Assembly (NCBI GenBank): GCA_032622095.1
Contig: CP136062.1
Location: 152,018,875 to 152,082,874 of the forward strand
Reading direction: 5' to 3'
Length of the DNA: 64,000 bases
Source of the DNA: Siphonodentalium dalli
Lineage: Eukaryota > Mollusca > Scaphopoda > Gadilida > Siphonodentaliidae
Shown here: positions 1 through 64,000 of the stretch, one piece after another
Layout: every line of letters starts with the position of its first letter
Numbering within the stretch: the stretch's first letter is position 1
Program-made: the position numbers and the translations under genes
The notes under the pieces: model-generated
What the model saw: only the letters and a program-made list of their open reading frames with translations
Databases searched by the model: none
Told to the model about the DNA's origin: nothing

Positions 1-262
1 GAATAGTGTGATGTACACCCATTGGGAACCTCAATTATGCAATGTGTCGTCTGCCAATCTGGGGATGTAGAGAAACTAAACTAAAAAGGAAATAGAATCT
101 ATGTGAAGAAGTTTCTATAGACATTTTATAATAAAGAAACTTTCCAGTGAAGATGAGGCCTATGGAATGAGGTCCATAGAGGGTGAATTTAGTGATGCTA
201 GCATGAATTCACCATCTGGGGACCTCATTCTGCAAATGACAGTCACACTAAACTCATGCTTG
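1..262 (+). mobile_element. Right end of a second copy of the large hAT-like element, cut by the window edge
   Basis: The stretch from about 150 to 262 matches the right terminus of the large element ending at 11094, in the same orientation. It has the same small stem (AATGAGG...CCTCATT, about 165-230), then TTCTGCAAATGACAG, then an end in GCTTG. Satellite sequence follows within about 75 bases, as it does after 11102. The left part lies outside the window, so length and target duplication cannot be checked. The first 90 bases show nothing I recognise. Confidence 0.5.
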
Positions 263-336
263 GTTGATTCCCATAACACCCCCAACCCCAATATATGCGC
301 ACCCATGACTGATCTGCTGGTAAGGATTTTTCACCA

Positions 337-2119
337 AGTGATGCACGTCTTGAAACCTCAACTTCCATATCACTTTACCCCAATACGTTGAATGACACGC
401 ACACATACCATTCAACCGCATGCATGCATATCTGATAAAAGTAAGGGTGATGGGTGAACTCAGCGGTGTTTGTCACAATAAATGAGTATCTGCTGTAAAT
501 GTGTGTAAAGATACACGTCTTGAAATCTCAACTTCCCTATCACATTACCACAAATATGTGTAATAACGCGCACAAATAATATTGAACCGCATAATGCATA
601 TATGGTAAAAGTAAGGGTGAACTCAACACTGTTTGTCACAATATATCAGTATCTTGTGTGTGAATGCATGTAAAGTTACACGTTTATAAATCTCAACTTC
701 CATATTACTTTACCCCAAATATATGTGCAATGTAAAAGTAAGGGTGAACTCAGCGATGTTTGTCACAAGAAATCAGTATATTTGCTGTACATGTATGTAA
801 AGTTACAAGTCTTGAAATCTCAACTTCCCTATCACTTTACCCGAAATATGTGCAATAACACGCACACATAATATTGAAATTGTGCATGCATATAAGGTAA
901 AAGTAATTGTGAACTCAGCATTGTTTGTCACAAGAAATCAGTATCTTGTGTGTGCACGCATGCAAAGTTACAGGTCTATAAATCTCAACGTCCTTATCGC
1001 TTTACCCCAATATTTGCATTTTTAAACACGCACATAATACTGAACTCTGTGCATGCATATAATTATATGGTAAAGGTATTGTTGAACTCGGCGGTGTTTG
1101 TCACAAGAGATCACCATCTTTGCTGTACATGTATACATATGTAAAGTTACACGCCTTGAAATCTCAACATCCTTATCACTTTACCCCAATATGTGCAATA
1201 ACACGAACAAATAATATTGAACCACATGTATGCATACATGGTAAAAGTAAGGGTCAACACAGCATTGTTTGTCACAATAAATCAGTATCTTGTGTGTGCA
1301 TGCATGTAAAGTTACACGTTTATAAATCTCAACTTCCCTATTACTTTACCCCAAATATTGAACTATAAGCATGCATATTTATAGGGTAAAAGTAATGGTG
1401 AACTCAGCGGTGTTTGTCACAAGAAATCAGTATATTTGCTGTATATGTATGTAAAGTTACAAGTCTTGAAATCTCAACTTCCCTATCACTTTACCCGAAA
1501 TATGTGCAATAACACGCACGCATAATATTGAAATTGTGCATGCATATAAGGTAAAAATAAGGGTGAACTCAGCATTGTTTGTCACAATAAATCAGTATAT
1601 TGTGTGTGCATGCATGCAAAGTTACACGTCTATAAATCTCAACGTCCTTATCGCTTTACCCCAATATTTGCATTTTTAAACACGCACATAATACTGAACT
1701 CTGTGCATGCATATACTTATATGGTAAAGGTATTGTTGAACTCAGCGGTGTTTGTCACAAGAGATCACCATCTTTGCTGTACATGTATACATATGTAAAG
1801 TTACACGCCTTGAAATCTCAACTTCCTTATCACTTTACCCCAATATGTGCAATAACACGCACAAATAATATTGAACAGCATGCATGCAGATAAGGTAACA
1901 ACAGTAAGCCTATTAAGGGTGAACTCAACATTGTTTGTTCCAAGAAATCAGTATCTCGGGTGTGCGTGCATCTTACACTCAGATTCATAGCCGTACACTA
2001 TTTGTATGTGGGTCTGTATTTATCTTAGACTGGTAAAGATACGCGTCCTGCTATCTCAACTTCCTTATTACCGTTATCACAATACATCCAATGTCACTCA
2101 CACACATGAAATACATAGT
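337..2119 (+). repeat. Satellite array with 4-monomer, 654 bp higher-order repeat
   Basis: Monomers start with G(T/C)AAAGTTACA at 505, 670, 797, 962, 1141, 1306, 1451, 1616 and 1795, plus diverged units near 337 and 2034. Spacings from 797 on are 165, 179, 165, 145, 165 and 179. Monomers 797/1451, 962/1616 and 1141/1795 are each 654 bases apart and nearly identical, while neighbouring monomers differ. This is a higher-order repeat of four monomers. Each monomer contains TTTGTCACAA followed by GAAATCAGTAT. Short reading frames here simply repeat every 654 bases and are not genes. Confidence 0.9.
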
Positions 2120-2127
2120 CGTGTGGA
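2120..2127. repeat. Left target-site duplication of the large element
   Basis: CGTGTGGA stands directly before the element end CAAGCCT. It matches CCTGCGGA at 11095-11102 at 6 of 8 positions. Uninterrupted satellite copies near 11520 and 12018 carry the site once, as CGTGTGGATGTCTGA, which fixes the insertion point. Confidence 0.7.
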
Positions 2128-3084
2128 CAAGCCTACAAACAGTATGTCTGTCATTTGCAGAATGTGTTTCACAGAAGGCGGGCTAGCATCACCAAATCCA
2201 CACTAAGGGAACCCCATTCTGCTTGTCCGGCCGCCAGGTCACGGATGCGTGTTTTAGCGTATAAAGTTTTTTTCTCTGCGGATTTTGTAAATTCAGGGAT
2301 CCGACATCAAGATTTTATCGACTGGCCATCTGTCAGCCTTGAGCAATTTTTTTATAGCGCCCTAAAAAGTATACAACCCCCCTCAATTTTTTCCCAGACG
2401 TAAAACCACAGTTACTTGGAATTTGTTGCAAATTCACATGACTAATCTGGTACAATGTATACAAATGTATATATTTTCATGAAGCTAAGACATAATGACA
2501 CTATTTTGGGCCAAAATTGAAACTCACCATCCAAGATGGCCACCAAAATGGCCGCCGGAAGTTGAAAATATGACATTTTTTCACAAATATCTTCTAGATC
2601 AGTTCATGCTGTTTGGAACTGGTTGAGTAATATGACTTTATTTTGTATATTAACTGATCATTGGAGCAATTAAATATGCAATTATTGGGGTCCTATCCGC
2701 TTGTGATACCTCAAAAATTCGATTTTACAGAACGTGGTATAAAATTTCACAAAAAATCACAACTGGGATTCTAGTCATAATTCAACAAGAAATGAACAGA
2801 AGGTTGCAATTAAGTGAGGCATACCATTACCTATGAATATTCCAACTCACTGGAACCAAAATTCTTACTTTGGCTCAAAATGGCAGCCAAAATATGGAAA
2901 ATGGTAAATATTGCCCTAGGGTGTCCTGCAATCGCTTACAAGTTGTGGTTGATGTACAGAATTGGCTATTATGCCTTCTATACATTGAATACTAACATGT
3001 CTGCTGTACCGTGGTTAATTGTTACTGTTGTCACCACTGACATCACCAAAAATATTGGACTTTTCTCTCAAAAACTTCACTTTA

Positions 3085-3270
3085 TGGACAGTCACTCCAT
3101 GCATACCGATTCACCACAAACCTGACCATGACCTCTCCCTGTATACCTATACATCTCACTATGGACAACACACTCATAACAATATAGTCACTCATTGTAT
3201 ACATATTCACATCATTCATGACATACACTAACTCCATGTATACCTATTCACCTCACCTATGATCATAGAG
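3085..3270 (+). repeat. Short minisatellite related to the one at the window's right end
   Basis: Units of the type ATATAGTCACTC...TGTATAC...ATTCACCTCA repeat about four times. The stretch is nearly the same, unit by unit, as 63805-64000, including the closing CGTATGATCATAGAGTA-like phrase. It is therefore a copy of the same larger repeat and not an independent array. The block that follows it (3272-3560) reappears inverted at 61330-61640. Confidence 0.8.
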
Positions 3271-3595
3271 TAACCCCCTGGCTACCATCTTGGCATCCAT
3301 CCTGTATCCAGTTGATATTGGTTTATCATAATGGACCAGAAGAGCCACATATTATGGTTCATCTCAGTACCGTCTCAAAGTTCTGCCCATTTCCTTTCAA
3401 TAATATGGCCAGAATCACAAAAGAGGTTCTCCGCAAAATTCGATACTTTAAAATGAATTTGTCATGCCCCATACGGAACTGGGACAACTGTAATAGAACA
3501 TTTATTAGTTGTCAGTTAATTAACTAACACGTATAATAACCAAGTGAGTGATAATTTGCTACCTTTTCGGATAACGCAGAGAATAATGTTATATA

Positions 3596-3810
3596 TATAA
3601 CTAGAAGGTGACCCGACTTCGTCCGGGGTTTGACTTTGAATTGTCTATTTTGAAGGCCAAGGTCAAGTGGGGTCACGATTTGACCCGTCCAAAACACTGC
3701 CCGAACAAAAGTACCCGTCGAAATCCATCCGGTTTTACCCGATTTGACCTTTTAACCCGATTTGATTTCCACTCAAGTATATAAACGCGCCTCATATACA
3801 CACGCTCATT
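3596..3810. repeat. Inserted segment beginning ACTAGAAGGTGACCCGAC, possibly a retroelement end
   Basis: This piece has no counterpart in the right arm. It opens with a phrase resembling the reverse complement of 51600-51630 (CCGGGCTAATCAGCTAGT) and is rich in TTTGACC/GACCTT motifs, like 51300-51560. I read both as fragments of one repeat family whose type I cannot name. Confidence 0.4.
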
Positions 3811-4984
3811 AATTATCAAGTTTCAACGTAAAGATAAATTACCATCGGTGCCCGAGATATCGCCAAGACGTCTGAAACAGTCAAATGCATCGGCCGGTTA
3901 ATAGTGCAGCGGCCAAACGCCAAAAGTGGTCGGGTACCCCTACCCACGGTAGAACAAGTTAAAACCAACTTTTTTTTAAGGTGAAATATATACTGTTGAC
4001 GAAAATGATAGTGAAAAATAACGGAATTGGTGGTGGCTATTCTCAAATCGACGATGAACGATACCCACCAGTGACTTTTCCAGAAATTAACGATTTTGGT
4101 AAAGTGAGCCCTGCGGCTTAGTCCTAAGTTATTTGCCCATATTGTTGGTGTTAAAATTACTACAGCATACCATATCTGTACCTGATATGAAAAAAGTGTT
4201 GGTTAATTTAGATTTTCCTTCCATTTGGAGCCAAAACATTTATTTTTTGTTGAAAAATCGCTCTTTTTCACAAAAATAATATTTTTCAAACATTATAATT
4301 CAAACGGATATTGCAATAATACTGAAATATTCAGTCCATATGGTGTAGTAGTTATCTGACAAGCATACGAAGAAAGAAGTGAACAGAAATTTTGAATGGT
4401 TTGCGATATATTGGATTTTAGCTACCCCTCCCCCAAACACGTTTTTGGTAGAAAAAATACATATTTTTGATAACGACATTACAAACATTTTCTAATTGAT
4501 CTGAATGGGACCCAATATGAATCTTGTACTGAAAGTTTTGTCCAGAGATACCGTTTAATTGATTACAGATGTGTTCAGGCTTTCAGACCTCCCAGTTACA
4601 ACAACAACAATTATTTTATTGATAACAGGTAATTTAGCATGCATTAACATCGATGTTAAGTACTAAAACCTTTGTTATAAACAACACGTGACCAACTATA
4701 TAATTCATATGGCTCAGTAGTTATCTGGACATCACAAGTAGAAAGAATTTGACAGAAATTGTGAACGGTTTTCCAGATATTGGAATTAGGTACCGCTCCC
4801 CCGGACGCGATTTGGTAGAACAAATGCATATTTATGATAACAACACAGACCTGTCTAAATGATTCTAATGGGCATCTAATCATAATTCGTGTGATGAAAA
4901 CGTGATCAGTAGACACCGCGAGCGTGGTTATAGATGTCCTCAGGTTTCCAAACCCCCAGTTACAACAACAACAAAACATTTTAT

Positions 4985-7960
4985 TTATAACATGTAAATT
5001 TATATTAACACATATCGACTTTGAGGGACTAAAGTATTTATTCTAAACGACACATAATATAGACTAACATAATCATATAGAACAAAATCATTGTTGCTTC
5101 CATAGTGATTATTAGAGTCCCTCTAAATCGACCAAATTATAGAAACAATGGATATTGTATTTTATATCTCATAAACTAGTTTGACCAAGGTGGAAGCGTT
5201 AGTTCAAATATGTTCTATGTTTTGAGCCCCCACCCCCCCCCCCCCCCCTTGCCCTATTAGAAGTCACACCACGAACTGAAAGAATATGATCTCAATATTA
5301 AGAATCATGTAACTACAAGGACAGTTACATAAGGAAATACACAATGTTTATGGATGGGTTTGTTCCCGAAATAGTGTGGCACTTTACAAAACGAGGCTGC
5401 GTGGCAAATATGAAGGGCGAATTTTCAATTTTTTCGAGAACACTCTACCCGATTTAAAGACTTGAACACAATACGAAATGAAGCTATGTGCTCTCTATAT
5501 TAAATGAGAGTGTGATTGGAATGTAGTACTATCAGAGAATACATAATTTGTATGGGTGGGTTATGCCTGTGTCGCTTTACACAAAGTGGCTGGTAAATAA
5601 GAAAGACGAATTTGCTATGTTTTGATTACCCCCCCCCCCTACACCATTGGAATGTTAAAGTTGAACAAATCACGAACTGAAATGGTTGCTGTAAATATTG
5701 ACTGAGGATCTTGGCAAAGTATATTAATATCGGGACATACATAATATTGATGGATGGGTTGGTTGGTTGGTTCCCGAAATCCTTTAGAACTTTACAAAAA
5801 TCGGATGGCAAACGCCAAAGGCGATATTTTTTGTTTTGTGGGACCCCTTTATAAGCCCATTTAAACTCTTGAACACACCATGCCCCGAATATATATGCTT
5901 TTATTATTAACTCACAGTGTGAACGAAAGGTAGTGCTATCAGGGAATATACAATTTATATGGGTAGTTTGGTTCCCAAAATCCTTGGGTACTTTACAAAA
6001 GGCGGCTGGCAAATGCCAAAGCTGAATATTTTCATTGAGCACCCTACCCCATTTAAAGTCTTAAACACACCAATGGATGGATTTGTTCTCAACATTAACT
6101 GATGTGTGGACACATGGTAGGTAATTCAGGAAATATACATCTTCAGTGGGTGGGTTGGTTTCCGAATGTCTGGGACACTTTACAAAAAGTGGCTAGCAAA
6201 GAGAAAGGCGAATTCTCACTGTTCTGGGTATCCATAACCCTTCTAAACTCTTTAGCACACATTGAGCCGAATCAATATTCTCTCAATATTAACTGAGTGT
6301 GCGAAATGTGATTATTGTTTTTTGAGGTCACACGACCCCATTTGAAGTCTTGAACACACAATGAACCGAAAGGATATGCTCCCAATATTAACTGAGTGTG
6401 AAGAGAAATGGACGCTATATCAAGAGTATAGTATATCAGGTCTTGAATGTCTGGGTCACTTTACAAAAAGCTGTTGGTGAAAGAGAAAGGCGAATACTCA
6501 CTGTTTGGGGGGACCCCATTAACCCATTTAATATCTTGATCACAGCATGAACTGACGTTATATTCTCTCATACTTAGCTTAGTGTGTGATAGAAAGGTAT
6601 TGCTATCATAGAATTATTAATTGATATGGGTGATTTGGTTCCCCCGATATCCTGGAACACTTTACAAAAAGCGGCTGGTAAACACGAAAGGCGAATTTTC
6701 TATGTTTTGGGGACCCCACTATCCCACTTGAAGTCTTAAACAAATGATATGCTCTCAATGTTAACTGAAGTTGTGGGCAAATGGGAGTATTATCTGGAAA
6801 TACGAATCTGTTATGGATGAGATGGTTCTCGAAAGCGGCCGGCAAACGAAAGGGCTAAATTTCACTGTCTTAGGGGACTCCAATCCCTATTTGAAGTCTT
6901 GAACACACCACTAGCTCAAGGCATATGCTATCAATATCACCCGAGATTGTGGCCGAATGGCTGTTCTGTCAGAAAAGATGCAACGCTCTCGCGAGCCCAC
7001 CGTTCGCGAGAACACCGTGGCACCTTACACAAAGCAGATGACAAACGATGAAGGCGAATTTTAAGGGACCCCTACCCCATGTAAACCATTGAACATACCA
7101 CGAACTGAATGGATGTGCCCTCAAGGTCAAACGACGATCAAGAAATACACAATTGTTAAAGATGGGTTGGTACCCGACAGTCAGGGACACTTTACAAAAA
7201 GCGACTGGACAATAAATAATGCGATTTTTCAATGTGTGTATTAGCCCCTTCCCACTTTGAAGACTAGAACTGGAACGATATCATCATTGACTGAGTGTAT
7301 GGACAATGGGGAGTTAGTTGTACAAGGATGTATGTACACAATGTAAATAGATGGATTGGGTTCAGAAAGCATGAGCACTTAACGAAAAGTGGCTGGAAAA
7401 TAAGAAAGGCAAAATTTTGAGGACCCCTACTTTATTTGAAGTCTTGGAAGACACCACATGGTGACATGATATTACCCCAATATTAACTGAGGGCTTGACA
7501 AACGGTTAGTTTTTATCAGGATATACATATGTGTTGGTTCCCGAAAATTTGTACCATGTGGCACTCCACAACAAGTGGCTGACAAATTTTCACTGCTTTA
7601 TGTACCCCTACCCTATTTGAAGTCTTGAACACATCATGTACTGAAGGGATTATGATTTCAATATCAACATATATTATGGCCGAAACTATGCGATATATAA
7701 GGCTGTATTGGTTTCCGACAGCATGTGACACTTTACAAAAAGCGGCTGGCAAATAACAAAAATGCAATTTTAACTGTTTATGTGACACATACGCTATTTT
7801 AAATCATGAAAACACCACAAACTCGAGGGACATGGTCCCAGTTTATACGATATCCAAGGTTGTATTGGTTTCCGACAGCATGTGACACTTTACAAAAAGC
7901 GGCTGGCAAATAACAAAAATTCAACTTTAACTGTTTATGTGACTATTACGCTAGTTTAAG
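4985..7960. repeat. Internal satellite, about 14 diverged units averaging about 190 bp
   Basis: A core CACTTTACAAAAAGCGGCTGG recurs near 5382, 5574, 5790, 5990, 6178, 6459, 6659, 6832, 7022, 7190, 7378, 7562, 7731 and 7887. It is followed each time by a GAAAGGCGAATTTT-like phrase, a C-rich phrase, GAAGTCTTGAACACACCA and AATATTAACTGAGTGT. Spacing is 155-280. The last two full units (about 7680-7840 and 7850-8000) are the most alike, suggesting recent local duplication. Minus-strand frames give recurring LPAAFCKV-like peptides, a result of the repeat rather than a protein. Confidence 0.85.
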
Positions 7961-8079
7961 TCATGAAAACACCACGAACTCGATGGACATGCTCCCAGTT
8001 TTAACTGAGTCTGTGGACATAGGGTAGTTCTATCAGGAGGTAAACAATTTATCTGGGAGAGAGAGAATGTATGGGGAAA

Positions 8080-8165
8080 GTTAGGACGTAATCCAGTTGG
8101 AGCTAATTGGATACAATGATATACACGTAGTTTCGTTGGAGCTGATTGGACACAATGATACACAG
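8080..8165 (+). repeat. Two-copy tandem repeat inside the large element
   Basis: GTTGGAGCTAATTGGATACA and GTTGGAGCTGATTGGACACA lie about 45 bases apart, each followed by ATGATA(T)ACAC. The stretch from 8165 to 8617 holds no recognisable gene or repeat. Confidence 0.6.
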
Positions 8166-8617
8166 ATAATGTTGTTTGCGTCATTGATATGTCCGTCGTC
8201 GTGAGATTACAGCTAGACGATCTGGTGGGGGTAAATTTCGCGCTCAGCAGGGTTTCTATGCTTTTCACGAAGTTTTAACAAATGACAGCGTTGTTGAAAT
8301 CGCTTTGTTTTCGAGATAAATGTTTGAACCCCGTCAATTATTTTAATATTTTCGCGATGACTGAGTTGCTGTGTTCCACACAAAAGAGTATTTCTGATAA
8401 AAATGACATTCAGTATGGCGCATAGAAGTTCAGTCCTAGGACCACTGTATTCAGGACATTCCTATAATTAATGATATGCTGTTTCTATTTTGCCACAACG
8501 ACAGAGAGGGGACGTTTTGATGTGATTACTCAATAGGTCATAGTTCAAACTACTGCATTTCAATCTTAAGCGAGAATGGAGTACTTGTGATATGCGACAC
8601 TTACTGTATGTAATAGC

Positions 8618-11094
8618 AAATAAAATTGGTTGTTGTTGTTGCAATTTGGGGTCTGGAAGCCCGAACACGTCTTTAATCACTTAAGCAATGTCCCCGGGCT
8701 CAATTTTCAGCAAACAAATTATGTTGGGTCCCATTATAATCAATTGGGAAATTTGGTAAAGTTCTGAACAAAAATATGTAATTTTTCGACCAAAAACATG
8801 TTTGGGGAGGGGTAGCTAAAATCCATTATTTCGCAAATCGTTCAAATTTTCTGTTATCTTCTTTCTGCATATGCTTGGCAGATAACTGCTTCACCATAAG
8901 GATTAAATATTTCGGCATTATAGCAATATCCACGTGAATGATAATGTTAGAACAATAATATTTTTGTGAAAAAGTGCGATTTTTCAACAAAAAATAAATG
9001 TTTCGGCTCCAAATGGCAGGAAAATCTAAATTAACGAACACTTTTTTCATATCAGTTAGAGGTATGGTATGATATAGTAATTTTAACGTCAACAATATTG
9101 GCAAATAGGTTAGGACATAGCCACAGGGCTCACTTTACCAAAATCGTTAATTTCTGGAAAAAGTCACTGGTGGGTATCGCTCATCGTCGATTTGACAATA
9201 GCCACCACCAATTCCGTTATTTTCACTATCATTTTCTTCAAAAGTATATATTTCTCCTTAAAAAAAAGTTGGTTTTATCTTGTTCTACCGTGGGTAGGGG
9301 TATCTCGAAAACTAGAGCTCTTTTTCGATTTGGCCGCTGCACTATAAGCGTTAACGTGATCTAACGTTATGAACTCTAACGACGTCATAGAAGTTACGCA
9401 TTGTTTTTATCCTGATGGAAGATAGTACCACTTCTTCTTGATAATTGAGGCAGATAACTAAAACGGATACATACGCATTATATATCGTTGGAAAGAGGAA
9501 ACACGAAATATTCTCACAGTGTCATTATTATGACTGGCATTTAATTATTCGCGCTGTTTCGAATCGATTTGTAAGCACCGAACTCAAATGAAAGTCCCGT
9601 AACACAGCGTAAAAACAGATTTGACCTCGACACGTGAAAAGTTGACTGAAAATCAATATGCCTATGCCACCCCCGGCCGAAAATACCCCCACATACCAAG
9701 TTTCATCGAAATCGGGTCGGTCGTTTTCGAGTTCATCGCGAACACACACACAGACCACACACAGACCACACACAGACAGATCTTCCAAAATATATAATAG
9801 ATGTTATAATGATATATGTAAAAAAAAAAACATATTACCAATTTGGTTGCCATTTTGGAAGCCATCTTCACCAATTTGGTCTATAAACACCGTAGTGTGA
9901 CACATTTAAGATATACCAATACAATAAACACATTTCAATCCAAAGATAGTTACATTTTACTAGAAAAAATGGTCCAAACCTGAAAAGTGAATTTTTGCCG
10001 ATATTTATGTCAAGTTTTTGAGAGAAAAGTCCAACATTTTTGGTGATGTCAGTGGTGACAACGGTAACAATTAACTATGGTACAGCAGACACATGTTAGT
10101 ATTCAATGTATAGAAGGCATAATAGCCAATTATGTACATCAACCACAACTTGTAAGTGATTGCAGGACACCCTAGGGCAATATTTACCATTTTCCATATT
10201 TTGGCAGCTATATTGAGCCAAAGTAAGAATTTTGGTGCCAGTGAGTTGGAATATTCATAGGTAATGGTATGCCTCACTTAATTGCAACCTTCTGTTCATT
10301 TCTTGTTGAAATATGACTAGAATCCCAGTTGTGATTTTTTGTGAAATGTTATACCGCGTTCTGTAAAATCGAATTTTTGAGGGATCACAAGCGGATAGGA
10401 CCCCAATAATTGCATATTTAATTGCTCAAATGATCAGTTAATATACAAAATACAAAATAAAGTCATATTACTCAACCAGTTCCAAACAGCATGAACTGAT
10501 CTAGAAAATATTTGTGAAAAAATGTCATATTTTCAACTTCCGGCGGCCATTTTGGTGGCCATCTTGGATGGTGAGTTTCAATTTTGGCCCAAAATAGTGT
10601 CATTATGTCTTAGCTTCATGAAAATATATACATTTGTATACATTTTACTAGATTAGTCATGTGAATTTGCAACAAATTCCAAGTAACTGTGGTTTTACGT
10701 CTGGGAAAACATGGGGGGGGGGGGTATACTTTTTAGGGCGCTATAAAATAAACTGCTCAAGGCTGACAGATGGCCAGTCGAGAAAATCTTGATGTCGGAT
10801 ACCTGAATTTACAAAATCCGCAGAGAAAAAAACTTTATACGCGAAAACACGCATTCGTGAATTTCGGGGGTTTGGCGACCGGACAGGGGATATAGAAACT
10901 TCCCATGCAGAAGGGAAAAAGTAAATAAAAACAATGTTAATTTGAGACTAGATACTTCCCAGAATATGAGGCCTAAGCATAATGAGGCCCCAGAGGGTGA
11001 TTTAGGTGATGCTAGCCCGCTATATATTGCATCACTAAATTTAACCTCTGGGGACCTCATTCTGCAAATGACAGACACGCTATTTGCAGGCTTG
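8618..11094 (-). repeat. Right inverted-repeat arm
   Basis: Reverse complement of the left arm in blocks: 8618-8840 with 4400-4628, 8940-9340 with 3830-4260, and 10060-11094 with 2128-3075. The part at 9840-10060 matches 61100-61325 inverted, so the right arm keeps sequence the left arm has lost. The last 120 bases contain a small imperfect hairpin (10980-11072). Confidence 0.75.
9570..9800 (+). repeat. Probable non-LTR retrotransposon 3' tail with CACA/CAGA microsatellite
   Basis: The phrase TTTCATCGAAATCGG, then TCGTTTTCGAGTTCATCGCG, then a run of (CACACACAGAC) units, is the kind of conserved tail with microsatellite end seen on RTE-like LINE insertions in invertebrates (recalled, not searched). 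It is present only in the right arm, so it arrived after the arms formed or was lost from the left. Confidence 0.4.
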
Positions 11095-11102
11095 CCTGCG
11101 GA
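11095..11102. repeat. Right target-site duplication of the large element
   Basis: CCTGCGGA follows the element end AGGCTTG and matches CGTGTGGA at 2120-2127 at 6 of 8 bases. Satellite sequence resumes at once with TGTCGGAGAAGTCTCGATG. Confidence 0.65.
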
Positions 11103-12170
11103 TGTCGGAGAAGTCTCGATGAACCGGTTTGTTACGAGAAATCAGTATCTTGTGCCATTCTTGGTTGTGTAAATCGAATTGAAGAATAAGCATCGTATTA
11201 GGTATATGTATTGCAAATTGGAGATATTTTAGGTCAAATTCGGGCAAGTTGAATAGTATTTTAGGGGAGAATTGTGGCAAATAACAGTATTTTTCACATT
11301 TATGCCCGAATTATACATATTTAAGGTTAACTTGAATCTATTTTGTAATATTTATATACAAGGTATATTCTACAAACACTGTTACAACCATGAGTATATT
11401 AGGTAACAAAAAATCGGGCAAAAAGTCTCAGCCCCCCCACCCCCCCTAAGATTCGACTTCCCTTTTATCGTTACCACAATACATCCAACGCCACACACAC
11501 ACAGATAAAAATACATAGCCGTGTGGATGTCTGAGAAGTCTCGATGAACCGGTTTGTCACGAGAAATCAGTATCTTGTGGCATTCTTGGTTGTGTAAATC
11601 GAGTTATCGAGCTCTGTTGAAGAATAATTTAGCATCGTATTAGGTGTCCCGTGTCTATATATTGAAAATTTGAGATATTTTAGGTCAAATTCGGGCAATT
11701 TTCGGCCAAATTGAATGATATTTCAAGGGGGAATCATGGCAAATTACAGTTTTTATCACATTTCTGCCAGAAATATACATACGTAAGGTTAATTTGAATC
11801 TATTCTGTTATATTATGTGTATATACAAGGTATATTCTACAAACACTGTTACAATTAACCATGATTATATATATCAGGTAAAAAAAAATCGGCCCCCCCC
11901 CCCCCCTAAAAATTCGACCGCCGGCTATGGGTAAATATACGCGTCCTGCTATCTCAAATTCCTTTTACCTTTACCACAATACATCCAATGCCACACACAC
12001 AGATGAAATATATAGCCGTGTGGATGTCTGATAAGTCTCGATGAACCGGTTTGTCACGAGAAATCAGTATCTTGTGGCATTCTTGGTTGTGTAAATCGAG
12101 TTATCGAGCTCTGTTGAAGAATAAGCATCTTATTAGGTGTTACGTCCCGTGTCTATATATTGCTCCCTGA
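11103..12170 (+). repeat. Right part of the satellite array, with inserted poly(C)-ended element
   Basis: Three successive units start with GAAGTCTCGATGAACCGG near 11109, 11534 and 12031, each followed by GAAATCAGTATCTTGTG, the phrase that also marks the monomers at 337-2119. The first two units are longer (425 and 497 bases) because each contains a copy of a roughly 220 bp insert (11215-11450 and 11670-11930). That insert starts GAGATATTTTAGGTCAAATT and ends in a C run then TTCGAC. The same insert occurs alone at 33543-33789. Confidence 0.8.
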
Positions 12171-12539
12171 TTATTGCCACTTCACTGTTTTCTATGGACA
12201 AATTACACCATATGATATTGATATGGCCCCAAGACGATAAAAATCGATAACTTTGTGGGTATTAACCGTCAGTTCTGACAACCAACACAACGACTCGGAA
12301 GAAACACTCATCAGGGAAATATTCAAACTACAATGCAGAGTTCAGTCCCCTGATACGACGGACTTAACACTGCCACCATCTGTACTGAGTGTGTGGACAT
12401 CACTCATTTTTAGCTCAACTTTCCGTGTGTGCGTGTGTGAGAGAGGTGTGACGGCGTGTGTGAGGGTGTGTGTGTGCGTGGAGACGGGCTACAGGTCGTA
12501 CCTTTGGTCGGGTCATTATGAAATTTGTCATGGCTGTTG

Positions 12540-13640
12540 ACATTGACATGTAGATCGGAACGAGTCATTTTGGGGTCATTTGGTTAAAAAAAAACATGGC
12601 CGCCAGTAGCCATCTTGGATTTCAAAATCCAAACCATTAGCACGGGCCACATGCCGGAGTGTTCGTCTGATCATCATGAAATTTGTCGTGGATGTTAATA
12701 TTGACATCTAGATGGGAACGAATAATTTTGGGTTCATTCGGCCATAAAACATGGCCGCCGACAGCCATCTTGGATCTCAAATTTCAATTCATTATTCCAT
12801 GCATTGCTCATCACAAAAATACTTCTTCGCAAAGTTGAGCTACAGTGTCATGGACACTTTCATTTATTTGAGACATTGATTACAATCGGTTACAATTCAT
12901 TATTCTGAGAAAACGAACTGTTCATATTCATTTGGAAATTGGCTAACTAAAACCATAATGGATTGTAAAGTACTGACACACCACTTAAAAATAAATGAAA
13001 GTGTCAATGACACTGTAGATCGACTTGGGGATGAGTTCATTTTTATTTTAGCAATGAAAATAATGATAAAGAATAATCACACTGAAGATCCATATGAAGT
13101 TTTATCATGATCGGATGAGGCTATGGTCTGTAGGGTGCGCCAAATGATTTAGTCATACAAAGAGTAAATTCCCAGATGGTCGATTTGTTTTTCATTGAAA
13201 ATTGTTCACATAGCTCCCATCTGGAGGTGATTCCAAACATGACTGTAAATTATCAAATCAATTATCCAATAAATGTGGGTTGCGGGTTGTGCCGATGGAT
13301 TCAAATCTGAAATCCAAGACGTCTGCTGGCGGCCATGTTTTTCATAGAAATTCGGAAAAAATTGATAGCTCCCATCTACCACCATGAAGCTACATATGAT
13401 GTTTGGTGATAATCAGATGAGGGATGTGGTCTGTAGGGTGTGCCATATAGGATTTAGTCATGCAAAGAGTAAAATCCAGATGGCTGCTGGCGGCCACGTT
13501 TTTCATCGAAATTCGGAAAAATTCGTTAGCTCCCATCCATTATCACTATGAAGCTACATATGCAGTTTTGTGAAGATCGAATGAGGGATATGCGGCCTGT
13601 ATAGGGAGTGCCGAAGGAAATTGTTGACACACGGACGCCT
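12540..13640 (+). repeat. Tandem repeat region with ATGGCCGCC/CCATCTTGG motifs and an inner hairpin
   Basis: Two left units (about 12535-12640 and 12665-12780) share GAACGA, GGTCATT(T/C)GG, ACATGGCCGCC and CCATCTTGGAT. Two right units (about 13310-13440 and 13480-13610) share ATGAAGCTACATATG, CAGATGAGGGAT and GTAGGGTGTGCC. Between them AGCTACAGTGTCATGGACAC (12841) pairs with GTGTCAATGACACTGTAGAT (13001), an inverted repeat of about 45 bases. The same left unit recurs at 24220-24310 and 26390-26500. The flanks at 12171-12535 and 13641-14105 show nothing recognisable. Confidence 0.65.
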
Positions 13641-14109
13641 ACCCATGGCAATAGCTCAAACTTGGCGTTGTAAAGTTGAGCTAAAAATAATAGATTTAAT
13701 TACTGTACATTGTGGATATTAATCGTCAGTGAGCTGTTAGTTTACAAAACTTTAGTTTTAGATTCACCAGCATCGGTCGCTGAATCGTGCACACATTCTG
13801 AACGGCGGCACGGTGTAGCTGGCAACGGGTGTAAAATACGTCACTGTGCTTCGAGCGGTCTCGTAATCGAGTCAACCGTACCGTAGTTTTCTATAGATAC
13901 GATTGAAGTTGTTCTGGCGCGGTTATAAGTAACCCATGTAACCCCATTGATCACCGCAGAAAGTATAAATCTCTTCAACGCCTGATGTCGATAAAAGGTG
14001 TTTTTCGTGAAGTTTCTTTTAGCTGTTTTGGTGAATTGAATTTTTCGTTGGATACTCGCAAGCCGGCTCGTTCACAAACTGTTTTCATGCTCGAATGACA
14101 GACTGAGCG

Positions 14110-15445
14110 TATCATGCAGCGGAATATCAACCACATAACTACCCGATCCTTAGAATATTATGAGCTGTATACCAGCGTAAACCCGTTTAAGATGTTAGGC
14201 CCTGGCGTCACTAACAATATCTGAACGTTATAACTTGATATTCACTATCCGTCTGATGGCACCACTAACATTGTTAACATTTTGGCTTCGGGGGTAATAA
14301 ATATTTTATTCAAGTCGAGGAACCTACCCATTAACGCTCAGAGTGATCAGATATCGTTTTTTGAAGTTTGTTATTTCTATTGTTTACGGCCCGGAAATAC
14401 GCCGTCAAAAGGATGGTCTCGGTCAAAATTGCGGATGAAGATGGATAACTCTTAGATCAAGAGCTTAGTATTACCACTTGATTTTAGAGCTATCCATCTT
14501 CATCCGCAATTTGTCCGATTGACCACGTGTTTCTGGGCAAATTATCAGTACACATCTCGAGAAATAACAAATTTCAAAATCAGTATCTGTTCACTCTGAG
14601 CTTTGATAGGGGGGTTTCTCGACTCGAATCCAATTTTGTTACCCACCCCCCACGCCGAAGCCAAAGAAATAGTAATTTAAGAGAGTCTGATCGGATTGAA
14701 TACCTATAAAGAGCGTCCCCCGAATAAGTGAGTTTAAAGAGCGATTTTTACAGAGCTATTTTCCCGAAGAAACTATTTTAAAGGCTTGCAACCCCGATCT
14801 ATCTAGGGGAAAGAACTCTAATGAAAGCGTGCCGTGTCAGGTTAGATTTACTCAGATTCTGTGCTAATTCAGGTTCAGAGGGAGATAATCCTGTTATACC
14901 TTGCGATCGGAATCCGGCGGCACGGAACGCCCAAATCGATGGTGGATAATGTACACTATGTAGCGGAATCTCAACCTCCTTAATATATGCATCCATTGCG
15001 TGTGAGATTATAGATTTACTCAGATTCAAGGCTATATATAATACAGGTCTACATGCAGCTCAAGCTCTAATTACCCTGCGATCGAAATCCGCTGTGGGAT
15101 AATAATGTACACCATGTAACGGAATCTCAACGTCCCTAATATAAACATAGAATGCGTGTGAGGTTAGATTTACTCAGATTCATGGCTAATTAAGGTTTAT
15201 ACGGAGACCCGGGCTAATCGCGTTACCATACGATCGAAATACCCGGTGGCACGGAAACGCCCACTCGCTGTATGATATTAATGTACACTTAATAACGGAA
15301 TCTCAACCCCCCTAACATAAGCATCCAATGCGTGTGATATTTACTCAGACTTGGGGCCAGTTCAGGTTTAAAGGGAGACCCGGGCTAATCCCGTTATACC
15401 CTGCGATCGGACTCCGGCGACACGGAACCCATGCATCATCTCATG
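14110..15445 (+). repeat. Satellite of about 150-180 bp units, split by a hairpin element
   Basis: The phrase GTTAGATTTACTCAGATTC recurs near 14830, 15008, 15157 and (shortened) 15338. Each is followed by a GGAGA(C)CCGGGCTAAT-like phrase, CGATCG(A/G)AAT, a GGCACGGAA phrase and GTAACGGAATCTCAAC. A single unit end also occurs at 14105-14155, just left of the MITE at 14280-14710. AGCGTATCATG flanks the region on both sides (14106, 15467). The MITE therefore sits inside the array. Confidence 0.7.
14280..14710. mobile_element. Palindromic MITE, family 1, copy A (left end decayed)
   Basis: Family 1 hallmarks are all here: TTGGCTTCGGGGGTAA, a GAGTCGAGGAACC phrase, a central inverted pair around GGATGAAGATGGATA...TATCCATCTTCATCC (14434/14491), then the complement phrases, and CTGATCGGATTGAATACCT at the right end. 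The left terminal repeat is not recognisable. The whole unit folds back on itself. No coding capacity. Confidence 0.75.
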
Positions 15446-15672
15446 TCGATACTATTGATTAAGCTGAGCGTATCATGATTAGCGTACCGGAGTGGCACTC
15501 GCCAAATTGATGTACTTAAGAGAGTGAATATGAACATAGGTGTTTCTATACCATGACGGCGAGACATGAAATATTAGTTGTGTAGACAGTGAAACATTTT
15601 CGCATGATTTGTGTGTAATTGAAGAGAGATCCGCCAATTTGAATTGAATTTCTCGGAGGAAGTTTATCATGG

Positions 15673-16022
15673 TGAGTTTCACGATATGCAACCTTTACCA
15701 TATATACATGTATGGACGAGCAGCACCGGTATACTGAGCGCTGGAACTTTTACTATTTGTCATAGATTAAAAGATCATCACTCACATCGCAAGTGATCGA
15801 CTTCCTGTAAAGTTTGTTAATTCAATATGCTAATAGGCAAATATGAGTTTCACGAAATGCAACTTTTACAATATATACATGTATGGACGAGCAGCATTGA
15901 GTACTGAGCGCTGGAACTTTTACTATTCGTCAGAAATTAAAAGATCATCGCTCACATGGCAAGTGTAATAATCGACTTCTTGTAAAGTTTTGTTATAAAT
16001 CAATATGCTTATACGCAGATAT
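15673..16022 (+). repeat. Two-copy tandem repeat, period about 172 bp
   Basis: GAGTTTCACGATATGCAAC at 15673 and GAGTTTCACGAAATGCAAC at 15845 begin two near-identical units. Both contain ACATGTATGGACGAGCAGCA, GAGCGCTGGAACTTTTACTA, AAAGATCATC and TCGACTTC. Confidence 0.85.
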
Positions 16023-16112
16023 GCTATTGTAGATATAAATCACGTGTATATGCCTGACTGTTCAAACAACGTCAGTACATGTGTTTGCTATTGAATTATG
16101 TCCGTATTTTGT

Positions 16113-16377
16113 TTAACCCTTTCTACTGAATACTGAATTGATTCCCTCATCCAATATACATGGGAATGGCCTTTTAATCATTCAGGTGCGTGTGTGTTCA
16201 GGTAAAATTAGACGACAGAAAGGCAACAAGATAATACAAGAGCAGAATGATTCATATTCGTTGCTGGGAAATGTTCAGATAATAAGTCAACAAACGACTC
16301 GATTGTTGTACTTATTATCTGAACAATGCCTAACGAAACTACCCGTCAATGGGTATATATAGTATAGAAAGAGTTAA
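16113..16377. mobile_element. TTAA-flanked MITE, family 2, copy 1
   Basis: Starts TTAACCCTTTCTACTGAA and ends AGTATAGAAAGAGTTAA. TTAA target duplication plus CCCTTT termini fit a non-autonomous piggyBac-like element. Inside, AAATGTTCAGATAATAAG pairs with CTTATTATCTGAACA across a short loop (16270-16327). No transposase. The flanking stretches 16023-16112 and 16378-16670 contain nothing recognised. Confidence 0.75.
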
Positions 16378-16670
16378 ACTCCAGTTTCAAAACCCGGTCG
16401 TATTATGTAAATGGTTCGTCCGTTTTCGTCCGCCCGGTTCCGCGCTATTCATTTCCCGTTACTCTAAATTAATCCTTTCTTTATTGACGAGTTGTTTCCC
16501 TTATAAAAGTTCACATACTAAGTTCAACAAATGAATATAGATCACTCTGCACGTGTGTTATATGTTCATACATCTGTAGTATGTTTATATTTCATGAACA
16601 TCCCTTCAGATTCCATTCCAACTTATACTTTCACAAAACTGATGGGATAATCCGTTTGATAACGTAAGGA

Positions 16671-17138
16671 TTAAAGATGCATAATCCGAATTAACGCTCC
16701 CAAATTACTATTTCTTTGGCTTTTGGGGTAAAATATATTTGATACGAGTCGAGGAATCCACCCATAAAACCTCAGAGTGATCAGATATCGATTTTTGAAA
16801 TTTGGTATTTATCGAGATATGTACGGTACTTATTTGTGGCCTGGAACAAAATTGTCAAGGCAACGGTCTCGGACAAAATTGCGAATGAAGATGGATAGCT
16901 CTAAAATCAAGTGGTAATACGGCCAACTTTCCTGATAATCAAATGATAATACGGCCATATTTCGTTGAAGAACATGTTGATAAATAACACGGTTTGGTAA
17001 ATTTTATACCATAGTTGACAGTGGTTAGCATTATTTTGTTGTAATTAATCGATTCTGATAACTAAAGCTAATTTAAAGAAATGTTGTTATTGTATCTTGA
17101 TGATATGGGGACCGTCTGATCGGATTGAGTACCTTTAA
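16671..17138. mobile_element. Palindromic MITE, family 1, copy B (diverged)
   Basis: Starts with a decayed TTAAAGATGCATAATCCG and ends CGGATTGAGTACCTTTAA. It carries the family phrases TTTCTTTGGCTTTTGGGG, GAGTCGAGGAATCC and ATGAAGATGGATAGC. The centre of the palindrome is partly missing, so the second half is short. Confidence 0.75.
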
Positions 17139-19782
17139 ATATAGACACGATGAAATTAAAGTCTCACAATGAGACTTTTTCCGCAACAATATTTTTTTTT
17201 CCGAGTTATCCCCCTGCATAGCTTTTTATATTATAATAGGTTGGCGATTATTGCAATACGATAGAGGAACACTCCGACTTTCGTACTCAGATTCATACAT
17301 TTTTGTACCTCGCTTGCCTGACCGAAATATGACGGGGAAATGGCTAATTTGGATTTAGTTGTCGTTCTAGATATGTTTATTGTGCCTTTTATCATTCCTT
17401 TTCACGAAAACAAATTAAAAACAAGTCGAATATGTTATGATAATGTTTAAACATTCTTGTACATGAAATTGGGGATAAATTGTTCCCAGAGTTAGAGTAC
17501 GTTATTTCACACTTCCGGTATGGAATTTCCGAATTTTTATGTGTTAAAAATAAATAGTTTTTTCATCTGTCATATCTGCTTGTTTCGTTCATTATTCGCA
17601 GAAAATGTGTATCTCATTCTTTCGTGTACACAACGGATTAGATATAGACTGTTTTAACCCGTTGGATGTTAGAAATACCGCTTAATTATCAGAAAATATC
17701 ATGTGAAGTGACGGGACCAATCCGAATATCGCACACTGGACTTGGTGAAGTTGGTCAACATGACCGCTTTCGCAGATTGCTGCTTCCAGCGTAGAAGGAT
17801 GCGCATTACGTTCATGACTGAACTAACACTGGACTGGTCACAGACACTGTGTGTGAGTCACTGAGTGTGGCAGGTCAGACTATGCCGTATTCAGCTGTTA
17901 TTATCATGGACATTGATTGACTCGAATAAGTGAATACAGAATAGCACTGATTGACCCCAATGGAAGAATGCAAACAATGTGAATGTAATGATTATTGCAA
18001 AATATGATGATTATAGTTCTATTCTGGACTCCTCATCCCTTCAACGCTGAAATGCAGTCAACGCTGATGCCGTAAAAGGTCATTGAATGTTCATTCAGAT
18101 TCTATCATTCTGAATAGTACATTAGACTGATTAGAAGTACAGTAGCTACATGTGTGTGAACTTGTGAAGGGTAGAACATGATATGGAGAATTAGAATGGC
18201 AATGGCACCACTCACCAGTGTCAGTGAATCGAGTGAGGATGTTTACCAAACATGTCATGATACATGCAGACATGGACAATGCTGTGAAATGGATTATAAT
18301 TCATCAGTACTCCCGGATCATGATAATAAGTTACCGGTACATACTAGTAACATTCCGCCTTTGATCATTAGATCAAGACTAAACCAGACTTGGATAATGA
18401 CTAATGGACAAAGACAGTTACATGTTACACATGCGGCTGCACATGGTTTTGATTCATTAAAATTATTTTGTAAAAATCATGAACTTATGTTATCAAAATC
18501 AATGACTAACAGTGATCACCAAAGTCACTTACTGGTACATTGGTTATGCCAAACAACAGGTCTGATACAACTTGAATTCCATTGTACCGGTACATGTACC
18601 ATATATATTCAACTATTATGAAGTGGTGACAATATCTTATGTACGGTACCTACTACATGTAGTACAGTATATATATATCGGTGCTGGCATTTTTGATTAT
18701 TTAACTGATTTACTTGTACTAGTAGTTAGAATTTTGAAATCATCTTGGTGAGAAGTTATTAAAATGTCATTCAAATGGCATACATGCACATATGTACTTC
18801 TGCCATTATGAAATAAACAGGTCTCCTGCAATAAGCTGTAGAATTCTTTTTATATTGGAATCTGATGCCTTCTCATTTTCTCTTTTAAAATTATAGTGTT
18901 ATATACATGTACACTTTAATGTGGTTGTGCATTACGAAGTGAGATGATTCCATGAAGTTTTAGTAAAAACAGAGAAAACCTGGAGTTTACGTATATACCG
19001 TACCAGTATACATTGTGTATGGTAGTACAATTAAGCTATAATACATGTAGTTGAATATCACTATGATAGTTGAATTCAAGAAGAGCCAGACTTGATAATG
19101 ACTTACTCATATTAGCATCTACATGTACTAGTAACGGTACTCTCATGTGCAATAATAGTGTCAATAATATGATAGTGTCAACACTGTTATTATATTTGGA
19201 GAACACTTCCCATGATCAGATCACTAAGAGACATAGAGTGAAATTGCTGTGGTTACTATTATTAATTTTAGCTAAAAAATCCCACCATCACTATTATTAG
19301 TTTGTCTCTATTATTAGGCAACTTAGAGGATGTTGTCTGAATGAACTATCAACAAATTAAAAAGGTAATAAACAGGCCAGACACCTACAGTATGGTCGGT
19401 TCAAGTACTGCTAGTGTTGTACCAGTACTGTTTATATTCAGTACTAGGAAAATTTAATGAAAGTTATGCAACGAATGATTGTGTAGGCCTACTGATGTTA
19501 AAAGGAGTATAAATCTAAAATGACCTTGCCACTTTAACAAACACATCGCTATTGATATAATACTCAATAATGAGTTTGTTAAAGTGGTGCGCTCGTTTTA
19601 AATTAATATGGAGAATATAGCAATTCATGTGGGTCCAATATGTATACATATACATGTATACCGGTACACGCAGAGCTGATTGATTTACAATTATGGCTTT
19701 CATTATATCGTAGACAAGGTGCGGGATGTTTCTTTCATTTTCAGATGCTGTTAAAATTATTCATCAGGTTCACTGATTGTAG
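17139..19782. other. No recognised gene; stretch rich in TACATGTA and GGTACC-type palindromes
   Basis: I find no repeat family, exon or RNA gene here. The longest stop-free frame starting with ATG (18178-18621, + strand, 147 codons) shows no domain I know. From about 18130 onward short palindromes such as ACATGT, GTACCGGTAC and ATATAT are unusually dense. Confidence 0.5.
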
Positions 19783-19818
19783 CTGGGACTAATACATGTA
19801 TAACATATATTAGTCCCA
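19783..19818. repeat. Short hairpin TGGGACTAAT...ATTAGTCCCA
   Basis: TGGGACTAATACATG and its complement arm ATATTAGTCCCA face each other across about 12 bases. A second copy of the same hairpin, also next to CATGTAGC-type sequence, occurs at 21058-21089. Two independent copies suggest a tiny mobile hairpin or a shared repeat fragment. Confidence 0.6.
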
Positions 19819-19855
19819 GATTGTAGTGGGGTTGAGATATGGTTGCTGTTAGATA

Positions 19856-20300
19856 TTAAAGGTACTCAATCCGAATTAACGGTCGCAAATTACTATTTCC
19901 TTGACTTCGGGGGTAAAAAATATTTGATTCGAGTCGAGGAACCCACCCACCACAGCTCAGAGTGATCAGATATCGATGTTATAAATCTATTATTTTAATT
20001 ATAGTGGCCCAATAGACAGTCAACGAGAAGAATTTCATTGACCAAATTGCGGGCAAAGATGGATATTAAACTCTAAAATCAAGTGGCTTTTTGTGTCAGA
20101 TATTTGACAAACCGGTAAAATTTCGTTGAACAAAATGGTGATAAATAACAGGTTTTGTGCAATTTTATACTATAGTTGATGGTGTTTTTCATTATTTTTG
20201 GGCAATTATTAGATTCTGAAACTGAAGCGTCATTTCAAAAAATGTTGTTGTTGGAATGTGATTATATGGGGACCCTCTGATCGGATTAAGTACCGGTACC
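19856..20300. mobile_element. Palindromic MITE, family 1, copy C
   Basis: Left end TTAAAGGTACTCAATCCG is intact. The right end reads CTGATCGGATTAAGTACC and then GGTACCTGTAAG, a small change at the terminus. Internal phrases match the other copies (GACTTCGGGGGTAAAAAA, GAGTCGAGGAACCCACCC, GGGGACCCTCTGATCGG). Confidence 0.8.
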
Positions 20301-21057
20301 TGTAAGAGATTTTATGGTATCTGGAACATTTCATATTTAGTTTCATGTAGCATGGCATTCGGAAATATTATATGTCGCCTTGAGGCAAAAATTTATATTA
20401 CCATATATATGGTAGTGATCGCCTACATGTATTGACCAAAATGGACAGGATTACATTTTTCTCTTGTCGTGTCTATTTCATTCCTAACTTAGAAGTATGT
20501 CGATCTGGTAAATAATTGACTGGAGAGAATGCTTACACGTATAGCATTTATGTCTTGGCCACTAACTGTGATAATAATAGTAAGTTATCGTTGGAGACCC
20601 CCCCACAATGGAGATCTCTAGTCGCATCCATGTAGCCAATGTGTTCTTATACCTTATAATCGGGGAGGTGGCTACATGTAGATGGTCCCCATTGGTGGGT
20701 GGTTGGGAAACTTGGGTTTGTCCACCTTGACATTTCCAAATGTACGTACCTTGAACCAGACCAAAGTCAAGTGTTCTCGAAATACTACTTTGCACCCCCC
20801 CCTCCCAGTTGAACTTTCCAAATGGTACCTCAAACATTTCCAAATGAAATGTCCAACCTGACACCCTCTAAACCTAAATTGTTCAACCGATAGCCATTCC
20901 GACCAAACTTTGGACCAAAAGTAGAAGAATATACTGCTGTTGGTCTAAAAACAACACATTCCCCCCACTAAATACTGGTTGGAAAATCAAACAATCAATA
21001 ATATATATTGTTTGTATCTCAGGATGTCTGCTGTTCACATTTCTAGCTACATGTAGC
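20301..21057. other. No recognised gene; weak repeat similarity to 53.6-53.85 kb
   Basis: The part at about 20860-21000 (TTTGGACCAAAAGTAGAA and GTTGGTCTAAAAACAACA) resembles 53640-53800 and, more faintly, 46330-46450. These are fragments of one old repeat. Nothing codes recognisably. Confidence 0.4.
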
Positions 21058-21089
21058 TGGGACTAATATTATATATTATATGAGTCCCA
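21058..21089. repeat. Second TGGGACTAAT hairpin
   Basis: TGGGACTAATATTATA faces TATGAGTCCCA. See the copy at 19783-19818. Confidence 0.55.
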
Positions 21090-21119
21090 GTCTCTATATA
21101 GTAAGCTATTATATGTTTT

Positions 21120-21385
21120 GGGTTGGGAGGTAGGCCCACCACCCGGGGGTGATACGTGTTGGCTCGGAGTGTTTTTAGGTGGTATTTAGGGCGGGCCACC
21201 CACACATTCCGTCAAATCGATCGAAATCCTTACCATTCTCGAAAATGGTCCATACCCAATTTTCACCACTCGGGGTGGTGCCACTGGGGGGGGGGGGGGG
21301 GGTGATGGGTGGAGGTCGGAGTGTTTCTATGTGGTGTTCGGGGCGGGCCACACACCCATGCCGTCAAGTCAGCCGAAAGCGACAT
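21120..21385 (+). repeat. Two-copy G-rich tandem repeat with poly(G) tract
   Basis: GGTCGGAGTGTTTCTATGTG and GCTCGGAGTGTTTTTAGGTG each lead into GGGCGGGCCAC and CCGTCAA(A/G)TC. A run of about 17 G lies between them (21285-21302). Confidence 0.65.
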
Positions 21386-21421
21386 TTTTGAAAATAAGGA
21401 ATATATAGGGAAGGGAATAAG

Positions 21422-22330
21422 TTTGCGGTTTTAGTAAACGCCTGATAAAAGTCGTTCTATTGGGAAATTTTACACCAAATTTTCAGAGAATATAGAGTAA
21501 ACACAGTACTATCGGAATATCGCAAAGGAGTTCTGTGCATTTGGGATTGATTAACCCTCAGACTGCCGAAGCTGCCGTCAATAAATTCGTTTTTTCGCGT
21601 TCGACGAAAATGAAACTTGTCTGTTTAAAGGTCCAATTTTCGTGTCGAATGGTGATATAATCTCCAGTTGTCAAGTTCATGGATAAATTACATCACACTT
21701 AATCGGCTTATGTCCGCGGCCATAAACCTGTGTTTTTATAACAATTTATTTGAGACAAACTGTTGAGCGCATACGTTGCGCAGTCGGCGCTTATCAGTTG
21801 AAGTTAATAATCGCGAAGCCTGTGTAACAAATGTTCAAATACAACAGAAAAAAATACGTAAAATAAATAGCGTGACCAATGAGCATTCACAAAACAATAT
21901 ACATCAGTTTTGAAAACGAGTAAAAACGATTGTAAATGAAAACGCTCTTTATCGTGTAGCGGCGCTTTTGCGCAAGAAGGTTTTTAATGGACGCAATCAT
22001 TGGATATTGTTCTAGGCAAAAAAAAGAAAAAGAATACAAAATGTGTTCAAACTTCCTCTTTTGAAAGTTGAAGTAAAACATCACGGGTGTTGTTGCAGCC
22101 AAATTCACCATTCGACACGAAATGGGACCTTTAAACAGACAAGTTTCATTTTCGTCGAAAAAGCGAATTTATTGACGACAGCTTCGGCAGTCTGAGGGTT
22201 AATCAATCCCAAATGCACAGAACTCCTTTACGATATTCCGATAGTACTGTGTTTACTCTATATTCTCTGAAAATTTGGTGTAAAAATTCCCAATAGAAAT
22301 ACTTTTATCAGGCTTTACTAAAACCGCAAA
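21422..22330. mobile_element. Foldback element, 0.9 kb, with terminal inverted repeats of about 230 bp
   Basis: Left arm 21422-21655 begins TTTGCGGTTTTAGTAAA. The right arm 22106-22330 is its near-perfect reverse complement, ending TTTACTAAAACCGCAAA. Shared inner phrases include AACCCTCAGACTGCCGAAGC and GACGAAAATGAAACTTGTC. The unique centre (21656-22105) has no reading frame I recognise. No clear target duplication is seen, so the superfamily is open. Confidence 0.85.
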
Positions 22331-23980
22331 GTATTGAGAAATTATAGTGCAATTTTCTAAATTTTCGCATTATTTCATCGCATAAAATCATTTAAAATAC
22401 GACAAGCAACTGGAAATGTTTTTGAACATTCTAGAAGGGGTACATGTCCCTGATATATGTTTAAAATTTATCGCGTAAACTATGACAGATACCAAAGTTA
22501 TAATTAGTTTTATAGACCCACCCTAAATGCCCCATAGTAAATGCATGCGACCGTAAAGCACGTGGCTTTATTTGGATACTTTCTGGCCCACAATGCAACA
22601 GTCAAAATGGTTATCTGTAAAATGGTCTATAGGTAAAATAAAGTCCATCCTGATTACGATACGCGGCAAACTAACTTCATTTATATTATTCGATTAATAC
22701 AAGCCGTTACTCTTTTCATCATTACTATCAATAAACACGAATTATGCATGCACGTAAGAAACAGGTCTGTTGTGACAAACGCATGGCCAAATAGCCTGTC
22801 TTAGAAAAGCCGACGAAATTACTAACAGATGTACATCGTTTAGGAATTTCGTCTGCTTTCCAAAGAGACATACACAGCGTACTCCGGTATCAGGCTATAG
22901 GAGGCCATGCAGTTAGCTCGTACTGTGAGAAGCACACTCGATTAATTATCTTCATCCGGGCACTCTGAACCAACGGGGCCCGCTTCTTCGTTGTGTCGCA
23001 ATAATCAAAGTGCCCCTTTAAATTGTATGTATGTGTTTATGATCGAATGGCACAGGCTATGTTTGAATCGTGATTTTCCTCTATTTCTGGTTGAGAACTC
23101 GACTAAACAACAGATATGCTCATGTTACACTCGTGTCAGCTTATTATTTATTCTTCCATATATACTCAACTCGAAAATTAAAACCCAATTTGTTCCCAGC
23201 TGCTCCAGCAATATACTGTAGAATGAGCTATATCGTGAATGCAGTCTGGAGTAAACTACATACCCACATATAAAAAATAGTATCAGTATGAATCTGAGTG
23301 TATGTTTACATAGACTGTCGTGAATGCACCGTTATAACGGGTGGTAACAAATGATGATATATGCGCAATCTTAAAGCCACATGACGGTTTGCGCTCCAAA
23401 ATATGAATAATATTATTCGCTTTTGAATGTTTCCAGTAATCGAAATAGGTCGATAAATATCTTAACTACCTTTATACGAGCATTCTGTAATCCAAAAAGA
23501 CGCATTGAAGAAATGAAAAATGCAACTAAGAACAAGGCGTTTGGGTCCCAAACAAAAATCAGCCATTTGCGCGACGTGGAACAGACAAGAGCGTTCCGTG
23601 TTATTCTATTCCTGATATGGTAGCAATAAAGAGCGTTTGTCTGACTTCGGTCGAAAAAGTTAAAACGGCTGGAAAATGGCAAGTGTTTTATTCAAAGCAT
23701 ATGAAGCCGGCATAGCAATATTTCGTGTATTTATCGACCTATCGCATCGGTCCCTCCAAATTACGTAGCCAAAATTTGGAGGTTCGAATGAGCCATGTCC
23801 GTTTAAGGTTAAGCGCAGAGTTGGCTAAATTAAATTTCAACATCAATGGGTAGATGCACGTTTTTGTATAAATCCAGTCAAAAATGGCAAGAGATTTTCA
23901 ACAAAGAATTTCTTTAGATCTATCTGGCAAAAAGTCTTCAGTTTCTCATAGCATCATCTTTCGGTTTCAAATATAGAACA
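22331..23980. other. No recognised gene
   Basis: Unclassified AT-rich sequence. Around 23595-23640 a CCTGATATGGTAGCAATAAA phrase followed by GAGCGTTTG reappears inverted at 39786-39815, so this is probably a fragment of a dispersed repeat. Confidence 0.4.
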
Positions 23981-23984
23981 TTGG

Positions 23985-24325
23985 GTAGGGGGGGGGGGGG
24001 GGGTCGGAACAAAATTTCAGGCACGTATGGCATTTTTTCCCTTTCGATCATTTTTTGTACCCACCCACCCCCACCGCCAATTTTTTTTTCCGTTTTCGGC
24101 AGTTTTTTCCGACCATTTTTTTACACCCACCCCCCTTTTAGCACTAAAACAGAGATTTGCGGGGGGAATTCACTGTAAACAGCTGTATATGAATTTCTGT
24201 GCATACTATTTATCATGGATGTTAACATGGACATGTAAATTGTAAATAGGAATGAGTCATTTTGAGGTCATTCGGCCAAAAAAACATGGCTGCCAGCGGC
24301 CATCTTGGATTTCAAAATTTGCAAC
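23985..24325 (+). repeat. Poly(G)-headed dispersed repeat, copy 1
   Basis: Begins with a G run of about 16, then GTCGGAACAAAATTTCAGGC and several CCCACCCACCCCC phrases. CACTAAAACAGAGATTTGCGG, AAACAGCTGTATATGAATTT and the ATGGCTGCCAGCGGCCATC unit follow. The copy at 26162-26500 follows the same order throughout. Confidence 0.8.
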
Positions 24326-26160
24326 AAAATACAACACAATAACTGCCTGCAGTCAGTTTACCAGTTAGAATTACATTATTTCTCTCATTCAAAGTGGTTT
24401 TGAAGCCCAACTCATTGCCCAAACACTTAAAAACAAGCAGGAAATTTTTTTTTTAGTTGCGGAAAAAATTGCTTGTTGGTGGCTTTGACCACCCACCCAC
24501 CCCGGCATACGTGCCGGAATTTTTTGTTCACCCCCCCCCCCTGAATCAAGAATAATTAAGTCTCCTCTCATGATCTTGAGATATGATATCATTGATATAT
24601 GAAATGCACTTCTGAATTTTAAATATTTTTCATGCTATAAAAGTAAAATAAATGAGGTTATAATATCCAATGGGTCGATGGTTCTTACATATATTGTCAC
24701 AATTATCGCTCTTATACCAAATTTTACAAAGAAATTCCTGGCAGATTTTGAGAAAATATATTTTGAAATACCAGGAAATATTGGCAAAACTTGCGTCTGA
24801 CCAACGTCGAACAACGGCAAATTGTTCAGTAACTTGGTCTATTGTTCAGTAACTTAGTCTTTAAGAATTGAAGCTACACCCTTAACCCTTTCTATACTGA
24901 ATGGATTCTCCCACATTCTGGTGGTGATCTTCGGAGTGTTCTTCTGGCAATTATATAAGTATTGTCACTGAGTCGCGGCCATATTTGATCCATCCAGCCC
25001 CGTTCCGCGTATTCATGAATATCCAAAAACTCGATATATGGAATGCACCTCCAGAACTTTGACCTGTAGCATTTAAACTGCACACACGCAACATACTAGG
25101 CGCATACATGCGTACTCTGCATGTTGTGATGGGTGGTGCTTATATGTTTCTTGTTTTCTGTATATTGAGTGTAGTTTAACCATGTTATTGACCTAATTAT
25201 ATCATGTTGCACACATTGTGTCTGAGTAATAAACCATTTCACAACAAATATGGAATATCAAACTATCAGAGCAATGTCAATCTACTTTTGGTCTAACATT
25301 CCAGATATTTGAGTTTATCAGCTCAAAACACAGGTCAAGTTCGAACATGGGTTCGGTCCGCCCATTTTTTCCCGAAGTTATGGTCCCGTTTCGACTTAGA
25401 ATTTTGTCATTTTGAGGTTTCGTGTCATAACTGTAGTTCGTGGTCGGATCTGAACCAAATTTGGTATGTCAGCTCCAAATACAGGTCAAGTTCGAATATG
25501 GGTTAGGTCGACATTCCAGAAAATGTATCAGGAATGTCGATGCAGCATCTCACCCTGTCGCCACGTCCCCAATTATAACATATATACACATCTGATCATT
25601 GGCGCATGCATGCCTACACGGTACGTATATTAAAATACCGTGTACGCGAACCCGACAATTAAGATGCACAATAAAATAATTTTTAAAGTTGACTGCTCTA
25701 TTGGCGTCGTTTTCTTGTGGACGATACGCTTCGGGTAACCCTTAAACAAAACAGGATCAAAGGGGCAACTTAGATATATGCTTTTAAAGTTATAATGAAC
25801 ATCCCATTAGTGTGATGATTTTCTTGAAAAGGGTGACTAAACATGTGTTTGAGATTTAAGGTGGCGTTGATGGGATCAAAGTTTCCACCCTCACCATTCA
25901 TTTTTCTTTTCAAATTTTTTTTGACTTTAGTAATGGCACGTTTCTATACCAGACATGAATTAGACCCATTGGTATTAGGTTTTGATGGTCAGATATCGAC
26001 GCACAAATTGTTGACATTTTAATTCGAGCTTCCAAATTGTGTCTGTGTAATTTGGAAGGAGGTTTTAGGTAGGTTGTTAAATAATTCACGAACTATTGAT
26101 ATATCGACCTCATTTGCTGTGAAAAATACTTGCCATGGTTTCAGTAATTCCCAGCTGTTT
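24326..26160. other. No recognised gene; scraps of known repeats
   Basis: Contains an inverted scrap of the poly(G) repeat (24470-24545). It also holds the left end only of a family 2 MITE (TTAACCCTTTCTATACTGAA from 24891) and a small direct repeat of AGGTCAAGTTCGAA(C/T)ATGGG (25332 and 25483). Nothing else is supported. Confidence 0.5.
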
Positions 26161-26161
26161 C

Positions 26162-26500
26162 AGGGGGGGGGGGGGGTGGGTGGGTCGGAATTTTTTTTCA
26201 GGCATGAATGCTGATTTATTTCCTTTCGACCCTTGTTGGGACCCACCCACCCCCGCGTCCCAAAATTATTTCCGTTAACGGTAGTTTTTTCCCCGACCAT
26301 TTTTGGACACCCACCCCCTTTTAACACTAAAACAGATTTGCGGGGGGGGATTCCCTGTAAACAGCTGTATATGAATTTCTATGCATACTATTTGTCATGG
26401 ATGTTAACATTGACATGTAAATAGGAACGAGTCATTTTGTGGTCATTCGGCCAAAAAACATGGCTGCCAGCGGCCATCTTGGATTTCAAAATTCAATCCA
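26162..26500 (+). repeat. Poly(G)-headed dispersed repeat, copy 2
   Basis: Same order of phrases as 23985-24325, starting with a G run of about 14 and ending with ATGGCTGCCAGCGGCCATC, then TTGGATTTCAAAAT. Copies 1 and 2 are in direct orientation about 2.2 kb apart, with different sequence between. Confidence 0.8.
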
Positions 26501-26659
26501 TTAACATAGGCTACAGGCTATACTGTTTGTCTGATCATCATGCCATGTTTCATTTATGATAATATTGACATTCTAAGGTGTTTTCAGCCAAACTCATTGC
26601 AAAACAGTCAAAAAGACTTGCAGGAAAAACAAATTTTGAGTTGCGGAAAAAAATGTTGT

Positions 26660-26832
26660 TGTATTCTCGTGGCCACGAATTTAATATTCTCGTGGCCACG
26701 ACTTTATTCTCGTGGCCACGGCTTTATTCTCGTGGCCACGACTTCATATTCTCGTGGCAACGACTTCATATTCTCGTGGCCACGAGTTCATATTCTCGTG
26801 GCCACGACTTTATTCTCATAGCCACGACTTTA
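26660..26832 (+). repeat. Minisatellite with a CGTGGCCACG palindrome in each unit
   Basis: About eight units of 19-23 bases, each TATTCTCGTGGCCACGA plus a short variable piece (CTTTA, CTTCATA, GTTCATA or ATTTAATA). The 10-base palindrome is kept in most units while the joint varies. The last unit is mutated to CTCATAGCCACG. It reads open in two frames only because of the repeat. Confidence 0.9.
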
Positions 26833-28360
26833 TAAAAAAAATCGGATGTCACCTCCGGGGCTCCATAATATGCAGAGCACCCTGCTGTTAAACCTCATTT
26901 ACAGTTTGTGAACAAAGGAGATAGCAGAAACACTAGATCACATCAAAAGTTTGTGTTAGCTTTCAATTTAAAAGCAAATTTCATAGGTTGATTTCCAAGT
27001 ATTTCCTAAAGTGCCATTATAAAAATATTTTACAATTTGTTTTGAATGTTTTATACGCATATCAGGTATCATCTATTCGTTAGGATTATCCAAATTCCGC
27101 GAAAATGCAACATTAGGAAAAATAAATACTTTTTCATAACAGTATCCGATTTCCACACCATCATCATAGCAATTAAGTAGCACCCGCAAACATTTACTGT
27201 AAACATATTTATTGTAAATGCATTTACAATGGGATTAGGGAACACGCGTTCTTACAACCAACATCAAATTAACAGGACCGCCTTACCAGGGTTGTGCCCA
27301 CAGGGATGTCAATGTCAGTCTTTACAAACTCCAGACCATGAACACAGCATCTAGTGACGAGATTTAAACCAAACTGGTCACAATATTTACCAAATCTTTA
27401 GAGAGTTATTGATCTTACTTCACGCGTGCTATGAGTTCCGCATGGGTCGATATGGTTACTGGCCTTGTGTTCTGCCCACTTTCTTTCTATCGACTCTGGG
27501 TATGTTTATCCTTGGGAGCTTGATAAGACACATGCGAAATCAATCACAATGGACGGTTCGATCACAATATATCAATCAATCAACCAATAAATAAATAAAT
27601 CTATCAATCAATCGTTTATTCTCTCCGTCCATATTATGGGACTGGGGGTATGAAATCGAATTACATGCATTTACATAATTGGTGTAAAAAAACAATAAGT
27701 GTGCAGAGCTATATCTCGTATACATGAAGTCGGTGGTGAGGTGGGATGCTTATATGCGTAATAATGTATATAGATTTTATTCAATGTCAGCGTTTTCTAG
27801 CTGTTCAGTGAAGCCCTTTTCACTATTTATCCTAGGAATTTAGCCAATTGAACAAGCTCTGTTTTGTCATTTGTGCTTAAAATTGCAACACATTTTTGCC
27901 GGGTTGGGTATTCGTGATTGTACTTCTTCTACATATCCATGCAACTAGTCCTGACTAAATAGTCCTGACGCAATATATAGTCCTGAGCAAAAATAATCCC
28001 CGACTGAAACAGGGGGGGGGGGGAGAATTTTTTTTCCCCGACATGTATGCTGGTGGTGGTGGGTGTCAAAATAAGCCCAAAGCAATTTTTTCCGTGACAA
28101 AATTATTTTGTTTCCTTCACACCTTTTATTGGATTTTTACTAGTTTGTACTGGTTTGTAACACTAAGAAATCAATAATAAGGAACTGCAGCAACACTATA
28201 ACACGCTAGGGCCATTGGATGTTGGTTTGTGCCTCTTTAGGACAAGGGAAAGTATTCTTAATGCAGCTGAATCGCCCATGCAGTATTCTATGTAATTAAC
28301 GTCAAGTAAGGATAACTTTAAAGAAATAAATTTAATGCCAAATCTGGTCAAACATGGACA
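26833..28360. other. No recognised gene
   Basis: Includes a simple (AATC)n/(AAAT)n stretch at about 27568-27618 and a scrap of the poly(G) repeat at 28010-28110. A short frame at 27409-27594 has a hydrophobic middle but no other support as a gene. Confidence 0.4.
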
Positions 28361-28836
28361 TTAAAGGTACTCAATCCGTAAAGAGGGTCCCCATCTCAAC
28401 ATATTCCAACAACAACAATCCGATCAGAGGGTCCTATATTACTATTTCTTTGGCTTTGGGGGTAAAAACTATTTGATTCGAGTCGAGGAACCCATCAAAC
28501 AAAGCTCAGAGTTATTAGATATTGATTTTTGAAATTTGTTATTAACTCGAGATGAGTACTAATAACTGCCGTAATCTGCTCTGGATGTGTACTCCAAATC
28601 TATTCAAACAGACAAGGATGGATAACTCTAAAATCAAGTGGTAATTTTAACGCAATTTTGACTGAGTTCTGGGCCAGATAGTATTCCCGATAATGAAAAA
28701 TATAGATTTCTAAAATCGATATCTAACAAATCTGAGCTTTGATGGGTGACTTCCTCGACTCGAATCAAATATTTTTGACCCCAGAAGCCATTGAAATAGT
28801 AATTGAGAGGAGTTTCATCGGATTGAGTACCTTTAA
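28361..28836. mobile_element. Palindromic MITE, family 1, copy D
   Basis: Full-length: TTAAAGGTACTCAATCCG to CGGATTGAGTACCTTTAA. It is nearly identical to the copy at 44214-44690 and, inverted, to 57298-57762, so these three are the youngest. The centre pairs AACTCTAAAATCAAGTGG with its complement. TTAA (or TTTAA) flanks both ends. The minus frame giving VEEVTHQSSDLLDID is a repeat artefact found in all three. Confidence 0.9.
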
Positions 28837-29324
28837 ACACTGATGTTTACACTGATGTATAAAGAAAAAAAAAACATGTAACATACCTAGACTTGTGAGT
28901 GGATAACACAATTATCTCATATGTGACAAAAGAGATAGAAAATGGTAATAATTCACAATCTCATGTAGTCATGAACGAGTTAATACAGGTTTCTACTAAA
29001 AGTGTGGGTTTGTTTTTTATTATATGCTTTACTCTCACATGCTACACTTGAGCAGTCCAATAGAAATAATGCCTTTTCTGAACTCATACAAGATTCCTGA
29101 ATTCATACAAGATAAACTGTGAACGTTATAAAATTCCTAACCAATCCTGACCAATCTGAATCAATTGGAATCAATCGTAACATTAACTTTCTTTGATTTC
29201 CCATTGGTGCTCCTGTGTGCTCTAGTGTATTGCTATATGTGCGATAAACATGCTTTAGTAATGTCTAATGAGTCTGGGTGGCACGTATCATATAATAATT
29301 TAACCTATCTGATACAATACAATC

Positions 29325-29415
29325 ACCTATCTGGTGTAAAACAATATCACCTATCTGGTGTAAAAACAAAATCACCTATCTGGTGTAGAGCAATATCACC
29401 TACCTGGTGTTTAGA
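29325..29415 (+). repeat. Four-copy tandem repeat of TCACCTATCTGGTGT
   Basis: Units of about 23-25 bases, each ATCACCTATCTGGTGTA plus (A)AACA-type spacer. Each unit contains the small palindrome CACC...GGTG. The sequences at 28837-29324 and 29416-29744 show nothing recognised. Confidence 0.85.
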
Positions 29416-29744
29416 CATAATATCTTTATAAATTTCCATAACAAAATAACAAAACACAAACACTAGAAAGTTCTCTAAAAATGACTACCACACACATTTT
29501 GGCACTAAAACAGTGACTATTAATTATGATTAACCATGCGCGCTTTGTCAGTGACCGGTTACCCACTCAGGCATAGTTGCTATTCACAATAGCAATAAAG
29601 CTGCTTTATAGGTTTTGTGACGAGAAGGAAATTGAATGCAACCTGGACACAATACAATGACTTCAGTTTAGCAATAAAATGTTCGATGGTATATAAATAT
29701 GAGAACGTCAGTTTGTCTATAAATGTTCGATATAATATAATGAT

Positions 29745-29879
29745 TAGAGCATATCTTGTCGTTGACTACGCGAATGTAGTGGCCAGTGGGAATGGTGTAG
29801 TTCATGAGCCGAATGCTCACGAACTACACCCTTCCCACTGGCCACTACATTCGCGTAGTCAACTCCAAGCCATGCTCTA
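29745..29879. repeat. Long near-perfect hairpin, 43 bp main stem
   Basis: 29761-29803 (GTTGACTACGCGAATGTAGT...) is complementary to 29821-29863 with only about one mismatch or small gap across 43 bases; the loop is 17 bases. Weaker pairing extends to TAGAGCAT (29745) and ATGCTCTA (29879). It may be a small foldback element or a small-RNA precursor; nothing else in the window matches it. Confidence 0.85.
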
Positions 29880-30064
29880 TTCATATACTAAGCTTTAAAA
29901 TAAATTGACTTCAGAGCTGTGGAAATATGATATTTAACAAAAACGATTAAAAATCCACTGCAGTCAAGAATATACTGCTAGAGACCAGTCATGCTGTTCG
30001 TTACTAGATTCACTGAATCTCAATGTAGGAGGTTTGGTCCTGGTTTTCTCTGTATGTTTGTGTT

Positions 30065-30235
30065 TTGCGTTCCACAAGGGGGTGGGTGTCAAAACATGGC
30101 TGGGAAAAAACTCTATGAAATGGAAAAAAAATTGGGGTCGGGGGTGGGTGGGTCCAAAAAGTGGTCATTGGCAAAAAAGTAGCATACGTGTGTGGAATTT
30201 TTTTTCCGACCCCCCCCCCCCCCCTGACTGAAAAG
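30065..30235 (-). repeat. Poly(G)-headed dispersed repeat, inverted copy
   Basis: Read on the minus strand it starts with a G run (30210-30224), then TCGGAAAAAAAATTCC and CCCACCCACCCCCGACCCC, the order seen at 23985 and 26162. It lacks the ATGGCTGCC tail. Confidence 0.7.
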
Positions 30236-30799
30236 GGTACATAGATGTTTTGCTCCACAATTTATGTTCACTCCACATTTCTTTTCAAAAATTTGTGATT
30301 TTGGCGAAGTCGTTTCGTAAACACCCACCGCATCCTTCGCATGTCTCATGTATTCATGTCGTGAATTATTGGCGTGGGGCTTTATTTAGCTGTCAGAGCA
30401 ACAAAGTACGATTGCGTGTTCGGAATGTTCGATAACTCTTGTCGATACGCTTCCAAACATGTTCAAGTCTTGTTCATAACATCAGCACGCTGGTCGTCAT
30501 TTGAGTGTGGTGACCTCGAACATCGAACATCGAAATCCAAGTTTTTGTCTCAAGAAAAATTGAATTCAAAAGTGCAAGTTCAATGTGATAACGGGCAACA
30601 ATAATGACGTATTGTAGGATAACGGGCAACAATAATGACGTATTGCTTGGTAAATGATTTAGACCATACTGTCCATTAAATGTTTTTCTTCGAACTGGGT
30701 GCTCTATATATATAGCTCTATATACAACTGTAACGTTCCAGTGGAAAAAAAAACGCAGAGTGAGCACAAAGCAACATATCCTCGTTAAAATAGGATCAT
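30236..30799. other. No recognised gene
   Basis: Only a 28-base direct repeat stands out: GATAACGGGCAACAATAATG plus ACGTATTG at 30587 and again at 30620. Short frames on both strands have no support. Confidence 0.4.
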
Positions 30800-31068
30800 A
30801 TTGGACATAAATAAATATTCACATAGGTTCATATTCGACTTATTTGATTCTGAAATAAACCAATACATGTAGTGGACTTATACCAGTTATTCCGGTTAAT
30901 GGCGCGGGCCAAAGTAAACACACATTATAAATAGCGTACATCTGGTAAGTCGATTTAAGTTCATAGATCGTAATTCAGATTTAAAAAAATGCCCATATGG
31001 GCTTATTTGTGTTTTTTAAAATATAAGTTCAATATGAGGTTATTGTCAGGAGAACAGGCTGAGCAAAG
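30800..31068 (-). repeat. Dispersed repeat family 3 (TTATCTGCTT type), partial copy
   Basis: Contains GATTCTGAAATAA, TGGCGCGGGCCAAAGT and, at the end, AGGAGAACAGGCTG, which are family 3 hallmarks in reverse orientation. The middle is degraded compared with 42885-43180 and 46745-47110. Confidence 0.6.
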
Positions 31069-31215
31069 TGTAACAAAATCAACATTCGAATGAAATATCA
31101 GCTTGATTGCTAATCGTCCTCGTCACAGTAAAGAGCTTGGATATGAAGCCCCATGTACATACGGCAAATGCCAGACCCGACAACCTGGTTACAGTTGAAA
31201 CTGTCGATTTGACTT

Positions 31216-31430
31216 TTAACCATTTCTATAGTAAATGGATTCTCCCACAAATGTTAAAAACACTGTACATCGGAATGGTATATTTTTGATTTAGAGGGAT
31301 GTACAGGTAATAAACGCAGACGACAGATAATAAAAGTGCAGAAGGAGTCCTATTTATAGAGGGAAATGTTTAGATAATATATGTTCAACAAACGACCATA
31401 TCATGTTGAGCTTATTATCTGAACCTATTT
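31216..31430. mobile_element. TTAA MITE family 2, right end missing
   Basis: Starts TTAACCATTTCTATAGTAAA with TGGATTCTCCCACAA. The inner hairpin around AATGTTTAGATAATA...TTATTATCTGAAC is present. The right terminus is replaced by other sequence. Confidence 0.65.
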
Positions 31431-31692
31431 TATTTTTACCCCCCCTCCAACTTCCCCTACCTTTGAGCCAAACAAATCCGTAAACCAAATAATAACACAT
31501 AAAATGCCTAAGGTGGTTAAACATTAGCCACTTGATTTGATTCAGGGCATTAGTTCAACGAAATAGGCAACTTGGTAACATACGTTATATCCGCACAAAC
31601 GTGGTAGTCATACTTTATCTCTGCACAAACATTAGTCAAAATGCTTTGCAGCTCAGAAGCATGTGTCATAGGCGACCTCATTATAAAGGACA

Positions 31693-31954
31693 TTAACCCT
31701 CTATACTAAATGGATTCTCTCACTCGGTTATAAATGTATACACTTGAATGGTCTAGTATTCATTTAGATGGGTATTCAGGTAATAATTGCAGACGACAGG
31801 TAGAAAAACATAATACACGAGCAGAATGATTCATATTCATTTGTGGGAAATGTTCACATAATAAGTTCAACTATGGTCGTTTTTGAACTTATTATCTGAA
31901 CATTTCCTGAGGGTAACTACTCATCAATGAGTATTTAGTATAGAGAAGGGTTAA
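31693..31954. mobile_element. TTAA MITE family 2, complete copy
   Basis: Starts TTAACCCTCTATACTAAA and ends TAGTATAGAGAAGGGTTAA. TTAA borders both ends. The inner pair AAATGTTCACATAATAAG...CTTATTATCTGAAC folds back. It is the cleanest two-ended copy apart from 16113-16377. Confidence 0.8.
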
Positions 31955-32243
31955 GCCAATGTACAAGCTCTGATAATCATGGAAATATCTAAATTACTGT
32001 GTAGGTCAGAAGCGTGGTTTAATTTTCGAGTCACCGATTATTTTTTATAGTGCCTTGATATACGGTTTTAATAACAATCTATGTCATAAAATATGCTTAA
32101 AATATTATTAAAATACTATAATTCATTACCATTTGAAACGTCTGTGTCTCAGAAGATGCCCATATAGAAATAGAAAACAGTTGAAATCATAAAAAAGATC
32201 CCCCGTTATGGCTCCCAGAATGCAACAGAATTCCAACTAAAAA

Positions 32244-32318
32244 TGTATTTTCAATGGAAGGGGAATAACTCTATCTTTAAAAATATAGAGTTATTCCTCC
32301 TCCATTGAAAATAATACA
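32244..32318. repeat. Compact 31 bp hairpin, small-RNA-precursor-like
   Basis: TGTATTTTCAATGGAAGGGG then AATAACTCTAT pairs with ATAGAGTTATTCC then TCCTCCATTGAAAATAATAC, leaving a loop of about 10 bases and two or three small mismatches. Size and shape resemble an animal microRNA precursor, but a single hairpin without expression or conservation proves nothing. Confidence 0.6.
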
Positions 32319-32783
32319 CTTTGCACAACAAAACCAGAATAAACTTAAGCACAAAAACACGTCGGTAACTCAACAAAAATAACATGTTCACAGTTTATTA
32401 CACCGAATCAGTTGATAATACAATGTTTTGGAGCTTCCTCTTTCAAATGGTATATAGCATGGCATATATTTTATATATGTAATCTGGGGGTTCGAAAATT
32501 AAGTGGGCCTTTAAGGACAAGAATTTATTGAGCATGCAACTTTGTAGCATGTTATTATCTTTGAACAAATATCATTAAACATGATGTTATCCACGAAAAA
32601 TTGTGACAAACAGGTGACCTGTTTTTGTGTTCAGGACATTAAACCAATGAATAAACTCTGATAAATTATCCTTATATAATAGTTTGTAAACCCAGAACTT
32701 GGCCAGAAGCATGATTCTACGACACTAAGGTTTTCTCGAGATTTAAGAGGCCACAAACAAGGGAGTATGGAACCAAAGTGTAC

Positions 32784-33002
32784 TAACCACTTTCTTATTA
32801 AATACTCATAGACGAGTAGTTCCCTTTGGAAATGTTCAGATAATAGTTTACCTACACGACCACAGGTATTGAACTTATTATTTGTTCGTCGGTCTGTCGT
32901 CTGCTCCTTATTTCTGAACACACCTCCGGGTGAATAATAGCCATTCCAATGTATACTTTTATGCTGAATCGTAGAATCCATTCAGCGCAGAAAGGGGTTA
33001 AA
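32784..33002. mobile_element. TTAA MITE family 2, inverted copy
   Basis: In reverse orientation: ends GAATCCATTCAGCGCAGAAA then GGGGTTAA, and begins near 32784 with a decayed TTAAATACTCATAGACGAG. The inner TTCAGATAATAG...TTATTATTTGTTCG pair is partly kept. The stretches 31955-32243 and 32319-32783 show nothing recognised. Confidence 0.65.
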
Positions 33003-33439
33003 TGTACTAAACACCAACATTTTAATACACCACACTCTTGTTTACGTTTTCATCGTCTTCGTGTGCCTGCATGTATGTTTTTTTACGCCATCTTAGGGTG
33101 TATATTGGCAAGCATATCTGGCAATGTTGTAGGAGGTGATGGACTAAATGTGATTAAAATTGTACTCCTTATTTACGTACTTGAACCATGTAGCGAAGGT
33201 CGACAATTTTGGCCTGATTATTATTTTGCATGCTTTTTCATGCACTATTAATATAGTATGTATATAATATGATATTGAAGGCGTTACCATTTCTGACTAT
33301 GGTTTTCTTGTCTCCCCTATTTACTCGATAAGACCACTTCCACCGGCGACATTTCACCCACATTGTGGGGGCTTCCGCGATATTAATACATATATACTAA
33401 GCGAACAGAGACACATTTTAAATTTGGGGAGATATAACA

Positions 33440-33880
33440 AACACCATACTATGAATGGTGTATTATTTATTTAGAGGGATGTTCAGGTAATAAAAGCACA
33501 TGGCAGACAATACAAAACAGATAATACATGCAAGAGCAGAATTATCGCCATACGGACCAGGGGCTGTGATGGCTTCACCCCATACTATTCGGTCAATTGT
33601 CGGCAAATTGGAGATATTTTCGGTCAAAGTCAGAATTTTTCGGGCAAATTGAATGGTATTTCAGGGAGAATTTATGGTAAATTACAGTATTTTTCACATT
33701 TATGCCAGAACTATACATATTTAAGAATAACTTGAATATTTTTTGTTACCCCCCCCCCCCCCTAAAAACTCGGGCGCCCGTTCGGCTATGAGCAGAATGG
33801 TCGTTTGTAGAACTTATCATCTAACCATTTACTACGAGATCTACTCATCAATGAGTATTTATTATAGAAAGCGTTAATAC
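33440..33880. mobile_element. TTAA MITE family 2 interrupted by a nested insertion
   Basis: The left half (GGTGTATTATTTATTTAGAG, GGGATGTTCAGGTAATAAAA, CAAGAGCAGAAT) and right half (AGCAGAATGGTCG to GAGTATTTATTATAGAAAGC, then GTTAA) match the family. They are separated by 247 bases of another repeat. The left terminus is lost. Confidence 0.7.
33543..33789 (+). mobile_element. Nested poly(C)-ended element with 9 bp target duplication
   Basis: Flanked by GAGCAGAAT at 33534-33542 and 33790-33798. Uninterrupted family 2 copies have this phrase once, followed by the same next bases. The insert shares GGAGATATTTTCGGTCAAA, AAATTGAATGGTATTTCA, CACATTTATGCCAGAA, a C run and TAAAAACTCG with the inserts at 11215-11450 and 11670-11930. 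It is therefore mobile or was mobile. No coding sequence. Confidence 0.75.
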
Positions 33881-35060
33881 TGCTGTACATTCCCACAACA
33901 GACCTGCAAAGTACACACAGTTTGAACAGGACCAAGAACCTGCATCACCAATCAACCCAAAGCGGTTTTGATATTAAATTTGTTTAAAACATATAAACAT
34001 GTGTCTGATGGGATAAACGTAATAGTGTACAAATACTTGAGCTATAGAAATCCTCATTGCACATTTAAAAATAAGTAATCGTTAAAATCTCATATTTATG
34101 ACTGAAATTTACAAGGAAATAGCCAAGCTAAGCGATGTCTGAACGCTGCCGGCACGTGTATTTTTTAAATTAAATCTAACATGTTTTATTGTGTTTTGCC
34201 AGTTACAATTAATTCGGGCTTGATCTAGACCATTTTCAAATGAATATGCACAATTCTGTTTCTCATAATAATGCAGAATGAATTGTAACCTACAAAAATC
34301 TCAAATAAATAAATGCGACGTTTCTTCACATTACGTGTAGGTGCTGGCAGCGGTAAGTTCTGCGTATGGGACTGAACTCTGCATGGAGCTTGGGAAATAG
34401 CTATCCATTATACCCCGATTTTAAATATCAAGCACACCTCAAGTTCTCAACCATATCAACAAATATCTAGCCCAGCCACTGCATGGGTTTCAGAACCCCC
34501 CCCCCTTCCTGAATGACTAACTTCAAGTTGACAAGGACTATACCTGAATGTGAATGAACATTACCAGACCAACATTTGTAATATCTTACTAGTACTCAAG
34601 GACCTCAGTCTAGAGGTTTGAAATTTTGAGAAGCCACGTCTCCCCGTTTGGTTATCAGGGAGCAGTGGGCTGTTATCATGGAGAAGTGACAATCGCGGAA
34701 GCAATTTACACCCTTAAATCACCTTCTATGATCCAATAGGAATCATGCAACACAAGAGCCCATTTATAAAAACCATTATAGTAAGTAAGCACACCATTAT
34801 AATCAGTAAATGTGCTGTTGGGACATATGCTTACTGGTACAGAGAGAGCAGTTACTTATCCCTGGGACAAAAATAAGGAGAAATGTCACATTTTAGGGAG
34901 ACGATTCACCCAAGTCGCACTCTATCCGAAAGTCTCAAGCAACGGTTTAGAGATTACATTTATTTAGTGTCGTACAGGTTCCTGGCCATGTTGAAGCTTC
35001 GACCATGATATGTTGCACGTTACCGTCTCGATCTCAACAAGTTACGTCACCTGTGATTTC
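33881..35060. other. No recognised gene
   Basis: Unclassified sequence with one C run at 34496-34505. I see no exon, RNA gene or repeat family. Confidence 0.4.
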
Positions 35061-35061
35061 G

Positions 35062-35400
35062 CGAAATTATGTTCATAATGGACTTATAATATTCACATCT
35101 GTTCATATTGGAAATGAGCCGATAATGGACTTATACCCGTTATTCCGTATTATGGCGCGGGCCACAGTGAAAACACATTTTAAAGAGCTTACATCTGATA
35201 CATGTAAGTCGTGAGTTGGTTTATTCGTTTTAGTGTCCGCCCATATAATAAACTTATAGTAAGTTATTATGAGTCGATAATGGCACTAAAACACTCTAAT
35301 TTTCAGTTCGATATGGACTCGAAATGAGGCGATTCTACGCCGATTATGATCCTAAAACAAATCCTATTACAAGCCGATATAACGTGCTGATTTTCAGGAC
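35062..35400 (-). repeat. Dispersed repeat family 3, inverted copy
   Basis: Reads TTATGGCGCGGGCCACAGTG, AAAGAGCTTACATCTGATAC, GTCGTGAGTTGG, TATGAGTCGATAATG and GGCGATTCTACGC, the reverse-strand order of the copy at 46745-47110. Confidence 0.75.
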
Positions 35401-35689
35401 CGTAACGTCATATAGCACGGGCAACAGAAAGCCGTGCGTGAACAAGAGAAAAGACAGCAAATATACCGAGTATAATTGCTTCGGTCACTATTAATGTTCC
35501 GTATCCGATAATAAATTGGCGTATGGAAACTGGAAGAGAAAACGTGACATACGGTCTTATTGATATAGCAATAAAGCAGAACGATTTATAAGGCACGCAG
35601 TACTGTTATTTTTATTGAATACTTTCCCCGCCAATCGGCAGAGATCTTCTCGAACTCGGCGACCCGAGGTAGATGGTGGGGGATAAAAG

Positions 35690-36870
35690 GATAACTCAGA
35701 TATCGACACCGGTTACTCACAACCGTTGTCTATGCTATCACTGAGTGTTCAATCACAGTGTAGCTGAGATGTCATTAAGTGTTGAAATTTATACTGTGGT
35801 TACTTAATTCATACTACGGTTATTTAATTTGTTGAAGTCGAAACATTATTGGTGTCAGCCTGCAGTTTTTCGTTTCATTTCTATCATCGGTTTCTTGAGG
35901 ATTTTCGATTAAACCATGACTACATGTACATCAGAGGAACTGGTAAGAAATTCATTATTCCATATTTCAGTTTAAATATATTGCATTTTATATGTTAGTA
36001 TAGGGGTCTATAGTACACATATTCTGGTCTGTTAGCAAAACTATAATATTGTAGGATCTTGTTTCCTGTTTAAAACCAGCAGCGTGCAAATAAAAATTCC
36101 GAAAAAATCAACCAATGTTTACATTATAGATAAACTTGCGTCTTAAATTCAAGCGTATCCTTTGGTGTGAAGATGTGGTTTCATTTGTGAAAGATTTAGA
36201 TTTTGAAACAGTTTCAATGAAATGGTTCGTGTTGTATAATCGTTAATGCGACCAGCTTTCAGTTCGGGTAAGTTAGATGAGCAGGTGGTATTAAGAAGAA
36301 GCACCATTAATACTAATCTCCCGAGGAACTTGATAATGGAAATCATTAAACCCCGACACTGGTTACCCCCAATCATTGTCTACTACCACTGAGTATTATA
36401 TACATCGCGTTGAAGTTGAGATGTCATCAAGTGTTCGAGTTCATATACTGTGGTCATTTCTTTGGGCTATACGTTCACCGAGTTGCTTTATATGCACTCA
36501 TGTATTGCTGAATTTCACTCGGAAAAAACACGACTCTTTTATAACATGTTTATACTGTACCGTGTTAATTCACAAGAGCATTCAAGCGTGTCTATTTCTA
36601 GCTGCGTGGCTTGAAACACGGTGTGTTTCAAGAAATATCAACTCTATTCCCGCCGTGTTCCAAGCATGTTATTGTCGTGTTTGTCCGAGTTAGTTCCGTG
36701 TTCCGAGCCGCGGAAAACGTGTTTAAATGCTATGATGACATTATGGCATTTAAATGACGTTTGATATCAAGAAGAAGCGCCCGTAATCATAATATCGTGA
36801 CTAATAATGGAAATCATTAAATCCCGGCATTGGTCACTCCAAATCGTTGTCTCCTATAACTACGTATTTC
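35690..36870 (+). repeat. Three diverged repeats sharing a GGTTACTC...GTTGTCTA phrase
   Basis: Related phrases occur near 35690-35750 (CACCGGTTACTCACAACCG), 36335-36400 (TAATGGAAATCATTAAACCC) and 36800-36860 (TAATGGAAATCATTAAATCC). The first is followed by a TGTCAGCCTGCAG phrase and AACTGGTAAGAAATTCATT, which recur at 40075-40220. This block and 39530-40220 belong to one family. No open frame in it looks genuine. Confidence 0.5.
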
Positions 36871-37299
36871 ATCGCGTTGTCCTGTGTAGGTCCGGGGTAG
36901 AATATGCCTACCGCCCCATTGCGAGGGGTAAGAGTCCCCCCTAATGTACATGTCACCACACTTGCCGTGGGGTGTATCCCGTGGGGTGTGTAGGAGTCCT
37001 TGTGGGTACCAGGGCGGCCGTACCACGTGACGCTTCGATATGCGGATACGTCTTAGCTCATGGTCCACTTTGGTCCTACATCTCTTCAAGACGGGTAGTT
37101 GAGTTGACCCGGCTCAATCAATCGGCTAGTCACGCCTATCCACGGTGTTTCAGATTCATTTTTGTTGTCTGTTGTACCTTTCGTCTGATGTTTGAAGTAC
37201 TGTTTTCTGTTTTTTCACGTATCATCTTTCTTTTCTCTCCTGGCTGTTGAATGTTGAATACTGTCTCACTGTGGTGAGGTGCCGGGAGACTGCTACAGA

Positions 37300-37625
37300 C
37301 TTGACTCTTAAAATACTTTTGTATTTATCATTGATGATACACTTCAATGTATTGCTGGACAATTGAAATATCTCAAACCGATCAGGACTGGGGCAGTGAG
37401 TGGCTCTCTCCTGATTGAATGTTCAAAGAAAGTTCAATCTGATGCTTTGTTGTAATTAACAGCTATTGCACAAACACCAGTCTCGGTTGGTCCTCACAAA
37501 AAACATTGAATAGTAGCAGCAGAGCAGTTTTGAGATCCCGCGATATATCCGACTCTTCTGAATCGAATATAATGGCGGATTTGCGTTACAGGGAGTTACT
37601 GATGTTCGTAGATTTCCTTTTTTTT
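37300..37625 (+). pseudogene. LINE ORF1 (gag-like) remnant, N-terminal part
   Basis: Frames joined by one stop and one frameshift resemble ORF1 proteins of I/Nimb/Jockey-type non-LTR retrotransposons. From 37315 the frame reads through QLKYLKPIRTGAVSG and SLLIECSKKVQSDALL, then a stop. It continues as LTAIAQTPVSVGPHKK (37454-37505) and, one frame on, RAVLRSRDISDSSES (37524 onward). The last part corresponds to the region before the RNA-binding domain. The frame breaks off at about 37625 in a T run. ORF1 proteins bind the element's RNA. The 36870-37300 stretch upstream is GC-richer and may be the 5' leader. Family assignment is from memory. Confidence 0.7.
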
Positions 37626-38285
37626 TTTTTAGATTATTTAATGGCAATGAATTATATCTATACAATTTATACAAAGTTGACAAATGTATACATATTGAAA
37701 AAGCAATGTAAATAATTTTAGATGGAAAAGCGGTCGACATTAACATATCTCTGTGAGCTCACTATCTAAATGTGTATTTATAATCAAAAAAAGATTTAAC
37801 CAATAAGGTCTTAATATGGTTAGTCGGTGGTATTAATATTAATACATTTTATTATTAATACTGGTCAGACTCTATAATTAAATATATCATTACCAGGGAT
37901 AACACTTAAAGAAGGACAAAAAATGCCTCTTATTTCCATAGTGGTTCCCAATACTTATGATTGGTTCAATTACGAAGACTGTCCAGTCTTAAAAGGATAT
38001 GGTCAGTTGGATATAGATAAAAAACCAATATTAGGTACACATATATATGTATCACATTACTATGAAAATTTGTGTGCTTTATATGACTATATTTTAATCC
38101 TAACAACATGAAAGTATAAGAATACCAGTCTAGAAGCTTCAGCATAAGTTATGAGTCGTCATATATGGTATACATGTGCTAATTTGTGCAGTATAGCATA
38201 ATTTAAATGGTATGCATGGCTATATAATAGCTATATCTAGCTATAATATATGGTAAGATATGGCTAAGACAGTTGATGGACTAAC
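37626..38285. other. AT-rich insertion splitting the LINE ORF1
   Basis: Begins with a run of about 14 T and has no ORF1-like sequence in any frame. ORF1-like sequence resumes near 38290. A 62-codon frame (37923-38111) inside it shows no known domain. The origin of the insert is unknown. Confidence 0.5.
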
Positions 38286-38289
38286 AGTT

Positions 38290-39080
38290 CCTTTGCAGTT
38301 ATCTCTTGACTGTCAATCGGTGCGAACATCCGCCGGCATTGAAGGTTGGATATTTGAAGATAGATTTGTTTATGTATTGTTCCAAATTATTTACGATGTT
38401 TAAATTGTCAGGAGTATGGTCATGGCCAGGAACATTGTAAAATTAAAGGTATCATATATGCACACTCTTCTGTTTCTGGACATGACCATAATGATTGTTC
38501 TAAATGTAAAAACTCAAGGTTTACATGCTGCAGTGGATCGTTCATGCCCCATATGGGACTAAGATTTCAAAATTCAACGGTGTGTGGCTGAGAAACATCT
38601 ATTATATTTCCATACAAGGAAATTAGTTGGTGATAGACCCATCAATTCAACCAGTCATATATACTCTGCTGTCGTTTCTACAAACAAGTGTGTTGATGCC
38701 AGCACTCCGACAGAAAACAACCAGACCAACAGCATTCGTATATCACAACCGACATAAATTGACGTAACTGATCTAACTCCTGTCCCAGAACCTGTATCAC
38801 AGCCCATGGAAACGTCTACTGAAGATGCACCCGTTGCTCCCAAACAATCCACTCAAGTTGAGCCAGTTACTACAACACAGTTTATTCGTGTTGATACTAT
38901 TGCTCAACAACAAAAATCGCCTGTTGCTTCGAAACAAAATTCGCCAAAGTCTCTCCAACGTTTAGACTCTCAGAGAAAGAGGCTCCTATTTAAAAAAAAT
39001 TGACCAGATGCTTGATAAGAAACGTTTAACACCAACAGGCACCAAACAGTATTTGTGTATTGATGCTGTCGGTTGGTGAA
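38290..39080 (+). pseudogene. LINE ORF1 remnant, zinc-knuckle and C-terminal part
   Basis: After HPPALKVGYLKI a frameshift leads to RCLNCQEYGHGQEHC (38394-38438), a perfect C-X2-C-X4-H-X4-C knuckle. A decayed second knuckle follows (NDCSKC, then DRSCPIWD after a shift), then KIQRCVAEKHLLYFHTRK, the segment that follows the knuckles in I-type ORF1 proteins. A Pro/Gln/Thr-rich tail (38806-39000) ends, after a shift in a run of A, at a stop at 39076-39078. No endonuclease or reverse transcriptase follows, so ORF2 is missing on this side. Confidence 0.8.
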
Positions 39081-40440
39081 ATATGCCATTTTTCTGTCTC
39101 ACCCACCCGACCGTCAGCTTGACGCATTGATAAAGGTTCATGTGCGATTTAACAACTATTATAAATACCTTACGAATGCAAAATCTTACGTTCAATTCAT
39201 TTATTTCTCACTCCCTTAATAAAGGTATGGAGATAATTATATGTGTTAAAACGTACTTGAGGCCTTGGTAATTTCGCTTTATTTATTTGTTATTGAGTCT
39301 GTATACTTGTACTACTTTTATATGTGTTATAGTATGCTTGCACACTAGTCAGTTCTTGAATTTATATTTCTGAATCCAAGTGGAAATATTAATCTTGTGT
39401 GCTTTTATTTTTTAATAGCCCATTGATTTAATTGTATCCACTGTCTGATATATCTACACAGTTGCTTTGCTACTATCTTCTTTTTATATCTGATACCGTT
39501 CTTGGTCGTAATATGTCATAGCGTTGATTTCAGATGTCGTCACGTGTTTGGGTTCATACTGCGGTTACTTAAAGGCACGTGATGCCTTAGTTGTCGAAAA
39601 TATTCATATTTGTTCCAATCACCGTAAACAGAAAAACATTAAAACGCATACAGTTTCGTTCATATATACCATGACCATCGCGTAAACAGCATGTTATCAT
39701 AAAGACCTACTATATTTTACTTAAGCAAGAGCCTGATTGTGTTACAGAAGACAGCACAATGCTGCTGGCTAATCACACACAAATGGCATAAACGCTCTTT
39801 ATTCGTTCCATATCAGGAATTCACCAACAAAAAACGCTCTTTATGTTTACCATCATAATATAAACAAACACCAGAAAAGTAACTTTTTATGCTTTTGTTT
39901 ACAAAACAATGGTCAAAGATATGACAATAACATACTGTTTATGCGATATTTCTTAATTGTATACGGACAAAGTCTGTCTACATTTTGTTGTTCTTTCTGT
40001 TTGTGGCGGTTTTTGACGGGTGGAAATATTTTCACAGGATACTCACCGCCAAGGCCAACCGTACCTTTAATTCAAACTGCGGCTATTTCATTTGTGGAAG
40101 TTGAAACATTCTTGGTGTTAGCCTGCAGTGTTCGTTGACGAACTTTTCTTCAATTGGTGCTGATGATTTTCGAATAAATCCTTATTACCTCAGAAAAACT
40201 GGTGAGAAATTCATTCATTTTAAAATTCGATTGAAACATAACGCACTTTATGTCATTGTGCTAATTTTCCACCCTCGAAGAAATCACGGTGCCTTATATC
40301 TTGCATCTTGGGTTGAGATTATACAAAAACGCAATCGAAAAGTTATGATTTCTGAAGGGATGTTTCTGTATAGGCCTATATGTAGCTTACGTGAATATAT
40401 ATATTTATCTTACAATTTATCTATTTTCCTCAAGTACACG
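39081..40440. other. No recognised gene; repeat fragments
   Basis: 39530-39575 and 40040-40220 are diverged copies of the 35690-36480 family. 39786-39850 contains two copies of AAACGCTCTTTAT, one of them in a phrase that recurs inverted at 23595-23640. Nothing codes recognisably. Confidence 0.4.
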
Positions 40441-41455
40441 CGAAACGCTTTGGCTGTTTCCGATCTTATATCCTGCATGCCGACAAGTCGTATACATCCT
40501 CGATGGCAACAGTGACTGTGTGTGAGCTGACGAGAGACTCTCTTCGTTTGTAAACAAAATATGATTACCTATGTTGATGCGAATCTCCCCGCGGGCGAGC
40601 GACTGCCCCGGCGCCGGAAACCGACGAGAGCTGGAACCAGCATCAATTAGTCTTATTATTTTCGCAATATCGGGCTAAACATCTATTATATCCATTCAAT
40701 AGAGTCGTTTGCGATGATAATGTCGAAAACACTAAATAAAATCGATTGCATATCACAAAAAGTATTGTTGTGATTTAGTGTATATTATTATTCTGATCTA
40801 TTTTGATGACGTCAGTCTTGATGGTGACGCACCACGACGTCAACCGTACGTATATATATTATCGCGTTTTATTCCACACCCATTGACGTGAGGCACATGT
40901 ATTCAACGGAATCCCAGCCATTGAATACATAGTAGTGTATACCTCTAGTGGAATACAAGACGGAACTATTCTTGTTGACGTTGTCGCCAAGAAAGATGAC
41001 GTACATTACGCCGATCATCCGCTTCCGGTGATCCCCCCCATAATTACTGGCTTTTTGTCAGACTTAAATCACAATAAAGGTGGCTATAGTAACAATGGAT
41101 GTGACATTCATGGATTGAACTTATCTGACTGAACGGTGTAGAATAAATACAGAACACAACTTGCATCATAATCTCGAATCTTTTATCGAACTCGTTGCGG
41201 ACGGCGCAAAGTTATATTTCGCTCGAGCTACGCTCTCGCGAAATATATCCTTGCGCCATCCGCAACTCATTCGATAAAAGATTCTCGATTAAGATGCGCG
41301 TTGTGTTCTGTCTATATCTATATACACACACTGAAATAATCCTCATAAGATACTACCTTGTAGGCGATAGCATGTTGTGTGAATTGTAGGATAAACTTGT
41401 TACCACCACTTTGTGTGTTCCCGAGATAGGTATTCAAGTCTCGTTACCTTCTCGG
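40440..41455 (+). repeat. Duplicated block, copy 1 (with extra hairpin)
   Basis: Shares with 50240-50745, in order: GGCAACAGTGACT, CTTCGTTTGTAAACAAA, AACATCTATTATATCCATTC, GTCAGTCTTGATGGTGACGC, ACCACGACGT, CATAAGATACTACCTT, and ACTTTGTGTGTTCC with GAGATAGGTATT. About 460 bases (40860-41325) are present only here and include the long hairpin. Confidence 0.8.
41150..41310. repeat. Long near-perfect hairpin, stem about 70 bp
   Basis: CAGAACACAACTTGCATCAT plus AATCTCGAATCTTTTATCGA plus ACTCGTTGCGGACGGCGCAA and on to TATATTTCG (41221) pair with the stretch from CGAAATATATCC (41239) to TTGTGTTCTG (41310), with a few mismatches. The loop is about 17 bases, CGCTCGAGC-type. It is absent from the sister block at 50.2-50.75 kb, so it was inserted in one copy or lost from the other. 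Confidence 0.85.
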
Positions 41456-41522
41456 TGTCGCGTATATCGTCTCGTCCTGACGGAATTGACGGTACACGGC
41501 CAGGAGAAGGTAACGAGACTTG
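41435..41522. repeat. Perfect 19 bp inverted repeat
   Basis: CAAGTCTCGTTACCTTCTC at 41435-41453 and GAGAAGGTAACGAGACTTG at 41504-41522 are exact complements around a 50-base loop. The sister block has only a weak version of the left arm. Confidence 0.8.
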
Positions 41523-42224
41523 AACACGGATCTCGTTACAGAACACGTAACAATAACAGTTGTGGTCTCCATCACTTTTTCAACTCAGCAGGAGTGTTTA
41601 GCCGAGAAATTAGACGACGGAATTTCTCAAGCGTCGACTGCGAAAAAAAAAAATCGTTAATTTCAACGCAACCATTTCCTGAAAATTCATTAACTAAACG
41701 ACATCTTTGAAATAACACCAACTAAACGAGATTTGGCCAACCTGGGTAAAAAAAAAACATGCCCGTTTCAGCGAACCTGGATAAAACAAATTCCGATTGT
41801 GCGAAAATGCATGGGTAAATACAATTCCCGAAATCAAATTAACGACCAATTCTGCGTCACGCAGATTATTGATTTCGGAAGGTTACTGATTTCGAACATG
41901 GCAGCTTACTATGCATTTATTATTCCAGGCAGCCATTATTGAAAAGTATCCCGCAGGCCAAATCTCTGGTAAGTATTACGACATTACTCTATAACGAAAC
42001 AAGGGGTTATCTTCATAACAATAAAGTTTATAAGTTATTTTTTCTGGGCATAATATTCAAGAAAAGTCAAGAATTTGCGCCATCATGAAGGTGTGCCATC
42101 GTTTCTATAACACTGTATGCACACGGTAGATTGTAGCAGACTGTTGTGCGCCCAATCCATGCCACAGTCGTGGCACATTGTTGCATCAGTTTCAAACCAA
42201 CGATGCACTAAATCTCATGGATCA

Positions 42225-42560
42225 GCCTGTTCTCCCGCAAATCCAGCACATTATATGCTTATAATAGAACTCTTTTAGGTAGATAATCTTCTTAGACTCG
42301 CTTTATTTTGAGTCGATAATGTGCTGAAGATTAGAGAGATTTAGTCACATTATCGAAGCAGAATATGTGCGACAATGGCACAAATATGTCAACTCACGAC
42401 TTTTCAGATGTACGCTCTTTAACATGTGTGTTCACTATGGTCCACGGCATAAAACGAAATCCAGTATCTGCTTATTTCAGAATCAAATAATAACATTACC
42501 TATTTCACATTATATGTCGATCAAGTGCGTATATGCGCGAGGATATGTTGCAGGGATATA
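42225..42560 (+). repeat. Dispersed repeat family 3, copy in + orientation
   Basis: Order: CAGCCTGTTCTCC, GCTTATAATAGAACTCTTTT, AGGTAGATAATC, TCGATAATGTGCTGAAGATT, CAACTCACGACTTTTCAG, TGCTTATTTCAGAAT, ATGTCGATCAAGTGCG. It faces an inverted copy at 42880-43178. Confidence 0.8.
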
Positions 42561-42879
42561 TATATATATGTGTGTATTGATCTCATCCAATGCGCATATG
42601 TATAGTCAACAGGATACAATTAATTATACAGCACCATGTGTTAACAATTTGTTCTGCAATCGGCATATAATTGGAGATAGTGCAATAACGCGAAATTGGG
42701 TGACCCCCTTGGGCGCCATCTTGGATTTCGTCATCAATGCGACACTTGTTAAGTGGCAAACAATGGGAATTTTGTAGGGCAAACATCATTCTATACGAAA
42801 AATATAGCCACAAAAAATCCGCATAGGGGGATTGGGGGGGGGGGGGGGTCTACAGGCAGCCCAAGGTCCACTGTGATTA

Positions 42880-43178
42880 TTTTATTCTGAAATAAGTAGA
42901 AAATGGATTCTTACCCGTTATTTCGTTTTATGGCGCGGGCCACAGCGAAAACACTTGTTAAAGAGTGTATGCCTACAGTTGATTATTTATGTCATTGTCC
43001 GCACATAATTATCTTAGAATCGGTTCATTATGAGTCGATAATGTGAATAAAATGTTATGATTTTTAGCACATATAATAGACTCAAAATGAGGCGATTCTA
43101 AGCAGATTATCTACCTAAACATGTTCTATTATAAGCAGATAATGTTACGGTTTTCGAGAGAACAGGCTGCGCTGTTAG
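42880..43178 (-). repeat. Dispersed repeat family 3, facing inverted copy
   Basis: Reverse-strand match to 42225-42560, from TTATTCTGAAATAAG to GAGAACAGGCTG. The 320 bases between the two copies carry a G run (42836-42848). The pair can form a large stem-loop. Confidence 0.8.
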
Positions 43179-43889
43179 CTAGGACAGTCGTACCTAACAG
43201 GGTGGTGTGATCAAGTGATATCGGTTCCCATGCGAAATCTATTAATCTAGGTGTGTTCGCCAGTGCACAAATAATAACTATATTTCAGCGTACTAGAGTG
43301 TACATGTATGTTGCATTGGTCACGCTATTAAGAAATTGATGGTCAGTGACAACTTTTCAGACAACTAGCCCATAAAAGAAACGTTACGAATAATCAAAGC
43401 TATGACGGCTCTTTTATATATAAACCTGGCAATTTTTTTTAACAAAAGTGAGTACCTATCGTCGTCTAAAATCTCACATGATACCGCTACATGAGACCCC
43501 TATGTTGCACTCCAGGAATCACTGAACTAAATGGTTTCCCATAGGCGACAGTGTTAACGTTTCGACCGAATTATCTGAATGGAAGCCTACAGGCTATTCC
43601 AGTGATGTTTACCCAGCTAGATTGACACCAGTTGATCACGAAAATGCAAGAAAAATCATAGGTCATGTGTTTACTTTTTTAAATAAATCCCCAAGTTTAC
43701 GACAGGGCTATCCCACAGCCAAATTTGGTCTGGAAAAACCCAGAACTACAGCAGCTAGTTAAATAAATTTCCCACTCACAAACATCCATTTCCCCATTAA
43801 TTCACCAGTTTAAATTACTTAGATATGATGTACAAATCAAATAAACACGATGTCATCCTTTAATAACGTGTCACATGTATCAGGTGAAG

Positions 43890-44039
43890 GTCATTCTTCA
43901 GTTACCTTCACCTTTAGCATTCCACGGTGTACTCGCTCCCCGACTCTGGAACACATTTAGCTCCCTGATTCCTCCGAAGATTACCACCAGATGTCATTGG
44001 GAGCCATGGCGCCGATCATTTGTTAAAACGAGGCTGTGA
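43890..44039 (+). pseudogene. C-terminal remnant of a CR1/Rex-like LINE ORF2
   Basis: The frame ending at TGA 44037-44039 reads AFHGVLAPRLWNTFSSLIPP, then ITTRCHWEPWRRSFVKTRL. The APRLWN(S/T) motif and the following basic F-K/T-R-L segment are typical of the extreme C-terminus of CR1, L2 and Rex1-type reverse transcriptases (from memory). Nothing upstream of 43880 looks like reverse transcriptase, which fits the usual 5' truncation. The stretch 43179-43889 is otherwise unclassified. Confidence 0.55.
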
Positions 44040-44213
44040 TTTGTTCCTCGTATATTAATCAAAATTAAGCCAAGCTAGTAAAGAGAAGAGAAATAATAAT
44101 TCAAGTAAATGTGAATTTCAGTTAATGATTCATTTGGCACCAATAATCACACACACATGCGTTATGCTGAAAACAGCTAGCCACCACTTAGAGCCAATGT
44201 GTAAAATCAAATT

Positions 44214-44690
44214 TTAAAGGTACTCAACCCGTAAAGAGGGTCCCCATCTCAACAGATTCCAACAACAACAATCCGATCGGAGGGTCCTATATTACTATTT
44301 CTTTGGCTTTGGGTGTAAAAAATATTTGATTCGAGTCGAGGAACCCATCAAACAAAGCTCAGAGTTATTAGATATTGATTTTTGAAATTTGTTATAAACT
44401 CGAGATCCGTACTACTAACTGCCGTAATCTGCTCTGGATGTGTTCTCCAAATCTATTCAAACAGACAAGGATGGATAACTCTAAAATCAAGTGGTAATTT
44501 TAACGCAATTTTGACTGAGTTCTGGGCCAGATAGTATTCCCGATAATGAAAAATAATAGATTTCTAAAATCGATATCTAACAAATCTGAGCTTTGATGGG
44601 TGACTTCCTCGACTCGAATCAAATATTTTTGACCCCCGAAGCCATTGAAATAGTAATTGAGAGGTGTTTTATCGGGTTGAGTACCTTTAA
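44214..44690. mobile_element. Palindromic MITE, family 1, copy E
   Basis: TTAAAGGTACTCAACCCG to CGGGTTGAGTACCTTTAA, full length and nearly identical to 28361-28836. Bounded by TTTTAA/TTTAA. Confidence 0.9.
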
Positions 44691-46032
44691 TATAGTGTTC
44701 CCTGCGGCTCACACTTACCATTAGTTTGCTATATCCACATCTAAAATAGCATGCCAATGTGCAGTTCCATAAAAACAAGTAACGGTCCGGAAAGCTCCAG
44801 TCAAGTGGATTCTGGTTCTAATTTCGTCTTTCTAATAATTATAATCTCAAATGATTTCAATACATGTCAATTAGATTTCAATTATTTTGTCAATAAAATT
44901 CTTTCTAACAACATGCCCATTTCTGTTGGCTGAATAGTATTTCCATAAGGAGCACCATTATGTGACAAACCTAGTTATAAATGTTTACGATCTGACTCAA
45001 ATTGATGAGACTGAAGGTTATTAACTTGATAAATTTTGATTTACAATTACAATGGACCTTTCCACAGCTGTAAATAAAATAATTATTATAGCAGATATAT
45101 TCTACCAATCCGCGACTGAGCCGGTCGCTTGCGTCATTGAGAATTCTTTGTTCACCCTAATTTGTCTATAGATTACATATTTTCAAACAATTTTTGTTGT
45201 CAAATCATACTGTACTGACATTTATATTTATACAATAATTGTAGGAAATGTATCAATGATTATAATGATACAATTAATAAATTATAATGCTGTTTTTCAT
45301 TTTGTGTGAAAGTCGTCATATCGTCGTCATTAAGTCGTCAAGTAAAGACATAAATATTGTATGATCTCTGTTGTAAAACTAATTAAACTGTACTTGTATA
45401 CGCCAGGTCTTCAAGCAACCGTAAGCCTCTTCCAACTAATGCATATGTGTGGAACGCTTCATTGGATTGTATGCCCAACCCCATCATATGGTCCGAAATA
45501 TGGCTAGATCAGTCCCCCTAAAACCTAATTTTCGGGGGGGGGGGGGCTATAGAAATAACCTCCGTCCGTTCGTGCGTCCGTCATACAATATGGACACTTT
45601 TGTGAAATCAACTCATCCCACAGTTTCGATTGTAGAGAATTGAAACTTTGGGATATTCTTACCAATATATTGCCGATGTGCAATATGTATATATGGACGA
45701 CGGAATATTTTTCCAGTTATTCCCCTGTCTTGACTTAAAAGTTTTTTGTTTTTACCAAAGTTCAATTTTTTATCCTAAAATGCCAACCTCCTAAGAAAAC
45801 CATCTTTTTTCGGGGACGTGTGGGAGGCGACCGTTTATTTCACTACTATTTCCTCTTCAATGCGGAATGTCCAAGTTAGAAATGTCACTCTATTCATCTT
45901 TAGTTCTGAACGAACTTTGAACTTCTGCTATATTTCTTTTATCAGTTCTCTGTTAAAGTATATTTTGTCTTTAATTAAGCTGCTCGTGCCCACGCCCTAC
46001 TATGTATACTTTCACGATTGTCTCCCTTGCAG
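44691..46032. other. No recognised exon; upstream of the EF-hand exons
   Basis: I searched by eye for the preceding exon of the EF-hand gene (it must end on the first base of a Glu codon) and found no convincing one. A G run (45534-45546), then CCTCCGTCCGTTCGTGCGTC, is a scrap of the family at 54700-54800. Confidence 0.5.
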
Positions 46033-46176
46033 AATTGAGGGAAGCATTCAGGCTGTTCGATAGAGATGGCGACGGATCGATCACCTCGGAGGAACTGGGG
46101 ACAGTAATGAGAAATCTCGGTCAATTTCCTTCTTCAGACGAACTAAAAGACATGCTCAAGGAGATAGATATAGACG
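46033..46176 (+). CDS. Calmodulin-like EF-hand gene, internal exon encoding EF-hand 1
   Basis: Acceptor CTTGCAG precedes 46033 and donor GTATGT follows 46176. The 144-base exon enters in the last two bases of a Glu codon and leaves after one base of a Gly codon. It encodes [31 protein letters not shown] and [11 protein letters not shown]. Loop [12 protein letters not shown] has Asp at 1, 3 and 5, Gly at 6, Ile at 8 and Glu at 12, a canonical calcium site. The second loop begins at the end of the exon. A 144-base exon with this phase also occurs in vertebrate calmodulin genes (recalled), pointing to an ancient intron. The product is a cytosolic-type calcium sensor, not calmodulin itself. From memory its closest known type is the calmodulin-like group that includes Drosophila CG11638. 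The upstream exon with the start codon was not found. Confidence 0.88.
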
Positions 46177-46744
46177 GTATGTTGTCATAACAGCCCCGAG
46201 CGAAAACTTGTTCTTTGTCCCTGACTGTTATCACGCTTGGTATGGTAATCTTGTCGAGATTAGATTTTTGCAGGGACGTGGCGAAAGGGGGTTTGGGTGG
46301 GCGTTTAATTTTCATTAGTTGGATTTATTTTTACACCACATATAGGTTGAAATTGTTCTCATTGTATGATTTTCCAACCAATAGTTAGTCGGAAAATTGT
46401 TGATTTTAGACCAATAGTAGCTTATCTTTCAACATTTTGGAATGCAATTGCTATTAAATGGAACTTTTCCAACCTTATGGGGTGACAGTCGGAAGGTTCC
46501 AATCCAGTTTGGTGCAAATGGATTTTCGCGAAATTGGAGCACTTAGATCTGGAAATTCCAACGTGGACGGACACCCCCAACGGATATCATCTGGCCACGT
46601 TCTTGATTTTAGTCTATGCGATAAAATAGGATGAAACTTATAAGTGTGCGAATATGCTATTTTAGTCTTGTCTCTTTATATAGTTTCCGGGGCATATAAT
46701 AACAGATATGAGTCAAAGACACCTGTCCGGAAACACTTCTATTA

Positions 46745-47110
46745 ATTCAGCCTGTTCTCCAGAAAACCCGCACATTATCTGCTTATAATAGAACTTATTT
46801 TAGGTAGATAATCTGCTTAGAATCGCCGCATTTTTAATCGATACTGTGCTGAAAATGAGAGCGTTTTGTTTTACATTATCGGCTCATATAATGAGGCGAT
46901 TATAAGCAGATTATGTGCGGACAATGACACATATAAGCCAACTCACGACTTTTCAGGTGTACCCTCTTTAATGTGTTTACACTGTGGCCCGCGCCAGAAA
47001 ACTAAAAAGCGGATATGACTCCATTATCTGCTTATTTCAGAATAAAATAATCATATTATGTACCCATTTCACTTTATATATGTCGATTATGTGCATATTT
47101 GCGCGAAGAT
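46745..47110 (+). repeat. Dispersed repeat family 3, most complete copy, inside an intron
   Basis: From CAGCCTGTTCTCCAGAAAAC through GCTTATAATAGAACTTATTT, AATGAGGCGATTATAAGCAG and TGTGGCCCGCGCCAG to GCTTATTTCAGAATAAAATA. It contains its own inverted phrases (AGATAATCTGCTTAGAATCG against GCGATTATAAGCAGATTAT), so single copies also fold. It lies in the 2147-base intron between the first two EF-hand exons. Confidence 0.8.
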
Positions 47111-47510
47111 ACGTTGATCAGTTAATATTGATCTTGTATCGATATTTTCTTATATAATACAATAATCAAATGGGACATTGTTTCGTTACTATTTTTAGAA
47201 TTGTAGATAGAGTTATCTCACATAGTACGTTCCGACCGAACGCGAGCCGTAAATATTCCAAAATTGATGGTATATATATTATACCATAAAATTCGAAATA
47301 AAATCAATATTTATTATATAAAAGTGTTTCCAGAGAGGGGTCTTTGTTTCATATTTATTATTTGATAACTATAGGAAACCTATTACACAATGTTTTTGGC
47401 ATTGACGCCGTTATATCCCTTCCAACTTAGCATTTGTGATTAGTGTTAAATCCAGATGAACGAGTTAGTAATATATATACGATTGCGTTCAAATTGTGCA
47501 TATTACGACA

Positions 47511-47628
47511 GTGTAGAACAGCCACACAACTTTTATTAACTATCTTGATTAATTAACTCAACAATCTGACTATAGATAGTAAGTTGATTAATCAAGATAG
47601 TAAATTAAGTGGTGTGGTGTTCTACGCT
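47511..47628. repeat. Intronic hairpin, stem about 46 bp
   Basis: GTAGAACAGCCACACAACTT, then TTATTAACTATCTTGATTAA and TTAACT, pairs with AGTTGATTAATCAAGATAGT, then AAATTAAGTGGTGTGGTGTT and CTAC. Loop about 25 bases, with a few mismatches. It lies in the intron of the EF-hand gene. Confidence 0.75.
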
Positions 47629-48323
47629 GCCGTATAGTGCGGCATATGGAACATAATATGAATTTTACCCCATGAGTTGTGGTTGCGTTTGTTGTTTTTG
47701 TTTCTAAAAATCATATGCCTTATGAAGGCATCCCATTCGTAAATTTTCATTAAAAAAAACTCAATTCCAAACTATCAATTTTACATGTAGGAAACATAAT
47801 TATCCTTTATAACGAATGTATGCTATAGTGCTATAACAACACCTGTTCATCTTCACAATATGAGAGATATATGTTCTAATGTAAAACGTTTAAACAAAAT
47901 AAAAACAACACTATTCAAGCTGGTCATTGGCAGGACGTATTTGCAACAAACACTCTAACTAGTTATCAACCCAACTATTGGGTATGCGCTCAGTTAACTG
48001 TCTGAAATCATGAATGTCTGCGAGAAAATAAATAAAATATATTTTATTGCATAATTTAGTTTCTCGGCGGTCAGTTGCAGAAATTTTTTTTGGAGGAAAA
48101 ATCACCATAAAACATATAATTTCTAAACATATGAATCTATATTAAATGTTTATGTCTGCCAGATTATTGCAAACGGGGTTGAATACTCTTTATATTTTAT
48201 ATGTTGTTTTTGTCCTTCATACTACAAACAAATAATCATGCAGTGCATTGCGTGGATACATTCACGCGTGGGTATAATACACTTGCTTCCTATCGGATTC
48301 TGATATTTGATATCCCTTTACAG

Positions 48324-48433
48324 GTGACGGACTTTTCAGCTTCGAGGAATTTGTACAAGTCATGGCGAACATGGGTGGGCTGAGTGAAGCGTCCCCAGAG
48401 GATGAAGAGGAGGATCTCAAGCAAGCTTTCAGA
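48324..48433 (+). CDS. Calmodulin-like EF-hand gene, internal exon encoding EF-hand 2 and linker
   Basis: Acceptor CCCTTTACAG and donor GTACGT bound 110 bases. Joined to the previous exon the phase is kept and the loop reads DIDGDGLFSFEE: Asp at 1, 3 and 5, Gly at 6, Phe at 8 (usually Ile/Val/Leu), Glu at 12, so calcium binding is expected. The exiting helix is FVQVMANMGG, and the acidic linker SEASPEDEEEDL is longer than calmodulin's by about five residues. The exon ends after KQAFR, four codons earlier than the corresponding calmodulin exon as I recall it. The intron before it is 2147 bases and the one after 5516 bases. Confidence 0.88.
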
Positions 48434-48739
48434 GTACGTTCATAGTTATAGTCCATGAGCTGGCAGGACCCCCTTCCCCCCACTACTTAACTTCTTTGGT
48501 ATTTTCATGTACCCTAATAATATGTACCCTAACATTATGTTAACTGCAATTATTTTGGGTACTATTGTACCTACTGGGTCAAAGTTTAGCCTTACTCGGG
48601 TACCATTTTATTCCAATTATGATGGGATGGGGAAACTAATATTCCATACAGGTGATGCGTCATTTTGTATGTATTTGAATACTATATCAACTGGTAGCAA
48701 AAATATGGCACCCCTGCACCCACAGGACTTAACTTCACC

Positions 48740-49300
48740 CTTATTGTGAAGCTAAGACATAATGCTAACTTTTAGGGCAAACTTGGAACTCCAAGTCCAA
48801 GAATAACCATTTTTTACTTATATCTTCTAAATTAGATTCTGCTGTTTGGAACTGGTTGAGAATTGCGACTTTATTTTGTATTTTTCATATTAACTGATCA
48901 TTGGAGCAATGCAATATGCCATTCTGTGGTCCCAAGCCCATCCAAAAATGTTATTCTACAAAATGCGGTATAAATTTCACCAAAAAAATCATCATTTAGC
49001 TCAAAATGACCGCCAAAATGGCAGCCAAATTATGGAAAATCGTACATATTGCCCCATCGTGCCCTGCAATAGGTTACAAGTTATTGTTTAACTGTTACTA
49101 TTGTAACCATTGACATTTTTCTCTCACAAACTTGACATAAAAATCAGCAAAAATTAACTTTTCAGTTTGGATCTTTATTTTCAAGTTAAATGGAACTCTC
49201 ATTGGTAGCAAAGGTGTTTTTTGTTTTGATCTGTCTTAAATGAGTCACACTGATGTGTTTTTGGACCAAATTACTTAAAATTGCTTGCAAAATAGCAACC
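48740..49300 (+). repeat. Partial copy of the large-element arm, inside an intron
   Basis: GAAGCTAAGACATAATG, CTGCTGTTTGGAACTGGTTG, AACTGATCATTGGAGCAAT and the paired ATGGC(C/A)GCC motifs follow the same order as 2480-3060 and 60540-61320. It is the most diverged of the four copies and has lost the ends. Confidence 0.75.
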
Positions 49301-49439
49301 AAATTATTATTATGCGATTATAATTGGGGGCGTTTTCATTGTCTGTATGGTCAATGTAACTAATATACTAGAAAGTTAAATTTCTAAAGCGAAAAACAAT
49401 GGGTTCAGCTTAGCTTGGGTCCGATGTACATGTAAGAAG

Positions 49440-49815
49440 TTTTGAATACGCGCATCAGGTAGTGAGTATGGTCATGGGTGGGATATACAGGTGTACCTTG
49501 ATATGGCTGTATAGTCATGGTTGGGTGTATATGTATACACGTATTGGCTGTATGTGTGTATGGATAAATAGCGAGTGATTGTATGGTTATGGGTAATGTG
49601 TATATGGAATGACTAACGGTAATGGTTGAATTGTATTTTCATACCTGGAGTATTATAGCTTGATGTTCATTTGCGGGCGTGTGGATATATACAGGGAGTG
49701 CCCTTGCGACCATGCTTGTGAGGGTTATGTATAACTGTATTGTCATCGCTTGGTGTATATGTATACAAGAGCATCTGTGTGACCATGAATGGGGTGTATA
49801 AATGAGTCACAATGT
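49440..49815 (-). repeat. Minisatellite, reverse orientation, next to the arm copy
   Basis: Units such as TATAGTCATGGTTGGGTGTA, then TATGTATACA, are the reverse complement of the 62400-64000 units. As at 60.5-62.3 kb, the array follows an arm copy on its right, so arm and array travel together. Confidence 0.7.
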
Positions 49816-50239
49816 GCTACTCTTCTCGGGACAGTAGAGAATAATGTTCGTGATAAGACGACGAGTGTGTTATCAATTGATACGGACGACCTATCGCCCA
49901 AAAAACGCGACACGAGGATACATCGAATGATTTTTTCTTGTGTATATCACCTAGATAAATACACGTCATCTGTATAATACACAAGCTTCGTACATCTCGC
50001 TGTACATCTCTGCTCACCAAGGCAGTGACATGTAATCGATGTGAAGATACAAACCATTAGTTCTTCCATTGTCCATGCATATCGACTCCATGCACGCATA
50101 TGGCCACGATTCGACGACCTGAACACTGTGATTTCGTGGTTTTAGGCATACCACACTACAGCACAATCATTCATCGCCTCCAGAGACAGTTTCTCACAAT
50201 TCGCATAATAATTTTACTTTCACCCCCCCCCCCCCCCCC

Positions 50240-50745
50240 CCGCGAAACTGCATTCATATATAGCCACAGCGAAAGCCATAACATCATTTATCTTACAATG
50301 CATATCCTTGGTGGCAACAGTAACTTTGCGTGAGCTATAGAGAGAATCGCTTCGTTTGTAAACAAACTATGATTAACGGTCAATTGGCATTTAATTAGTC
50401 CTAATATTTTAAACATCTATTATATCCATTCAATTGAGTCGTTTACAACGAAAATGCCTAAACAAAATCGGTTGCATTTCACAAAAAAGTATTGTTTTTA
50501 TTTAGTGCGTATGATTATTCGGATCTATTTTGACACACTTTTAAAATAGTTGATGACATCAGTCTTGATAGTGACGCACCACGACGTAAACGTTTATGTG
50601 CGTGTGTTATCTATATATGCGCAACGTCATAATTATCATAAGATACTACCTTTTAGATGAGAGTTTGTTGGGTAAATTGTAAGATAAACAGACTATCACC
50701 ACTTTGTGTGTTCCTGAGATAGGTATTTAAGTCTCAATAACTCTT
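50240..50745 (+). repeat. Duplicated block, copy 2
   Basis: Direct-orientation match to 40440-41455 without its central 460 bases. A C run of about 20 (50222-50241) stands at its left edge. The stretch 49816-50221 shows nothing recognised. Confidence 0.75.
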
Positions 50746-51039
50746 CTTGACCCTATGTCCAGTGTTCATGCGGCCCCCCAAAAAGCTTGTTTAGTCATTT
50801 CCAGATTTGTTTTCGCCGACTGAAAACAAAATTAAGCCAAAGTTTTTTCACTAGAGTATAATCGACATTAATAACACAGATTATAAATGTATTTGTAATA
50901 TTGTTCCCGTTACTATAAATGGTTCAATATCAGTAAAATTGATAATAGAACATTGAAAAACTTGCACAATATAGCGCATTCATTTATGATCTACTATATA
51001 TTTTGAGACCTCCGTATATGTGTAGATCTATATATCCTT

Positions 51040-51640
51040 TATAGACTCGAAAACGGCTCGACCGATTGAGCCCAAACTTGCTATCTAATGGTAAAAAGCC
51101 ACGAGAAGTGCCATCGCACCGCTTCTGAGAACGTCCGAGCACTTCTTCACCCTTCGCCCTGCCACCGTCGTTGAAATTGATGGGTTAATGATTAAGGAGC
51201 GTTCGTATCTACGGTGTCGTTGTTAAAGAGCGTTTATATACACGAGTATAAATACGGCTCAATCGACCGTCTCCGAAACTGGGGATATCGAGACGAAATT
51301 TCCTACTTAGGACTTCCAAGGGACGGGCGAGATTTTCGTCGGGTCAGTTTGTCCGCATGAGGTGACCTTGACCTTGAAACGGGTACCCACAAATGACCTT
51401 GTGTGATATCTCGGTCGTCAGTGGTGACATCGACGTGAAATTTGTTATGTATGGTCAACTCGGGACGGGGAATATTTTTGTCCACCCAACATGACCTTGA
51501 AACGGGTACCCGCAAATGATAGCATGCTGTCGGCGTGCCTGTACAGGGTTACCTTGAAAAACTAAAATTAATGGATCAACCAAAGCCATGGGACCAATCC
51601 CGCTAGTGCCGGGCTAATCAGCTAGTATGATATATATCGC
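51040..51640. repeat. Repeat with two GACCTTGAAACGGGTACCC units and a CTAATCAGCTAGT end
   Basis: Two units (about 51285-51400 and 51405-51520) share ATATC(G/T)(A/C)G, CGAAATTT, GACG(G)GG and GACCTTGAAACGGGTACCC. The right edge GTGCCGGGCTAATCAGCTAG is the inverse of the opening of 3596-3810. This is a transposon fragment of undetermined class. Confidence 0.5.
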
Positions 51641-53200
51641 CCATGTAGTTTGCAACATACATAAACTAAAACGATGCAATTGATTGTAGATACCGCTGGG
51701 TTTTGCACAATCATCCTCGTAAAACACAGTCAGCAAGCTTGAATACTTGTTGATTGGACACGTCCCTCACACGATAGCCACCGTGTTGTACACACGTATT
51801 TAATTTTCGTACCATCCTATGATATTGATGGGTGAGAATAATACGAGATTGACACCCAAAGTATGCACAACGACTTGGTCACACACAACTTCAAACCGCA
51901 GTGAGGTGACTGCCTATTGTGCAACTGTAATTAGCTACATTCACTGGCATTCATAGTTTTTGTTGTGTTTTCACTAACTGGGAAGACATAAACCAATATA
52001 TTGGGCATACACTGTATATAATGTACATAAATCATATGAATAAAAAATATACAAAAAAAAAAAAATATATATATATATATATATTGGGCATATATAATGG
52101 GCATATTTACCTTTAGATGCCCAATTGTAGCTTCGTTCCAAACACCAGGCAGAGTTATCTCCCTTCGCTCCGCTGAGATACCACTGCCACAAGGACGTTA
52201 TGCAAGGATTTCTGACATGAGCTTAGTTCTTATGTTTTAGTATTATGCCAGGTTCAGTTCATATTGTTCTTATCAATACCGAAGGAATTACATTATTGCA
52301 AACTTGTGGTGATCAAAATAAGATAATAGTTGACTAAATATAGTTCCGACGATACATAAAAATAGATGCATCGGTCCGCAAAGTACCATCCTTCCGGCAG
52401 TAATCTATTGCAATGATAACGTTGAGGGCGCTGCATGGAGTGTGGCTTGGTTCGTCTACTTGTTGTCTTTTCCAGTTGGTTTCAGTATAAACACAGCGTC
52501 TTGATTCCCCGGGTCCGTTCCTTCGTGCATGGTCCTCTCGTTGCTCCGGCTCAAACCGTGGTATCACTTCCGGTACGAAGCTGTCATCATCTTCATGGTC
52601 TGTTTGTTGTATGTTCTGCGCTGTACCTATGGCGTTTCGACGGCATCCACAATACTTCCCTCTTATCTATTTCTTTTGGATAAGAGCCCACTGGCTGTTG
52701 AGTCTGGGGGAACAAAAACTCCGAACCCCAAAGCACAGTTCTCCATCTGAAATTTCTTTAAAACAAAAATTAATTAGATCCGCAAGAAAGACGGCGTGAG
52801 ACCAACGCCACTGTAGTTTGTGTACGCTGCCTGTTTGTTAGTGGGGAATGTATACGGAACAAAGAAGGTAGGTCGACTTGAATACGGATCACGGAAACAC
52901 ACATGGTGTGAAAACTGATATGTACGTCAATTGACGTCATGAACACTATTCTCCAAACGATTACAATACCTTCATTTACTTGTCTTCACGAGAGAGGGGC
53001 TTTCATAATTTACCGATCCCATGTGCGCGAACGCTGCCACACTCCCGTATATATATACATGTATGTTACAGTTTTCCTTATCTTTTGGTTGAGGATAAAT
53101 ATGTTCAGTCAGTCATTTTGCGATATACTTGCTCGATTATCGAGTTGCTATCAGAATCTTCCATATATTGTCACCCATATACAGGGACATGGTTAGATGT
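51641..53200. other. Intron sequence, no supported exon
   Basis: Contains an A/AT microsatellite (52052-52083). From about 52333 to 52690 the minus strand is free of stops for roughly 117 codons and GC-richer than its surroundings, but no domain is recognised and no good start is seen. Confidence 0.4.
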
Positions 53201-53949
53201 CTCCGTTGGCGGAGGGGGGGGGGGGGGGGGGGGTCTCCTTCTTGAAATTTCCAACTCCCCCTTAACCACACCAACATACTCACAAGATTTCGTAATTCCA
53301 TTTCCAACATCCCTTGGGCTTTAACTTTTCGCAACTGTTCCCCTACACATGCCTGGATAGTAGCCTATTCCAAATGGATCAGTAGTCTTGTGGCCACTAG
53401 CCATTGGGTGGGGGGGGGATCCATGGATCGGTCAAGTGTGAGAACATTTTGAGATCTGAACCTGAAAATTGCAAATTCCTAACATCTAATGGTCTAACGC
53501 CATGCAAATTCGCACCCAAATTTGTTTTTCTTAAATTAATTGTATAGCAGTTTTTAACTGCCCAAGTGGGAGGAACCGGGACACAGGTATGATAACATTT
53601 TGAAATCTGAACATGAAAAATCCTAGCATTTAGACTTGCCTCAAGTATTCCAATTGTCAGAAATGTCCAATTGATGGCAATTGATGTCCAAAATGTTTAC
53701 CAAAAGCAGGAAAATATGCAAATGTTGGTCTAAAACAACAAATTCCCTGAATTCCCCATTAATTAATTGTTGTAAAATCAAATTACGAGAGCAATTTCGA
53801 CCTATTGTTGGTGCGCAATTTCCCAAATGTTGTCTCAGGTACGAAATATCCAACAGCTGAAACTAGTTACTACCCCCGCCATATATTTTAATTGAAGGTA
53901 GTTGATCATTCGAGTCATTCAAACTTTGTCTCGCATTGTTTCATTACAG
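53201..53949. other. Intron sequence with a long poly(G) tract and old repeat fragments
   Basis: A run of about 20 G begins near 53213. 53640-53800 resembles 20860-21000. The last 30 bases before the exon are T/C-rich and end in CATTACAG. Confidence 0.5.
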
Positions 53950-54040
53950 GTATTTGACAAGTCGGGGTGTGGCTACATAACGCAGTCGGACCTCCGGGCG
54001 GTTTTACAGTGTCTTGGCGAAGAATACGACTCTGATGAAA
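53950..54040 (+). CDS. Calmodulin-like EF-hand gene, internal exon encoding degenerate EF-hand 3
   Basis: Acceptor TTCATTACAG, donor GTAAGG; 91 bases, entering in phase 0 and leaving after one base. Encodes VFDKSGCGYITQSDLRAVLQ and CLGEEYDSDE. Loop DKSGCGYITQSD keeps Asp at 1 and Gly at 6 but has Ser at 3, Cys at 5 and Asp at 12, so calcium binding should be weak or lost. RVFDK and the LRAVLQCLGE helix place it in the CG11638-like calmodulin-like group (from memory), in which this loop is also non-canonical. EF-hand 4 must lie on a later exon. I found no match between 54041 and 64000. Confidence 0.85.
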
Positions 54041-54057
54041 GTAAGGACACACGACAT

Positions 54058-54315
54058 GTACCCTTTCTTTACTGTATGGATTTTCTCATCAGTTATAAAA
54101 GTGTACATTAGAATGGTCTATTATACATCTGCAGGGATGTTCAGGAAATATATAATCAGATGCCAGATAATTCAAGTGAGAGCAGGATTTCAATTTATTT
54201 TGTGGAGGCAAATGTTCAGATAATATGTTCGACAAATGGCAGTTTATGGAACTTTCATCTGAACATTTCACAAGGGAGCAACTACTCGTCAATCAGTAAT
54301 TGGTAAAGAAAGGTT
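54058..54315. mobile_element. TTAA MITE family 2 remnant directly after an exon
   Basis: Diverged family phrases: CCCTTTCTTTACTGTATGGA, GGGATGTTCAGGAAATATAT, CAAATGTTCAGATAATATG, ATCTGAACATTTCAC and GTAAAGAAAGG. It starts only 17 bases after the splice donor at 54041, so it nearly defines the start of the intron. The TTAA borders are mutated. Confidence 0.65.
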
Positions 54316-54699
54316 CCTCTTAAAGATGGCCTATCTCTTCCGGTAACGCGTTATATATAGATCCAGGGTATAACATAATAGATACGAATCGATGGACACC
54401 CAGTAAGTTTTATATAGATTCCAGGGTATAACATAATATATATGCCAGTGAATCGAGGACACCTGTCTGGAGAAGTGTTCTATCAGTTAGAATGTTTTAT
54501 GACATTCATGGGACAGTTTTAGGGACTATTTTTGTAACGTAAATCCGCGCGAAAGCGTTCGTTCAAAGAGCGCGCGAAAACGTCCGGACCGTACCAAGAA
54601 TGAGAACTCTATATTGTTTGCAGCCTCAATCACGGAAAATTGCAGATCGGCTAAGCGATTTACCGCGAATTATATACGATCGAAATAAATCACTTCATT

Positions 54700-55490
54700 A
54701 TAACCCCCCCCCGCAACGAAGTTATGGGGGGTATACTGGAGTCAGCTTGTCCGTCCGTCCGTCGGCGTCCGTCCGTCGGCGTCGTCCGTCCGTGGACACA
54801 AATTTGTCCGGAGTTTTTCTCAGTCGTTTTTTGATCAATTTCCGTGAAACTTGGCACAGACATCAACCACCATGGGAACCTGTGCACCTGCGATTATGAC
54901 GTCTGTTGGACTTTTTGTAGTGGAGTTACCCCCCCCCTTTTTCGACTTAGAAATTGTTCACAACATGTATACTTTTGTCCGAGCTTTTATTCCTACATTT
55001 TTCAGTCAATTTTTTTTAAACGTGGCACAGATATTTAGTACCATGGGAACTTGTGCACTTGCGATTATGACGTCTGTCCGACATTTTTTGGTGGAGTTAT
55101 CCCCCTTTTTTTATTTAGAAACTTTTTTTGCAACATTCATAATTTTGTCCGAGCTTTTATTCCTACATTTTTCGGTCAATGTTTTTTAATCTTGGCACTG
55201 ATATTTAGTACCATGGGAACCTGTGCACCTGCGATTATGACGTCTGTCCGACATTTTTTGGTGGAGTTATTCCCCTTTTACAACTTAGAATTTTTTTCGC
55301 AACATACATAATTTTGTCCAAGATTTTATTCCTACATTTTTCGGTCAATAGGTTTAAGATTAGGGTTATGGTTGTACACCTGCAATGGGAACTGTTATTT
55401 TATTATTTTAACTAAATGTTTACTGACATGTGAAACATCTTAGTATTTTAAAAACAGGGGGGTATCCGTAGTCCCATTGGGACAGTCACA
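54700..55490 (+). repeat. Dispersed repeat with GTCCGTCC head and three 170 bp units
   Basis: Head: C run, GTTATGGGGGGTATACTGGA, then repeated GTCCGTCCGTC. CATGGGAACCTGTGCACCTG recurs at 54871, 55042 and 55212 (spacing 171 and 170) with GCGATTATGACGTCTGT(C/T) and TTTATTCCTACATTTTTC in each unit. A GGGGGGTATCCGTAGTCCCA phrase ends it near 55485. Repeats of this kind are common in marine invertebrate genomes (recalled). 54316-54699 and 55491-55814 show nothing else. Confidence 0.75.
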
Positions 55491-55814
55491 CCTCTAGTTA
55501 TTCTTGAAATGCTTTTATAGACAAATATTATACACCGTCTTCAGTTATATCTGTATTTTATTCACAAAATAGTGATTTGTAGTCTTGAAATCGAGAAAAA
55601 ATATGTCGTTGTAATTGTGGCACTTTGAACATTACCCGCGTGTATATATGGATTTGGACTTCGATTCCACTGTCACAATTTTGAACATGAAAAAAAAAAC
55701 GAACAATCCAGGCCCCGAACGAGGCACTCGATTAATTCCCGCAAATTTAGTTTTTAGTTTAGTTGTCGTGATTAATCGTGTAACCGATCGATTATCGATT
55801 AGACACAAAGTCGA

Positions 55815-55855
<41 letters not shown>

Positions 55856-55877
55856 GGAGGAGAGAGAGAGAGGGAGG

Positions 55878-55916
<39 letters not shown>

Positions 55917-55917
55917 G

Positions 55918-55993
<76 letters not shown>
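55815..55993 (+). repeat. Compound (GT)n(GA)n microsatellite
   Basis: About 10 GT repeats followed by roughly 160 bases of GA repeats with occasional GGGA interruptions. The apparent reading frames in it (Cys-Val, Arg-Glu and Ser-Leu repeats) are artefacts. Confidence 0.95.
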
Positions 55994-55995
<2 letters not shown>

Positions 55996-56081
55996 GCCCG
56001 TTTCCAAACAAATCAACCATTTACAAGAATACATTTGCCCATAAACGCCTTCAATCGATGCATCAAAGATCCATGCTATGT

Positions 56082-56220
56082 AGTACCAAATGTTGGTACT
56101 ATGCAGTACCAAATTGTTGGTACTTAATGTAAATAGGTACTATATAGTACCAAAATCTGATGCTATATAGTACCAAATGTTGATACTATGTAGTACCAAA
56201 TTGTTGGTACTCAATGTAAA
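56082..56220 (+). repeat. Tandem repeat of GTACCAAA...TTGGTAC palindromes
   Basis: AGTACCAAATGTTGGTACTA (56082) and AGTACCAAATGTTGATACTA (56169) begin two units of about 87 bases. Each also holds AGTACCAAATTGTTGGTACT and AATGTAAAT. Every AGTACCAAA/TTGGTACT pair is a small hairpin. Confidence 0.8.
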
Positions 56221-56443
56221 TGTAAATTGTATGTGTGATATACTGCTTGGGAACTTGAAAATATGATTCAATCACCCGATAGAGCCCCATGGTCTAGACG
56301 AATCATCGACCCCATGGCTATAATAGATTACTAAGTAGCCTCTTACTAGTCGAGTTATTCACTATTCTGAATTCTCACGAGTTACGCTAATTCTTTGTTT
56401 GAAATAATTGAACAAAATTGCACCATATTGTATCCTAGTTACT

Positions 56444-56939
56444 GGGGCGGATCTACTGGCCGATGGGGTCATTGTCACAAGGCATCGATCACATTCGTAG
56501 CCAGCTTTTCAAATCGATCACAAATGTAGCCAGCTTCTTAAAGGCGATTACATTTGTTGCTAGCTTTTCAAGTTATATCGTTTTATGACATAATTTGTGA
56601 CGTCATCGCGCGAACACGCGACTAAAATGCCGACGTCTTGCTCCAAAACTGGGTTCTTTTCTTAAGTTATAGGGATTGAACTCGAGCAATTTCATGACAT
56701 TAGGTATAGAAATTATTAATTAATATTTAATTTATTTTCTCCCTTATACAGTTTTTATTCATTCATCTACTAAAAAGGCATAATGTGATAAGCCAAACAA
56801 TTAGTCTCGTTCATTACACCCACATGAATAAAAGCTGGCTACGAATGTGATCGTCCTTGAAAAGCTAGCTACATTTGTGATCAATTTGAAAATCTTGCTA
56901 TGAAAGTGATCGATGCCTTGTGACAATGATCCCATCAGC
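56444..56939. mobile_element. hAT-like MITE with 10 bp direct repeats
   Basis: CCTAGTTACT flanks both sides (56434-56443 and 56940-56949). GGCCGATGGGGTCATTGTCA plus CAAGGCATCGATCAC at the left pairs with GTGATCGATGCCTTGTGACA plus ATGATCCCATCAGCC at the right. The left end also has GGGGCGGATCTACT, a hAT-like terminus, which the right end lacks. Subterminal GATCACA(A)ATGTAGCCAGC-type motifs repeat three times on each side in opposite orientations, as transposase-binding repeats do. No coding sequence. Confidence 0.75.
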
Positions 56940-57297
56940 CCTAGTTACTAGAATGTGGAGGAAACATGACAGAAAAATTAAATATTAGTAAAACTCCGTT
57001 TTATCTAATAAAATCAGCTTGCAAATGACATTGGCGGAGTTATATGAGAAAAATTCAACACTAAAAGAACGCTCAACATTAGCCTCGAATAGTTTGTATA
57101 CATATACATCAAAATAAAAATCTAGTATCACATCGACAAACACGTAGATGGACATGATTGGCATGTTGTTTCACATGATGTCATTTCGAGACCACGAAGC
57201 AGTATTGACAATTGATTTAAAAAGGTCGAATCTAAAGTGGGTTGTCATCGTTGTCTTGATAAGTGTAATCGCGTGGGGGTTGCAATATGGGTTCTGT

Positions 57298-57762
57298 TTA
57301 AAGGTACTCAATCCGATAAAACTCCTCTCAATTACTATTTCAATGGCTTCGGGGGTCAAAAATATTTGATTCGAGTCGAGGAAGTCACCCATCAAAGCTC
57401 AGATTTGTTAGATATCGATTTTAGAAATCTATTATTTTTCATTATCGGGAATACTATCTGGCCCAGAACTCAGTCAAAATTGCGTTAAAATTACCACTTG
57501 ATTTTAGAGTTATTCATCCTTGTCTGTTTGAATAGATTTGGAGTACACATCCAGAGCAGATTATGGCAGTTATTAGTACTCATCTCGAGAACATAACAAA
57601 TTTGAAAAATCAATATCTAATTGTTTGATGGGTTCCTCGACTCGAATCAAATATATTTTACCCCCAAAGCCAAAGAAATAGTAATATAGGACCCTCTGAT
57701 CGGATTGTTGTTGTTGGAATCTGTTGAGATGGGGACCCTCTTTACGGGTTGAGTACCTTTAA
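57298..57762. mobile_element. Palindromic MITE, family 1, copy F (inverted relative to D and E)
   Basis: TTAAAGGTACTCAATCCG to CGGGTTGAGTACCTTTAA. Its sequence is almost the exact reverse complement of 44214-44690, with small differences. It includes the asymmetric ends: one side has AGGACCCTCTGATCGG and TTGTTGTTGGAATCTG, the other has neither. Confidence 0.9.
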
Positions 57763-58135
57763 TCGACATGTCAGTTAGATAACACGCATATATGAATATC
57801 TGCCAATTGCTTGCTTGTTGTGGATTTCCCTCCTTTAAGTGAGGAGCACCCCATTATATTGGGTATATAAAATAATGTAAGTAAAAATAAGTCAAATAAA
57901 ACCAGGTAAAACTGCAATAATGATAAAATAGTTGGTAGAATTGTGGTACTAGTGAGTTAAAAGATTTGTGTGTGTGTAAGTTACACTTAAGAACTTTTAA
58001 GTTGAGCTTTCATATGTACATATGTACATGTATATTTTTGTTTTGTTTTTAAGATTGATATAGTTAAAATTGTCGTATTGACAAGAATATTTACAGGTAG
58101 TTGTTTTGCCTGTACAGCTCGGCTAGTTTGTCATT

Positions 58136-60260
58136 TTATATGTGCTTGTCTGCTTCTGTTTTTAAGGTGTTTACTCTGTGCACATGAATTGAGTATAAGA
58201 AATTTCTTGCCAGTTTTTCAATTTGTTCTTTTTCTATATCGGTAAGGTTCCAGGATTCTAGTTTTGTGCAGTCTATGGTTAACTGAGTTAAGAGTTCTGG
58301 TTGATCAATAGTGTATTTGTCAGTGGTAGTTTTTGAGAGACATAGTTTGAGTGTTTGTATGTAACAATGTCGTTGGTTGTTAGTGTTCGTACATTGTGAA
58401 ACGAAAGTATTCTGTCCTCATCAGCTAGTTTGCAGAGTGGACACATGGCAGAGGTAAGGTTTTGTCTGAATCTTTTTCTATTTATTTGTAGTAAATAAGT
58501 GTCTGTCATCAACCATGTTTTTATAATAGCCTTTTTTGTGGCAGCGGGCGAGTATTTTGATGAATCCCATACAAAATGACATTTGCTGCTTGAGTTTTCT
58601 TGTAATTTGATCATTGTTAATGTTGTTTTACTGGAGAACTCTTTGTCATTAATATCATGCCAATATTGGTATATAGCTTTTTTACATATTGTTTTCCATT
58701 TGTTGGCATCTTCCTTACTGTGGATGGTGCTTATGATATGCAGTGGGTCAGGAAGGGTATATTTGGAAAGTATGTCTCTGACATGTACAAACCAGCTATA
58801 GGTCTATAGCGCCTTGGATGGGAATAGCACCAATAAGTGCATTTGTAGCAGCATTTGCTGTGCGTGTTGATAAACTCTGCAATTGTCTCATGTTTTTCGT
58901 TGGAAACGTTCGAGTTCATCTATGTCTTTTTTTTCATATGTAGGATTTCTATACCATGCATCATTCTAGGAATGACAAAAGTGTTCCACATTTGGTATGC
59001 TATTACTGGTGATATGCCGTTTGTTCCATGTAGCCCTGTACCCATCAAGGAGTATAGGGTTCGTCTGCCCATTACTATTCGTTTTGGGATATCTGGGGTA
59101 TTCGTTGGATTACGCTCTACACCTAGGTGTTTGGTGAAGCCTACAATATTAACAGGTGTTCCACCTAGGACAGTTTTTATTTCACCATTCATTTTTTGTG
59201 TAGATGTTTTCATTTGGACAATTTCGCATTTAGTTGCGTTCATTGCGAATCGATCTTTACATGAGTTGTTGTATACAATACTTGTGAGAGTTTGTAAATC
59301 AGCTGTTGTTTTTGCTAAGATGGCTACATCATCTGCACAGGTGGGGGCTGTTATATCAATTGTGCCAATTTTAAACCCAGCTGCATTGTTACTTAGCTGA
59401 TTTAGCATGTCGTTGTTAAATCTTTTATAGAGCATTGCTGATAATTAACCCCTTGTCTTATTCCTTGGTGAAGTAGTATATCTGAGGAGTATGATTCACC
59501 CCAGTTTACCTTTGTATTCGCCTCATGATGTTATGAATTTACAAGTAGCCATAGGTAGCTGTGGATCCCATCAATGAAAAGTTTTCTCAGTAGGCTTTTA
59601 TGCCACACAACGTCAAATGCTTTTTCAGCATCCAGGGTTTCTAATATTAATTTCTCATTTATGTCTTTGCTTTCATTGAATGCTTCAGTTATCATAAGCC
59701 CAGCAACTAGGGGTGATGTGCCTTGAGTGAAGCCACGTTGCATTTTATTTTGCGATGGTAATAGTATGTTGTCTAATTTGTCTTGCAGGGTTGCTTCTAG
59801 GATTTTACATATTATGGAGCTGATAGTTATGCCCCTGTAATTCCCTGGTTTTGTTGGGTCTTTGTCCTTTTTTGGTACAGGTGTTAATATGCCGATTTTT
59901 ATTTCTTTTGGCACTTCTCGTTTTTCATATATAGTGTTTATGATGTTCATGATTATTGGGGCAGTTTCTTCTATGCTATATTTGAGGTGTTCAGCCGTAA
60001 TTCCAGCATAGTCAGCTGCTTTATTTAGTTTGAGCTTATTGACAATTGTTTTAATTTCATGCAGTGTGACTGGTTCTAAAAATGGTTTATTAGCATGACA
60101 TATTTGTTCAATAGCTTCAATATCTATCAGCCGAGACTTGTTTGTGGAATGTATCATCAAATCTATCAGCAGTGTTTGGTTCTGACAGTTTTTAAAAGTG
60201 TTTAAACCACCCATCCATCATCTGCTCGGCACCATATTGGTGTCCATCTATTTAGTGGGG
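58136..60260 (-). pseudogene. Decayed LINE ORF2: reverse transcriptase and C-terminal domain
   Basis: Minus strand, in order: AEQMMDGWFKHF (60225), LTPVPKKDKDP and NYRGITISSIICKILEA (RT fingers), LDAEKAFDVVWH (palm A, catalytic Asp; about 59610). A break follows near 59530, GIRQGVNY in another frame, then APTCADDVAILA (palm C, catalytic Asp pair preceded by Ala; about 59330), NATKCEIVQMK and GRRTLYSLMGTG...IPRMMHGIEIL (thumb and beyond). CPLCKLADEDR sits at about 58430. The end is LESWNLTDIEKEQIEKLA to a stop at 58136-58138. The CADD motif and CPLC segment suggest the I/Nimb or a related clade (from memory). Several frameshifts make it inactive. The endonuclease is missing, so it is 5'-truncated near 60260. 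The 3' untranslated part may reach about 57840. Confidence 0.9.
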
Positions 60261-60479
60261 GGCATAATTACAGGAAAACATAAAAATCGTTCACTTTGTG
60301 ATAGAAGCGCCAAACTTTCAGAATTTGTTAAGTGGTAGGTGAGTATCACTAAACTGGCTGGTTCCAGATTTTGGAGGTCACCTTGGCCTTCAATTTGACC
60401 TTGACCTTTTTGAAAATCTCAGTTTTAGGGTTGGGTGGTTTATGCCATCCTTTTCTTGTGAAAATCGCATCTTCTCACA

Positions 60480-61325
60480 GTTTTCTCAATACAATTATAG
60501 TTGGGAGGTGACAACGGTTCATTTGGGCCAAAACATATCTAAATTTTCATAAGATGGCCGCCAATATGGTCGCTGGAAGTTGAAAATATGACATTTTTTC
60601 ACAAATATCTTCTAGTTCAATTCATGCTGTTTGGAAATGGTTGAGTAATGCAACTTTATTTTGTGTTTTGTATATTAACTGATCATTGGAGCAATTAAAT
60701 ATGCAATTATTGGGGTCCTAACCCCTTCCAATCCCTCAAAACTTCGATTTTACAGAACGCGGTACAAAATTTTACAAAAAAATCACAATTGGGATTCTAG
60801 TCACATTTCAACTAGAAATGAAAAGAACATTGTAATGCAAGTGAGGCATATCATTACCTATGAATATTCCAACTCTCTGGAACCAAAAATCTTACCTTGG
60901 CTCAAAATGGCTGCCAAAATGGCCGCCAAAATATGGAAAATTGTAAATATTGCACCAGGGTGTCATGCAATTGCTTACAAGTTGTGGTTGATGTATAAAA
61001 TTGGCTAATCTGTATTCTATACATTGAATACTAACATGAATACTAACATGTCTGATACACCATGTTTCATTGTTACTATTGTCACCTCTGACATCACCAG
61101 ATATATTGGATTTTTCTCTCACAAACTTGACATAAATATCGGCAAAAAATCACTTTTCAGGGTTCGACCATTTTTTCAAATAAAATGCAACTACCTTTGG
61201 TATCAAATGTGTTTATTGTTTTGACCTATCTTAACTGTGTCACACTATGGTGTTTATAGACTAAATTGATCAAGATGGCTTCCAAAATGGCAACCAAATT
61301 TGTAAAAAGTAATTTTTTTTACACA
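60480..61325 (+). repeat. Copy of the large-element arm
   Basis: Follows 2510-3075 in order (GGGCCAAAA, AAGATGGCCGCCAATATGG, TTGAAAATATGACATTTTTT, CTGATCATTGGAGCAATTAA, GTGAGGCATATCATTACC) and then continues with 61100-61325, which matches the reverse complement of 9840-10060. This copy keeps sequence found separately in the two arms of the large element. Confidence 0.85.
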
Positions 61326-61329
61326 TATC

Positions 61330-61640
61330 CAGAAAATTATTCTCTGCGTTATCCCAAAAGGTAGCAAATTGTGACTGACTCGGTTATTATACCTGTTAGT
61401 TAATTAACTGACAACTATGTTCTATTATGTTTATCCTAGTTACGTATGGGGCATGACAAATTCATTTTAAAGTTGCGGTATGGAATTTTGCGGATAACCT
61501 CTTTTGTGATTATGGCCATATTATTGAAAGGAAATGGGCAGAACTTTGAGACGGAACTGAGATGAACCATGAGATGTGGGTAGTCTGGCCCATTATGATA
61601 AAAAATTATCAACTGGATACAGGATGGAAGCCAAGATGAC
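61330..61640 (-). repeat. Inverted copy of the 3272-3560 block
   Basis: Reverse complement of 3272-3560 throughout: TTATTCTCTGCGTTATCC, GTTAGTTAATTAACTGACAA, GTATGGGGCATGACAAATTC, TTTTGCGGATAACCTCTTTT, ATCAACTGGATACAGGATGG. In the large element this block follows the minisatellite; here it precedes the inverted one. Confidence 0.85.
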
Positions 61641-62290
61641 AGACAGGGAGTTACTTTATGATCGTAGATGAGGATAATATGTATACCGCGAGTTATTGTA
61701 TGGTTATGGATGATGTGTGGGTATATGGGGAGTGCCTGTTGGCAACGATGGGTTGTATATTTATATATGTTGTGGATGTGTTATCATTGATGGTGTATGG
61801 GGAGTAGATGCATGACCATGAGTATGGCAAGTGTGGAACTTATGAGAGGTCATATGTGCGGGCATTGGTTTATCTGGAAGGGCTCACCATTTGTGATGTG
61901 CATATGTATACCTGGATTGACTCTATGGTAATGGATATGGCGAATAGGTATACATCTAGTTGGCTGTATAGTCCATGGTGAGGTGAATAGGTATACAACG
62001 CGTGACCGTATGATCGTGAATGTAGTGAATATGTATACATAGAGTGACTATATGGCCATGTGTCGGGTGTATGTGTATACCTGGTGTTTATACATGGTGA
62101 CTCGTGGCTGTATCGTCATTTGTGGTATGTACGGGTATAACCAAGTATGGCTGTATGATCAGGTGTACGTATATAAAGTGACTATGTTGTCATTTGTGTT
62201 GTGTTTATGTACATATGGAGTGACTGAGGTAATGGGTGGGTTGTACATGTGTACCTTGGGTGGCACAATAACTCAAGGATATGTTAATCA
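61640..62290 (-). repeat. Minisatellite of about 47 bp units, reverse orientation
   Basis: Units of the type GTATACAT...GAGTGACTATATGGCCATG...GGTGTATGTGTATACC. They are the reverse complement of those from 62400 on. Units are strongly diverged from one another. Confidence 0.8.
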
Positions 62291-62394
62291 ATGGAGAGGT
62301 CATGTCAGAGAGTTCTCTATCTTGATGGTGTTTATTTACATGGGGGCGTTAAACACGGAAAACGATGGCCACCTATTACCACACAGTCATTACA

Positions 62395-64000
62395 TATATA
62401 CATAAACACCACATACATAACAATATAGTGACCCACTGTATACATGTACACCTGACCCATGACCACGGGTGACATTACAGCCACGCGTCACGATACAGGC
62501 ACACCGGGGATACTCCTAAACATGACCGATAACCATATAGTCATTCCTTGTATACCAATTCAGCTCACCATTGGCCATAATGTCATCCCCTGTATACCTA
62601 TTCTCCAAAACACGTGGTCAAATAAATCAATATATACATCAACAATGACCATTAAGTCACTCCGGGTATACATATGCACCTCACCAATGGCCATATAGCC
62701 ACTCGCTTCATACACATACCTTAACCAATGGTACCTGACCTATGGCCATATAGTCACACCGTGTGTACCTATTCAAAACATTCATACACGACCATGATCA
62801 ATCCTTGCATACATATTCACCTCAACATTGGCCATGTCACTCCCTGTATCCGCATAGTCACTCAAGATATACTAATACACCCCAGCCATGTCAGTATAGT
62901 CACTCCATGTATGCATATGCACTTTATCCATGGCCACATAGCCACTTGCTATATACACGTATCCCTTGCCCATGACAATAAAGCAACACATGTGTATACT
63001 GGTATAACCTACACATGACCATACCACCACGAGTCACCAAACAGGAACACCAGGTATACTCATACGCCTGACAGATGACAATTGTAATAGTCACCCCTGT
63101 ATAGATGTCCATTATATTTATGATCATACACTCACTACTTGTATACCTACATGTACTCATCTCACCATTGACCATACAATCACTACCTGTATACCTATAT
63201 TGACACACATAGTCATATAACCACTCGATATACATATACAGCCCACCCTAGACCATAGATTCACTCCAAGCATACAACTAAACCTCACTAATGGCCATTC
63301 AGCCCTTCCAGATATACACACAACCACTCAAACAATCAAACAATCCACACTTGCATATACACCTCACACATGACAATTCAGCAATTCACTGTATAATCAT
63401 ACATGCCATCCATGATAATACAGCTAATCCCTATACACCCACCAATGATAATACATCCATGAAATATATAAATATGCACCCCACCCGTTACCACAAGGAC
63501 ATTCCCTATATACCCACACACTCGATAATGTCCATACAGCTTACTCCAGGTAATCATATTCAATCATGACCGTACAGTCATTCCGTGTATACCTATACAC
63601 ATTACCCGTAACCATAAAATCACACCCTATTTACCAACACACCCATACATGATCATACAGACAACACATGTACATCCCACCCATGCCTTTACAGTCACTC
63701 ATATATACATAAACAACACATAGATGACCATGTACCTATATCCATACACCACACCAATGCCCATACAGGCACACCTGGTGCGCCCGTACTGGATATACAC
63801 AATCATACACCATACAGTCACTCCATGCATACCGATTCACCTCACACCTGACCATGACATCTCCTTGTATACATAAATGCATCTTACAATGGACAACCCA
63901 ATCATAACCATATAGTCACTCATTGTATACCTATTCACATAAGTCATGACATACAATAACTCACTGTATACCTATTCACCTCACGTATGATCATAGAGTA
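62395..64000 (+). repeat. Minisatellite of about 47 bp units, forward orientation, running off the window
   Basis: Units of the type CCATATAGTCACTCC...TGTATACCTATTCACCTCACC...ATGACCAT, spaced about 46-54 bases, more than 30 in all. The last part (63805-64000) is nearly identical to 3085-3270. About 100 bases of non-repeat sequence (62290-62395) separate it from the oppositely oriented array. Confidence 0.85.

Follow-up and report, generated by a model that had tools for sequence, protein, structure and literature searches.

Four nested repeat elements, two of them foldbacks with internal satellite, probably underlie an apparent 9 kb foldback element

Does a stretch of DNA with matching terminal motifs, long inverted arms and a tandem-repeat core constitute one transposable element, or do its ends enclose several? 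The question is raised by positions 2128-11094 of a 64-kb window (the whole stretch of DNA that was analysed), which the original prediction read as a possible single giant non-autonomous hAT-like foldback, some 9 kb long, whose arms measure 2.5 kb and which had captured satellites. Comparison with the source genome assembly (2.23 Gb, 9 contigs) makes it very probable, on sequence grounds, that the locus is a nest of four repeat elements, successively inserted one inside another, and not a single 9 kb element (Table 1). All four belong to known kinds, and two of them are foldbacks with internal satellite.

Table 1. Features of the nested locus and its paralogous targets, in window coordinates
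Feature	Position	Strand	Basis
Target-site copy, left, CGTGTGGA	2120..2127		6/8 identical to right copy
Target-site copy, right, CCTGCGGA	11095..11102		6/8 identical to left copy
Layer 1, CAAGC-ended MITE, left half	2128..2222	+	alignment with complete MITEs at L027, L029, L030, L032-L034
Layer 1, CAAGC-ended MITE, right half	10886..11094	+	39/39 other scored full matches begin at 10884-10892
Layer 2, outer foldback (TAGTCCGG family), within MITE, broken by layers 3 and 4	2223..10885		family copies elsewhere
Layer 2 left arm, distal part	2223..3080	+	2225-3080 is 92.7% to L026 positions 3-858
Layer 2 remnant of 42-bp satellite array, then reverse-arm sequence to 3600	3088..3285	-	comparison with L026
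Layer 2 right arm	9802..10885	-	9801-10884 is 91.9% to L026 positions 3312-4388
Layer 3, non-autonomous Helitron, broken by layer 4	3601..9801	-	uninterrupted copies, empty target, ends, hairpin
Layer 4 TAA duplication, left	3899..3901		empty site at L037-L039
Layer 4 TAA duplication, right	9345..9347		empty site at L037-L039
Layer 4, inner foldback (TAGTGCAG family), both ends present, 5443 bp	3902..9344	+	starts of most other copies; colinear L040
Layer 4 left arm	3902..4620	+	85% to 8619-9344, inverse orientation
Layer 4 right arm	8619..9344	-	85% to 3902-4620, inverse orientation
Layer 4 internal tandem repeats (so-called private satellite), limits approximate	5263..8060	+	colinear in L040
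Paralogous uninterrupted target, first copy	11517..11534	+	pattern match in window
Paralogous uninterrupted target, second copy	12014..12031	+	pattern match in window

The insertion boundaries as first read hold. The terminal CAAGCCT and AGGCTTG are present at 2128 and 11094, the flanking 8-mers form a diverged duplication, and the intact target AGCCGTGTGGATGTCTGA occurs at 11517 and 12014, the sole matches in the window with up to three substitutions on either strand. Such correct outer boundaries do not, of themselves, reveal which sequence they enclose. Inverted arms around a tandem-repeat core are likewise present in the window, and their likeness is far beyond chance, with one aligned block of 852 bases at 95% and another of 731 at 85%. 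The inverted blocks are thus real, but the proposed 2.5 kb arms are not one continuous inverted repeat, as the stretches between the blocks (3081-3900 and 9346-10008) do not align with each other. The homologous arm parts come from three repeat families, namely the MITE ends, the outer foldback arms and the inner foldback arms; 2239-3080, for instance, is 95% to the layer 2 right arm in the inverted alignment within the window. The apparent 2.5 kb arms are the layer 2 foldback plus the layer 4 foldback. Scanning the window for Rfam families and tRNAs gave no matches, and neither did exact-pattern scans of viral contigs and of genome contigs.

Nine complete CAAGC-ended copies were found elsewhere in the genome, all of them short MITEs of 254-452 bp. 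Across 11 MITE loci, the 8-bp duplication is perfect at five, 7/8 at one, 6/8 at two (the window's included) and absent at three; this count is without L035, whose left end is unreadable, and without single-end or broken matches (L006/L031, L014, L015, L019 and one in L027). All 39 other scored full matches start at query 45-53 (window 10884-10892) and reach 11094, and 113 nt of MITE sequence are absent at the window's junction with the outer foldback. The two MITE halves were joined solely to show the empty site. That one 9 kb element with 2.5 kb arms had captured the satellites is highly improbable: its matching ends and diverged 8-bp duplication, together with a second locus, L002, that likewise holds a foldback inside a CAAGC element, speak for it, but the nine complete same-ended elements have no such arms, the homology of the 39 matches stops at the MITE/foldback junction, and the arms, which have ends and duplications of their own, also occur outside CAAGC elements. 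The giant-element reading is refuted where it concerns the arms; the search for same-ended copies that it called for did return the same ends with 8-bp duplications, though on short MITEs. Nested foldbacks are evidently able to mimic one giant element.

The hAT-like label, in turn, is owed to the length of the 8-bp duplication alone, and the target consensus does not bear it out. Among hAT elements, Ac has the target consensus nTnnnnAn. The Buster consensus is nnnTAnnn (PMC3517528), and none of the five perfect duplications fits either. For a third group, Tip, the choice of target was still unstudied according to PMC3942097. The hAT MITE Mar resembles layer 1 in being short, non-coding and present in many copies with 8-bp duplications; it differs in starting with CAG(G/A)GG, where layer 1 starts with CAAGC, and in duplications that fit nnnTAnnn (PMC3517528).

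Within the MITE lies the outer foldback, with ends TAGTCCGG and arms that run into an inverted 42-bp satellite. Foldback arms that end at CAAGCC were considered and rejected, as 39 of the 40 other matches to window 2128-2300 start only at 2219-2225. Both exact ends were found in 12 of 20 fetched stretches (the right end at L010 is unreadable), and identical 3-mers flank 10 of these 12 full copies, against 4 of 132 cross pairs; the other two full copies are without a matching 3-bp duplication. The window's own copy has no matching 3-bp duplication either (TGC/GGG) and, relative to L026, is short of about 1.94 kb between 3080 and 3088, that is, part of the left arm and the satellite core. Assemblies are known to go wrong at long, nearly identical inverted arms, and the arms here could be misassembled. 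That the outer arms arose by segmental inversion or as an artefact of assembly, and not by transposition of an element, is nonetheless very unlikely: the lack of half of the left arm in the window copy would suit such an origin, but the same ends with 3-bp duplications recur at 10 of 12 other loci, and uninterrupted target sites exist for the inner layers. No Pfam domain was detected in any of the five open frames tested from layer 2 copies (the L017 frame is from a copy not fully delimited), and the longest open frame across 2128-11094 is 144 aa.

Helitrons are recognised by a 5' TC, a 3' CTAG, a hairpin before the 3' end and insertion between A and T with no duplication. Layer 3, whose own 755 bp (3601-3901 plus 9348-9801, minus strand) have the ends A|TCTATT...CTAG|T, agrees with non-autonomous Helitrons in ends (5' TC, 3' CTRR), hairpin and A/T insertion without duplication, and no difference was seen. 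The hairpin is a predicted 5-bp stem, CCCGG/TCGGG, 11 nt from the 3' end (one sequence, RNA folding parameters). The target is uninterrupted in all 11 full outer foldbacks examined (21 arms, L020 left out), and uninterrupted copies of the Helitron itself occur at L037-L039, to which the left half in the window is 98-99% identical and the right half only 86-88%. A duplication of 13-14 bp at the Helitron junctions, first read from the window's own second copy, was rejected because full copies show the repeated AT-rich letters already in the target.

The innermost layer is an intact foldback with ends TAGTGCAG, inserted within the Helitron with a TAA duplication; L037-L039 show the empty site. 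Among other matches to it, 33 of 39 start at window 3898-3902 and the remaining six at query 10-18. A full-length colinear copy at L040 (5516 bp, 94-96%) carries a CAT/CAT duplication, so that both copies with two ends, the window's and this one, have a 3-bp duplication; in three other fetched copies the right end is unreadable. The supposedly private satellite belongs to this foldback, being colinear throughout in L040 and partly in L041 and L043. A first look at the genome gave 1785 candidates for layer 2 and 2413 for layer 4, which are candidates and not counted copies.

The order of events can be read from the nesting. A CAAGC-ended MITE would first have entered a tandem monomer with an 8-bp duplication, as the paralogous empty monomers show, and a non-autonomous TAGTCCGG foldback would then have come to lie in the MITE; this step rests on homology, because the window shows no 3-bp duplication and the MITE lacks 113 nt at that point. 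A non-autonomous Helitron very probably inserted next, between A and T in the remaining layer 2 arm, followed by the two-ended TAGTGCAG foldback into the Helitron, each at a site seen empty elsewhere. The outer foldback has lost its 1.9 kb, as comparison with a full copy shows, either before or after the later insertions. Judging from their ends, the MITE and both foldbacks would have been moved by cut-and-paste transposases acting in trans, with a stagger of 8 bp for the MITE and 3 bp for the foldbacks, and the Helitron by rolling-circle transposition.

How the outer foldback came to lie in the MITE is where L002 bears on the argument. There, a foldback of the same family sits at nearly the same left MITE point and in the same orientation, so that the composite may be older or may have moved as a unit. 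MITE and outer foldback would on that account be a composite mobile unit predating the Helitron and the inner foldback, and L002, carried along by the MITE ends, would be another copy of it with an internal deletion; in keeping with this, L002 and the window are homologous as far as the CAAGC ends, and their flanks are unrelated. We regard this as unlikely, since the right junction at L002 keeps about 14 bases absent from the window, no 8-bp duplication is recognisable there with or without one terminal base, and the arrangement is seen at these two loci only. Moreover, the MITE halves are more diverged between the two loci (right 179/203, 88%; left 73/90, 81%) than the foldback (927/963, 96%; right half against foldback, Fisher p about 3e-5). 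Stepwise nesting remains the preferred reading.

Both foldbacks are new families within a known foldback kind. Their inverted terminal repeats are long, tandem repeats lie within the arms or between them, the ends are fixed and accompanied by a target duplication at several loci (the window's layer 2 copy excepted) and, on the layer 2 frames tested, they have no transposase of their own. In literature searches that paired foldbacks with molluscs, bivalves or long repeats, none of the titles listed concerned these families. They owe the foldback shape to the inverted repeats and satellite in their arms, a design also seen in Tetris and Galileo. Most foldbacks have been placed in the Mutator superfamily (PMC4079207), and IS256/MuDR target duplications are given as 4-10 bp (PMC10045372); that of layer 2, 3 bp in 10 of 12 full copies, is shorter. 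Tetris of Drosophila virilis has long inverted terminal repeats, reaching 1,735 bp, whose arm contains tandem repeats of about 220 bp; its middle is variable, a related short MITE-like form exists, and neither conserved open frames nor an autonomous partner was found for it (PMC4079207). The foldbacks here resemble it in these features. They differ in their duplications of 3 bp, where those of 8-10 bp helped to place Tetris in Mutator, in their TAGT ends, and in satellite units that measure 42 bp in the outer family and roughly 160-200 bp in the inner one. Galileo duplicates 7 bp of its target, against 3 bp here. This Drosophila element of the P superfamily shares long, internally repetitive inverted arms that frequently rearrange within and between copies, but has a P-type transposase (PMC3573991), and none was found in the frames tested here.

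The ends of the two foldbacks (TAGTGCAGCGGCCAAA and TAGTCCGGTCGCCAAA) share 12 of 16 bases, and this similarity suggests one common transposase. It is a rather unlikely possibility that a single transposase, from a superfamily so far unconnected with foldbacks, moves both families, which carry different satellites and would form a factory that spreads inverted satellite arrays genome-wide. With satellite in arms or core and 3-bp duplications, the two delimited families should be useful for understanding how foldbacks seed satellites and flip their cores. The foldback core is inverted in 5 of 14 copies, and since these five form one group (core 89/88, left arm 100/98), a single flip that then spread suffices to explain them; recurrent flipping is not needed.

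It is evident that the DNA between 2128 and 11094 is a well-resolved nest of four non-autonomous elements, and that the families in it are new, each of a known kind. The original prediction of one hAT-like foldback element of about 9 kb had the insertion boundaries right, with inverted arms flanking a tandem-repeat core between them and both target copies, at 11517 and 12014, found as claimed, but its reading as a single element did not hold. Homology between the arms comes in blocks, the outermost at 83% (2128-2175 against 11094-11047), the second at 95% (2239-3080 against 10860-10009), and, beyond an unaligned stretch that follows, a third at 85% (3901-4620 against 9345-8619). The break in identity near 2239 together with the unaligned stretch first raised the suspicion of more than one arm.

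Elements of the nest and other repeats of the window
Feature	Position	Remarks
CAAGC-ended MITE, two halves	2128-2222; 10886-11094	layer 1
Outer foldback	2223-10885	layer 2, in the MITE
Helitron	3601-9801	layer 3, non-autonomous
Inner foldback	3902-9344	layer 4, in the Helitron; flanks TAA and TAA
42-bp satellite	3088-3285; 49457-49786; 61642-62268; 62376-63999	
Second, more diverged outer foldback	60551-64000	satellite inverted about 62330; extends past the window to about C2:152083946 (L028); without about 300 terminal bases on each side relative to L026
Third, diverged half copy of outer foldback	48747-49786	arm and one-orientation satellite; abrupt end
Right part of another CAAGC MITE	1-262	whole is L029 9206-9637 (432 bp); target duplication 6 of 8; near a 165-bp tandem array (340-1898)
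Broken non-LTR retrotransposon frames	58288-60217, minus strand	RVT_1 at 6.6e-11 and, below its cut-off, 1.2e-5; weak zf-RVT
Repeat of about 477 bp, inverted ends	28361-28836; 44214-44690; 57298-57762	94-97% among the three copies; possibly a further MITE
Pieces related to the 477-bp repeat	14281-14698; 16670-17133; 19855-20294	

The assembly searched comprises 2,226,750,531 bases in 9 contigs, the window being C2:152018875-152082874 in it, and stretches fetched from it carry L numbers. For the MITE (query 10840-11094), scoring 40 of the 6213 candidates yielded 78 matches in all, 38 of them short and to an internal palindrome, while the other full matches among those scored (39/39) begin at query 45-53 and reach its end at 87-89%. 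Nine complete CAAGC-ended elements of 254-452 bp were present in the fetched stretches besides those of the window and L002. Over these 11 loci, the 8-bp duplication is perfect at five, agrees in 7 of 8 bases at one and in 6 of 8 at two (window, L029), and is absent to speak of at three (L002, L030a, L034). Since the two window halves, once joined, align with complete elements, although 113 nt are absent from their middle relative to L032-L034, the outer foldback sits in a MITE; no 3-bp duplication is visible around it there.

The foldback query (2128-2300; 40 scored of 1785 first-look candidates) gave 41 matches, and 39 of the 40 non-self matches scored begin at query 92-98, that is, window 2219-2225. 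The remaining one, L002, begins at query 55 and holds, at 273-1700, a MITE that contains the outer-foldback family in the window's orientation and with the left junction at almost the same point; its right junction retains about 14 bases absent from the window. Identity between the two loci is 927/963 for the foldback, 179/203 for the right half of the MITE and 73/90 for the left, and the foldback and right half differ in divergence (Fisher p about 3e-5). This inequality argues against one composite ancestor, and separate insertions at a preferred point of the MITE are somewhat more likely.

Among the 20 outer-foldback stretches fetched, including L028, a second end is visible in 13, and the exact right end is readable in 12 of these, where the two ends are 2.7 to 6.4 kb apart. 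The ends are TAGTCCGG, and the three flanking bases are identical on both sides in 10 of these 12 copies, against 4 of 132 cross pairs. The satellite runs in one orientation and then the opposite in 15 of the 20 (L028 included), is more complexly arranged in L017, and was not found in L013, L016, L020 and L025. Left and right arms of one copy are 83.5-96.5% alike (13 copies, the window's included), which is about the likeness of arms from different copies (means of 95.1% left-left, 92.2% right-right and 93.2% left-right). Against the full 4390-bp copy L026, window 2225-3080 corresponds to positions 3-858, 3088-3598 to 2798-3310 and 9801-10884 to 3312-4388; the window copy therefore lacks about 1.94 kb (L026 859-2797) on its left side. 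At L023 5555-6763, an open frame that encodes a TRM5/TYW2 methyltransferase domain (2e-17) has a foldback end at its start.

Five copies (L012, L014, L018, L019 and L024) carry their satellite core in reversed orientation with respect to the two ends, which can be told apart; alignment also reveals this for the first four. Trees built from 14 copies group the five together (support 89/88 for the core, 100/98 for the left arm), so that one inversion of the core between the arms, after which the flipped form spread, is enough to account for them. They make up one outer-foldback subfamily, a flip that remained mobile.

Elsewhere in the window, 60551-61329 repeats sequence resembling 2533-3080 and 9811-10565, and a diverged form of it lies at about 48747-49314. 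A profile search (E up to 0.01) placed the 42-bp satellite in the window only at its four tabulated sites, each adjoining outer-foldback arm sequence. Within 61642-63999, matching pairs crossing 62330 are all inverted (19, with 0 direct), and those within either part all direct (26, with 0 inverted). The arm family thus carries inverted satellite arrays.

The Helitron query (3595-3760; 40 scored of 1773 candidates) gave 41 matches: the window itself, 39 at 99% that span the query completely or lack a single base of it, and one that is partial. All 11 of the full outer foldbacks examined (L020 left out), with 21 arms between them, have an uninterrupted target, which shows that insertion duplicated no target bases. 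Read on the minus strand, the Helitron runs from TCTATTATATATT to CCCCGGACGAAGTCGGGTCACCTTCTAG, preceded by A and followed by T, and a 5-bp stem is predicted whose end lies 11 nt from the 3' end. Such ends, insertion between A and T without duplication and the 3' stem are hallmarks of Helitrons. At L037 149-1800, Helitron-like units are arrayed head to tail, with nothing between the end of one and the start of the next.

Three Helitron copies (L037-L039) are uninterrupted at the site of the inner foldback, matching the window at 98.4-98.7% for 3590-3905 and at 86-88% for 9345-9801, where L039 reaches only to 9737. With window 3880-4080 as query (40 scored of 2413 candidates), 40 matches were obtained, and 33 of the 39 non-self matches scored begin at query 19-23 (window 3898-3902), the other six at 10-18. 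Four copies were fetched. L040 is full-length (5516 bp, TAGTGCAGCGGCC...GGCCGCTGCACTA, flanks CAT and CAT) and follows the window element colinearly, at 94-96%, across the entire core. In L041 and L043 colinearity covers part of the core at 82-92%, their right ends not being readable, and in L042 the match is confined to the first 0.4 kb. Because the core is colinear in copies at other loci, the satellite, previously described as private to this locus, is an internal part of the inner-foldback family.

The ends of the two foldback families agree at 12 of 16 bases in a fixed register, a match equalled by 2 of 100,000 random 16-mers of the window. Moreover, both families make 3-bp duplications, and we infer a shared or related transposase for the two. 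Among the superfamilies that make duplications of 3 bp is Zator (PMC10045372).
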